Part shown: in pieces, positions 1 to 64,000 of the stretch
Layout of the letters: each line of letters opens with the position of its first letter
Position numbering within the stretch: the stretch's first letter is position 1
Translations under genes and position numbers: made by a program
Source of the DNA: Liolophura sinensis
Lineage: Eukaryota; Mollusca; Polyplacophora; Chitonida; Chitonidae
DNA length: 64,000 nt
Reading direction: 5' to 3'
NCBI RefSeq assembly: GCF_032854445.1
Contig: NC_088300.1
Span: 31,291,608-31,355,607 of the forward strand
Notes under the pieces: generated by a model
Database searches by the model: none
The model's input: the letters and a program-made list of their open reading frames with translations, nothing else
What the model was told of the DNA's origin: nothing

Positions 1-1043
1 GTGCAAGACGGGTTTGCTCTAACAAAGATACGCCAATGAAAATTGACCTTGCTGATGAAAAACCTTTGCAGCCAATAGTAAGTGATGTAAGGTATCCTGC
101 GCATGACTAAAAATGTTTAATAAAGCGTAGTGGGTCGAGAGTCCATGTTAATCAAGTTGACGTTGGTTCTCTATGCCACGGACAACAAGGTACGGTACAA
201 GTTCTTGATCAAAGATTATCAAGCAACCGAAGTGCAAGCAGGGCACAAGCAATTGGTTTATGAACATCTGACACGCTATAGATTCATTGTTGGTAATGAA
301 TTAATTAGTTCTTAAATGAGCATGTACATATATATAAACAGGTTGACGGCAACTTATATTGTGTCATCCACATACCCGAAATGTAGGACACACGGAATAT
401 AGGTCAGGTTTTCACTTGTTATTCACATTTGTGGATGTAGGAAAGAGCTACTCAGTTTAAATCTAAACGTACATTCATCACCAAAATCATTGTCGCCTGG
501 GCCGTCGAAAATGGTAATCATACATGTATGTATATATATATATAGATTAATGGACAATGAGAAACATCTTCGGTAAGGTGCTTGAACTCTCGAGCATGCT
601 CATGAGCAGAAAATCCAAACAACGACACAGAATATATGCATGTATGTTTGTTGTTTCCCAGTGGTAGACGTCCTTGATTGGACTATTCATAACGCGGTTA
701 CAGTTTCTGGCATTCATGTATAAAATCTGACGATGAATCTGTTTATTCAATCACAGCTTTGCGTGATCAGTGTATACAATAGGTCGGTAAAATAGCTGGC
801 GCAGCCGACTGTGGCTTTAAGTCAGAAGGTTTGTCATTTACTGCGAGCACTCCGGTTTCCGTCCGACATAACCCTAACTACAGTCTTGTAATGGCGGGCC
901 AAGGTGTGTAGTCAAATGGTTCATCCATGTCTTTGCGATGGCATTGCAAACTGGCGACGTAGTACTCGTATATATATACAATAAGAGAACGATGACTGGT
1001 CCAACTTGGACCCGAGGTACCATTGCGATGCCAAGGTACCCAC
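1..1043. other. Intergenic, no gene recognised
   Basis: Only short open frames occur here, such as 130-315 (61 codons), and none resembles a protein family or is flanked by convincing splice sites. The sequence is AT-rich with short TA runs near 530-543 and 970-980. I see nothing functional. Confidence 0.6.
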
Positions 1044-1451
1044 TGAGCAATTTTTGTGAAAGATGTGAATCACCAATCGAGTAAAGTAGTAAATGTGTGC
1101 CGGGAATGTTTTACAAGCACTTGTCTTTTAGCACCAGTTGTACATTTGTCCCTAGGAATCAACGATTTATCCCTAGGAAGAGTTCAAATTCAGACTTCAA
1201 AACAGACAAGTATATTCACCCTTGAATAACCAGGCAGTGTTTTACATTGAGCAATTTTTGTGAAAGATGTGAATCACCAATCGAGTAAAGTAGTAAATAT
1301 ATGCCAGGAATGTTTTACAAGCACTTGTCTTTTAGCACCAGTTGTACATTTATACCTAGGAATCAACCATTTATCCCTAGGAAGAGTTCAAATTCAGACT
1401 TCAAAACAGACAAGTATATTCACCCTTGAATATCCATGCAATGTTTTACAT
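1044..1451. repeat. Tandem duplication of a 204-bp segment (two copies)
   Basis: The segment beginning TGAGCAATTTTTGTGAAAGA at 1044 recurs at 1248 with the same order of motifs through to GTGTTTTACATT / ATGTTTTACATT. The two copies differ at few positions, so the duplication is fairly recent. Open frames of 75-102 codons across it are not conserved proteins. Confidence 0.85.
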
Positions 1452-1559
1452 TTTTTTTCCTTGTCGGCCATTCAATTGTTTATGTATAACAACTTATTTA
1501 TCTGTAAGCAATTGCCTTGTTTCAGTGTCACTGTTACACAACAGTGTATTTTGTATGAC

Positions 1560-2520
1560 GATAAGTGACAACAACCACCCCATTCTGGTCAAACTGACAC
1601 AACCACATCATTCCGGTCAAACTGACACAACCACATCATTCTGGTCAAACTGACACAACCTCATGACCCTTATTAACATGACACAACCACATCATTCTGG
1701 TCAAACTGACACAGCCACATCATTCCGGTCAAACTGACACAACCACATCATTCTGGTCAAACTGACACAACCTCATGACCCTTATTAACATGACACAACC
1801 ACATCATTCTGGTCAAACTGACACAGCCACATCATTCTGGTCAAACTGACACAACCTCATGACCCTTATTAACATGACACAACCACCCCATTCTGGTCAA
1901 ACTGACACAACCACATCATTCCGGTCAAACTGACACAACCACATCATTCTGGTCAAACTGACACAACCTCATGACCCTTATTAACATGACACAACCACAT
2001 CATTCTGGTCAAACCGACACAGCCACATCATTCTGGCCAAGATGACACAACCACATCATTCTTGTCAAACTGATGCAACTACATGATTCTTATCAATATG
2101 ACATAACGACATCATTCTGGTCAAAATGACACAACCACATATGGTTTTCTTCAAGATGACACAACCACATGGTTCTAGTACAGATGATACCACGCCATGA
2201 TTCTTTTCAAACCAGCACAAACACAAATGATTCACGTCGAGATAAGACAACCACACCACTCTGGTAAGATGCACAACGACGTGACTCTGGTTGACACAAT
2301 ACTCCGATTCAAGAAGACACAATCACATATGGCTGTGACACAAGCACATGATCTCGTCCAGATGGCACAACAACCTGGTTCTGATGAAGTTGACATGTCC
2401 TTAAGATTTTGATCAAGATGGCACAATAACATGGTTTGGATCAAGTTAAGGCGATGACCTACTACCACCTGGTTCCGGTTAAGAAACCACAATCACATGA
2501 TTCCGGAATAAAGATGATAC
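1560..2520. repeat. Minisatellite with 28-bp unit and higher-order structure
   Basis: Units of about 28 bp (CATTCTGGTCAAACTGACAC then AACCACAT) repeat from about 1575. A variant block containing CTCATGACCCTTATTAACATG recurs every three to four units, giving a higher-order repeat. Copies degrade steadily after about 2050 but ACATGATT and GATGACACAA remnants continue to about 2520. The repeat lacks stops in some frames, which explains the open frames on both strands. Confidence 0.9.
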
Positions 2521-4040
2521 GACTACCAGAAAACCTTGATGATAAATACATCTTTCATACATACCTATCTTTCATACATGAAGTAGGTCTAATCATGCAT
2601 TGATCTGACCTCCACATGGATGACACGCCCATGTATGCACATCTCCTATACAGTTATGATAAATAATGTTTACCTGTCTCTGTCAGTGAAGGATCAATCT
2701 GCTACATTGTATATACATGCAATGGAATACTAATAAAACATCAGAATGGCTCACCGTTTGTAGGAACACGAATAATGCGTACAAGACGGCCTGTGGTGTT
2801 TGTTCGAGCGTTTTTTTTTTGCGTTACGAATGAAAAGAAGAGTTTGATAATGGTATAAATTCATACAGTTTTACTGTAGTATGGTGATCTGTTAACGGTA
2901 CATGGGAATATTGTGTACATGTGTACATAGATTTCTTCCACTATATAGCTTATATTTGCTCACGTTTCTATATGGTGGACAGCTGTACCGATTCTCGCTA
3001 AACGGAATCCCTTAGATTAAAATCCGCTAATAAATTAACCCACAGAATGTTTGGCCCTCTACTGTGAACATTATTAACTTTTGTTGGTAATGAGGCGATT
3101 AAGGTTTAGACAACATGCCCCTAAAAGTGGCTAAAGCAAAAGGCTCTAAATGAGGCTCTAAATGGCTGTCGTATCGACCTTCTCAAATACCACTGACTTT
3201 TTCAGAGGCTTGGAGCCGACCCCTCTTATTATACTACTGCATGAGACAAGTGTAATGGGCTTATATAGGCGTATACTTCATTTGAGTTTTCGGTGGAGAT
3301 TTTTTTTTTTTTTTGGAGGGGTTAGGGAGCAGTCGGTTTGTCAAACTGCGGGATCAATATGGGTCGTCCATTAAAATCGAACTATGTGCATGCTTGGGAA
3401 TGACGCTGGATTAAGTCTTGGAATTATTTGGCGCGGGGTTTTTGATGGCCTGTCGACGAGCCTTACCTATATTTAGCCAATCCGATTGACGTTCGTGCAA
3501 TGTTCCAGACATGGCACTGCGGCCACGAAAGGCCGATAAGTCACAAGCGCCAGTTGAAAAGGAAGCAGTTAATTCTGCTCGCAAATCAACCTCGGCTCGC
3601 CTATCTAATCAACATATTATATAGGAAAGAGGTTACTGCTATAGAGCGCATTGTTAGCACTACATTAACGCCCTGTCGCTCCTCAAAGTGCTCGCTGTAT
3701 GGCAAACATACCCCGAGGGACTTTCCTGATAATTATCACAGAAAGCTTCCCCCAGGTTTAAATATGTGGACCTCAGGAGACCACGCTCTTATTTAACTCC
3801 CATTAAGTACGTCTTTACTCAGAGCGCTTGTGTGCGTGCATTTTCTAAATGGAGCATAGTAGATCACAAGTTGAATAGATTTAAAGGACTTTCTCTGAAA
3901 AATCAAGGTAATCTGTCTTTTGGGCTGTTTTATACGGGAGCCTACTTAATTATAAGATAGGGAGATATTTAATTCGCTGCGTTAACAAGAGTATTAAACA
4001 TTTGCCTATATATTGGTAAATTATAAAGATGATCCTTGAA
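2521..4040. other. Intergenic, no gene recognised
   Basis: No recognisable protein, RNA or repeat family. Open frames at 3162-3374, 3500-3796 and 3766-3960 have no family features. A T-run at 3300-3314 and a few short AT tracts are the only structure seen. Confidence 0.55.
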
Positions 4041-4044
4041 AAGA

Positions 4045-4430
4045 TGTCCGCCTCGAAGTCGGGAGACCCCGCGATCAAACCCAGTCATACCAAAGACTTT
4101 GAAAAATGGTACTTGATGCTCTATCGCTTGGTGCTCAGTCCTGAGAGGTTAGAGTAAAGAAACATGACTGGATAGACTCATGTTAGTATAATTTGACTGG
4201 GTAAGGTGCCATGTCTGGTGTCTTCGGCATGATGCTTCAGTGACGGTAGCACTTTGGCGGCATGGACTTGCCATTCGACAGGAATACTCAGTATACGTAC
4301 ACAAACCTAGTGACTCTTCGTCGGCATGATGCTTCAGTGGCGATAGCACTTTGGCGGTTGCCGTGCCACCAGAAGACAGCCATATGACTGGAAAATTGTT
4401 AAGTACGACCTTAAACCCCAAGCATACATA
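4045..4430 (+). mobile_element. tRNA-headed SINE, family B, near full length
   Basis: A tRNA-like head (GATGTCCGCCTCGAAGTCGG, then GATCAAACCCAG as a decayed B box) is followed by a body with GTCTGGTGTCTTCGGCATGA and a tail ATGACTGGAAAATTGTTAAG ... TTAAACCCCAAGCA. The same modules recur, mostly inverted, at 36850-37060, 45435-45660 and 56950-57175. An internal piece with GCATGATGCTTCAGTG and TAGCACTTTGGCGG is present twice (about 4225 and 4325), an internal duplication in this copy. Confidence 0.7.
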
Positions 4431-5287
4431 CATGTAAATACACATCTCCCAACTTCCAATGCGTGTTTGCACGCTATAAATCCCAAAAATGCTAAATGTC
4501 CACAATACCAACAGCAACTTGAAGGGTGCGGTCAAAACGTATCGTTGAATGATCGATACGAATAATTACTGGCATAAAACATGTTCTTGGTAATCTTTCT
4601 ATGTTGTATGCAGTAACATTCGCAATTATCTGGTCACATGAAGGTGTCTGTCGGGAATAAGTTGCGTGCACGAAATCAAGTGTGAACACGCTATTATACA
4701 CACTTGAAATTCTTAAGAAATTTGATTGTAAATGAGTGGTACTATTTACCATAAAAAGGCTTTGCACGGAGATTGAGTAAATTTTTATCGACTGCGGAAG
4801 TGACAGCCGGATTCAGTCGTTTTTCTCTCCATTATGTAAGGACCAGAGATAAAAGCATGGTTTGAAAAGCTGTGTTCGTACAAAAACCGATCAATGCAAA
4901 TGACAAGTGGCTTTACTGAAACGCCTGTATATACCGAGTCTGAAATCATGTGCGTGCATGCGTGATGGTCATCATGTGCAAAGGGAGAGAATCGAGTAGA
5001 TCTGAAGACCAAAACATTGTTAACCTGTCTGTCCGATATCGTTTGCACACAGGAAATGCTTTTTAAAAAGTAAATACAAACCCTTTTCAACCATTCCTAT
5101 TGAAAGTCCATAATAAACGAGCATGTTATCGGGAATTGTTTGAAATGGATTTCTTAGCAAAGGAAACAAACGCGCTTGACACTTTTGGCTTTTATGTGAG
5201 GTGTTAATTGAAATCCTCCATAGTAATTCCAGACACAAGGCAACGTGAAATCAGATAAATTTATCTGTTTTAGGCGCACTTCTCAAG
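4431..5287. other. Upstream region of the PhnZ-like gene
   Basis: No conserved protein. Immediately before the start codon, TTTATCTGTTTTAG at 5259-5272 looks like a splice acceptor followed by 15 bases and the ATG, so a non-coding 5' exon may lie further upstream; I could not place it. Confidence 0.4.
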
Positions 5288-7978
5288 ATGGACTCGAGAC
5301 GAAAAAGTGTGGACCAAGCGTTCAAAATGTTCGAAGTTCACGGGGACAGTGAGTATCTGGGAGAAGCAGTGTCCAAAACTCAGCACAGCTTACAATGTGC
5401 CAGGTTAGCGGAAAAGGAGCGCAGAAAGCCTGAGGTAAGACAAATAACACTTGAAACCTATTACTGTGAAACCTGATAATCTGGGAAGATTGAGAGCTTT
5501 GTTCTTATTGAGGTGGTTTCTAACAGCTTGTGTTATGAATGATTAGATACATGGTACATTTTAACCACAGTGATGACTATCTATTGGGGTAAGCGTTGTT
5601 CAGGGAACACAAGATAAATATTTCTTCACCGGGATTGTTCTCACGACATTAGACCATTACCACTGACATCAAGATTTAAACGTGGTTCAAATTATACCCA
5701 TTTAGCACACGCAAGCAGCCTATATATATCTTCAGTCGAAAATAAGCCATCGGGTGCTCCTTAATCGTTTTCTGGTATGAGACATCTTTGCTGCTTTTTT
5801 CTGTTATACCTTATTCTGAAGGGACATCAGGATTTTTTTCTTTTCCATCAAAATTCGTCAGCAACTTTGAATTATGATGATACGTTGGAGAAATGGAGTA
5901 TATAGGCTACATGAGGTAAAGAGGTGACGAAATTCATCGAATGATTATGGTCCTCGATCCTTTCGATTGATTGAATCGATTTTTTATGCGATTCCCAGTT
6001 GACAAGTGAATATCTCACTGAAATATATTTTTTAAAAACACTATCGTGCCGTACTATCATTACCACTGATTACTACTACTAATGTTTTGAAGGTTGTTCT
6101 TGTGGAACTTTTCTGGTGCTCAATTATGTCTATGTACAGTTCTCCATTTTGATGATTTCAAGACTAGGTTTGAAGGAGGCCTCGGGAGAAACGAGTTTCT
6201 GGAATAAGATGGTGGCCTATTCAAAGCGTAGCGCCTTGTATTACAGTTCATACACTTTGCGGTGAGAAGTCTTTTCGCTGAAGGCTGTACACCTAGTACA
6301 ATGTACACTGTATCCTTGTTAGTTGATATATGTTCAAGTTTAACTTTTTGACACAGGTTTCTTTCCTCTGCACCATTTCAGTATAGGTATATATACCACA
6401 TATCACGTGCAGCAAGGGAAGCAGTGCTTATAAGTTGAGCGTTGGATTTTGGATCAGGAGGACCAAGTTCAAATCCCGGGATAACCCATAGATTAAATTC
6501 CTCAGCTTTGCACAACATCTGAGTTATACCATCGGCTCGATGCCTTCTTGGTGACAACTTTCCTATCTCTGCATTTAACTAAACGGTATGTAAATAATCG
6601 GTAATGTGTTGGTATATAGGTAGTACTCGGGGCCCTGTTTCACGACATCGGCCACCTGGTGGGACTGGACAAAGGATTGGACAGGATGGTGACGGGAGGT
6701 GTGGACCTGGGGGCCAAGAACCACGACACCGTCGGCGAAGAATTCCTCAAGAACCTCGGCTTCCCGTCTCCTATCACAGACTTTGTGAAGGGACATGTTC
6801 AGGCCAAGAGGTATCTGGTCGCGAAAAACAAAGAGTACTACAACAGTGAGTATACAGGCACTCGTGCTTACATAGAAACTTCACACGCGCAAATTATTCA
6901 CATAGGTACTATTTAGAAGAAAACAGGTAAAGTGTTCAGATAAAGACTCTGATTTAGCAAGCGGCTATTGGATTTAGCGCTATCAAAGAGTTTCTGGTGG
7001 CTAACAATTACGTAAGTTTGAAGGATGAGAAGTGCTTTATTGGTTGTGTCAGAAAGGAATCGATACATCTCCAATAACGACTATAATATGACTTTTTTCA
7101 AGATGTCATGGCTTTTGAATCCTTGCTTTGAATTTGTATCTATCGTGAAACAAAAAGTGCAATGTATTTTGCGTCGTTCTCCGCCATCTTATTCTGTGAT
7201 TTCATTGTAGGAAAGGTAGAATGTTTAACATGTATTTCACACTGGTGTTCGATCGAAAGTTTCAGTGGGAAATATAAGTATGGTGTCAGTTGATCGCTTC
7301 GAAGAGGTTTCTTGACTCCTGTTTTGGACATTCATGACTGAACAAATGAGGCACATGTATCTCACCCCGATCGATAATGAACACGATGCAGCTTGAAATG
7401 CATGAACCCACAGCACGGAATATATAGGCCCATATGGTTTATAGCATGGCTATCGGAACATCATACCAAATTGGATGTATCGTTAGAGTTGACCAAGGTG
7501 TAATTACAGGCGTTAAACCACGTATTAACTTCCGTCTAGACGAAAGTTCCACTCACTTTGCACTCAGATGACACAGATAATAAATTTTGAACTTGACCTT
7601 TTAAACATGATATACTGGATCTGTCGGAATGACGAATCTTACCAAAATGGTAATGCTTCTCGAAATCAGATCACAAGCCCTTTACCACATGAGCTATACT
7701 TAACCTTAAGCCACAAAAGCCGTCCGTCCTTTTTCTGTTTCTCTTATATTGTTATAGGCCTATCAGAAGCTAGCAAGCTGACGTTGCTCCACCAGGGCGG
7801 GCCAATGACAGAGGACGAGGCTCAGACATTCGAGAAGCATCCTCAATTTGAGGACCTTGTGAAAATGAGGACATGGGATGACCTAGCCAAAGACCCCGGA
7901 TGCGAGACTGAGCCGATGGAAAAGTACCAAGAAATGGCGTACAACTACTGTACCAATTATGGCTCAAACTTCATGTGA
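5288..7978 (+). CDS. PhnZ-like HD-domain mixed-valent diiron oxygenase (aminophosphonate C-P bond cleavage), 3 exons
   Basis: Exons 5288-5434, 6620-6845 and 7758-7978 join in phase with GT-AG introns to give 197 residues, close to the roughly 190 of bacterial PhnZ. Visible motifs in order: YLGEAVSKTQH (residues 23-33), LFHDIGHLVG (55-64), KNHDTVGEEF (82-91), KGHVQAKRYL (106-115), LLHQGGPMTEDEA (134-146) and MRTWDDLAKD (161-170). These supply the iron ligands H33, H57, D58, H84, H108 and D165, plus Y23, E26, H61 and K112, which by my recollection of the PhnZ structure are the latch and substrate residues. PhnZ oxidises 2-amino-1-hydroxyethylphosphonate to glycine and phosphate; this substrate is inferred here. 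The alternative is the related inositol oxygenase (MIOX), but the protein is too short and the GGPM segment fits PhnZ. No signal peptide is seen, so it is probably cytosolic. Confidence 0.85.
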
Positions 7979-8215
7979 AACTTTCAGGAGACGGCGTTCT
8001 CCTATACTGTACCAAGATCCTCTAAGTGACACGATGTCTTATGATGCCAAAAGCTTATTTTTTTTTCATCCAGACGCTTTGCGGGAAGAAAATGAATACA
8101 GGTGCTAGAAGTGACTACTTCCAGATTCCTGAAATTAACCTTTACAGTACAGAAGGCCTATGTCTGGACTCAGTTTGTGGTCTTCAAATCTCAAAGTGAG
8201 CATTGACATGTAAAA

Positions 8216-8273
8216 CAGACTGAATGACTGAAAGTAAAAGAGTTCAGACTGAATGACTGAAAGTAAAAGAGTT
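8216..8273. repeat. Two tandem copies of a 29-bp unit
   Basis: CAGACTGAATGACTGAAAGT plus AAAAGAGTT is repeated exactly at 8216 and 8245, in the probable 3' untranslated region of the PhnZ-like gene. Confidence 0.9.
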
Positions 8274-8679
8274 TATTTTCATTGTACCACTAAGAATAAT
8301 TTCTTGCGCTTTTTTTAGTTTTATCCTTCAGCATTAGTGACATGTCTTTCGGTTGACTGAAAAGTCACAGTGTATGCTTCGCTTACACTCCACTTCGCAC
8401 ACAAATTCACTTCTCACAAAACAGAGAAACCCACATTTTCGAAGAAATGTCTCCGTACTGCATTTCACGAAAGTAGTCCGTATGGCCTTTCAACTGGTTG
8501 TGCTACAGGTATATATGCATGAAAGTTAATATACACCCGTACAGACAACGGCTCTCCCAATAGAATTAATATGAACCATGCAGGTTTTTTAAGCCACACA
8601 TAAGGTCAGTAACGGATTTACAGCTCAATTAGCCAAGTGACCGCTGGTCAAGATTGCGAACGGCTGTCACATTTCACAA

Positions 8680-8685
8680 AATAAA
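8680..8685 (+). promoter_or_regulatory. Candidate poly(A) signal AATAAA
   Basis: AATAAA lies about 700 bases after the PhnZ-like stop codon, followed by a T/GT-rich stretch (AGTGTTTTCC ... TTTGTGTTTGC). It is the first canonical signal I see on this strand; use is inferred. Confidence 0.4.
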
Positions 8686-8957
8686 AGTGTTTTCCATATT
8701 TGTGTTTGCTATCTGTACCGAGAAGCCCAGCGCAGCTAAAGCAACTTTATACACTTAGTTTACGCTTAGAATAGTGGACATCGGAATAAGGAATACAGAA
8801 GTTAATTTTATATCGTAAATGTTTTAAGTAGATAGTATTTGGTGTATTACTAACTCTTGAATTTTGTTTTTCTTGAGCGTTTCTGTCAACATTATTTCCA
8901 CTGTACGACCTATAAAGACAACATTAAGTCAGTCTCACTACACACTGGCCATTAGAC

Positions 8958-9208
8958 ATGATTTATTTATTTATTTGACTGGTGTTTTACGCTGCACTGA
9001 AGAATATTTTACTTATACAACGGCGGCCAGCATTATGGCGAATAAAGCCCGGGGAAAACCCACGACCGTCCGCAAGTTGTTGCCAGACCTTCCCACGTAC
9101 GGCCGGAGAGGAAGCCAGCATGACCTAGACTTGAACTCATAGCGACCGCATTGAGTTCTGTCTCCTGAGTCATTGCGTTGTATTAACCACTTCGGCCACA
9201 GTGCCCCC
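8958..9208 (-). mobile_element. SINE family A (Nin-DC-like), near full length
   Basis: Reads in reverse from a TTTATTTATTTATTTGACTG tail, through GTGTTTTACGCTGCACTGAA, CGGCGGCCAGCATTATGG and the GCCAGACCTTCCCACGTACG segment, to the tRNA-like head ending CACTTCGGCCACAGTGCCCCC. Diverged relative to the young copy at 53712. Confidence 0.85.
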
Positions 9209-9232
9209 ACACCCCATCTCTCACCCCCAAAA

Positions 9233-9360
9233 CACGCACGCACACACACACGCACGCACACACACACACGCACGCACACACACACACGCACGCACACACA
9301 TCAAATATGATGCCCGATCACACACGCACACACACACGCACGCACGCACGCACACACATC
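9233..9360. repeat. CA/CG-type microsatellite
   Basis: Alternating CACACA and CGCACG blocks, interrupted once by the unit ATCAAATATGATGCCCGATC, which recurs at 9359 as ATCAGACATGATGCCCGATC. Purine-pyrimidine alternation gives Z-DNA potential. Confidence 0.9.
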
Positions 9361-11450
9361 AGACATGATGCCCGATCTTAACACATTATATTGACACTTA
9401 TGCTGTGCTCCAAATAAAGGAAGTGCCAATATAAAAGCACAGCAGAGAGAGTAAAAGCAGGGCAACGACGACATTGTGATACTTGACAAATGGTCACACA
9501 TAACCGGTGGAATATGGAAAGACTGTTGAGTTCAAAGTCTTATCTAGGACAACTCACACAATGGATTCTCAACTACAAGGCGTTCTGAAGGTTGTCCAAC
9601 TTTTTCAAGAAGAGTTGTCGTCGCCAGGGACCTTTGCTGAGGCCATTTCGATGTTTATTCCTTCATGGTGACACTATCAAGTGCCGATCAAGTCACTGTG
9701 TACCGAAATCATCCACTGGACCAGTAATTCACCAGCATAATTCAAAAGGTAAATGTGTACGTTAGAAAAAAATGATATTTGTGATTTTTGGAGGGCTACC
9801 AAATTTTACAAACTTCTAATAGATTGGATAATGTCTATTTTTACCATTTCAAAATGGTGACAAGGACTCAAGTCGGATTGGCCATTGCTCTCTTTGTTAT
9901 AGAACACTATGTACCAGTTGGCCTATATTTAATCATTCCATCCAGCCATAGTGTACCGAAATCACCCAATGGACCCGAAATTGTCCCACTCCCTGAGGCT
10001 GAGGCTACAACAATGAAGTCGTGGGTCGGAACTGGCCTGAGTTTGAAACGGCTTACTCTGTCTCAACTATGCTGGACATTTTAATTCATAATTCACTGGT
10101 CCCTTAGGCGTCAAAGTATACGACAGGTTTACCTTTCGTACGTCGGGAAACAGCTTTTCTGACTTTTGTGTCAAAAGGGTCCATCGTATTGGGTTTAAAA
10201 CTTGGCACATGGTTTCACCATGCCGAGTTGCACATCATGCCCCAGTTTCGGAATTTTAACAAAATTATGTTGGTTTTTTTATCCTCTTTCGGGCAATGAT
10301 TTTCACTTGAACAACAATGGTTAAGCATATTGGTGGAGGAAACCGGAATGTCCAGGGTACACCATAACCCTTTCCCAGGTATTTGACAAAAAAGTCCCAG
10401 GTCAGGATTGTTGAGGGGCTGATTGTTCAGAGGGCAATGTCTGGTGCAGACGGTTGACCCGATTGAGAACAGGGGAGGTAACAAGGGCCCAGGCAATGGA
10501 CTTCGGCAACGTTTTATCGAAAGAGCGACCGAGGGACATTTTATCAGGCATTTAAGAACAACTGCACCTGAGGCTCGCAACTTCTTAACACTCTATGCTG
10601 AGGATCGGTAAAAAAATAAAATTCGCACATGTTGTACTTATGTCATCGTAATTTGATTTTATTCAGTGAAGTGACAAGCTTAAGTCTCACTCAAACTCCT
10701 AAGAATTCTTTTTTTTTTCGGGATTAGATATCACCAAACTTATGACTAATCTACTAATGGAGGCGATTTCTTCCAAGTTCATTGGAACAACATGTCTGTA
10801 AAAAAATCTACAAAACAAAGAGACATAAACATCCGGGGATGATGCTAGATATCCAGTCTGTGCAGTGAGCGTTTAAGTATCACCCAAATACATATAACTT
10901 CCTCAGAAATTATAATTATCAAACAGGTCTGGCTGCCATTAAATACCTAATATCCCATCCTGGAATGATATGACGACTATAGTATGGCACAAGACATTAT
11001 CGTTAATACCTAGTTTACGTATGAAAAGCTGCGAAAACAGACACACATAAATTATACATAACCACACTTTTCTTACCAACATAATTCTCATCAAGCCATC
11101 TCCAACAATATTTTCATCAATTCCTGCAAAACTCTGAGTCTAGATTGCAGAATTATGGGTAAATACACATATTTCATAACAGTGTATCAGGCAGGGAGAG
11201 AGAGAGAGCACACAAATGTACAAATGGCACAAAAGCATAGCACATGGAAACAGATGACACATTTGTTTTAACTACATTGTAGTTTAATTGGACATGTTGG
11301 AAGATATAAGCTCAAGTGACGAATATGGAAAAAATTTCTTTCTTTAAAAAAAAAATGTCTATTTGTTCTATTCTTTAAAGTAAAAAAAAGCTAATATATG
11401 AAGTAAGGTTCATCACACAGACAACTGAAATTATGCATAAAATCACTTAT
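9361..11450. other. Intergenic, no gene recognised
   Basis: Open frames at 9788-10084 and 10215-10611 show no family features. A short (AG) run lies at 11197-11208. I see no further structure. Confidence 0.5.
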
Positions 11451-11489
11451 ATTTATTTTTTCAGATTTTTTAAAGAGTGTTACAATGCA

Positions 11490-11757
11490 TTCAAATATTT
11501 GAATACTATGGTGGGCTTTATGGGCCATATTGACGGTATCTAGGAACTCTGATGTCAAATCACAATCTTTTTCCTGATGTTCACCAGAAGGAAGGAATTT
11601 TTGGGTGCATTATTTCAGTAAACCTTTACTCATGTAAAAAGAGTTATTCCAACATTCAGTGTCGTGATTAGAATTGGAAAAACTTTCTGTGACGTCAGGG
11701 TTCCTAAACTGTGAGAGCATCGTCCATAAAGCCCACCTTAGAATTCAAATGTTTGAA
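11490..11757. mobile_element. MITE-like element with about 57-bp imperfect terminal inverted repeats
   Basis: The left end reads TTCAAATATTTGAATACTAT then GGTGGGCTTTATGG; the right end, read inverted, gives TTCAAACATTTGAATTCTAA then GGTGGGCTTTATGG. Weaker inverse similarity continues outward to about 11453 and 11790, so the true ends may lie there. No open frame of note inside, so it is non-autonomous. Confidence 0.75.
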
Positions 11758-12868
11758 CCCCTTTAACTCTCTTCACACAATAAAAATTAATGACGGTAAA
11801 CTTATGCACAGTTTTCGTGGTCTATTTAGTGAAGCCTACTTTGATTTGTAGAGGTCTATACCTTTAAAAAATGTTGACAACTAATTCTTCCTCTCTTGAA
11901 AAGAACGACTTATACTAAGGTATTCTCCAACTATCACAGGTATTAATTCCTTTTTCCTAGACTTAATATTAATACATTTTGAATATTACGTTTGGAAAAA
12001 TTCAATACTTTACAGAGAATATTTGAATGGGTCAGATTATCAAATTACAAAATCATCTGATCAGTGAATTAGGTGTTATTACTATTGTATCTGTGAATGC
12101 CAACCTGCGAGAGCCGTAATATTTCACACATAAGGCTCAAAGATAGTTTGGATAGGCTGAATGTGGTCTACCTGATTTGCCTCATGAATCCTGTGCCACC
12201 CAGAACAGGCCATGTAACAGATACATAAGTATACCTATATAACTACATACATGAGTCAGGTTCAAGAAAGCACAATGTAGACAACAGTAACTTCAACACT
12301 TAGTTTTATACAGGTTGTAACAGTTGTAACAGATGTCAATTTACAATGTGTCAAAACCAGGTTATCAGACTGTAATTCTTCAACATTTTTGCATAATTGC
12401 AAGGTGTTCATTCAGTCTTAAAATTAATGATAAAATTAATCTTTTTGTGCAGCCCTGAAACTGACCAATCCAGCCAATGTAATTTTGTCTCCAAAATCAA
12501 ACGGCACATATTCATAATTTGCAATGAAAGTTGCTCTTTCGTAAGTGAAATGGTTGAGGAATTACAGTACCTTTACAACTTCATGAATTAAGAGTTTCAA
12601 GGTTTATGAATGATCAGGTGGAGGGTAAGAGAGCCAGACGGCCACCAAGAAAGAACCAAAACAAACAAAAATAAATGTTCCCATGAATGCTGGGCGCCAT
12701 CAAAATGTAACTTATGCCCCTGTACAGACAGGAAGGTTAACCAACAACACATATTGAAGAACTGCTCTGTATCATATCACACATCACTCAGCTATAGCTA
12801 TTAAACAAACCCTAGTGTACCCCAAGAGGAAGGGTTATCCCCCATGTCTAGCTACGGACAACATCTGG
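11758..12868. other. Downstream flank and probable 3' UTR of LRPPRC
   Basis: This lies 3' of the LRPPRC stop on the minus strand. I found no canonical AATAAA (TTTATT on the plus strand) in the first 1.1 kb, so the poly(A) site is unresolved; the first TTTATT is near 11452. Open frames at 12397-12804 show nothing conserved. Confidence 0.4.
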
Positions 12869-15800
12869 TCATCTTCCTGCAGATTTGGCCTCGTCATCAG
12901 AGCTGGATGAACTGGATTCACTACTCTTGGGTGAAGAATCTTTCTGCTGGACAAATGCCAACTGTTAACAAAGGGAAATTCTAAATTACAAGCAAGAAAC
13001 AAGGATTCCATGATTATGTCTTGATGTCCATTCCACAGCATTATAGTCATAGTGTAGCAAAACAAAAGAATCCAATGAGATTATCAAATTAAGTTTTGCT
13101 GTGTTTCACCTAAAGTTGTGCATTATTGATGGGACACATTTTGCTTAATTCTAACTGATTCACCTACATTATGAGGCCACTTAAGCAAATTTTTGAATTT
13201 TGATTTCTATTCAGAAAGACTTAAAAAGTGTTGCATCAAAAGTATTATTTTAAGGTCTTGCTTTTTTTTTTGAATTTTGATTTCTATTCAGAAAGACTTA
13301 AAAAGTGTTGCATCCAAAGTATTATTTTAAGGTCATGCTTCCGAAAGATACCATACATAAGGTGAAATAAGATAATGCCTAAATGTATAACGAAATAAGG
13401 TCATGCTTAAATGTATAATGAAATAAGGTAATGCTTAAATGTATAATGAAATAAGATAATGCCTAAATGTATAATGTAATAAGGTAATGCCTAAATGTAT
13501 AATGTAATAAGGTAATGCTTAAATGTATAATGAAATAAGGTAATGCTTAAATGTATAATGAAATAAGGTAATGTCTAAATGTATAATGAAAATACATGTA
13601 GCCGAGATGTAGAGTGTTTATCAGCTTATTGCTTAACACCAGTGTCAAAGCTTGACATGAACCACTGTTGTAAGCACTCATTTAAATAAAGTATGGATTT
13701 CTGAGAAAAGAGTAAGTGCACCAACAAGGGACTGTATTGATGAATCAGTAATCAATATCTTCACATGTAACATTGTATTACAGTTTGTGTTTTTTTTTAT
13801 GGGGGGGAAGCGGGGGGGACTCTGAATGGTTTGTTTCTTCAAAACAATATACAGACCTAATACCCTATTGCCAACTCACCCTATTTTCAGCTAAAGAGCA
13901 TGGGGGGTAATGACAACATCACCCCCAAGTCCAAGCCAGAATGACCATCGTTCTCTTGTAATACATGATATACCAGGTTGGACCAGAAATTACCATTCCA
14001 AATATGCAGGATTGAACAATACTACACAGTTGTGGCCTGAATGACCTCAGTCAGAAAAGGTTCCCTATCATTATATGTGGATAAGTAGTAATTTTCATGG
14101 ATAAGTGGTAGTCAAAATTTTGCATATACGAAATTTTCAGGTATGGTTAACATCAAGTTTAGCCCTATCTGAGTTTTATGAGCCCAACGAATGCTCAAGA
14201 CAGGAGAACTGTCTCGACTGTCCGAATACTGACCTGACTTGGGATTGGTTTGTTCTGAGACTGGAAGACTTCAATCAACTTGTTCCGGTTCTTCACATTT
14301 AGGATGTCGGTTGTGAGTTTCTCTTCCGCTAGCTTCTCTATCACTTTCAGAATACCATCAGCATTATCATTATAACCTGAAAATGCAATTCATACAGGTG
14401 ATGTACCTGGCATGCCTTGTACCAATTATGAGCTAACCCACTCACCATTCTCCTAGCTGTAGCAGTCTACTAGCCTTTGTCTGCCGAAGGTTTTAGGTAG
14501 CTGTGGATACTGTGACCAGTCAATCAAAACTTTCCAATCGGCAATCGACATAAAAAAAAAAGAACCACTACCATACTACAAACACACTACAAGAAGGCTA
14601 GTAGCACACTGCTGGTACACCCCACAAATACTTTTATCCAGGTTCATCGTAATGTATATTTTCAATTCATGGGTCTGTAAGCTAAAGAGGCTATATCAAA
14701 AATTTTCAGTAAAATATCATTTGCGCATCATATCAAAATTTCTTCATCAATGAGGAACAGCTCAATTTAATGTCTTTCAGAAAATATCCCACTTGTACCT
14801 GTACTATTTATAGTGTTAAAATAATTCTAAAATTTGAACAGTTATAAAGCATCATACATTATAAAATCTGACAAACATTACTGCACAGGCTTACTGGGTT
14901 ATTCTAAAACAGTCAAAAATTATTTGGAATTGCGCTGATTGATCTCTAGTACATGTATTTAAGAAGAGAAATTTCTGGAACAACCAGTTTGAACTGGTAA
15001 AAAGTGGCAGTGGGGAAATCAATTCCACCCGAACATTTGTTTTAATTTAATTCACATAGCCTAATTCTACGCTAAACCTTTTCAATCACCTCTCCAACAA
15101 AAACTTCGAAACATTCTGAGAGAGTGTGAAGTGTACAGAAATAATATACACAGTTTCATAAAGCTTGTATCTTTCATGACACAAGCAAATCATTTTAGTG
15201 TCATATTCATAATAATTGTATGTATAAATTCCACTGGAAAAAGTGCACTAATGGTTGATGATTAACACAATGTGGTAAGATATATCTGCACAGAAAAATA
15301 TATGTTTGATGATTTGGCTGGCATACAAACTTACTGTGTAACATAAGCAGATTCCTATATACAATTTTCAGGGCTCCCTCGTTCCCTTTGACAATATCTG
15401 CCACCTGAAGCAATTTCTCCTCCTAAGGAACAAGAATCAATAGATTTATTTATTTGATAGGTGTTCTACGCCGTACTCAAGAATATTTCACTCATACGAC
15501 AGCGGACCCGGGGGAAACCCACAACCATCCGCAGGTTGCTGCCAGACCTTTCCACATACGACCGAAAAGGAAGCCAACATGAGCTGGACTTAAACTCACA
15601 GTGATCGCATTGGTGAGAGGCTCCTGGGTCATTAAGCTGCGCGAGCGCACTAACCAACGGAGGCCCCGGAATCAATCGAAGACACATGGATGAAAGCCAT
15701 GCATGGACAAAGTCACATACAAATCATGTACAAAATTACTGTACAGCTACAATCAACTTAAATGTTCATAAAGTCAGTCAACTGGGTTGGGAACAAATGC

Positions 15801-18800
15801 TCAAAACAGGAAAGAGCCAACTCTAGCTATCATTCAGACGATTAAACATTACGGCAATAGGATTGGCAAAAGATGAGGGTTGATACATATACATTCTATG
15901 CATAGGGTGATTATTTGAAAACTTGATTTTGACTTTGTTACTGGAAACAAGAAAGCCCTGTTTTCAACAAGCAGCAACCAATATATGATGTTTAAAATAA
16001 TAAACAATATCTTTGAGCTGTCTTTTCCTTTATGTATGGTCTATGAAAACAGTTGCCTACTGCATTACCAAATTATCTCAAAAATCAATATATACATACA
16101 TCTTTGGTTCTCATGGCATGGCTGCACACATTAGCGACCCGTAACGTTTCCAACATCTCCGGATGTTTCTGTCATGACAAGAACATTGATACTGGTTGGC
16201 TGAAGTAAGAGTTTCATTTAAACAAGCAACCTCAAGGGTCAGTGTCTCTTAAGCTACATGTACATTAACAATAACTGGATCTCTTGAGTTATACAACATC
16301 ATGCTCTCTACATGTGCTAAATTACACCTAATAAAATAGATAGGTACAGATGTCATTTTAGAAAGTGGATTAAGTAACAGTATTATCATTAATAGGGATT
16401 ACACTTTCTGAATACAGCACAGATTCTAGTACTGAAATTTGGTTGGGACACTGCGGGTTTCGAACCAGCGACCTCAGAGTCAGGCACCAAATTGCCAGCA
16501 ATATATGTCAACCATCTAGATCATTTGTGATCATCAGAGGGGTAATGCATGTTCGCTGTAAAGTCTACTGGTCAACTAAATGTACCTTCTATTTTTGTGG
16601 AAGGCCTGTTCTGTGCTATATTCAGAAAGTGTAATCCCTAGTAACGATAATACTGTTCAAAAACAAAGTAGCTCCCGAGGAATCTGAAAAGCTGACGAAA
16701 GTATTGTGGGTCCCATTTCGTCACCTTGTCAGTGATAACAATTCTGATTGCTGAGAAAATGCTGATTAGATACTCAATATTATTCCACTTTCTAAGAATA
16801 GTCAGATCCTTTCACAAACCTTTAAGATGGCCTCAGCTTTACTGGTATCATCCTGACAGAAGTATTGGCTCCACAGTAGATTGGTCAGTTTGAATGACTT
16901 CTGCTCTGCTGTTAGCTCAGCTAGCTTTTCAACTGTAACAAGAGATACATGGTGAAATCTGCATGAATGCATATACAGTAGTGAATGATAGTAAAAATGT
17001 TTCAGCCTTTAGTATGTTTGAATTAAATGTACTCAGGTGCAGTTTTGATCATAATGAAGTTTTGATCAACACAATGAGAGTGGAAGACATTCTGAGAGTG
17101 ACAGACAGACATATAGAGTGACAGGCATACTGACAGTGACAGACAGAAGTGTAGCATTGCACACGTACATGTAGTGTGACAGAAATAAGTGTAGTGTGAC
17201 AAACATACTGACAGTCACAGACAGACATGTAGCATTGCACACATACATGTAGTGTGACAGAAATAAGTATAGTGTGGCAGGCACACTGAGAGTGACAGGC
17301 ATACATGTATTGATAGTTACAGATGTACCATGATAGACATCGCAACAGGGACAGATTGAGACTGACCGGCCCCACTAGCACAGCTCGTAAAAGCGTCCGC
17401 TTCGGGAGCGGTAGATCCAGGGTCAATCCTGGGTCAGGTCACACCTAAGACCTTAAAAGAGGAAGTTGTAGCTTCCTTGTGGGCGTTCAGCATTAAGGGG
17501 ATAGTGCAACGACTGGTTGACCCATATCAGTATTATGGCTCAAGCGGGGAGCCTTCGGTAAGTCGTCACAGTGAAGCAGCACAAGATAAAAAGAGCGGTG
17601 GAAATCCGTCCTACAACAAGGCGGCACATTACATGCACTCTAAGGACTCCATCATCATCATCATGACTGAAATATTATTAAGTACAACGCTCAACCCCAA
17701 GCACTCACTCGCTCATACTGAGACTGACAGACTTTCAGAGACTGATAGACTTTCCTGAAATGACAGACATACACGTACTGAGAGTGACAGAAGTAGAAAA
17801 GCAGACATACCAAGAGTGACAGACATACCTCTTTCCATCAGTTGTGGGTAGTTCTCAGTCAGGTTTTGTATGCCAACCCAGGAGAAGTACATATCCACCT
17901 CGGACGGATTAGATTCTAAGTAGGACAAGATCTCCTCCCCACGGTTACTGAAAACATCAAAAACAATATAAATACCAATATTAACCAACTGATAAGCTGA
18001 GTCAAATAGGAGGTTACCTCCATTGCACCTTCTCATATACATGTTAATACATCATCACACTTCTTAACAGCCTGTTATAAAATCTGTCATGAAAAGTCAC
18101 ATCCCTACCTTATAGTAAACCTTGTAATTAATGTATAAGAATCTTTATTTACTTATTTATTTATTTCATTGGTGTTTTACGCCGTACTCAAGAATATTTC
18201 ACTCATATGACGGTCGCCAGCATTATGCTGGGAGGAGACCGGGCAGAGCCCGAGGGAAACAAACGACCATCTGCAGGTTGCTGCCAGACCTCCTAGGAAT
18301 CTTTAGGACTAGGAACTATCACTCCTGTAACATATAGGGGCAAAAACTCACCTGTCAACATAAGTATGGAGTAGTCTCCTTTGTATACCTCGAATCACTT
18401 CTTCAGGGTAACTGTGAGTTTTCAGTTCTTCCAAAGTCTCTATTTCACCAGCTTTAGACAATTCCAGGATAAGCTTTCCGATATCTACAATAACACATAA
18501 AGTTTTACTTACTGACAAACATACGGATGTGGTGCCTGTTGAAGAAATCTGCCTCATGGTGTAATTGCCAATGCCTCTACTCCACATAGTATTCACTTCA
18601 CATCTAAAGGAAGCAAAATCTTTGCCTACACTGCATCCGTAATTTTTCGACAATCAACAATGTACTTCCTTGGATTTTCTCATGAAAGCTTGTAAAAATC
18701 AACAGACTGACATACTGTACGTACAGAAATTCCTTCCATTATAATCAAATGTACCCTTCTGAATTGGTAAATTATGCTGTCATAAACAGTTAAAGCCTTG

Positions 18801-20734
18801 TTCTACGTGGAACATGAATTCACCATGAATTGCTACAACCCTTTTAAGTCCTCAACATTTTCGCACATGAAAGAGCAATGTTCAGCGCGAGTCATGCACC
18901 TTTTACATATGATTTTGCCACGAAAACCACATTAATTGGGTTGTCCAATTCCAGGGCCTCACAAAAAGCCATATCTTCATCAGCTCACATAAAACAATTC
19001 AGAATATGCTTGAATTAATATCTTAATACAAACATACAGGGCGCCTGAGGACTTATCTAGATTCTACTGTACTTGTACCATTATGACAATGAAAACAATG
19101 CAGTGGGGCACCTGCTCAGTACTCACAGCCAGTAACAGGAACAGGACATTTATGAACTTTGTGCCAGTGTACAGCAGCTGCACAGTACTTTGTGCTATTG
19201 TACACCAGCTGCACAGTACTTTGTGCCAGTGTACAGCAGCTGCACAGTACTTTGTGCTAGTGTACAACAGCTGCACAGTACTTTGTGCTAGTGTACAGCA
19301 GCTGCACAGTACTTTGTGCCAGTGTACAGTAGCTGCACAGTACTTTGTGCTATTGTACACCAGCTGTACAGTACTTTGTGCTAGTGTACACCAGCTGCAC
19401 AGTACTTTGTGCCAGTGTACACCAGCTGCACAGTACTTTGTGCTAGTGTACAACAGCTGCACAGTACTTTGTGCTAGTGTACAGCAGCTGCACAGTACTT
19501 TGTGCCAGTGGACACCAGCTACACAGTACAGTGTGTCAGTGTACACCAGCTGCACAGTACTTTGTGGCAGTGGACAGCAGATGCACAGTACTTTGTGTCA
19601 GTGTACACCAACTGCACAGTACTTTGTGCCAGTGTACACCAGCTGCACAGTACTTTGTGCCAGTGGACATCTGCTGCACAGTACTTTGTGCCAGTGGACG
19701 CCAGCTGCACAGTACTTTGTCCCAGTGTACATCTGCTGCACAGTACTTTGTGCCAGTGTACATCAGCTACACAGTACAGCGTGCCAGTGTACAGTATCTG
19801 CACAGTACTTCGTGCTAGTGTACAACAGCTGCACAGTACTTTGTGGCAATTGTACAGCAGCTGCTTTAATTTTATACAGTCATTAGCCCATTGCTGTATA
19901 GCTGTCGCAGTGCTGTATGGGTTGTTGCATATACTGTATTATTGCACTGTACTGTATTACTATTGCACAGTACTGTTTGGTTGTCACACAGTACTGTGTG
20001 ACTGCTGTACAGTACCACAATCTTTAAAGCTGTATGGTATTGTGAAAGGACATTTCTGCTTAGTTCTGTAAATTGTCTACATATAAACAGTACTGTGTTG
20101 TGCAAGTTTTGCTGTGTCGTCGGCTTTGATCGCTTTTTTTTGTCTCACTTTGTTTTTCAATATTTTGCTTTCCTGATACAACAACTGCTTCTGCTCACAT
20201 CTGTTTTGGAAAATCCTTACCCCGGAAATGTTTTTTATCCACCAGAGCAGAAATTAAGGTGGGTATGAATTTCTTTGCTTGTTTCTTATCATCAGATTGG
20301 TCCAAACTGGAAAACAAAGGGTAAAATGAAAGGTATTTAATAGTTAACAACTCCTAACTGCATGCGTCATCCCAACGATAGATATGCTAGCCATTTTTTA
20401 ATGATGCATGTGTGCAAACAATGATACACAGTCCTGTCCCATTCTTCATTAAACACACACTTTGGTCAGTTCACATTACATGAGTGTTATTTATTTATTG
20501 ACACAAACAGGGACATGAGCGTCATCGCCCATGTATTGTCACCAAGGCCCCACCAGCAGTGAGAGTGGAGAAATCAACAAATTCCCTGACCAAGGCTGGA
20601 AATAAATGTTACAGTGACATGGAAAATTTATTATTTAACCCTTCCAATATTAAAATTTAAACACATACACACACGTGTGCTTGTGTGTGTGTGTGTGCGT
20701 GTATATATATAAATATATATAAATTACTAATAGG

Positions 20735-20769
<35 letters not shown>

Positions 20770-23700
20770 ATAAATTTTATATTATATATAAAAGTTAATA
20801 TATATATAAATTACTAATAGGATGAGTGCACAAAGTACATTTATGCTGAACTTTATTTATTTGATTGGTATTTTCCAGCATACTAAAGAATATTTCACTT
20901 ATACAACGTTAGAGCCCATGGGGAACCCATGACAATCCACAGGTTGCTGACAGGCCTTGCCACGTATGACTAGAGAGCAAGCCGGCTTTACATCAAATGA
21001 ATAATGTTTGAGCAGTAATTAATACAGAAAAGTTAAAACCAACTAACTCTTTTTTTATGTCAATGACTGCTGTGCATCCTCCATTCTTTATCAGAGCCAA
21101 GGCTTTCTGCTCCACAGTGCTAAAAGGAAACCTTTCCGCCTCATCAAACTCCTGTAACATACAATGCCATAATAATTATTTTATTCAACAATCTGAATTG
21201 CAAAGTATGAAAAAAAACACTTTCGTACCTGTCTCTTTCAAATGTTCACAGAAATTGTAAATATTCTCATCCAGTAATACTTCCCCGTTCAAATATGCAT
21301 ACAAACCGTACACATGTCAGTGCACCACTTTAAACCTTTGTTTAATGGACAGACTGAATCTTTTTTTTTTTTTTTTGAGGGTTTAAAAACAAGGATGGAG
21401 CTGAGAAATCCATTATCTGAGGGAAATGTGGAGCATCCCTGCAATTATTACTGCTGAAGACATATTCACGTGATCAGAAAGCCTGTTAACAGCAGGGAAA
21501 TTATAAAACATATCAAGACTGGTGGGTTTTCAAAGTAAATCATAAACCATTTTTGGATTCTTGTTGGTTTGATTGTAAAACACAAAATGAAAATGGTGTC
21601 GCCTAGCTATGAATATGCACACAGGTGGAGCAATACCCTAATGCTTGAACCTTTTCAACTCCCTCTGCAACCAATTTTTAGTGTCATTTTCATAATATTT
21701 GTATGCATAAATTCCACTGTAAAAAGTATTTTGAAAATGTTGAAGCTTTACAGTACATATTTTACAAAGCTGGTATTCAGTGATTTACTATTGGTGCTTT
21801 ACTTGGAGTACATGGACTTGGTCAAGATGAACTGACAAAGTTAACTCAGTTACTCCGTGATTGATTTAGTGATGGTTGATGATTTCATCATGCCTGGAGC
21901 TCAAGATTGTTTTCTGCCATGGGTTTTTTTTTTGCATGAAGACAACACTTATGCTACCTTTTAAAAAATCTTTTCATTGGGCATAAGACGACCTGATCAG
22001 AAAGTATAGTTTCGCGAATCTCTCTCAGAGGTAGGGATTTTCAAAAATGTAACATGGAGAGAGAAGTGAAAAAAATAATAATAATAAAAACCTGTGTACG
22101 TTTAATTTTCAACCTTACGCTGTGTTGCCACGTACATGCGACGGTTTGGGGTAATTTGTTCGTTAATTCTCCCGAGAATGGGAATTACATAATTGTGCTG
22201 GAGTGTTTACATGCCATTCTTTAATGCACATTTTAACACAGAGCAAATGGAACATGTCCCATCAGATGAAGGCATATTGCTGGGGTGGACTGACAGTTTA
22301 GCAGAATTGATGTTGTCAATGCATGGGGTCAAGGAAACACTATCTTAGATGAATGCGTCAGGTAACGCAAATGCAATCGCATGTCTATGGAAACACAGCA
22401 TTAGCAGAGTTGTATTTTCGTTGTTTCTTTAATCAGCAAATTCCTGACCTCTGTGGTCACCTCTTGTGCTTTCTCTGCACTCATGTGCTGGGGGATGTCA
22501 AAGGGCACAGGCTGTCCATCCCCCTCAAGTGCCTTAGCCAGGTAGCGGAGAGTACGAGCCCTGGGCTGTATACCCTCTTCTTCATAGTCTATCAAAACAT
22601 TCAGGGCTTTAGACCAGTCCTTCTCCAGGGCTGAAATACACATGTATACAAAGGTGTATTTAACTACAAATACAGGTATATTGGGGTTCTGTGATTGATT
22701 GCATATAGATTTTAATTGATTTCTTATTTTTCTCTGCTTAACACCATACTCAACAATTTTTCACATAATGATGGCCGTTAGCTGGATCAAAACAGGAGTG
22801 CCAAGGTAAAACCACCAGCCATGGATAAGTTACTGACAAACTTTCAGACTTATGACATACAGGCTTGGTGGAAGACAAGTGGTCTTCAGTGAATGTAGGC
22901 CTGCATGAATAACCCCACGAGGGAGGTCAACAGCTTACTGTCGTGAAGTTGCCACACACAATGCGAACAGGGAACTGAGTGATCGAGTGTCAGATTTTGT
23001 TTTCTATACTACCCAAATTCTTCAACCTTTACAGTTCAATTTATGCACACTTTTAAGTTGATTTTGAAGAACTACAAAAATTCTTTAAAACTAGATTGGA
23101 CAATTTCAAGGCTTCACAAAAAGTACAATTTTATCAGTCTACTCAGAATACTGCCTTCAGAATATGCTTGAATAAAAACCTTGCAGACATGCCAAAATTT
23201 TGAAAAATTACAGTATATATATACCACTTGCAATACATATTCTTTCAACAACGGCTAAACGTCCCATTGGTTAATTACCATGGTAACGCAGTTTTTGGAA
23301 CAGCATCTCATCTCTGTCAACAGCAAACAGATTCTTAGTGACCGATACCAAATCTTCTAATTCCTTCAGCTGAAACAGAAGGTTACAGAATGACATCATG
23401 TAGTGCAGCTCAAATACATGCTAGACAATTAAAGATCCAATAAAAATGATGACTACACAGAATCATTACACATTCATGAACCTGCACAGAAGGCAGTCAT
23501 TTGAAAATTATCATTTCCATCTACAATATGCTAGCATGCTTTCATTTCTCTGTACAAGGGGCGATGCTGCTTTCTTTTCTCTATGCGAGTTCCTTCCAGG
23601 CCTTCATTTCTCTCTGCATTTTGCTATCAGGGTTTCATTTCTATCTGAATGCTGCTATCATTTCTGATCTATGAGCTGCTATCATGTTTTCACTTCTACG

Positions 23701-26700
23701 AGTTGCTATCATTTCTGTCTGAGCTGTTATTGTACTTTCATTTTTCAGAGCTACTATCATGCTTTCACTTCTACCTCTGAGTTGCTATCATTTCTCTCTG
23801 CGAGTTGCCATCATGTTTTCATTTCTCTTCACAAGTTGCCATCATGTTTTCATTTCACTTTACAAGTTGCCATCATGATTTCATTTCACTTTACAAGTTG
23901 CCATCATGATTTCATTTCACTTTACAAGTTGCCATCATGATTTCACTACTCTCTCAAGCTGCCAATGCCATGCATTCTGCACCTCCTTACCCGTCTTTCG
24001 TGAACAAACTGTCCGCAGGCTAACACCAAAACGTTCATCACAGCTCTCAGGCCAGGTGTCTGTGGGGGAGAGGGTAGACACCTAACAGTTAACACAGTTA
24101 CACAGGTAACAGTACCAATGCAAGATCAGAAGTCTGATTTACATAATGCCTACTTTTAATCGTAACACATCAATCATGACAAACCATTATATAAACGTGA
24201 CTAATCAATATCTTTAACCAACGCAATGAGCTCTGTGTTGATAAACTGTGTACATAATACTTATTTTGAGTCTTTGAGTTGAAAGAATCAAATGCAAAAA
24301 AGTATTACAAAACCATTAATTTATTAATGTAATTATTGTGCAACATAATGAAGACTTTTCCACACCCACACATTCGTGATCATATTCAAGTCTTTGGTTG
24401 ATTTTTTAACACACCTTAAAGGGATTAACTTTAGAAATTACTAGACATAAATTACAGTACACTTACTTCAACAATCTTTCGAGCCTTTTTGATATGGCCA
24501 CATTCAACAAAGGAAATCATCAGCTGATGTAAAACATTCATCTCTCCTCTAAGTGGGGTCAAAAGGTCAACCACTAAAAAAAATCAACATGGGTCAAAGT
24601 AAAACAACATTTTCATCATGCATTTGCCACAACAGTATCCAGTAAGATCCACAAGTGGTACACTGCTACCTCGTTACTGCTACGTCAGTTCAGCATACAG
24701 CTGGTTTGCTCACATCAAAATCAACATGGTTTTTTCATGTGTACACATTAACATCGAAACAATTCCATACTATTATTGTAAAATAACTGACCTTTTTGAA
24801 GGCGCTCCGGGTCTTCCTTCTGAATCAGCATCTTCATGAGTTCATTTGAAGGCACAGTTTTGGTGTACGTGGTGGTGATGAAGTCAAGGGCTTCTATAGC
24901 ACCATCCATATCATCACTGTAACAGAAGCACGGGTAACAGAAGCACACGTTATAGAAGAACAGGTAACAGAAACACAGATAACAGAAGTACATGTAACAG
25001 GAACACAGGTAACAGAAGCACAGGTGACAGAAGTACAGGTAACAGAAGCACAGGTAACAGACATACAGGTAACAGAAGCACAGGTAACAGAAGCACAGGT
25101 AACAAAACTGCCCTCTTCATGTTTACAATATATCAGGGGTCAACATGTTTGATCACTCATTCGTGTTTAAGACCTCCAAATAAAAATGTCAATGTAGCAT
25201 TAAGCCCTGATCATAAATCCATCTATTAAAAATGTTGAACCACAATTGGGTCTGGGTCATCACAAAGACGACTGAATCATTAAAATATTCATAACTACAG
25301 ATGCATAAATGGTTCTTTGTTGTAAATCAAACACCTTTATGCTGTGTTGCAATGTTTCTAAATGCCGACTCAATTATGTACACTGAATACATTTCAGACC
25401 TTTAAATCATACAGGATGATCTTTTAATCAATGTCATGACTCCGAAGAACTCAAAATATCAAACATTTTGACCTCTGTTATCACATCAAAATTACAATTG
25501 ATGACAAAAAGATGGATTAGAGGAAATTCAAAAATATTAGATCACCCTGTTATCTCCGGGGTGCTCAGTGTAAAATGAAGGGTTCGATCTGATTTGATGG
25601 ACTGGTGTGAAGAATTGAACTCAGGAATATCAGAAAACTCTGTGATTGACGCATTCTGCATATTGCCCGGATTCCAGAGGTCGAATATGATGACACTATA
25701 CCGTTTATATCAACCATTTTCTAAAGGACATGAACCACACTGATCATGAAAAGGACTCCTGGTATAAGCAAGCCTAAAAATTAGCAACAGAACAAGGACA
25801 ATGGTATTTTGACAGGAACCAACTACTTGGTGCAGTAAAAAAACTGCCATATAAACAAAATAGTAACTTCTTAATTAAGCGGGATAGCTGGAACGTTTGT
25901 CAGTTATGTCCTCCAACAATTCCAAAATTATTTCCAGGCTTGTATGCCTTGAACATATTTTCCACAAGGAAAAATAAAACCCATAAAATAATATATTAAA
26001 AGTCTTAATAATATGTAATAAGGCTTTTTTTTATTACCAGTTATATGAAATTGCTCCTACTTTTTAATAAAAATGTCCAGGTACGTCCTCAATATAGAGG
26101 CAGTTCCACTCCTGACAAGTCCACCATCGAAAAACAGCTTGAGAAACGACCTGGCCAAGTCTGTTTGCTTTGATTCGCTCAGTGCATTCAGGATGCGAAT
26201 GCAGTCATCTTGTAACATATAGCTCTCACTGAACTTCTGCTCGGCAATAGAGCTGGTGTTTTTTTCGCAATACTCTTGTAAATCAGTCAATGCTTCTGTG
26301 TACAAAACAAACAAAAAAAAAGATGTATTCACATAAAGAATGTAGAAGATACTCTAACAGGGCAAACCTTGCATACAGCTGTATAAATCCCCAGCAACCA
26401 GAGCAAAGACAAATGTTGTTCTGAATAAAGCACATGTAATTTCAATTAACTTATTTGTTTGCTTTTCTCAGTTTCTACTTGGTTAAGATCAAAAATTTAA
26501 ACACACTCAACAAACAATAGAACCCTCTATGACCTTTATTTATTTGATTGATGTTTTATACAATACTCAAAAACACTTCATTTACCACATATAATACAAC
26601 AGGAGCCAACATAATGGTGGGAGAATGAGCCAGATAGCGCCCAGGTGAAACCCATAACCATCTGTCTCAATGAGGCAAAATCTGAGATGGTTGACAAGCT

Positions 26701-26998
26701 GACAGATTTATTGATTGTTGCTTATCGTCATACTCAAGAATTAGACCAATGGCGCCAGGAGTGCATGTGATATCCACTGTCTGCCAGAGTACCTTCTGAT
26801 TTTGGTTGGAGGATAACAAACGCTTTGAACCTTTGACAACCACATGTTGCCCCACTTTAGGCCAAAGAAGAATTCTTCAAACAATGCCAAAATAAAACAG
26901 TGTTAAGTTCACCTTCTGCTCTTAGATCCTTTATCTTCAGTGCAGACACATTTATTAGAGCCCGGATGTAATTTGAGTACTCCGGAAACTGGGTTTTT
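12869..26998 (-). CDS. LRPPRC: LRPPRC exons 21-36: C-terminal helical region
   Basis: Exons: 26998-26913, 26295-26085, 24916-24792, 24571-24477, 24059-23991, 23369-23279, 22630-22449, 21151-21048, 20306-20221, 18484-18352, 17947-17829, 16932-16820, 16168-16100, 15422-15335, 14376-14234, 12961-12869. Phases agree throughout. Exons 23-27 give the best C-terminal matches: [48 protein letters not shown], then [20 protein letters not shown]. Exon 22 uses a weak-looking donor, GGAC|GTACCT, supported by phase. The last exon ends in a Ser-rich and acidic tail (SSSSSSDDE then AKSAGR and TGA), unlike the human C-terminus and probably disordered. Exon 23's acceptor and exon 31's donor lie directly against tandem repeats. 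Confidence 0.88.
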
Positions 26999-29900
26999 CT
27001 GAAAGGGAAAGTCACACGAGGAACTTATTTACCCATTTATTAAACAAAAAAATCCTATTTGCAAACTTGTGATATTGAAGTATTAAAACTGTTTGTAACT
27101 GATTGCCATAGTCAAGAATATTTCACTTGTTTGACTAAATTTTCAGTTCACTTTTTTGTTTTAAGAGAAAAAAAAAGGGAGGGGAATGTTCTGAGAAGTA
27201 CAGAATGAATGTTGGCCTATGCCATGGAGTCACAAAACCATCTCAGATGAAAGTCAAAATTTCAACTGACTTTAAAATTGTAATTTCATACATAACAAGG
27301 TCAAAATATTGCTCGATAAAGTACACTCTGGGTAATGTATCGTAAAACAAATTTCAGATAAAATAACTCAAAGGAACATACCAAGTTTAATGATTTAAAT
27401 TTTGACTCAAGTCTAAGAATGCTTCGTGAACACAGGGCCAGGAACACACATATTAAAGAGGCTATTTGTAAAGTGGACAAAAAATCAGACATAGTTTGAC
27501 AAAAAAGTCACATTCACTGATCCAATCAAATTTTCTCTGTTTATCACGCATAGCTCAAATTAATGCCCTTCAGAAAATATCAGGCTCTTAACTTAAAAAC
27601 GAATTCCGAGCAGTCAAACATGCGCAGATAAGGCTAATAGTTTGTGACAGGTAAATTATTTGGGCTATGCTAAAATATTTATATTTATTTTTTTTATTTA
27701 AATGGTGTTTATTATATTATTGATTTCTAAAGAATATTTCACTTACATGCCAGTAGCCAGCATTATGGTGGGAGGTAACCAGGCAAAACCTACTATTGCC
27801 TTGGTCAGAGTGTGGATGGAGGAAACTAAAGTAACTAGAGTTAACCACTGCCCTTTGCAGGGACAAATCTCCTGACAAAGCCACAGCTAAAGCAGCAAGA
27901 GGTTGATTTGAGGCTGTCACCTGAGTGGTCAGAAACAAATCAGGGTATACAAAAAGAACTTACAGTTGTGTGAGGTATGACTCTGCGGCCTGGAGATTCT
28001 CACTGTGAACAGATTCCATGAATGACAACTGTCTCAGCTGATAGTCAGAGTAGACAAAACCTGTGGCATCTAATGACGCTTTCAGCTCTGCGGCCTTCTC
28101 TGTATCCTTTGACAGAATGAAAATTACAAATAAAATGTTCAGACAAATGTATTAACAAATATGAATATCTCTATAACATAGTGTTTGGTCAATCATACAT
28201 ATACCATGAAATAAAGCTTCTGTTTTATTCCTACCTTTGTAAGTATAACCAGTCTAATATTAACTGTATTGAATGTCATCAAACTTCACTGAGGAAAAAA
28301 AATTTAAAAACAATGCATTTTTCAGCATAAAATATTTGACAATATTTTGCAGACGTAATTTCAGACATACCCCATCCTGACAATATTTTACAGACGTAAC
28401 TTCAGAGATACTTCATCCTGACAGTATTTTGCAGACATAACTTCAGACATACCCCATCCTGACAGTATTTTGCAGACGTAATCTCAAACATACCCCATCC
28501 TGACAGTACTTTGCAGACGTAACTTCAGACATACCCCATCCTGACAGTATTTTGCGGACATCACCTCAGAAATACCCTATCCTAACAGTATTTTGCAGAC
28601 ATAACTTCAGACATACCCCATCCTGACAGTATTTTGCAGACACAACCTCAGACATACCCCATCCTGACAGTATTTTGCAGGTACAACCTCAGACATACCC
28701 CATCCTGACAGTATTTTCCCAGCAGGTATTTTTGCACAGCCTTGTTACCAGGGTACTTCTGCAACAAGTCCTCCAGATGTTTTTTCGATTTATCGCCCAG
28801 CTAAAACATATAACAGTACAGCACCAAATAAGACAGAGAAACAATCCATGCTAAAAAGCTATTTTAATAATCTTTAATGATCTTTATCATTGTTTACAAA
28901 ACAATTTTCATCTTAATATCAAACAATAAATGTCACAACTGTTTGGAAGAGAAAGAAATAAGTTAAAATGAATGCCCAATTGGCCTGTCAAATGAGCAAT
29001 CTTCATGTAAATATCAAACAATAAATCATCATCCTTAGTTACATTTGCACGGTAAAACCACAAAGTTTGTCCATCATGGAATTTCTTAACAACTCAATTC
29101 AATGCATTTGATTGATTGTTTTTACCTGCATGAGACTGCCTTGTTGCCGTGTTCTGGTTGACTGGGTAGCCAGGTCACTTCCAAGACTGTTCAATGCCTG
29201 TGTCATAAAGGGCAGTCATTTAATAACAAAGATAGATTTTTCTGATAAGTATATTGTGACAATACATCTACACACCAGAGAAGAGAATGCAAAAATCAAG
29301 GTTTTCAGTGAGAAGATTTTGACAGTTCGATCTAAAACACGAATACTCTTTGCCTATTTCAAAGCAGATTTTATCTGTTGAAAATAGAACAAAACTGAGG
29401 GCATGAACAAAAAGGCACATTCAAATTTTAGTGATGAGAATGAATGAAAGGATAATTATACCCTTCGCACAATATTACAGCCATACCTTGATGATGGTTT
29501 TGCATTGTGAGACAGAGCAGTGACAGACAGACACTTCTAAATCACATAAACTTAGCCAATAAAAACAGGGCTAGTGCTCTTATGTAACTCCACCTACCTC
29601 TGAGGCCTCTGGTGATAACTCGATGTTCAGACGCTTACACAGAGATTTCACTTCTTCAACATCAGTCTTGGGAATTTTCAATCCCTATTAACGTAATGAG
29701 CAAACAACACTCTGTTACTTTTCACCTTCATAGGAATATTTATTGATTTATTTATTCATTGGTGTTTTACGCCACATTGAAGAATATGCCACTCATACAA
29801 CGGCAGCCAGCATATTATGGTGGGAGGAAGCCAGGAAACACAAGATTGTTGGACGACCTTCCCAGATACAACCTGAGAGGAAGACGGCATGAGCTAAACT

Positions 29901-32900
29901 CTCAGAGACAGCATTATTAGGAGGCCTCTGGGTCATTGTGCACTAGCATGCTAACAACTAGGCCACCCAGCCTAAATAAACTGCATTTCAGTTGCATACC
30001 ATTACATAAATTGCTCCGTTTACACATTTCAGAAAACAAACACAAGGAATCGTAACAGTGTACAAACCTTGTTTTTCATGCCTAGAAACAAGGCCTCTCC
30101 TCCGTCTTTTACTGAAGTGTTCTGAAGAAAGTCCATGACAAACCAGCCATTCGTTTCCTGAGCCAGATTAGGGGAGGCACCCTCTTCGTTCGCAAACTTC
30201 AAAACCTGAGGAACAGAGACACACAACATTTTAACGAGTATCAAACAAACCTGCAAATAAATTTTGCAAGATCATGCCGGACATAACTCCAAAAAGTTAC
30301 GTTATTTTCAAGGCAGTTTTTGTCCAATGCGATAATAGTTGGCCCCTGTAAAAATACCATTTGATGCTGGACGTTGTCCTTGGTATTTATGCATACAAAT
30401 ATTATGAAAATGACACCAAAAATGATTCGCTTGTGTCACTGAAGATGTAAACCCCATAAACCTGTGCTGACTATTTCTTTACACCCCAGGGTTCTTTCAA
30501 AAAGTTTCAAAATATTGGTCGTCTGGTCATTGAAAATGTTGAAGAATTAGGGTAAAACAACTTTTGTTACTCCACAAAGGAGTATTAAGGGTCCCTTATA
30601 TTGGGTGAAGCATCAACCCAACATGAGGGTTACTGACCCCCATGTATCTCCATATCCTATTACATTATTATCCTATTACATTATTATCCTATTAAAGGAA
30701 TTCATCTCTTAGTTGGAAATACACATGCCCACCATGTGACCATTACGTTTCAATGAAGCTGAGTATTTTGACTGATGCGAAATAAAATGCTATGCAGTAC
30801 TCACTGGTCACAGAAAACCAATGAAATGACAAAATGGATTGATTTGTGGAGTGATTGGTGGAAATTTTGATGACATCAAACAAATTTGTATCACACATGT
30901 TTCAGCTAAACACATGTTAATATTTATTTAATTGCTGCTTTATAATGGAATTAATACTCGAGAAAATATAAAATTTTATGGTTGGAGAAAACCTGTTTGA
31001 GCGGTAAAAACAACTGATCTTTGGCAAGTCACCGGCAAATTTCCCTACTTGTGATGTGTTATCATGGTGAATAGCAAGCAATTCATGTAAGATCACATAA
31101 GAGAGTATTGTGGACCGCTTAATACCACCACGGCTCCAAAAACAATGGAAGCAGGGCAATCATTAGAATTTCTTGTCCAAACATAGGACAGATTCCATGA
31201 ATCCACATCTCCGGGAGCCACAGCGATTAAGATTCATTTATTTATTAATCTGACTGGTGTTTTACGCCATGCTCAAGAATACTTTACTTATACGACGGCG
31301 GCCAGCACTATGGTCATCGGAGACCAGGTCGAGCCCACATGGGGGGGGGGGGGCAACCCACGACCATCCGCAGGTTGCTGCCAGACCTTCCCACTTACGG
31401 CCGGAGAGGAAGCCAGCATGAGCAGGACTTGAACAGCAATTAAGAAGCAAGTACCTTAACCACTCAGCTGCGACTTGCTTCCTTTAAAACCCAAGTATAC
31501 CTTAAACACAGCTTCTAAGTCCCTAGTTCTTTTGTACAAGGGCACAAGGACTGGCTTTAGAGCTCCATACAATATATAACAAGGGTTCTTCTCAGCTGCA
31601 AAACAAACAACACACACTTATATATACATGTTAATGATAGATGTAGGGCTTCACAACAGCAAGGAATAGGATACAGGTGTATAATCAAATTTCAGAAAAG
31701 GTTTCTAATGTTGAATATTTATTTCTTTCTTTTAAATTTTATGTGCAAAGCCCCAGATAATGGTAAAAAAAAAAACAATTTTGAAATCCACCTGAAAAGT
31801 AGGTTAGCATTATAGACAAAAAAATGACGCCATGCTGCCCACTATATTTACACTACTGATTTGAATATTGTGTAACTACTTTTCATTTAACAGTTGTTTT
31901 CTGCTGAGGTTTAGAGTATTTACAGCCCTTTTTCTTAACACTACCTCAAGCATATGAACACTGGAAAGGTCCGTACATGTAGCCCAGTCATTTTGTTAAA
32001 AATGTCTATCATTTGTGATAGTAATATGTCAGCCTCCACTCATTAATTTTGATCCACACTTAACTTTTACAAAAATCGAATAAAAAGAAATTTCTGTGAG
32101 CTTTTCATATGTGAGTCCAAAGCTTATCATTTATGCGTTTCAAGCTTGCTGCCTTGGAATTTCTTTTATATGGATACAAAATCAATGCTGATTGGCTGGC
32201 AGTGGAGATTGGGTTTCCTGGGTTAAAGCCTACAGCATTGATTACACTTAAGTAAATGTGCCATACCTAAAATTCATCTCAGACTAGGCATAAAACAGAC
32301 ATGCATATCTCTCACACCAGCCGATCAGAATTGTTTCTATATCCCTTTAACAATACTTACCCAAATTATCCAAAATTTAAAGTAGCTGACAAGTAGCATG
32401 ATTTTTCCCACCACAATTAAAGTGCATCTGTGTGCTAGAATTTTGCTATAGGTTTAATAAACCTTATTTATCATTCGTCGCATTATCAAGGATATGAAGC
32501 CCGCTTGATTTGAGACCTTCTGCTTCCAGAAACTACACCAGGTTGGAAGAGGTGGAGGATCTCCCCAAAAACTTCCTTTCAATTCCAGAATCTGCCAGAT
32601 GGACTATTGCTGTCTGCCACAAGAAAACGCTAGGTCAATATCCTTAGTGGATGGAGAACATAACATGAATACCGAATGGTAATATTTTAACGGACTTACC
32701 AAAGCTCAGAGCTTCATCTACTCCTTTTGTTTTCAATAAGTTCATTGTTAATCCAAAGTTCACCATTTCAGAGTTCTGTGTCAGAGAACCAGTGTCCTGA
32801 AATGTAAGAAGAATGTAAAAAATCTCAGATAAAGGCTTGGACATTACAGCCAAATTACAAATAATCAGTGACTTAAAATACATGTTCACTTCTACTATCA

Positions 32901-35900
32901 CCTTCTAAAGTGTAAAAGGGGCCTTCAGTGGTCTTGTGGTTAGTGCGCTAGATCAGTGCAATGACCCAGGAGCTTCTCACCAATAAGATGGCTGTGAGTT
33001 CAAGTCCAGCTCATATCTCTGGGTCTACCACAAACATGCAGATAGTCCGTTTCCCCTGAGCTCTGCCCAGTTTCCTACCACCATAATACTGGTGGGCTTT
33101 GTATAAGTGAAATATTCTTGAGTATGGCGTAAAATGCCGATCAAATAAAAATGAATTAAAATGTCAAGTTTCGCACAGAGTAAAGGATTCTACATAAAAT
33201 ACACTGATCTAGTACTGAAGGTTTCTCTTAACTTTCTAGACATGGCTGTCATTACTTTGTAGTCAGTGTTCACGTGTACCACTTTTTGGGACTCTTGTAG
33301 TCACTTGTTGAGATTGACCATTCATTTAATATTTCAGCTCTAATGCATGTCTTTACTGATTGGGTTAACCAGAGACAATCCACTCGGGAAAGTCTACAAT
33401 GAATGTGCATAAAATTTCTGAAAATGGAAAGTGACAACAATCTTACATGTCCCAAAATGCCTGAGTGTATATTCTACACTTCATCTAATGCAAGCGATTG
33501 ATTACCAGAGGGTTTATTACAAGGCAGTTTAGCTACCTGCAGCCGGCTACTTATGTAGAAAATAGACCAGTTAGCCGCCTACCTTGACCGAAGACTCCTA
33601 TTTTACATTGTTTAATTCTCTATGAGGAAGCTAGCTGCATTAACAGGGCAGCCTGCTCAAAAAAAACATAATGACATTGCTCTGACAATGTAAGTTAATC
33701 AGTTGAGTCGTGCTCTCAACAAACTCCTAAAGAGATAAATGTTACATTCTACATTCCATCCAATGTGAGTCTATCACTGAGCATGCTCCTGTGGTACTCC
33801 TAAATGGACAAAACTAGTGTTTTATACTTCATCCATGTGACTCAATCATTCAGTCATGCTCTCCAGGTGCTCCTAAATGGAAAAAAACTAACATTTTATA
33901 CTTCATCAATGTGACTCAACCATTGAGTCACGCTCTCCAGGTACTCCTTAATAAAAGTAATATTCTACACTTCATCCAATGTGAGTCAATCACTGAATGT
34001 GAGTCAATCACTGAGGCACGACTTACCTTTAGTTCTGCCAGAAGCTTATTCTCTGGGACTCCTAACTGGATAAATGCAGGGATGATGTAATCCTCGAGGG
34101 TCTGGTACTTGTCCTCTTTCCCCTCACACGCATCCCCCATATACTTTACCACAGCCTTCAGTTCTGGGAAAATCAAAAAACGAACGTAAGGACAAGGGTG
34201 TGTACAGCTGACAACATAGTACAGTTTAGTACTATACTTTTAAGACAGTACTGAAAAAAAAACCCGCACCATACTGGATAGCTCCAGGAACACATTCACT
34301 CGGTTATTATATGCTTTTTCAGCAATACATTATGCTAAAAACAGGACAAGATGCATAACATATAATTATTCACTACTATATTTATTCTTTGACATGTTAA
34401 AATGCGAGTAAACGACATATGCACAACAAAAAGTTTTCAGATTAAAAGGGTTACAATTTTTTTTTTGTACAAGATTTCCACCAAAAAAATTCTCTTTTTG
34501 ATAAGAACATTTAGTCTTCAAAGTAATGACAATTTACACTGAGCATCCATCATATAACTGCTACTTGTACATTCTGCCGTGGAATAAATAATAAAAAAGA
34601 TACCGTTCCTTGCAATAAGAATTTTGTACTTACTGTCTTTTTCCCCTTTATCACGATACTGACAAATAGCAGGCCAGAAAAAGTGGGTTCTAATTGTATG
34701 TCCCTGGAAAAAACATATGTAAACAGATGTATACATTGATGACGAATTTAGAATTTATTTTTTATAGGTTTCATATACAGACAGGGTACCTACTTTTTGA
34801 CCACATTCATAAATATACAACTTCTTATCTTTATACACCTATCCATTCTGTTTTATCACATAGATACAAGCAATTCAACAATTTCTTCATTAGGTTCTGT
34901 CACTTTGTAACCTTTAACATGTTTAACCATATACAAATGTCATGTGGGACGCGAAGAAAAAAAACTACTTTTAACTTTATTTACTGTAATCAGATGACAA
35001 AACAATTTTACCTCCTTCTTCATGTAGTCTAGTATTTTCAAAGCAAAGTCTGCAAAGAGAAACACCAAACAAGTTCAGGTAAAGCAACAACAATTTTATT
35101 TAGTGTTTTACAGGCCAGCCGATGGTATAAAAATCCCATAATAGAATAAAAAAACCTAAAAATCCACCTTTTTCCCAAAATCTTCGTGTCTTAATGATTT
35201 TCCTAGTTTCAAGGCTTTCCAATAACATAATAATGTCTTCAAATTGGAAAAATTGCAAACATACTCTACATTTTTCACAAATTAGATAGCTTTCAAATTT
35301 CACTTCCCTTCGACCTTCAGGCTCAGCCATGGATTTAAGATATCTGCACTAATTCTCGTAACTACTGTCAAATGTTTTTTCACAGTGTCTTGACACAAGA
35401 AAGGAAGGAGACTTTGTATCGTCAATAACAATATCATTCTCATGAACAGAACTGTCCTGAAGACAAAATCCCAAGAAAAAGAGATATAAGAAAAAATAAA
35501 TAAATTTATACAAAAATTTTTTTTAAAGATCTGGCTAGTTCTAATGGAGAAGTGGCATATTTTTTAATCTCGTGAGGTGGAACTGTTGCAAAAGAGGACT
35601 ACGAGCCACAGTCACAGTCAAAAATGGATTGTAGCGTAACGTCTACACTGTTACAATGTATCATTTTCTATTGTAACGTTGTACTGTCTTTAATGTGACC
35701 TCACAAGATGAACTAGGAAAGGAACATTTAACATCAGTAAAATGATGTCAAGATTCTGCTGCAGGACGTTTGACAGGTCCCCACTGGTTTGAAATGGTTC
35801 TTGGTCCATGGTTGTTTTGGCTCTCCTGATTCAACACACTATACGGCGGATCATGAGAAAAATGTGGGTATGCCTTTGTAAACTTTGTGGTATACATCGG

Positions 35901-38900
35901 CTACAGTTGTGTCTGTATATCAAAGAACAACTATAACACGTTCTCAATGAATCGTTCCATTATGATTTGGTCATATGAGAGGCAAAGTTATGGAATTTCA
36001 GCAAACTTTTTCAGTCTGTGACGTATGTTCCCTGGGAAAGACTCTCTAAAATGAAAGATAAAAGCCAACCCTCACCTGTCTGTTTATTCAGGTAAGCCAT
36101 CTGAGCTGTTATCGCAATAGTGTCACTATTAAACTCTGCCTCATTCATCTTCTGCAACATGGTGGACAACTTCTCAGGAGGCTGCAAAAGAGAAAGTATA
36201 AGTTAGATATTTACTGATAAATGTCCTACACAGTAAATTTCTTGGCTTCTTTTCTGAGTATAAAGGAAAAAAAAAGTCTGATAAAAGTCAAAACAAAAAT
36301 GACCTGAAATTTACTACCTATAGCACACAGCAGTAAAACATCTAATGACAGGTAAAAATCCAAGCATTATACAAATAAGCATGTGCTGGATTTGAACTCA
36401 CATCTTCACTCCTCAAGAGCTAAGATCTACTTTTAATAGTATACCGAGCCAGAAAGGGTCCTAAGTATGAATAAATATATCTGACATATACATGTATAAT
36501 ATTTTTTGCTCAATGTACAAACAGGGTCCAACTGCTGGTAAGTTTGTTTGTTCAACATTACTGTCAACATTACTCCAGTCATTTCAACACAATGGCTCCT
36601 CGAAGCGAGCTAGCTCTAGTAATGACACATATATGGTGCTACCTTACTGGAATACCACACCAAAGACACCAGGCACAACATTTCATCCAGTTACAATATA
36701 CTGACTACATACTGAACAAGGCTTGGCCTATCCCCTTAAGTAAACCCCCACCATCAGACAAGTATTAACAAAGCCCATGGATCTCTTGACTTTCAGACTT
36801 ACTATTACAACATGCATAAACGTATGTATGTATGAATACTTGAGGTTTAATATCGTACTTAACATTTTTTTTCAGTCATTTGACGACGAAGAGTCATTAG
36901 GCAGGTATGTATATATCATGTCTTCTTCTGGCCGGGCGAGTCCATGCAACCAAAGTGCTGCCACCACACCCAGTCACATATACTGACTCCGAGCCAACCT
37001 GTCACGGGGCAACCGCTCAAACCATTACCCCACCAAGGCGGTCAATATTAACAAAAGGTAAAGCCTATAACCCTTATTCATACATACAATGAATACATGC
37101 CATAATGGCTTTTTAAGCTATTACACACCCGTTCGGCTCTAACCATGGCCCGGATCAGGAAACGCCCCAGTTTTGCATCCCCCTTGTCATAGACGACAGG
37201 TTTGCCGATGGCCTCAAACACCTGGTAGGCCAGGTCATCTTGTGCCAGTGTGGCCAGGTGTATGGCACAGCTCATGGCCTCCGTGCTATAGCCGGGGAAC
37301 TTCTGGATACTCGGCAGGATCTACACGATATAGAACAGGTAGACATGGAGTCAATATTTGTACTACAGTAACTCTGCTATATTCCTCTGGTTTAATAGAA
37401 TGAGAAGCTCTTATCAATACTTTTTAATTAATTAATCTGACTGATTTTCATTTAACCAGCAACTTAATTAAATAACCAGGTTTGACCTCAGTTGACATAA
37501 GCAAGACAAAACACAATTTGTTTCCTTTCCCATGACACTAAATGAAGTCACCTCTTTTGTTTTGCAAATCCAGCTCATGCTGGTCTGCCAACAACCTGCG
37601 GATGGTCGTGGGTTTTGCCCGGTCTCTGCCCGGTTTTCTTCCACCATAATGCTGGCCGTCATCGCATAAGTGAAATATTCTTGACAAATGACATAAAACT
37701 CCAATCAAATAAATAAATCTTCTGTTTTGCCTGAATTATGCAATGAGAGAAAACAATAGTCCCCAAAATTATCTGGAATGCAGAGGCAAAAACCTTCAAC
37801 GGTGAAAGCACAGAAAAACATTATTTTTCTTTCATCAGAAATAATCCCCAAAATGGCTCATGATACATGATACCCAATACCTCTGGCCCCATGTGACTTT
37901 GTTACCCTGTAGTTGTTATTTTTGTACCTCTGAAGCTTCCTTCGTATAACCGCCCTTAGCCAGTGTGAGGAGGACATCAAATAGAATGTTGGGGGTCAGG
38001 GTGAGTCCGTTATCTGCAACTTTCTTCATCGTTTCCTTCACCCCCTCCATGTCACCTTTCTCTGCATACCCATTGAGGAATGCTCTGTATGTCTCAACAC
38101 TAGGCTCCATTCCTGCTTGTCTTAAAACAGGAAGGGAAGAGAATGTACCACAAAGACTGTCCTAATGTGAGTTTCGTTATGGTTTTTCTAAAAAATTTGG
38201 GTTTACAGTTATGGGGACACAAAAGCACTACCATGGCAGACAAATATACCCATGAACTCCACGATATGTCCCATGGTACTGGGCACCATGCCCAGAAACC
38301 ATGAAGCCATCTTAGACTTAAGTCAGAATTTCAATCATCTAATTTGATATGTTCTTTTTTGCTATTTTAGATGTAACTTGGTTTAAAATACCTTACCCAG
38401 AATTTATGTTGTCAAGCAATGTTTTGGCAATGTCACGTAACAAATAAAAATTTTACAGTGATATGAAATTTTTACTTAAGTCTAAGCTCGTTTGTGATTC
38501 CGATGCCATATCTGATCACGTCCAACATGATACATACTGTATTTCACCTAAAGTTTAGCACAATTCAAAGTTACACATTTTGCTTAATTCTGACTGATTC
38601 ATTCGCCTTTAACATAGGGGCAATTCAAGACCACTTAACAGTCTTTGTGAAGTCCTCGCCACAATATGGCTGAAATATTGCCGGGATGGTGTTAAGCCAT
38701 AATCATTCATTCTTTGGGAAGTTTGATTAATTCTTTTATCACAAAGCCTTAAGTGCCGACATCAAAAGTATCATTTTAAGGCCTTTTTTGTTTACATACT
38801 GCATTTTTCTTTCATTTCAAAGCTTGAGCCAAATACAGTACATGATAAATGCTGCTACTGTTTATTCCAAACTCATGAACCCATGAACTCCTCAAGCCCA

Positions 38901-41900
38901 TGAACCCATGAACTCCTCAAACCCATGAGCCCATGAACTCCTCAAACCCATGAACCCATGAACTCCTCGAACCCATGAACCACAATTAATTCAGGATACA
39001 CTATTGTGTTTGACATTTTACCTGAGATATGCAAATATGTGTATACCAAGTTTGAAAGTTTTTTCAGATCAATATTTTGCAGTTTGTTTTTGAATTTCCT
39101 GTAATTTATAAACATACTTTCACTTTAATATTTAGTTTGTGTTTCAATTTCAACTAGAATGAATCCGGCACTTACTGCATTATATCCAGCATCCCATTGG
39201 CACTTTCTAGGTCACTGAAATGCAAACAACAATGATTCTAATTAGTTCTATAAATACATTTATATGTCTGTGCAACAATCATTTATCACAATTTCAGGTT
39301 TGCAGAATCTAAATGTTCAACAATTATTATTTATTTATTTAATTGGTGTTTTACGTCATACATCAAGAATATTCCACTTTTACAACGGCGGCCAGCCATG
39401 GGAGGAAACTGGGAACAATTATTATTAAAGGATACATGAAAAGGAACAAACATAAAACAAAGATTATGTTTCTATACTAAATGAAGAAAATTATGGTCCA
39501 GAAAAAATTTTTGTGTAAAAAAATTTTATTTTGGGGGTATTTTTATACCTGTTAATTACTCCTCTATATTACGCATATTTTCCGTTAACAGTCAGATCTT
39601 TTCAGAGACTACATCATCGTTGACCTTACTCAAAACTCAGTGAACACCCTCAAAGTGCCCCGAGCCCAGTGAACTGTGTCGCTACAGTGTGGGCAAGGTG
39701 ACCTGCATATATACTGCATGGCTTCATCAGGCCAGATCAGTGCCCCCTTCGCGCTCCAACACCCGCCCCCATTTGATCTGTTTCCCACACCCCCGCCCTC
39801 ATTTGGTCTGTCCCCGATAGAGTTCTTCTCAAACAGGATCATCGTTGACTTCACCGCTGCAAACAACTTAACTTCTGGACTGACTGCTGGGGCCTTAAGA
39901 AAATTGTACTTTGAAGCCATTTTTACCGCCCCCCCCCCCCCCCCCAACACACACAGAGTGAAAGTTTGATTGTGCTTTTACATGTCATTACACATGATAA
40001 TCTGCATATAAAGAAATAAAACCAAAGGATTTCATGTATCCTTTAAATTAGAAATACCAAAGGGTTCTGACATACAAATGTATTATAATCACATATTCTT
40101 ATGATACATATATTGAAAATTTACTGGAGTACTTACTTTGCTCTGAAGTGCCCCGTGATTAGAAAATTAAAAACCTGCTCATTGATGGCTATTTCATTTG
40201 TCTTCATGTGCTCCAAGATTTGACTAAAAACAAAAAGCAGTGGAATTTTATTCCAAACCAAAACATTGCACTGTATGAACAATAAATCCATTTCATTTTA
40301 TGGACATCATTTGTTTTTTAAGTTAACTGAATACATTTATTTATTTATTTGATTGGTGTTTTATGCCGTCCTCAAGAATATTTCACTTATATGACGGCGG
40401 CCAGCATTATGGCGGGTGGAAACCAGGCATAGCCCGGGGGGAACTCACGACCATCCGCAGGTTGCTGGAAGACCTTCCCACGTACGGCTAACTGAATACA
40501 AATTATACATTTATAATATCAGTTACTTGATTATTCAGCGACAGTATATGAAAATATATGGTGTCTAACCCTCATTTTGAGTCCAGTACTGCCCTCATAC
40601 TGGTTGTGCCATCATAACCGTGTAACAAATTTATCCTACACAAGACCAACCAATTCCCCACAAAAGGGCCACAGGCAAATCACTTCAGTTTCCTCATTGT
40701 TTTCATAGAAAAAAAAGGGAGATAACCTAGTCTACAGGCACATACAAGGAATAAGGGAATATAGACGCACCCACATGACCATTGATGTCCAATAAAAATG
40801 GGAGAATTTGTCTGATGTGGAATAATATAAAATACAATAAAATAAAAATCATTCCAATACAGACAGACCAGTTATTTTAGCTGAATTTGGTAGACAGTTC
40901 AAGATACAGTACCAAATAAACTCTTTAAAAGAATTCTCAGAATAAGTTGAAATCAGTGAGTGAGTCAAGGAGGAAATTCAAAATCATATCCATTTCCTGT
41001 ATTTCAAGCCATGCAGAGAAGACAGCCATAAGCTTTACCTGGCCCTTTTATGTCCCCATCCTGACAGTATCTGGCCACCAGCCTCTGATAGGTCACCTGA
41101 AACAGAAGTCCGCATATCATTAATTGGCTTCTTCGGGTTTAACTGGCTTCAGGTTGAGCAATGTTTATACACCAGAATACATTAATAACAAAAAAAAATC
41201 CTCCCTGTTTAGCAGGAGGACCCACCTGTGTTTTTTACTCTTTCCGGGTTTTTTTTATGTGCTACTTATGTCAGCCATATTGGAATACATGTTATACACT
41301 TCATTACTGCTTCAATACGCTGGACACACCATTGCTCTGTTCTGATGATGTCATATGCACACCTTCTACCACGCTGCCTCAATGTAGCAGGATGTCACCG
41401 ACACCAAATAAAAACAGCCAGGTGAACAAGTGAGTCTTTGCTGCAATCTGTGAAACAAATGTCAAGAAGAAGCCAACAAGACTTTTGTCTATGGCATTTG
41501 TTTTTATTACCATTATTTACGCTAGAAATCAAAAACTGGACATTTTAACCTTGGGCATCTGGTCCAATCTTCCTTACCTAGGTTTCACTAACAACCCATA
41601 AAATATGTTTTCATCACTGGTTACACGTCCAAACAACACTACACAGCAAATCATATCACTAGTTTCCTTTTGTCTAATCCAAAATCAAACATCTTTTTTC
41701 TTTTTCCTCATAAAAAAACAAGATTACACCCCCTTATTATCTGCAGATGTGATCTTTAAACCCTGATTTTGTTTTACTGTCAGCTTTACCAAAAAAAAAA
41801 AACATTGAAAAGTATTCCACAGTAATCTATGTGCATGTAGCAACAGCACCTTCAACAGGTGAAATGTTGTTATTTTTTGGTTTGACCTATCACACGTGAC

Positions 41901-44900
41901 AGGTACTGACAGGTTCCCTCCAAAAATTCAACCTGTACCAGTTATATAAAAACATTTCTACTGAATTGTCACAAATTCATAGTGTGCTTGTTTGGTTTAA
42001 ATTGTCTGCAATAGTTGCAAATCAACACTGAAAAATCGGCATCAGTACGGTTCGTGTTTGTATTCATATTACAAAAAGGGCCAAGTTTTTAACTATCATT
42101 CGATCAACCAGGTCTTTTTCTTTATTTTTAAGAGCAGGATCAGAAGGCTTAAGATATTCCGTAGATACAGTAGGTTTGAATACCCATTGCTTCTATAATA
42201 CAGTCGCTCCCACTTAATTACACATTGGTTTAAGGAATATCTCACTTTGCTGCCTAGCAAAGTATATTTCAACAAGCTGTTTCACGACCATCTAACTGCA
42301 GATCGTTTTAATGGACAATCCTCTTAACTGCATGACCCTGTGCTGGGCCAGTCTGACCCCCTGCCCATTTATTTGAATAAACAGTAAGGGATTCACTCGA
42401 ACCAGGAGATGAAATCCCAACTGAGCACCTGGTCATGACAAAACAATGCAATTCAGCACCTAGGTGACAACCATAGATTAGAAGCTAAGGCACAGACAAA
42501 GCGAAAATACCTCATGCTCGACGAAAGGGTCACGGCCATTAGCAAGATTGAAAAAGGGAAAATCTCAGATGGGAGTTGCTAAGATTTTGTGTATTACTGA
42601 GTCACAAGTGTTAAGGCTATATAAAAAAAAATGATTGACATTTTGTGTCAATCTTGAAAAAATGAAAACCCAAACCGGAACGGTAAGCATGATGGCAAGC
42701 AAGAGGGTGACAACTTGAGTGAACATCTTCACATGTACATTTACTGACCAAGGGAGACAACTCCACACAGTTACTGATAAATTCAGTTAAACAAAGAGAT
42801 CAGTTAATTGCATAATACTTTCTTGCATTTACCCTATGCAATAAAGCGTGTCCTACTGGGTCAAGAAACGATCCATTTTCACTGACAACAATGGTGACTG
42901 CAATATGGGCAACAACACAAATTTCATACTTACTCTATTGGGTGTAACCTTATTGGAGTCCATAGAGGCAAGAAAATCAGTTGGTGAAAATTTGTGCTCA
43001 TTTTGTAGGTACACTCGTAACAAGGCATTGTAATGCTGGGTGTTGTAGGTTGCTCCTACAAAAGCAATCATATGAAAAGCTAAGGACATTTTAAGGTCAA
43101 TGGTTTAGGAGCATAAAAGTGTACAAAATCCACTTAATTATTTGATTCACACAAACACATATGCTGGATTGGTACACACAAACTAAATTAGCCAAGAATA
43201 CCTAGACAGCGAAGGCCAACACGTTGCAGTAATACCACTAGAAACAAATTAAAATGTTTCTTCCTTACTGGTTTTGGCAAGACACTGCTATGAAACTGAG
43301 TTACTTAGCTTTAAGACACAGGTCTATCTTCAGCAAAAAAGCTATCAGATCTTGCAGTTCTGTCACACACCTAGAGAGAGCATCTTGTCCCACATCTGAT
43401 TGACAATGGCAGTTCTCTCTTCAGGCCTGATCTCTGGTAAAGTTGTCCCCATACACCGTATCAGCAGCAAACTCTGGGTGTCTGTCACAGACCCTGTCAC
43501 AGAAAATTAACATATATATAATGTAATTGTGATGCTATTTAACATTTTCTCCCACAATGGGGAAACATGTCATGGAGCATACTGTATTTCACCTAAAGTT
43601 TGGCCTTTTGCAAGTGACACATTTTGCTTGATTTTGACTGATTCATTCAATCACCTTATAGGACAACTTAAGAATTTTTTTGTGAAATTTGATTAATTTT
43701 TTATCAGTAAAACTTATGTACTGACATCAAAAATATCATTTTAACATCTTAATGTGCTGCTGAAAGTGAATTATTACAGGTCAAACTCTAGGTGAAATAC
43801 CCAAATCAAAGAGATTAGCTGACTGAGGATTTTCAAAATTAAACAACAAATGTTTGGTCACACCTGAATAAATTTTCCAAACCTAAACTTCAGGTTATGC
43901 TTGGCGCAGTCTGGACTACCTCTCACATCAGCTAATTAGTGAATTATTCTGGATCCCTTGAATGACAGTGTTCACCCTGCAACATTATTTCGTTCATATA
44001 ATGACAGTGTCTCACTGTAGTAGTGGAAACCCATTGTCAACATACTGGCCATGCTGCCTCATTTTGTATGCTACTGAATGCCGAAGACACCCGACATGAC
44101 ACCCCACTCAGACACACTACTACGTTGACACTGAATTGATCCAAGCTTAGCATTTATCCCTTTATAAGTAAAGCTAGGTGTAAAACGAGGCATATGCAAG
44201 AATGAAAAATATGAAATGTTACAGTTAGAGCAAAAGACCTCAAATCTGCATTTCAATACGCAAGCAAAATAAATGTAATAAACTATTAGTTTTGGGGCTG
44301 AAACTTGCATTTTACAGTAGGATATCATCAAATTTTCCCAACAAATTTCAAAACACTGTTCTAAGATCAATAAAACTCCCAAAATAGGCACATGTGCAAG
44401 GTAGTCATGAAAGTTTACAAATTTTAGGTCCTTTATTGTACTTCAATTCAACAATCACTCTGGGTCTCCCTTTAACAGTTGCCCCTCTATCAACAGGTCA
44501 TCCACCACTGTGCACTTATGGTTACAGAAAATGTCTGGCATTTTACATCACTGGTAACAATGTGAATGAAAATATTCATGCACATAGTAAAATGACTGTT
44601 AGGTTTTCAAGTATAAAAAACTGGGCTATCAGAATAACTTCTAAACTTCTCAATTCAGTGTCAAATGGGTACTGATGTTATAATGCTGAATTGTATCCTC
44701 CTACTGAAAACATGATAAATTAAAGCCAGCAAGCAGAGCCAGTTTGGCTTGGCAGGTGAAAGCATTCAAAGCATAATGTAATTTTAATTTCAAAGTGGAT
44801 ATAAGATATTAAACAATGCTTGCCATCTTTTTCAATCTGCTCCATGACTTCCGTGACATTACTTAGGCTTAGTCGTCCATATCTGCGAACACTCTTATCT

Positions 44901-46081
44901 ATTGCCAAGATCATCTTATCAACCAATGGCGCCCTTGAAGATTCCTGTGCAGCTGGGGCAGCAACCGCCGATGACACAGTTGTTGTAGAAGTACATCTAA
45001 AAAGATTATACATTGACAATAGGCGTGTTATTTCTTTCTTTGAATGGGCTGCATGAGCATGAAATTCTGGTTAGTAGCATGTGCTTCCGCAATCTGAGAT
45101 TGCTTGGACATTAGGAGTGATAATATTTTGTTAAGCCATAGACTGCTCTCTATCGTCAGAGCGGGCTTCATTTAGAAATCTGTTGTGATTTGTCAAAGTG
45201 TTTGAGACAAATATTACCTGTCAATAAGTTTGTCAGCAACACGAGCCCAAGATTCTTTGGTATAGAGGCTAATGGTACTTCATTCCATGATTTCTGTCTC
45301 AGTATGCTGGAAACTTTAATGCGGCAGGTTGAACAATTTTCATTTATCATTATCATTATTTTAGGTTGTCACATTCTGTGACAGTTTCATGTGAAAAATG
45401 ATGTAATGAGTTCAGAGAGGGAAGAATGATGAGCCGGAATGATGACACCCAACCCAGTCACACTATACTGATACCATGCTGTCTCAGTGGCCAACCAGTT
45501 ATGTTTCCTTGCTGTAACCTCTCACTTTTGAGCCCCAGGCAAGGCAGCATATAGTACCATTTTTAAAGTCTCTGAGATGACCCGACCGGGGATTCATCCC
45601 GGGGTCTCCCAACTTCAAGGCGGACACTCTAACCATTATGCCACTGAGGTAATTAACCATAGGGACGTTTCATCTTGCCTTTTTTGTAAATGTGACATTT
45701 CTATTCAACTGTTGCATTATGAGACAATAAGGGAATGGGGTAATCATAATTTTGCGATCACATGAAAGAGATTTCCCCACAATGTTATTAAGCCATGGAC
45801 CTATGCGATCAATTAAGACATTATCAATCTTTCAATGTCAGAAAGTGTGTCAGTTTCAATCCTACAGGTTATCGAGGGTGCAGATTTCGCACTTGTGTCG
45901 GATTAGTATTTCGTCAGCCCATTTGATCTGTTTACCTTTTGACAATATGCACCAGCGCATTGGTAGAAGGTACACGCGAAGATCTGTGGATTAAATGGAA
46001 ACTTCGCGCCACCAAAGGTCGACGTGAATGTGAACATAAGACCCACACCGGCGCACGAGCACTCCGCATGAGCGCCGCCAT
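12869..46081 (-). CDS. LRPPRC: LRPPRC, leucine-rich PPR motif-containing mitochondrial protein, 36 coding exons
   Basis: Joining 36 exons gives about 1341 residues, near the 1394 of human LRPPRC. The clearest match is in exon 4, where [20 protein letters not shown] aligns almost residue for residue with the human protein; others are SLLLIRCMG with [37 protein letters not shown], and [10 protein letters not shown] near the C-terminal third. LRPPRC acts in the mitochondrial matrix with SLIRP, binding mRNAs to stabilise them and support polyadenylation and translation. The first 48 codons are rich in Arg, Ala and Ser and poor in acidic residues, as in a targeting peptide. Intron 2 uses a GC donor; the rest are GT-AG. 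The coding length is one base short of a full frame because of the exon 5/6 junction. Introns hold many SINEs, MITEs and minisatellites. Exon coordinates are in the three block entries. Confidence 0.95.
13099..13370. mobile_element. MITE-like element, TIR family CTGTATTTCACCTAAAG (diverged copy with internal duplication)
   Basis: The left end CTGTGTTTCACCTAAAG is followed by the family interior CACATTTTGCTTAATTCTAA and CTGATTCA; the right end is decayed to ACATAAGGTGAAATAAG. A roughly 79-bp piece (TTTTGAATTTTGATTTCTAT ... ATTATTTTAAGGTC) is present twice, at about 13188 and 13267. A 28-bp tandem array continues directly from its right end. Confidence 0.7.
13361..13590. repeat. 28-bp minisatellite, about eight copies
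   Basis: Units of GAAATAAGGTAATGCTTAAA then TGTATAAT repeat with small changes (GATAATGCCT, GGTCATGCTT). The first unit overlaps the decayed right terminus of the MITE copy, so the array probably arose from that end. Intron 35 of LRPPRC. Confidence 0.9.
15439..15670 (-). mobile_element. SINE family A, near full length
   Basis: Tail ATTTATTTATTTGATAGGTG, core ACTCAAGAATATTTCACTCA, a deletion across the GGTGGGAGGAAACC region, then head ending CTAACCAACGGAGGCCCCGG. Located in intron 33, about 17 bases upstream of exon 34's acceptor on the minus strand. Confidence 0.85.
16376..16657. mobile_element. MITE-like element with about 48-bp terminal inverted repeats
   Basis: Left: AACAGTATTATCATTAATAG then GGATTACACTTTCTGAATAC. 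Right, read inverted: AACAGTATTATCGTTACTAG then GGATTACACTTTCTGAATAT. The ends pair over about 48 bp with four or five mismatches. Inside, near 16450, is GGGTTTCGAACC, a B-box-like Pol III promoter motif on the minus strand. No transposase frame. An outer, weaker inverted pair (TTAGAAAGTGGA near 16358 and TCCACTTTCTAA near 16785) may mark a larger hairpin. Confidence 0.75.
17083..17340. repeat. Imperfect minisatellite (GTGACAGACAGACAT-type)
   Basis: Short units such as GAGTGACAGACAGACATA and a larger module (TAGCATTGCACACGTACATG then TAGTGTGACAGAAATAAGT) repeat twice. The same motif resumes at 17720-17830 after a SINE insertion and reaches the exon 31 splice donor. Confidence 0.8.
17367..17719 (+). 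mobile_element. tRNA-headed SINE, family C, full length
   Basis: Head GGCCCCACTAGCACAGCTCG with B-box-like GGGTCAATCCTGGG, body GCGTTCAGCATTAAGGGGAT and GGTGGAAATCCGTCCTACAA, and tail GAAATATTATTAAGTACAAC ... CAACCCCAAGCACTCACTC. The nonamer GAGACTGAC flanks both sides (17358-17366 and 17720-17728), a likely target duplication, although the surrounding minisatellite could supply it by chance. Confidence 0.8.
17720..17832. repeat. Minisatellite segment touching the exon 31 donor
   Basis: GACAGACATAC and GAGTGACAG units continue up to exon 31. On the minus strand the donor AGAG|GTATGTCTGTCACTCT is itself a repeat unit, and GGTATGTCTG recurs 20-odd bases into the intron. Confidence 0.75.
18149..18300 (-). 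mobile_element. SINE family A, 5'-truncated
   Basis: Tail ATTTACTTATTTATTTATTT, CATTGGTGTTTTACGCCGTA and the central domain to TGCAGGTTGCTGCCAGACCT; the tRNA-like head is missing. Confidence 0.85.
19157..19865. repeat. 31-bp minisatellite, about 23 copies
   Basis: The unit CAGTACTTTGTGCCAGTGTA then CACCAGCTGCA repeats with an exact 31-bp spacing (for example 19214 and 19245). Each unit carries CAGCTG and several carry the palindrome GCAGCTGC flanked by GTAC. The unit is stop-free in the three frames it cycles through, on both strands, which produces a 267-codon open frame on the plus strand and 163 codons on the minus strand; these are artefacts. Degraded TACTGTATTG-type sequence continues to about 20080. 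Intron 29 of LRPPRC. Confidence 0.95.
20645..20765. repeat. TG/TA microsatellite
   Basis: TGTGTG runs at 20685-20702 and 20738-20764 with intervening TATATATA. The phrase ATAAATTACTAATAGGATG occurs on both sides (20719 and 20806), showing a local duplication. Confidence 0.9.
20848..20985 (-). mobile_element. SINE family A, diverged fragment
   Basis: CTTTATTTATTTGATTGGTA, AAAGAATATTTCACTTATAC, then a deletion and CCACAGGTTGCTGACAGGCC. Intron 28. Confidence 0.75.
23690..23945. repeat. 31-bp minisatellite near the exon 25 donor
   Basis: The clean units CATTTCACTTTACAAGTTGC then CATCATGATTT repeat about four times at 23815-23942 and decay leftward into CTATCATTTCT-type copies. The array begins about 45 bases into intron 25 on the minus strand. 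Confidence 0.85.
24917..25110. repeat. 15-bp minisatellite forming the exon 23 acceptor tract
   Basis: The unit AACAGAAGCACAGGT repeats about 13 times. On the minus strand each unit reads ACCTGTGCTTCTGTT; the last unit ends TTCTGTTACAG, which is the exon 23 splice acceptor with its pyrimidine tract. Confidence 0.9.
26537..26665 (-). mobile_element. SINE family A, fragment
   Basis: CTTTATTTATTTGATTGATG, ACTCAAAAACACTTCA and CAGGAGCCAACATAATGGTG, then diverged. Intron 21. Confidence 0.7.
27328..27442 (-). mobile_element. MITE fragment, family GGCCCTGTGTTCACGAAGC
   Basis: On the minus strand: GGCCCTGTGTTCACGAAGCA, CTTAGACTTGAGTCAAAATT, CTTGGTATGTTCCTTTGAGT, then ATTACCCAGA. It matches the elements at 38289 and 55889 but lacks the far terminus. 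Confidence 0.65.
27680..27795 (-). mobile_element. SINE family A, fragment
   Basis: An AT-rich tail, AAAGAATATTTCACTTACAT and CCAGTAGCCAGCATTATGGT, then GGGAGGTAACCAGGC. Intron 20. Confidence 0.75.
27964..36181 (-). CDS. LRPPRC: LRPPRC exons 10-20: central helical region
   Basis: Exons: 36181-36076, 35049-35012, 34703-34634, 34163-34027, 32796-32700, 31595-31501, 30205-30068, 29684-29598, 29197-29126, 28800-28699, 28106-27964. All junction phases agree. Recognisable stretches are [19 protein letters not shown] (junctions 10/11/12), [18 protein letters not shown] in exon 12, which matches the human HYFWPLL segment, and [20 protein letters not shown] in exon 13, matching human YTDYVIPCF. Exon 14 encodes a helical [20 protein letters not shown]. 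Exon 19 ends CAGGATGGG|GTATGTCTG; this exact boundary is the unit of the adjacent 41-bp tandem array at 28331-28720. The region folds as paired helices in the family but carries fewer clear PPR motifs. Confidence 0.88.
28331..28720. repeat. 41-bp minisatellite built from the exon 19 splice donor
   Basis: Ten units at an exact 41-bp spacing, counting GACARTATTTT starts from 28337 to 28706. On the minus strand each unit reads AATACTGTCAGGATGGGGTA then TGTCTGAAGTTACGTCTGCAA. The first unit is the true exon 19 end (CAGGATGGG) plus donor (GTATGT). Six or more downstream units keep ATGGG|GTATGT intact; those near 28408 and 28572 are altered. Confidence 0.95.
29740..29978 (-). mobile_element. SINE family A, near full length
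   Basis: Tail TTTATTGATTTATTTATTCA, TTGGTGTTTTACGCCACATT, a small central deletion, and the head ending ACAACTAGGCCACCCAGCCT. Intron 16. Confidence 0.85.
31230..31478 (-). mobile_element. SINE family A, near full length with a G11 run
   Basis: Tail ATTTATTTATTAATCTGACT, ACTCAAGAATACTTTACTTA, CGGCGGCCAGCACTATGGTC; a G-run at 31341-31352 replaces the CCCGGGGG region; the head ends TTAACCACTCAGCTGC. Located just upstream of exon 15's donor side. Confidence 0.85.
32920..33165 (+). mobile_element. SINE family A, near full length
   Basis: Head GGGGCCTTCAGTGGTCTTGT, B box GAGTTCAAGTCC, GTATAAGTGAAATATTCTTG, GAGTATGGCGTAAAATGCCG and an A-rich tail. Diverged in the central domain. Intron 13. Confidence 0.85.
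36850..37060 (-). mobile_element. SINE family B, partial
   Basis: TTTTTTTCAGTCATTTGACG, AAGAGTCATTAGGCAGGTAT, TGTCTTCTTCTGGCCGGGCG and CCCAGTCACATATACTGAC, matching the family B body; the tRNA head is absent. A second diverged piece lies at 36630-36730. Intron 9. Confidence 0.65.
37129..46081 (-). CDS. LRPPRC: LRPPRC exons 1-9: targeting peptide and N-terminal PPR array
   Basis: Exons: 46081-45936, 44996-44824, 43493-43371, 43055-42934, 41096-41039, 40223-40137, 39214-39176, 38120-37928, 37320-37129. Exon 1 begins [15 protein letters not shown], matching the human start MAALLRSAR; it is only 48 codons and had to be found by phase and by its donor AAAAG|GTAAAC. Exons 4-9 (residues about 148-378) encode five consecutive PPR motifs of about 35 residues, each with the helix pattern seen in [34 protein letters not shown] and [18 protein letters not shown]. 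Exon 2 ends GATG|GCAAGC, a GC donor. The exon 5 end (CCAG|GTAAAG) and the exon 6 start (TTTTTAG|TCAAATC) leave the frame one base short; the codon between Pro and Gln lacks one base. Surrounding residues stay conserved, so this looks like a recent deletion or an assembly error. Confidence 0.9.
37570..37722 (+). mobile_element. SINE family A, 5'-truncated
   Basis: From CCAGCTCATGCTGGTCTGCC through CAACCTGCGGATGGTCGTGG and CCATAATGCTGGCCGTCATC to the AATAAATAAAT tail. Intron 8. Confidence 0.85.
38289..38506. mobile_element. MITE, family GGCCCTG...CTTAGACTTAAGTC
   Basis: Ends read TGCCCAGAAACCATGAAGCC then ATCTTAGACTTAAGTC at left, and ACTTAAGTCTAAGCTCGTTT then GTGATTCC at right, an imperfect inverted pair. 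Same interior as 55889-56128 (GATATGTTC, TACCTTACCCAGAATTTA). Intron 7. Confidence 0.65.
38535..38840. mobile_element. MITE, family CTGTATTTCACCTAAAG, with TA duplication and nested SINE tail
   Basis: The element 38537-38838 starts CTGTATTTCACCTAAAG and ends CAAATACAG, with TA on each side (38535-38536 and 38839-38840), as in Tc1/mariner-derived MITEs. A 59-bp insert at 38653-38711 (ATGGCTGAAATATTGCCG ... TTAAGCCATAATCATTCATT) is flanked by CTTTGTGAAG and CTTTGGGAAG, a near-perfect 10-bp target duplication; it is the 3' end of another SINE family. Intron 7. Confidence 0.8.
39325..39415 (-). mobile_element. SINE family A, short 3' fragment
   Basis: TATTTATTTATTTAATTGGT, GTTTTACGTCATACATCAAG and CTTTTACAACGGCGGCCAGC, then it stops. 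Intron 6. Confidence 0.8.
39938..39946. repeat. C-rich homopolymer tract
   Basis: A run of C within 39929-39946 follows a CCGCCC-rich stretch at 39740-39800. The open frames on both strands at 39630-39969 result from low-complexity sequence. Confidence 0.7.
40337..40490 (-). mobile_element. SINE family A, 5'-truncated, little diverged
   Basis: CATTTATTTATTTATTTGAT, TTGGTGTTTTATGCCGTCCT, ATGACGGCGGCCAGCATTAT, CGACCATCCGCAGGTTGCTG and CCTTCCCACGTACGGC, then flank. The word TAACTGAATACA flanks both sides (about 40323 and 40487), a likely target duplication. Intron 5. Confidence 0.85.
43580..43802. mobile_element. MITE, family CTGTATTTCACCTAAAG, best terminal inverted repeats
   Basis: Left TACTGTATTTCACCTAAAGT; right CAAACTCTAGGTGAAATAC, which pairs with the left over GTATTTCACCTARAGTTT. 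Interior shares CACATTTTGCTTGATTTTGA and CTGATTCATT with the copies at 13099 and 38537. The left flank supplies TA; the right TA is lost. Intron 2. Confidence 0.8.
44070..44120 (-). mobile_element. SINE family B, short fragment
   Basis: ATGCCGAAGACACCCGACAT then GACACCCCACTCAGACACAC matches the family B body only. Intron 2. Confidence 0.5.
45435..45662 (-). mobile_element. SINE family B, with tRNA-like head
   Basis: On the minus strand: TACCTCAGTGGCATAATGGT (A box GGCATAATGG), AGAGTGTCCGCCTTGAAGTT, GGGATGAATCCCCGG as B box, ATCTCAGAGACTTT, then the body with GGCCACTGAGACAGC and TGTGACTGGGTTGGGTGTCA. Intron 1. Confidence 0.75.
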
Positions 46082-46084
46082 CTT
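46074..46084 (-). promoter_or_regulatory. YY1-type motif over the LRPPRC start codon
   Basis: AAGATGGCGGC on the minus strand contains the start ATG of LRPPRC. This matches the YY1 consensus found at the start of many genes for mitochondrial proteins. An ETS-like CCTTCCTTTTCC lies just upstream on the same strand. The surrounding 46040-46080 is locally CpG-rich. Binding is inferred. Confidence 0.6.
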
Positions 46085-47213
46085 GGAAAAGGAAGGTTGT
46101 TATAAATACATGAAAGCCAACGAAATAAGGATCCAGAAAAATGGGACTAAAACAGCCAAACAGCTTGTGCTGAATTTCTCGAGCCAACGCTTTTTCCGAT
46201 ACTTCGCTCATTCACAGATAGTTGGACCTGTTGATAGTCAGAAAACGTTTGATGCTTTATGGTATATTTCATTTTTAGTTTTATTTATATGAATCTACAA
46301 GAAACGAAAAAAAGAAAGTCCAACCAAAAAGAAATTAACTGTTAAAAATTTTAATAAAATGTTATGTATATGTGCACGAACATCTGAAAACATACGTAAG
46401 CCTACTGTGACGGACTGCGCTTGTAGCTGTAAACCAGTGCCTGCATATAGCATAGGGACATCTAAAAAAAAAAAATTAAAGCGCCGATCATTGTAATTGT
46501 AATTTATTTTAAGCGTTATTTCGATGTAGGCCTAATTAAACGGCCTATGACTATGGAATTTGGTCTTCAAAACTGTGCCTAAATGTATCAGTTGTCTCAA
46601 AGACGACTAATGGACTAACTCCACTACTGGGAGAGTGTGGGAACCACTATAGATTGATGAATGTGTACAGTACCGACGTCGTACTTTGCCAAATGCATGC
46701 ACACAGCTTTGTACAAACATGGGACTACATCACATGTACACTCAAAGGCCCTTTCTCAAACGTAAAGAATTATAAAGATTGTAGAAGAGTAAATTGTTTT
46801 AGAAACCCCAGGGCTGGTCTATGTGAAATATAAAAATCGAATAAAACTTGTGATTAAAATATCCTTCAGATGACGAGATGAAGCGTGTAATATAGGCCTA
46901 GGCACCTCATGAAATGGAAGCTGCTGATTAAAGCCTAGTATTATTTTTTTATTTTTATTTATTATATCTTTTGTTGTTGTTTTTTTTTTTGTTTTATATA
47001 TCTGTTGTTTATATTTTTCACTTTGTAAATAAAATAACTCAATGAACAGGAATGTTAGAGAATCTCAACCCTAGGGTACATTGTACACTTAGCACATACT
47101 AGTAGCAGACGACAAATGCATGCTAGCTTGGACGATTGCATCTGTTCGATAAATTCTCTAGAGGCTGCGAGAAAAAAGCGCGAACCTAAATGAAAGCACA
47201 AATCTTGAATTTG

Positions 47214-47312
47214 ATTGGATGAGTCTCTTTCTCTATGGGAAATTTAATTGGATAACTGAATACGCGCGAAATCGTTTCTAAAAATAGTTGAATCCCTGCC
47301 TAGAGTATAAAA
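47214..47312 (+). promoter_or_regulatory. Core promoter of the H2A gene
   Basis: Two inverted CCAAT boxes (ATTGG at 47214-47218 and 47247-47251) precede a TATA box, TATAAAA, at 47306-47312. The start codon follows 85 bases later, leaving a short leader. This arrangement is typical of replication-dependent histone genes. Confidence 0.75.
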
Positions 47313-47396
47313 GCCCTGAAAACAGTCGTCTGCTTTACTCAACTTTGGAGTTTCTGTCGAAGTGTTCACAGGGCTACTCAAAGTAACGACCGAAAG

Positions 47397-47768
47397 ATGT
47401 CTGGACGTGGGAAAGGAGGCAAGTCTAAGGGGAAAAGCCAGACAAGATCTTCTCGTGCTGGTCTACAGTTTCCTGTCGGCCGAATCCACAGATTTCTGAG
47501 GAAGGGCAATTATTCCAGTCGTGTTGGTGCAGGGGCTCCCGTGTACTTGGCTGCTGTGATGGAGTACTTGACCGCAGAGGTTTTGGAATTGGCTGGAAAT
47601 GCTGCCCGAGACAACAAGAAAAAGACCATCAACCCACGCCATCTGCTACTGGCCGTCCGCAATGACGAGGAGCTGAACAGACTACTGTCTGATGTAGCCA
47701 TTGCCCGAGGTGGCGTCCTTCCCAACATCCAGTCCGTTCTCCTGCCCAAGAAGACGAAGAGATCCTAA
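47397..47768 (+). CDS. Histone H2A, divergent replication-type variant
   Basis: An intronless 123-residue H2A. The signature [12 protein letters not shown] is at residues 21-32, the acidic-patch residues E56, E61, E64, D90, E91 and E92 are present, and the C-terminal LLPKKT ubiquitination segment is kept at 115-120. It packs DNA in the nucleosome as a dimer with H2B. Differences from the near-invariant animal H2A are many: NYSSRVG for NYAERVG in loop L1, KKKTINPRH for KKTRIIPRH in loop L2 (losing the DNA-contact Arg), and IARGGVL for IAQGGVL (losing the glutamine methylated by fibrillarin). It lacks the SQ(E/D) tail of H2A.X and the H2A.Z pattern. The gene stands alone, not in a histone cluster, and has a cell-cycle style 3' end. 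A germline or embryonic variant is possible but not shown. Confidence 0.97.
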
Positions 47769-47806
47769 ATCACGTCTAGTCACAGTGGGTAACCACTAAT
47801 TCCAAC

Positions 47807-47822
47807 GGCCCTTTTCAGGGCC
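47807..47822 (+). terminator. Histone mRNA 3' stem-loop
   Basis: GGCCCTTTTCAGGGCC forms a 6-bp stem with a TTTC loop, preceded by CCAAC and followed by AACCA, exactly the SLBP-binding element. It lies 39 bases after the stop and directs cleavage without polyadenylation. Confidence 0.97.
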
Positions 47823-47832
47823 AACCATATCT

Positions 47833-47842
47833 TCCGAAAGAC
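47833..47842 (+). promoter_or_regulatory. Histone downstream element (U7 snRNA pairing)
   Basis: The purine-rich CCGAAAGA sits about 11 bases after the stem-loop, the usual place for U7 snRNA base pairing. A second similar word, CTTCCGAAGC, follows at about 47849. Confidence 0.65.
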
Positions 47843-47849
47843 ATCTTTC

Positions 47850-50800
47850 TTCCGAAGCACTGATGGCAAGCCGCAATGTAAATTATTTCTGGGTACCAGT
47901 TCTGGGCTACGTACTTACCGTATACATTATCTTGTATACTACCGGTTATTGAAGTAATTTAAATATTGTAAGTAAACAAAACATTCTAAAATCTAAGTAC
48001 GTTGAAATTCAGTTTATTTAATAATACATCTAGAAAAGTAGGGTACATTTTGTTAACAGGGGCTTACATGTACTGTCGTGTAACTTTATTAATATTGAAA
48101 CATCAAGAGGTTACGGGCACCCTCTGTTTCTAAAGTTGAAATCAAATAGTGCTTGTTTTCAGTTCAACTTTATGATTTAGAGAGTATAGTCTACTCTCTT
48201 TAGGCATAGGTCTTGTAGTCCAAGGATATACTAAAAGCAGAATGTTCTATAGTGAACAGAATATGTCGAGTCACAAGAGGGTTCTCTTTTGTAGTTTTTA
48301 CTGGGTTAAATCTTGTATCTCCCCCTTGCACCACAGAAGGCAGACCTGCCTACTTGTACGAGTTTGGTGTATTTTGTACGCCAAACATGTAAAAAAAAAT
48401 ACGACCGTACGCCAAAGAAGTATAAAATACGCGTAGATGCCATACACGAAAGAAAATGAAATCCGAAGTCCGATTTTAGTGTAAGATCCACTATGTTAGC
48501 AGTCCTATTACAGTGAGGATCTAGTAGGGGACCCGTAACTTGTAAATTAATATAGCTGAAATGTTGCACGGAAAGGATTTCAGAATGGTCACCCGTATAT
48601 TCCATCATTTTATGTCGACCCTTGTTGAACATGCTTTTTCAGGCAAAACTGCCGGCGATTTAATGTCTGGCGGTGATCTGAACGAAGAAAGCGGACAAAA
48701 ATGTAGTCACTTGCAGTAAGAAATTCTTGAACAAGCACCCCTGATTCTCAGAATAACAGCGTCTCATCTGGAAAATCCACATCATAACATGATCAGTATG
48801 GGTCCTCGGTCTGGAACAGCTATCAAGCTCAATGGATTCAAGATTGCACCTGTCACAAATATTTTAGGGTATATATGACATTTGCTCAAATCTGCATTAT
48901 ATTTTTACAGCGCAATAAGCAAACCATAAAAATGCCTAATCACAGAAAATATACGGAACACATCAAAGATTATATACACTAGCTAAACATGCTGAATCCT
49001 TAGTAACCTCATTATCTTGAAGTAGAACATGAAGAATTTCTTAATGTCTTTTGTTTCCCTCTGGGGCACATTAGCCCCTTTTTTGGAGATTTCTGACATC
49101 TCTGTTTTAGTGACACAAGTAAAAGGTTATCGTAATTAAGAAGTTTTTTGCATTGGTTTTTTTATGTGAAGTGATTTTTAAGAATGGTTAAAGAAAATAT
49201 ATCTACCGCATTGTTGTCGCGATTTTATACACATAATAATTTGATTTGTACACGTAAACATGAATGTTTGTACACACTACATTCACTGGCAGGCAGGGGT
49301 ATGCACTTTGAGAAGGGGACGTCACTCTAAATGCCATTTGTGGTCAGTAAGGGTGTCAGAGTAGCCCCCCTTGATTAGGTAGCAGAATACTATTAACGTC
49401 CGTGAACGTCCGTTGAGCCTGTAAATGACAACGTGCAAATGTGGACATTCTTTAGCATGTCATTTCAAAAATCTCTCCTTGACTTTTCAGGCTTGATATT
49501 GTTTTTAAGTGGGAGTGGCATGGACGGGTAATTGTTAGGGGCAGGGTTATCTTACTTATGTCATATCGAAAGGTAAACTCGTGAATGACGGCCTGAAAAT
49601 GGCCTGTGTGCATTGGACGTCATGCCTGCTCAAGAACATAAAATTATCAATGTGATTCTCAAAATACACTTAAAGCAAGAGCATTTCAGGAATGAAATGT
49701 GGTCTGTATAGTAACGGATGTAGGCATGGAGCGGGCTGAGGGCTCGGGTATTCTTTTGTTTTTCACTCAATGTTTCTTAAATGTCACAATGAGTATTTAT
49801 TTATTTGTTTGATTGTTTATCACCACGTGGAGGATACGTATAGCTCTCTTGGATTAAATTTGATTAGAAACAAATTATATGCTAGCATCTTTCACCATAC
49901 ATGTGGATTTTAATTATACATATACGCGCCCAAAGCATTCCTGACCGGCATCTTAATTGAGGTTGGGTAAATTGATATACTGTCGGTATCGGTTACGACG
50001 ATTATAGATTGGCATGGAAACCGGGTGTAACTAACCATGTAAGGCTGGAAGTCTGTCTGCGATTTGTCAACTAGTATTTACTGACAGAAACTAATGATAC
50101 ATGAATAATAGGCCATGCTGATGTTTGCGGATAAAGAGGTTTAGAGCGAGATAAGAGAGAGTTGAAGAAGGGTACATGACGATATGTAGTGGAGAATCAA
50201 TTGTTACGAGTTTCTTCACCTACTCAAACGTGCTTGTGGTAATGTAACAACTATCGATTCTTTTTCAAGAATTGCGCGGTGTCATTTCAAACAAATAATT
50301 AAAAAACCCTTATATCACCATTAGCGTCAACGAATTCCCTTTCGTGCCGACTGAGCTGCATTACTTGCATAGCTGAAAATAATACGTAGCATGGTTGATC
50401 TTTCGTGACGGTGTTACATGAAGTGTTAGTGCAACAACGTTAAGTTGGAGCCTTTAGCCAATGGGACACCAGTCGGCTGTACTCTATACAGGTTACTATA
50501 TGAGCATACATTGAGTGACTCAGTCTATGATTAATTATGCGGGAAAGTAAAACTGAATTGATTGAAGCTTACATATAATTTGAGGAAGTCTGATAGTAGA
50601 TACTTCAATTTCTGTCATACTGACATAACCAGTCCTCAAGATATCCAAACTTTTCGTAATCCAAATGCCACAAATTAGACCCACCATTTAACCTCAGGCA
50701 AAACTCTGTTTTGATGTTCATATTTGTGCCTAAGAGAACTGATGACGTCACTCTGTCTTTTCTCACACAGGCAATATTTGATGTATTTAAAATGAAGGCG

Positions 50801-50875
50801 AAAAACGAAGTTGTTCGAAAATAAATTTCACAATGATCATAAACCAATGGATCCTTCGTATATAACATTTTTATA
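47850..50875. other. Intergenic, no gene recognised
   Basis: Open frames at 48242-48632 and elsewhere show no conserved features. No tandem arrays or clear mobile-element ends were seen. An A-run lies at 48391-48399. Confidence 0.5.
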
Positions 50876-50877
50876 AT

Positions 50878-51030
50878 CGGGGCCGTAAGTGGGAAGGTCT
50901 TGCAGCAACCTGCGGACGGCCGTGGGTTTTCCCGGGGTTCTGCCCGGTTTCCTCCCACCGTAATGCTAGCCGCCGTCGTATAAATGAAACATTCTTGAGT
51001 ACGGCGTGAAACACCAATCAAATAAATAAA
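50878..51030 (+). mobile_element. SINE family A, 5'-truncated
   Basis: GGGCCGTAAGTGGGAAGGTC, CAACCTGCGGACGGCCGTGG, GGTTTCCTCCCACCGTAATG, GAGTACGGCGTGAAACACCA and AATCAAATAAATAAA. The tRNA head is absent. It creates part of the 161-codon minus-strand open frame at 50605-51090. Confidence 0.9.
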
Positions 51031-51489
51031 AATACGTAAATATAACCGTTTGAACAAAGGATTGGCGTCACAACAAACGTTTAAAGTCATCCCAAAGAAA
51101 AATGCTGTTTGGTTTTCCCGGATAGTTCAGTGGGATATAGGAGTGTGTTAAAACATTCTGTTTTTGGGTTCGAATCCAGATCTGCCGTACGTTAATCGAA
51201 GGCGCATTGAGGTATACAAGTCGTCACCTTTCACCACACAAAGCACTAACTCTGTAGTGCAGGCAATAGCGTGACGTGATATAATATGCTGGGAATACAT
51301 AGGTGTAGTGTGTAAGTGATATTTGAAGAAGTGTGAGGATAGGTCAATATCATATGAGGGCATGTATATGGGAGATTTGAACACGGCTGAGATTAGGTTT
51401 TGCTTCTTTGAACAGTTGCAATAAATGCATGCCTTTGTTGTATTTCACCTTCAGGGAAATTGCCCTCCAACTGCGAGTTTGAGTTTTGA

Positions 51490-51716
51490 ATTTATTTATG
51501 CCATTGGAGGTTTACATCGTACTCAAGAATATTTAACATACATATATACGAAAAAAGCCAGCGTTATGTTGGAAGGAAACTGGGCAGATCTCAGGGACAA
51601 ACCTACAACCATCCACAGGTTGCTGGCAGACCTTCGCAAGAGCACATACGACTGTAGAAGAAGCCTAGATGTGCGGGACTCACAGCAATCGCATTGGTGA
51701 GAGGCTCCTGGGCCAG
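51490..51716 (-). mobile_element. SINE family A, diverged
   Basis: ATTTATTTATGCCATTGGAG, CGTACTCAAGAATATTTAAC, CCATCCACAGGTTGCTGGCA and CGCATTGGTGAGAGGCTCCT, ending before the A box. Confidence 0.8.
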
Positions 51717-52059
51717 AGTTTCGAATTGGATTTCACGCCTTGAAAATTGACTGTTTTCCCTGTGTCACTTAAAAATGATGACTGCCTAGACCTCTTTCAA
51801 GTTACCAGCTCCATTTAGAATTTAGGTATACATATATATTATTTCTTACATGGACCTTTTCCTTTGGGAATATATTATATAGTGTTTTGGAAGTAGGTAT
51901 TGCGTTTAGCGTATTTATTAACGTTGGACGCTTATATTGACATGTACGAACTGACACAGAGGTATACCGAAGATGGAAAAGGAGATCTAAAGAAGGGTGA
52001 AGATGGGTCAGTATAATATCTATAGATACAGAGGTATGTGGAGGACAATGTTTGATTTA

Positions 52060-52195
52060 TTTATTCTTTTATTTGTTTGTTTATTTATTTATTTATTTGA
52101 GTGGTGTTATAGTGGTGTTACGCCTCTCTCGACAGTATTTCACTTATATACAGCAGCCAGCATTATGGTGGGAGGAACCGGGCACCATTTAGACC
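52060..52195 (-). mobile_element. SINE family A, truncated
   Basis: A (TTTA)n tail at 52073-52099, AGTGGTGTTATAGTGGTGTT (a short internal duplication), GTATTTCACTTATATACAGC and AGCCAGCATTATGGTGGGAG. Confidence 0.85.
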
Positions 52196-52440
52196 TGAAG
52201 AACGGCGAGGATATAGGTCATTATAAAATGCTTGTATTTAGCGGTAGAGGATTTTTGAAGAAGGGTTATGATATAGGCCATATAGTATCCATATATACAC
52301 AGAGGATAAGGAAGACCGTGAAGTTGTCTGAGTGCATATGGGTGATGATTGGTAGGAGGCAGAGTGATGGACCACGGTATAGAAATCGGGAGAGAAAAAA
52401 CGAACGGTATATGAGTATGCAAGTAGACAGAGATAAAGTG

Positions 52441-52748
52441 AGTGAGTGAGCTCTTGTGGTTTAACGTCGTACTGAACAATTTTTCAGTCATATGTACGTG
52501 CCATGTGCCTCCTTGCTGCAGGACGAACTTCCACCACTCTTTTATCTAGTGCTGCTTCAATGAGATCACGTACTGAAGGCAAGTAAGCTGTCCCACCCGA
52601 ACCATTATACTGATACGGGTCAACCAGTCGTTGCACAATCCGCGTAAAGCTGAACGGCAAGTGATCCCGGAAACTTCCTCTTTTAAGGTCTTAAATTTAA
52701 CCCGACCAAGGAGTTGACCCTGGCGCTCTACCAACTCAGCCATTGGGG
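52441..52748 (-). mobile_element. SINE family C, near full length
   Basis: Plus-strand order is tail first: GTGAGTGAGCTCTTGTGGTT, AACGTCGTACTGAACAATTT, then TCTTTTATCTAGTGCTGCTT, TTGACCCTGGCGCTCTACCA and ACTCAGCCATTGGGGCA (inverted tRNA-like head). Same family as 17367 and 59655. Confidence 0.8.
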
Positions 52749-52934
52749 CAGGTGATAGAGATAGAAGGATTGTTTGGTCACCTTCTTTCAAAATATGACA
52801 ATAAAATTTGAAAACAGGATTTCGAAATTGTTTTCGGTGGTATATACAGCTAGTATACAACGTAAGTGTTTTAACTTGTTCAAACTTTAATAACATTCCT
52901 TTAAAGTTTAAACATCCAAAACAATTTTGCTGTC

Positions 52935-54105
52935 TGAGGCCATTCCCGACTAACGATTGGCTAGTGAAATTCCATTATGATTCTTCTGCAAGACGACTAA
53001 CGTTTTATTTACTTCTCCGATCGTTGTTCAGCGCCATACTTAAAAATTTACCGCATATAATGGCGGTATTATGGGTTAAGGACACCAAAGTGACCCGGGA
53101 AAACCACAGACCTGTGGTCTTTTGAAAACGAACTCTTCCTCCCCTCCCCCAACCCCTTTTCATTGTCAACAACGCCCCCATAAGCAGTGTGAGCGAGGAA
53201 ATTCCTTGTTCCACAAATTAATTTTTCCAGGCCTGATTTGGACAAGCTGTTGGCCAATAAGCTCACGTTATATGATTCTGAACAGGAAGGCGACTTTATT
53301 CACTGGCCAATGCTCTCGCGTTCTTATTCTTCGGGAAGACTAGCGAAAAAACATATAAGCTCGCAATATGGATTCTTCTGAAAGAATGCAGATTACCAAC
53401 TGAACAAGGAGTTCACGTTATGGATTCTTCCGAAAGTCCACCATCGATGGCCAGTAAGCACACGCTATGGATTCTTCCAAAAGACGACTATCAAATTGAC
53501 CATACATTGAGCTCACGTTATGGAGCAGACTAGTGATTGACCAATGAGCTCGCGTTATGATTTTTCCTGAAGGCGATTAGCGATTGACCATCAAACTCGC
53601 GTTATGGATTTTGCCGAAGCAGACTAACGATTGACCAATGAGTTCGTGTCAGGCTTCTTTGGTAAGATGACCACAGCCATTGACCAATAAGCTCGCCTTC
53701 TTTCATCTAGCCGGGGCCTCCGTGGCTCAGTCGGTTGGCGCGCTAGCGCAGCGTAATGACCCAGGAGCCCCTCACCAATGCGGTCGCTGTGAGTTCAAGT
53801 CCAGCTCATGCTGGCTTCCTCTCCGGCCGTAAGTGGGAAGGTCTGCCAGCAACCTGCGGATGGTCGTGGGTTTCCTCCGGGCTCTGCCCGGTTTCCACCC
53901 ACCATAATGTTGGCCGCCGTCGTATAAGTGAAATATTCTTGAGTACGGCGTAAAACTCCAATCAAAAAAAAAAAAAAAAAAAAAAATCTTTCATCTAGCA
54001 ACTGACCAGCGAGCTCGCGTTACCGGAGCTTTGGAGAAGATATCTGGCGATCGCGTAATGTTTTCTTCTGGAAGACGATTAGCGACAGATCATAGAGCTG
54101 TGGTA
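52935..54105. repeat. Degenerate tandem repeat, unit about 55-60 bp, interrupted by a SINE
   Basis: Loosely repeated units read GATTGACCAATGAGCTCGCG, TTATGGATTCTTCCGAAAGA then CGACTA. At least nine copies lie at 53235-53700 and the pattern resumes after the SINE at 54000-54090. Several units keep both ATTGACCAAT (a CCAAT-type word) and GAGCTC. Confidence 0.75.
53712..53986 (+). mobile_element. SINE family A (Nin-DC-like), full-length young copy
   Basis: The reference copy of this window. tRNA-like head with A box TGGCTCAGTCGG (53723-53734) and B box AGTTCAAGTCC (53792-53802), so it can be transcribed by Pol III. Central domain includes CAACCTGCGGATGGTCGTGG and GTATAAGTGAAATATTCTTG; the 3' end is GTAAAACTCCAATC and 23 A. 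A perfect 13-bp duplication, TCTTTCATCTAGC, flanks it at 53699-53711 and 53987-53999. From memory the conserved middle resembles the Nin-DC SINE domain. Confidence 0.95.
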
Positions 54106-55885
54106 TTCAAATGCGATACTGCATAGTCCTCATGTGCTTTTAAACACAAGAATTGTCAGGTTTGCCATTATTTGTTTGTTTTGTTTTTAACATCGCTTAC
54201 AGCATTGTTTCGTTAATATCACGACCATATCTCATTCTGCAGACAGAGTGCACAAAGAACGTTGAACCTTGTCCTTCATCCGTGCAGTCCGTCCATCTTC
54301 ATCACAGTTCAGGTATGTATCCCTCCTATCCGCTTGTATGATGGACCCATTGTGTTTCTTTTGTTTGTTTCCTTTAAACAAACTTTGAGAAATCTTTACA
54401 TGCTGAGAACACAGTGTGATAAAGTACATGTAATTCTATGAATGCCGATTCTGTATCGCGAGGCCCCGCGCTGCCCGTCAGGCTCGTTTGCCCTTACCCA
54501 AGCATAAAGGAACTGGATTGGGTCCTGAGCCTGTAGTTTAGCCTCTGTCTGCATCTACGTAAACAGCTTTCTTCCGCTACTGTGTGCTTTTTCCTTTCGT
54601 CGATGTCAACACTAGATTAAGCTCTCTCTGCTATTCGACCCAAAACCAAATCTTTTGTTTCGCAAACATATTTGTGAGCGTTTGGCCCCTGACGTTGAGT
54701 AGGACAGGCAAACATTAAGGCGAGTCGACTTGAGGGTCGTTTAACACGGTAAACTGTCTAACGGGCCTGCGCCGGGCTGGGGGCTTTATCCCCACGCTAT
54801 ATTGAGACAGTAAAGTTTAGACGGGGCTTGCCTTCTATTGAACAAGCTGTAGGGCAGGCTATCTATCTGACCTCCTTTTGCCCGGAGGTTTACGTCGACA
54901 AATATTTGAGATAATGGCTAAGGGATTAGGTTGCCGTTGCTGTTTCGCCCTCTCCCGTGCTTCCCCTCAGTCGCTGTTCTACTGCGGTCCGGATTAGACC
55001 GAAAACAACAGGAAAGTTCTCATAACGCACCACTGGTAATCTGTAGGACCTAACAGTAAGCAGACGCTCATTGTGCTTCCTTATATAGCTGCTCGGACCC
55101 ATCAGACAACTTCTCAACAAGGTACGCAACTATTGGGTAAGTTTACATCATGAGAAGTAATGCTCTCGTAAACGTACGAGCTCTATATCTCACGTCAATA
55201 CGCTACATGTATTCGTCCTTCTACCTGGACGATAGAATAACTTTTCTGCCACGTTTGCACTTCGATAAACATGGTTTAGCGCATCCACTTAAGCTGAAGG
55301 TGCATCCAAATAAGCTAAAGGCATATCCACATAAGCTTAAGGTGGAAAGACTTACTGGCGTATAAAGCCATTATATACGTATACAGCAGTGCCAAAGGTG
55401 TTTTTCTTTGCGTTTAGAATGTGTGTATGTACAGTATGCGTCCCATTATCTGGTATAGTTAGACAGTCTGAAGGAACGGGTTACTCCGATAAAACAAGAT
55501 AACAACCATGTGTTAAGTTCTCCCGGACCATATGTGCATGATGTGGGTACAAACGCCTGTGCTAGTCTGGGGTCGGGTTGTTCAGTTATAAAGCCGTGAA
55601 ATCGAAGGGTAGAACCTCAACTACAGAGACACAAAGCAGGCGATTCTGCCTTCTTGCTTCAGTTTAGCTTTGAAAGGCATCATGCAGAAAGTGCGTTGAG
55701 GCAGAAATCGCTTAGCAAATAGTATAGAAGCTCTTCACTCTTGGCTTGTCGGGATCGGCCCTGTGTGTACTTCACCGTGAATCTTTGGCTCTGACACAGG
55801 ACGTCTGACACGCCGTACCCCTCCCCTTACACCAATATACCCACCCAAACCGGGGATAAATCCCGACGCACATCTATTACACCCC
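54105..55885. other. Intergenic, no gene recognised
   Basis: Short open frames only. At 55284-55344 the words AAGCTGAAGGTGCATCCAAAT, with AAGCTAAAGGCATATCCACA and AAGCTTAAGGTGGA, form three imperfect 21-bp repeats in frame within a 71-codon open frame (55150-55365); no family recognised. Confidence 0.5.
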
Positions 55886-55888
55886 TGA

Positions 55889-56128
55889 CCCCTGGATCAC
55901 AAAGCGATCTTAGACTTAAGTCAATATAACTTGGTATGTTCCTTTTCGTTATTTTAGCTGAAATTTGTTTTACAATAACTCACCCAGAATTTACATTGCC
56001 AAGCAATATTTTGACGTCGTTACGTAAGAAATTTTACGATTTTAAAATTTTAGATTTACAATCACTTTACAATTTTAAAATGATTTGGAACTTTGACTTA
56101 TGTCCAAGATCGCTTCTTGATCCCAGGG
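55889..56128. mobile_element. MITE, family CCCTGG-ATCA-AAGCGATCTTAGACTTAAGTC
   Basis: Left end CCCTGGATCACAAAGCGATC then TTAGACTTAAGTCA; right end inverted gives CCCTGGGATCAAGAAGCGATC then TTGGACATAAGTCA. Interior TTGGTATGTTCCTTTTCGTT and CTCACCCAGAATTTACATTG also occur at 38289 and 27328. No coding capacity. Confidence 0.8.
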
Positions 56129-56949
56129 CCAGGTTCCCTATAGCGGAGACCCTGACGTGCCAAAAGACAAACGCGTAAAGGGATTTTCACATGATCAGTC
56201 TACTGTAGTTAAGCTGAATTATATATAGAATACGCTGTCAGTTTCATTGAAGTTGAGAAAATTAATGAGAAAATCAGAATGCCAATAATCATAAAATAAA
56301 CAAGGGTTTGAAGTTCTTTCGGCGATGACAGTCCTAAATGGCTGTTCATCTCAGCGTCTGGTTTCACGTGTTGTACCTATGCGTAAAACATTCCTCTGTG
56401 AACAACACAAGTGATGGACTCATGTAAAATAGTGCCCATTTTTAAATAAACTGATTCAAATTTTTGTCAGATCCTTTCAAATGTGAATGATGTTTTTGTC
56501 GAAAAGGAACAATTTTAGGGACATTAAAACAGAGCAACAAAATAATCCACAGATATCAAGACGGTTAACATCATGATATAGGATCAAACAGAATTTAACA
56601 CACTGAAGCAGATTTGATCAATTTCCATTTTAAGCCAAAGCATAGTGGAGAGTATACCTTCAAGGTTGTATGGGTTCGTGTATATAGGCTTGTAAAAACA
56701 TACTGATAAGGGACATGAGCCGGCTTTATTAACTGGCATGTTTGGGTACACGAGTTTGGTTCTGAGTATAGAATGAGGTCCACTTCACACAAACATTCAT
56801 AGATTAAATATCCTATAACAAGACATGAAAGGTTCAGGTAACTGTAGGTATATATATATAATGGGTAAACGTTAAACTGTTATCTGTATGCGACCAGAGT
56901 TTCGCTTTGGGCATCTTATATTGCTTGGGTTTTCACTTGACAAATGTTA

Positions 56950-57175
56950 TAATTTGTCAGTCATACAACGCTGAGGAGTCACTAGGCGTGTGTATATATT
57001 CTGTGTCTTCTTAAGGCAGGGCGAGTCCATGCCGCCACTGAAATATTATGCCGAAGACACCAGACATGACACCCCACGCAGTCACATTTTGCTGACACCG
57101 GGTTAACCAGTCCTGTTTTCTTACTCTAACGTCTCAGTGTTGAGCGCTAAGCGACGCAGCAACAAGTCCCATTTT
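56950..57175 (-). mobile_element. SINE family B, 3' half (separated from its head)
   Basis: TTGTCAGTCATACAACGCTG, AGGAGTCACTAGGCGTGTGT, CACTGAAATATTATGCCGAA, GACACCAGACATGACACCCC and ACGTCTCAGTGTTGAGCGCT. It breaks at CAAGTCCCATTTTAT; the missing head resumes at about 58240 beyond a tandem array. Confidence 0.75.
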
Positions 57176-57179
57176 ATAC

Positions 57180-58235
57180 ACCCCCGCCATCTTGTCCGTC
57201 TGTCCGTCCGTAATCGTTCCTGGGCGATATCCAATTGTTTTCCACGGCGAGTTTTAATTTTTGGTGCATACATAAATATACAGATGACGATATGTCGCGA
57301 CTCACATTTGTTTATTTCCGCCGTTGTCATGGTAACAACATAGTCATTTTCCTTACATATACTATGTAAATAGATAAGATTTCGTTTCCGAACTATAACT
57401 TCAACTGTTTTCTGCCTACAGTTTTAATTTTTGGTGCATACATACATACACAGATGACGATTTGTCGCGACTCACATTTGTTTATTTCCGCGGTTGTCAT
57501 GGTAACAACATAGCCATTTTCCTTACATATACTATGTAAATAGATAAGATTTCGTTTCCGAACTATAACTTCAACTGTTTTCTGCCTACAGTTTTAATTT
57601 TTGGTGCATACGTACATACACAGATGACTATATGTCGCGACTCACATTTGTTTATTTCTACGGTTGTCATGGTAACCACATAGCCATTTTCCTTATATAT
57701 ACTAAATAAATAGATATGATTTCGTTTCCGAACTATAACTTCAACTGTTTTCTGCGTAGAGTTTTAAGTTTTGGTGGATATTTTCATACACACATGACAA
57801 TGTGTCGCGACTCACATTTGTCCAGTTGCGCGGTTGATACCAAATTGCCATTTTTCATATATATATATACTCTATATAAATACATGTGATTTCGTGTCCG
57901 GGCTACAACTCAACTATTTTCTGCGCAGAAACTGAATTTTTGGTGGATACCTTTCATATATATACTCTGTATATATACATATGATTTCGTGTCCGGGCTA
58001 CAACTCCAACTTTTTTTCTGCGTAGAAATTCAATTTTGGTGGATACATGCATCCACAGATGACGATGTGTCGCGACTCACATTTGTCCATTTCCGCGGTT
58101 GTCATGATAACTACATATCCATCATCAACACCCATGAAGATTCCCCTTGCGTTATGCTCATCACAATGCCGCTGGTATTCTTTCACACATTTCAAACAAA
58201 TGCATTTGTTGAGGCGTATGTTGTGTTCACCTGAA
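57180..58235. repeat. 170-bp tandem array, five to six units
   Basis: GTTTTAATTTTTGGTGCATA recurs at 57251, 57421, 57591 and, changed, at 57761, an exact 170-bp spacing; two further diverged or shortened units follow to about 58130. Each fresh unit holds TGTCGCGACTCACATTTGTT and GTTGTCATGGTAACAAC. The last is one mismatch from the RFX X-box GTTGCCATGGTAAC (57323, 57493, 57663). Confidence 0.9.
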
Positions 58236-58239
58236 CTCT

Positions 58240-58335
58240 TGTTAATGTCTTTAGTATGTCCCGATCCGGGTTTGAACCCAGAATATCACGACTTCGAGGT
58301 GGACGCTCTAACTATTAGGTCACCGAAGCAGTGTT
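58240..58335 (-). mobile_element. SINE family B, tRNA-like head (other half of the split copy)
   Basis: On the minus strand: GCTTCGGTGACCTAATAGTT (A box), AGAGCGTCCACCTCGAAGTC, TGGGTTCAAACCCGGATC (B box), then TAAAGACATTAAC, which continues into the body at 57175. Confidence 0.75.
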
Positions 58336-59654
58336 ATATAAAACCACTGCAATAGTTAAGGGGGATCTTTTCCCCCTAAGGTAATTCTGACTATATATTG
58401 TTTATTTCTACCTTTGCCATGACCTTTAATGAAGAAACTTGTTATGCATTGCACATGTATGGAAGAGAACAATATCAGTCCACCTTTGACCCGAATTTCC
58501 GCTATTTGCGAAACTTTTCCCGCTGGTTGTTAGGTCTTGGCGACAAACAAAATTCTCCCCTATTGGCTTCCGTATTTTAAATAGGACAGTTTATATTATA
58601 TATGCCGCATGCATTAAATCATTATGAACTGCATTGTATAAAAAACAAGGCTCTTTCTCAAAAATCTTCTGCCTCTATTGTTAGCTTATAGGCGTTGTTC
58701 ATGCATGTTTTTTCTCCCAGTCAATGAGATGCGCGGACCCAGGTCTACAAATAATAACGACGTGATACTTTGGGAAGTAAAAATGTCAGATTTGCCCCAA
58801 AACCTGCCATACGGCTTATCCAATAATTTAGGAAAAAATCATGAAATAATGATTCTTGTGAGAATGACTCTATATATAGTTTCTACATGTATAAGGTCGC
58901 ATTAACAACATACAAACGGTAGAGTGGCTACTTTCGTTTTTTGGATAAACGCCTTCATTTCTGGCTTCAAGAAACATCTCTAAGTGTAATAAGTAATCGC
59001 TCTTCATTGGAAGAAATGTAAGTGGGGGTGGGGTCGGGTGGGAGTGGGTGGTACATAAATCTCCTACCTTTCAAACGGAGAAGTAGATAAATATATATAG
59101 TAGCTGCCGTTTTAAATAGCTGCAGCTAATTCTATTTAGTAACATTTTAAGCCTTATTATGTGGATTATAGTCTCGAGTTTAATTATAGCAAAAGGAAGA
59201 GAAGCTAAATTATTCATGCAGTTGTGAAGTGATTGAAGTCTTTTTTAAATTTTTATTGACCATCTGTCAGTCTGCAATGTAACTATATGCAGAGCCTTTA
59301 TTCGATTCTTTTAAATTAATTAGTCTGACATAACAGGTGGGGTAGATACTCGGCTGTTTCCATGTGGGAAATTGGAAGCCGCATGCATGTACCGACATCT
59401 GTCATTTCAGAATAGGTGCTACATTCCTTCGGTTTCCGTGTTAAATGTTTTAGCGCTATTGCATTAAATATGTGGTATTACGTCAGCGAATTAGTTCGTG
59501 TAAATTTTTAAAACGCTTTTACCACGTGATATTTGAAAATAAAAGGGCCTTTACATATAACTTTGCAATATACTTGTACTTCAAGATTAAATTGACACAA
59601 TCCAGTTACAAGTATGTATAGTTTTTATGTTTACACCCGAAGTATCTGAGGGAT
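58336..59654. other. Intergenic, no gene recognised
   Basis: Open frames at 58398-58580 and 58678-58905 show no family features. A G-rich stretch (GTGGGGGTGGGGTCGGGTGG) lies at about 59021-59050. Confidence 0.5.
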
Positions 59655-59945
59655 CGGCCCCGATAGCACAGTTGGTAGAGCGCCCGCTTCGGGAGTGGTA
59701 AATCAAGGGTTGATCCTGGGTCGATGGATCGATCCATAAAAGAGGTAGTTGTAACATCTTCGCTTGGCGTTCAGCATTAAGGGGATAGTGCAATGGCGGC
59801 TTACTTGCCTTCGGGGAAGCAGCACTAGATAAAAGAGGTGGAAATCCGTTCTGCAACAAAGAGGCACATTACATGCACTCTAAGGACTCCTCGTCGTGAT
59901 ATGAAAAATTGTTGAGTACGACGTTAAACCCCAGGCACGCTCGCA
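59655..59945 (+). mobile_element. SINE family C, full length
   Basis: Head GGCCCCGATAGCACAGTTGG with AGAGCGCCCGCTTCGGGAGT and a B-box-like GGGTTGATCCTGGG, body GCGTTCAGCATTAAGGGGAT and GGTGGAAATCCGTTCTGCAA, tail GAAAAATTGTTGAGTACGAC and GTTAAACCCCAGGCACGC. An (ACGC)n microsatellite follows at 59938-59970. Confidence 0.85.
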
Positions 59946-62429
59946 CGAACGCACGCACGCACGCACGCACGACACACTTGATTGGTTAGAAGCATCCATG
60001 GATTCATGTTTAGATAGGAAATGTTGCATATGGTTTTTTGTCTGTTCTTTTGAAGTCTCTCCCGTGATTTTTATTTTTACTTTGTAATGATTATTTTGAC
60101 AAGAAGCCTTAAACATTACTTTGAGCAACGAAAATTAAGACCTACTCCACAGCTTTGTCAAACTGTTTTTCTAAGTTCGTAACTTCCAAAGACATTTATT
60201 GGAATAATAAAGTTAGATATCTGTATCTGAAAAAAAAAACCCCAAGAATAACAGGAATTTTAGACGTATAATCTCTAAGATTTTTGTGTTTGCTAAAGGG
60301 TGGAAAACGAGAAATCGCGTATTGTGTGAATGAATGAGATTTCCTGCTGACTTTGTTAACCGAATGTAGGCATACCTCAACTGGGATGATATGCGCTAAC
60401 GTGAGTTACCATTAGCATAAGACTGTAAAAAAAAACATTTTGGAATTTTCTAGAAGATCTGGGAAGGAATTTATATTCGACGTTAACGGAGACATTAACT
60501 TGAAATGATATAGCCTGCCACGACAGGGCAAAGATCATCTTGTCTAAACAGAGCCCTGTCTTGTTTCCTACGCTTCGCCCAAGGCAGAGCCTTCACAAAT
60601 TCATACTGAGGTATTTGTTTAAATAAAATATCAACACGATCAAATGATGGTTGGATTGAACAGTCCGACGTGACCAGAATATAGCTTAGCGTCTACAAAA
60701 TGGAGAGATTAACTTGTTGGAAGAGTCTTGAATATACATCAATTCGCATAGGCTAACAGAGGTGTGCGGGTCTCTAACAACCCGTGGGACAAGGCGGGTC
60801 CCTTAGTCATTGTCCCCCCTGAAAATCCCATTGAAATGGAGGAACGTGGGAGGCTGTTATAAGGCTTGTGTACTTGGTTAAACAGTCGTCCTCATTAGAC
60901 GCTTAGCTTGTGGCTAAACACGTACGGGTATACCCCCGTTTTTTCAATTGGCGACTCTGAAACTCGCCTATTCCAACACACAGGCCTGTCTCTATGGGTA
61001 ATATAATTTAAGACTATTTTTACAACACGGGGACAAGTGGCTTTTCGAGTGACAGCGATTCAAGGGTGGACTTTTTGTCGGGCACACGGAGAAGACAAAT
61101 ATTTTGAAAAAGCTCTTTTGTTGTCGTACAACACTGGTGAATGGGGTAGACAACTTGTAGGCCACTCACTATTCACATTCATTGCAGGTTTTCATGGATG
61201 GCCTCTCAAGATTTCAAGGGTGCATTGTGAGGTGCCGTGCTTCCCCGTTGTGACGGACCGAGGCAGGACTGCCTACAAGAAGACCGGGCTCTGTGAAAAA
61301 GAGGAACAAGGAACTGCTGCAGAGTAAATGATGGACTTAGCTATCTGACTGAGTCCTGCATCTCCGGGGGGCATAAGCGACAAAACCCCCGAGCGATTAC
61401 TCCAGGCTACAGGCACACAACCGGTAGTTAGACTGGATCAAATTGCCCACTTGTATAAATGGGTCCGTCTCTGAGGGCCGTGAAAAAGGCGCCCCGTCCC
61501 TACTGAGCGTGTATTCAGGGCGGGTCGAGAGACTTGGACACCCCACCTGCCGTTCTAGGGCTTTCCTTCCACCCAAAATTTTAAAGACGGCAGACCTCCC
61601 CGCTGTATTAGGACAGGCACAAAAGCAAGCGATCGAGTTGCAAAGGTGGCTAATGCGTTTCTGGTTTAAACTTCTGACGACGCTAGTTTGATTCCTTTGG
61701 AACGCGCCACGGCCCCAGTTTACCATCATTTACACGGCAGCAATTGGAAGTTAAGCCTCAGATTTGTTTTGCTGGGAGTTAACACGACTTGGAGATATCT
61801 GACGCCTTTCTTCGAGTCAAGCTGTCGATAGATGTGGACAGTCGTGTTGGAACAGCGAGCCAATTAAACGCCTAGGCCTACACCCTTCTGGTCAGCTGGC
61901 CGAAATTACCGGCGTTAATGACAATGTTGTCTGCAGCCATATGTAATCAGGGAGCGCCCGACCAGACTAGACGAACCCTTCCCGAAATGGAGCTCTCATT
62001 GTGTCAGTTGTAATTACAGAGATACCGATCAATCAGTCTTTATGGAGCACTGACCAACTAAATTATCAGTCCAGAAAGAGGGTTTAAAATTCACGGTATT
62101 GGACCAGAACTGTCACAGAGCGGACAGAGCTTAAGCCGTGGAGACGTCATACCATTACACCAGCACAGTGTTTCCCAAGGAACAACTGGAGACAGCAGTC
62201 GTCTTCATGTACGAAAAGTTTGGAATATTATGAGAGTTTTTCACTGAAGCTTTGTGCCTTTTGTAGGAAACTTTGTGTGTGGTGAAAATTGGATGAAATT
62301 TAAAATTCTTCAAAAGATGTTGTTGGATGTGAAAGTGATTCATTTGTAATTCAAGTGAATTTTATAATCTCCTTGACAACGTTGTTTATATAGGATGTCG
62401 TGAATTTGTGCTGTGGATAGATATCAAAC
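59946..62429. other. Upstream region of the GPR75-like gene
   Basis: No conserved coding sequence; the 96-codon frame at 61037-61327 and the frames at 61397-61729 show no family features. The last 250 bases before the start codon are probably 5' untranslated sequence, but I cannot place the transcription start. Confidence 0.45.
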
Positions 62430-63911
62430 ATGGATATGTTAATTGTTGCGAATAGCTCCCCTCCGGTTCAGGAACTTGGAGAAGTGTTCCAAGGAAGCGT
62501 TCACACCGCCACGAAGGCCGTCTGCACAGTTCTCGTTCTATTTGTGCTTTTCCTCGGCTGTTTTGGCAACGCTTTAGTCTTCCTGTCCGCATCGGAACTG
62601 AAGAAACTGCGGTCTAACTTCGATGTGTTTATTCTCAATTTAGCTATGGCGGATTTTTTAATGTGCAGCTGCCTATCACCGGTGTTTTTGTACGTGCTTT
62701 TCGCCGAGCCGCCCTACCCCCGAGTTTTCTGTAGTAGCTTCTTATTCTTAGGCTCCGCTTGTGGACTTCTCTCTTTGTTGACACTGGTCTCAATTGCGCT
62801 CCACCGCCAGGCCCGTGTGGTGGGGCAGACGAAAGGGGCGCTGACCTCGTGTCAAGCGGGGGTTGCTCTCGGCTTTATTTGGACAACCAGCATTGTCTTA
62901 GCCCTCGGAGGCACCATCCATGTCACCCTGAGCTGGCCGGAGACCCAGACCTCCTGTCAAATGATAGTCAACAGTCACGATCGTCTGGTTTACAACTTTG
63001 TCCTCTTCTTCATCGCCCCGGTTTCCGTCCTCAGTTTCATCATCATCGCTATGGCGTACACCGTCATCGCCTGGGCCGTACACAGTCAAAGTAAGACATG
63101 TAGGCCCGCGCAAGGACAGATGCCAAAATCCACCCGGTGGGATGTACAACAACGTCAGTCAACGAACTGTAGCGGGAACGTCAGGGATGTGAAAGCTAAG
63201 CGCACCAGTCCCCACGGAAAACAGGCAGTAGCTGGTCAGTCTCACCTGGATAAAGAAAATAAAGCGATGACCATGTGCTTTGTGGTGACATTGACTATCA
63301 TCTTATGCTGGGGCCCGCTGGTCATCTCGCAGTTTGTAGAACTTTTGGTGGGTGAATCGATTATTCTGTACCAGGTGAAAATATGTGGGATTGCGTTGGT
63401 GTTTCTGAACAGCGCCTTAGACCCGTACATTTACGCTCAATACAGCAGCAAAACCAAACAACGTTACCTCAAGTGCTTCAAAAAGCTTTTGACTTTCGAA
63501 TGTAAGAAAAGTGGCAATCGGATTAGACTACAAAATACGGTGAACGCTAGTCTGAGTGCCATCAAACAGAAATCATCCAACAATGACCAAGAGACGAACA
63601 CTGTTCACCTTGCATCCCCAAAACTCCATAGAAAAGTGTTCATAGATAGGAGCGTGGGACCAGGCGTCCCCTTATCGTACAGAACGGTTTTAGTGAGCAG
63701 TCATTTAGTTCACCCCTATTCAAAGCAACATATGAAAAGCAAATCGAGCTTGGTTATTCAAGGATGCTGTGCCCAGAAGTGTCACTCTCAAATAGAATCG
63801 TGTAAACATATGGACTACAAACAAACAGCAAGGAACTGTCCGTGTTCGTCCCCACCACATTCCAGCTTTTCACCACAACCTAAACAGATGTACAGTGTTT
63901 TACAAACATAG
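62430..63911 (+). CDS. GPR75-like class A G-protein-coupled receptor, intronless
   Basis: 493 residues with seven membrane segments at about 28-53, 64-90, 98-124, 142-164, 187-214, 278-304 and 313-336. Class landmarks: GCFGN (TM1), LNLAMAD (TM2), W151 (TM4), CWGP (293-296, TM6) and DPYIY (331-335, TM7); C101 and C176 can form the usual disulfide. Instead of DRY, TM3 ends IALHRQ (122-127), as in GPR75, whose TM3 ends IALHRL. Other GPR75-like words are HTAT (25-28), NFDVFILNL (63-71), ILYQVKICG (312-320) and, in the tail, the block ETN...SPK...KVFIDRSVGPG (388-412). A glycosylation site NSS is at 8-10. The long third loop is 215-277. In vertebrates GPR75 is reported to respond to 20-HETE or CCL5; the ligand here is unknown. 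Like vertebrate GPR75 the coding region has no intron. No poly(A) signal is visible before the window ends. Confidence 0.88.
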   Translation: MDMLIVANSSPPVQELGEVFQGSVHTATKAVCTVLVLFVLFLGCFGNALVFLSASELKKLRSNFDVFILNLAMADFLMCSCLSPVFLYVLFAEPPYPRVFCSSFLFLGSACGLLSLLTLVSIALHRQARVVGQTKGALTSCQAGVALGFIWTTSIVLALGGTIHVTLSWPETQTSCQMIVNSHDRLVYNFVLFFIAPVSVLSFIIIAMAYTVIAWAVHSQSKTCRPAQGQMPKSTRWDVQQRQSTNCSGNVRDVKAKRTSPHGKQAVAGQSHLDKENKAMTMCFVVTLTIILCWGPLVISQFVELLVGESIILYQVKICGIALVFLNSALDPYIYAQYSSKTKQRYLKCFKKLLTFECKKSGNRIRLQNTVNASLSAIKQKSSNNDQETNTVHLASPKLHRKVFIDRSVGPGVPLSYRTVLVSSHLVHPYSKQHMKSKSSLVIQGCCAQKCHSQIESCKHMDYKQTARNCPCSSPPHSSFSPQPKQMYSVLQT

Positions 63912-64000
63912 ACAATCTTCCTTTAACTCGAAATCCTGCACGCATGTGACAGCTTTCTGTCGGATATGCTGTATGGTCACTTTTTGTACAACGTAAATAT

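Follow-up and report, generated by a model that had tools for sequence, protein, structure and literature searches.

Whether an animal can encode an oxygenase that splits the carbon-phosphorus bond of phosphonates, and on which substrate such an enzyme would act, is the question raised by a short three-exon gene of the chiton Liolophura sinensis. That molluscs and cnidarians contain phosphonolipids is old knowledge, yet the turnover of these compounds in animals is obscure. Phosphonates have been reviewed as more cryptic still in eukaryotes than in prokaryotes (2023 review, PMC10574752).

The gene occupies positions 5288-7978 on the forward strand of the window (i.e., the whole 64,000-nucleotide stretch analyzed), and its three exons and two GT-AG introns yield an intact 197-residue product (Table 1) from an ATG in a good context (AAGATGG). 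When all GT-AG combinations between the expected borders were considered, the in-frame splice chains had exon 1 and an exon 2 start at 6620 in common, alternatives differing only in the loss of 3-9 residues where exons 2 and 3 meet; the full-length product with a full alignment to the family was obtained from 5288-5434, 6620-6845 and 7758-7978 only. A bacterial PhnZ query retrieved the exons in order and on one strand (31, 59 and 65 bits, with a best score of 23.5 bits in 20 shuffled windows), a match far beyond chance. With the joined protein as query, the 609-Mb genome gave no matches beyond the three exons, which makes the gene single-copy within the limits of the assembly. The window covers bases 31291608-31355607 of a contig 82 Mb long, and the presence of an H2A histone open frame and an intronless rhodopsin-type GPCR in the same window identifies the setting as an animal chromosome.

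Table 1. Features of the window and related loci. Positions without a prefix are those of the window; the prefixes C4, C5, C6 and C10 denote contigs of the chiton genome.
Feature	Position	Strand	Details
Exon 1	5288..5434	+	Residues 1-49; start codon, YxxE lid, H33; donor GTAAGA, phase 0
Intron 1	5435..6619	+	GT-AG, 1185 bases
Exon 2	6620..6845	+	Residues 50-124 plus one base; H57-D58, H61, H84, H108, K112
Intron 2	6846..7757	+	GT-AG, 912 bases, phase 1
Exon 3	7758..7978	+	Rest of residue 125 to 197; S130, T133, Q137-G138-G139, R162, W164, D165 (last ligand); TGA stop at 7976-7978
Lid codons (exon 1)	Y23 5354-5356; E26 5363-5365	+	
Ligand codons	H33 5384-5386; H57-D58 6641-6646; H84 6722-6724; H108 6794-6796; D165 7877-7879	+	
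Other conserved codons (exon 2)	H61 6653-6655; K112 6806-6808	+	
Tandem-repeat tract	19014-20068		Long; several frames open on both strands, cysteine-rich repetitive translations
H2A histone open frame	47304-47765		
Rhodopsin-type GPCR	62421-63908		Intronless
PEP mutase	C10:32385213-32392114 (L012)		Multi-exon; six exon matches on C10
Phosphonopyruvate decarboxylase	C6:43710661-43719115 (L088)		Multi-exon; 368.4 on TIGR03297 (cut-off 312.5)
AEP transaminase	C6:18598311-18602573 (L087)		Multi-exon; 427.2 on NF010006 (cut-off 296)
Phosphonoacetaldehyde hydrolase (PhnX)	C4:22411666-22412427 (L041 1459-2304)		281 residues, one intronless frame on a large contig; 290.4 bits (curated cut-off 220)
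MIOX, two tandem loci	C4:22621205-22632323		E 1.1e-69 and 3.8e-69; on a different contig from the window; ~210 kb from the PhnX gene
PhyH-type dioxygenases, two related genes	C5:8553101 and 8566102 (L085, L086)		Opposite strands, ~13 kb apart
Pseudomonadales MAG fusion	L004 3418-4743		PhnZ N-terminal, PhnY C-terminal; one 441-aa open frame

At the family level, the product matched three NCBIfam models: TIGR03276 "phosphonate degradation HD-domain oxygenase" (E-value 1.1e-54, 184.6 bits, model positions 3-176 of 179), the TmpB model NF049941 (3e-45, 154.3 bits) and the hydroxymethylphosphonate PhnZ1 model (6.3e-35, 120.5 bits), none of which was matched above its curated cut-off (214.6 for TIGR03276 and 300 for NF049941). 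On the same models, a 177-residue fragment of authentic PhnZ (4mlm) scored 190.4, 142.3 and 121.9, also below the TIGR03276 cut-off, and a fragment of authentic TmpB 192.3, 315.8 and 141.5, so that the pattern of the chiton protein is like that of PhnZ and unlike that of TmpB. The only solved structures matched were PhnZ 4mlm (1.2e-37) and TmpB (6.7e-33). Among Pfam models, the generic HD domain was matched, and the MIOX (myo-inositol oxygenase) model PF05153 gave no match at E-values up to 1; an identity as MIOX was rejected on this silence and on the genuine MIOX loci elsewhere in the genome. Judged from its sequence, the protein is certainly a member of the PhnZ/TmpB family, whose enzymes are HD oxygenases with a mixed-valent diiron center.

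The active site points in the same direction. In an alignment of the chiton protein with 44 relatives, the six metal ligands of the HD set (H...HD...H...H...D) are all present as H33, H57, D58, H84, H108 and D165, and H61, K112, S130, Q137-G138-G139 and R162 are conserved in all or nearly all of the sequences. The YxxE lid, described as capping the second iron and then holding the substrate amine (PMC8177086), is kept as Y23-L-G-E26 and aligns with Y24/E27 of PhnZ and with the Y and E of TmpB. The remaining counterparts in PhnZ are H34 (for H33), H58-D59 (H57-D58), H62 (H61), H80 (H84), H104 (H108), K108 (K112) and D161 (D165).

In a tree of 45 proteins, the chiton sequence joined PhnZ 4mlm on the side away from TmpB and the remaining TIGR03276 proteins (support 99/99). 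The same group contained a Pseudomonadales PhnZ-PhnY fusion, proteins from Aquicella and from a Hymenobacter plasmid, and a cluster whose loci were read as Pseudomonas. Its terminal branch is long; support for the grouping was 100/99 once seven long branches were removed, and 99 under LG+G4. The AU test was less decisive, and did not reject a position just outside the PhnZ group (p-value 0.339). Of the seven positions that discriminate PhnZ from TmpB, one carries the TmpB residue, none the PhnZ residue and six neither, hence these positions do not decide between the two. Overall, placement in the PhnZ subfamily is likely on these sequence comparisons. The chiton protein resembles PhnZ of bacterium HF130_AEPn_1 (4mlm, 4mln, 4n6w, 4n71) in length, HD-domain region, ligands and YxxE lid, but is 38% identical to it, is longer by a few residues in the segment from the HD pair to H84, and is the product of a nuclear gene with two introns and without an adjacent or clearly identifiable PhnY.

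These results bear out most of the preliminary description, which had proposed from the letters alone a three-exon, PhnZ-like gene with a 197-residue joined product. The GT-AG introns, intact frame and full family alignment uphold the gene model, and each residue it had listed (Y23, E26, H33, H57-D58, H61, H84, H108, K112 and D165) is present and aligned with its PhnZ counterpart. The PhnZ-like assignment, for which searches against the PhnZ and MIOX families and a tree had been proposed, was supported, the profile and structure matches being to the PhnZ/TmpB family, with none to PF05153, and the trees favoring PhnZ. Its argument that introns speak against contamination also holds, and is strengthened by the 82-Mb contig with animal genes. 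The gene may have come by transfer from bacteria, as suggested there, or by ancient inheritance.

We thus read the locus, with a probability that we consider good though well short of certainty, as a nuclear gene for a PhnZ-type mixed-valent (Fe2+/Fe3+) diiron HD-domain oxygenase that would cleave (R)-1-hydroxy-2-aminoethylphosphonate (R-HAEP). In such an enzyme, the six HD ligands would hold two irons, and Y23 would cap Fe2 until the substrate arrives, whereupon E26 would take the substrate amine and free Fe2 for O2. Abstraction of the C1-H would then lead to cleavage of the C-P bond, converting R-HAEP to glycine and phosphate without an external reductant. The predicted role would be the disposal of, and phosphorus salvage from, hydroxylated AEP, dietary or self-made, beyond the reach of the PhnW/PhnX route.

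Some phosphonolipids described from molluscs contain N-methylated AEP, and the alternative that deserves most weight, although we judge it rather unlikely, keeps the same C-P chemistry with a TmpB-like N-methylated substrate, i.e., hydroxylated mono- or trimethyl-AEP converted to sarcosine or glycine betaine. TmpB of Leisingera caerulea (6npa) is of the same chemistry family and shares the ligands and the YxxE lid, and the chiton protein is 42.5% identical to it over 160 columns, vs. 38.4% to PhnZ over 177. However, the protein remains far below the cut-off of the TmpB model (154 vs. 300, a true TmpB reaching 316) and sits with PhnZ in every tree, even if a grouping with TmpB, 17.8 log units worse, was tolerated by the AU test (p-value 0.117). 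The TmpA partner was not detected in the chiton genome, using a query run without a positive control. A further argument for N-methylated substrates comes from three bacterial loci of the PhnZ group, read as Pseudomonas (L089, L090 and L091), in which the gene follows an ABC transporter set and an FAD oxidoreductase that, from our own reading of the neighboring translations, may be a PbfD-type N-methyl-AEP oxidase; no PhnY was seen among the neighbors read within ~6 kb.

A departure from phosphonate metabolism altogether, toward phosphohydrolase activity or the oxygenation of sugar alcohols in the manner of MIOX, appears improbable: the generic Pfam HD match would fit it, and MIOX is likewise an HD-domain mixed-valent diiron oxygenase, but the silence of PF05153, the two separate MIOX loci, the retention of the YxxE lid, which is absent from MIOX, and the invariance of K112, S130, Q137 and R162 across 44 relatives all argue against it. 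Least credible, to the point of being very nearly dismissed, is the idea that the gene is bacterial contamination or a remnant in decay. The only relatives in the collections searched are indeed bacterial, yet a decaying fragment would sit poorly with the intact frame and full active site, and contamination was rejected given the two GT-AG introns and the neighboring animal genes on an 82-Mb contig.

The PhnZ-type reading raises the issue of a hydroxylase, since in the known oxidative route PhnY* supplies R-HAEP to PhnZ. The PhnY-like partner suggested in the preliminary description was not found in the chiton genome within the limited power of protein and model searches: a bacterial PhnY protein query returned nothing significant, and the PhnY model NF052437 nothing convincing, its controls also giving no signal. 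The PhyH model PF05721 yielded fifteen exon matches at about ten loci, none of them recognized by the PhnY model. Nearest to bacterial PhnY were exons of two related PhyH-type genes on contig C5, with ~30% (best 29%) identity over 78 residues, which are sequence-based candidates for AEP hydroxylation. As a check of sensitivity, comparably diverged bacterial PhnZs found two of the three chiton exons at a genome-scale E-value < 1e-6, so an equally conserved PhnY would probably have been detectable and a more diverged one not; a diverged hydroxylase is thus possible. Nor is PhnY required beside PhnZ, as in complete bacterial genomes phnZ occurs inside phnWX (15) and phnWAY (24) clusters, and R-HAEP, which occurs naturally in Acanthamoeba, is not properly processed by PhnW and PhnX (PMC8154272). 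The chiton genome combines a PhnW-type transaminase with PhnX and PhnZ, as do bacterial phnWX clusters with phnZ.

Elsewhere in the genome, the metabolic setting turned out stronger than the preliminary description had guessed, as a complete AEP biosynthesis route plus a phosphonatase is predicted to be encoded (Table 1). Pieces of the PEP mutase joined over 214 residues scored 322.5 on TIGR02320 (cut-off 319.55), with an E-value of 2.4e-127 to structure 1m1b, which we take to be the Mytilus PEP mutase, and the motif EDK(x5)NS present as EDKLFPKTNS; such closeness to the Mytilus enzyme points to a molluscan genome. The decarboxylase and AEP transaminase scores are from rough joins of exon matches rather than finished gene models. 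PhnX may represent a separate gene transfer. Such genes have precedents in animals, AEP synthesis genes having been described in corals (PMC3640398) and velvet worms (PMC10540779); in bdelloid rotifers, transcripts for an AEP transaminase and a phosphonatase have been described as foreign (PMC3499245).

Relatives of the chiton protein were scarce in the other collections. None was found in the viral contigs searched. Phage records contained one, from a Pseudomonas phage; it lies next to attR, at the extreme terminus of the record, and is probably host DNA. The single close relative in the genome contig collection was the Pseudomonadales PhnZ-PhnY fusion. On the Nostoc plasmid pNsp_b (L083), a C-P lyase phn operon was seen to include an HD-domain oxygenase gene, with a phnM-like gene on one side of it and phnJ on the other.

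Public invertebrate genome annotations probably include names of this kind taken over automatically from Swiss-Prot, and databases are then likely to contain the sequence class, unstudied. The open-access literature searched yielded no report of an animal PhnZ, and the only eukaryotic precedent found was PhoF of Fonsecaea multimorphosa, a fungal PhnY-PhnZ fusion (PMC10574752). PhoF likewise represents oxidative C-P cleavage in a eukaryote, but is fused and bifunctional where the chiton protein is a stand-alone PhnZ domain; the Pseudomonadales fusion is its bacterial parallel. The gene is a new animal member of the known PhnZ/TmpB family, its novelty being in the host, the introns and the setting beside AEP synthesis and PhnX.

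As read from its genes, this animal is probably capable of both the synthesis and the breakdown of phosphonates. More speculatively, and as a possibility to which we give somewhat less than even weight, these genes could form a closed animal phosphonate cycle, in which AEP would be made from PEP and perhaps hydroxylated by an unrecognized PhyH-type enzyme, and PhnX and, independently, an anciently acquired, intron-bearing PhnZ would recover the phosphate. With AEP synthesis and two C-P-cleaving enzymes in one genome, animal phosphonate turnover becomes directly testable, and the combination suggests that animals, like microbes, may turn phosphonate phosphorus back to phosphate in the sea.
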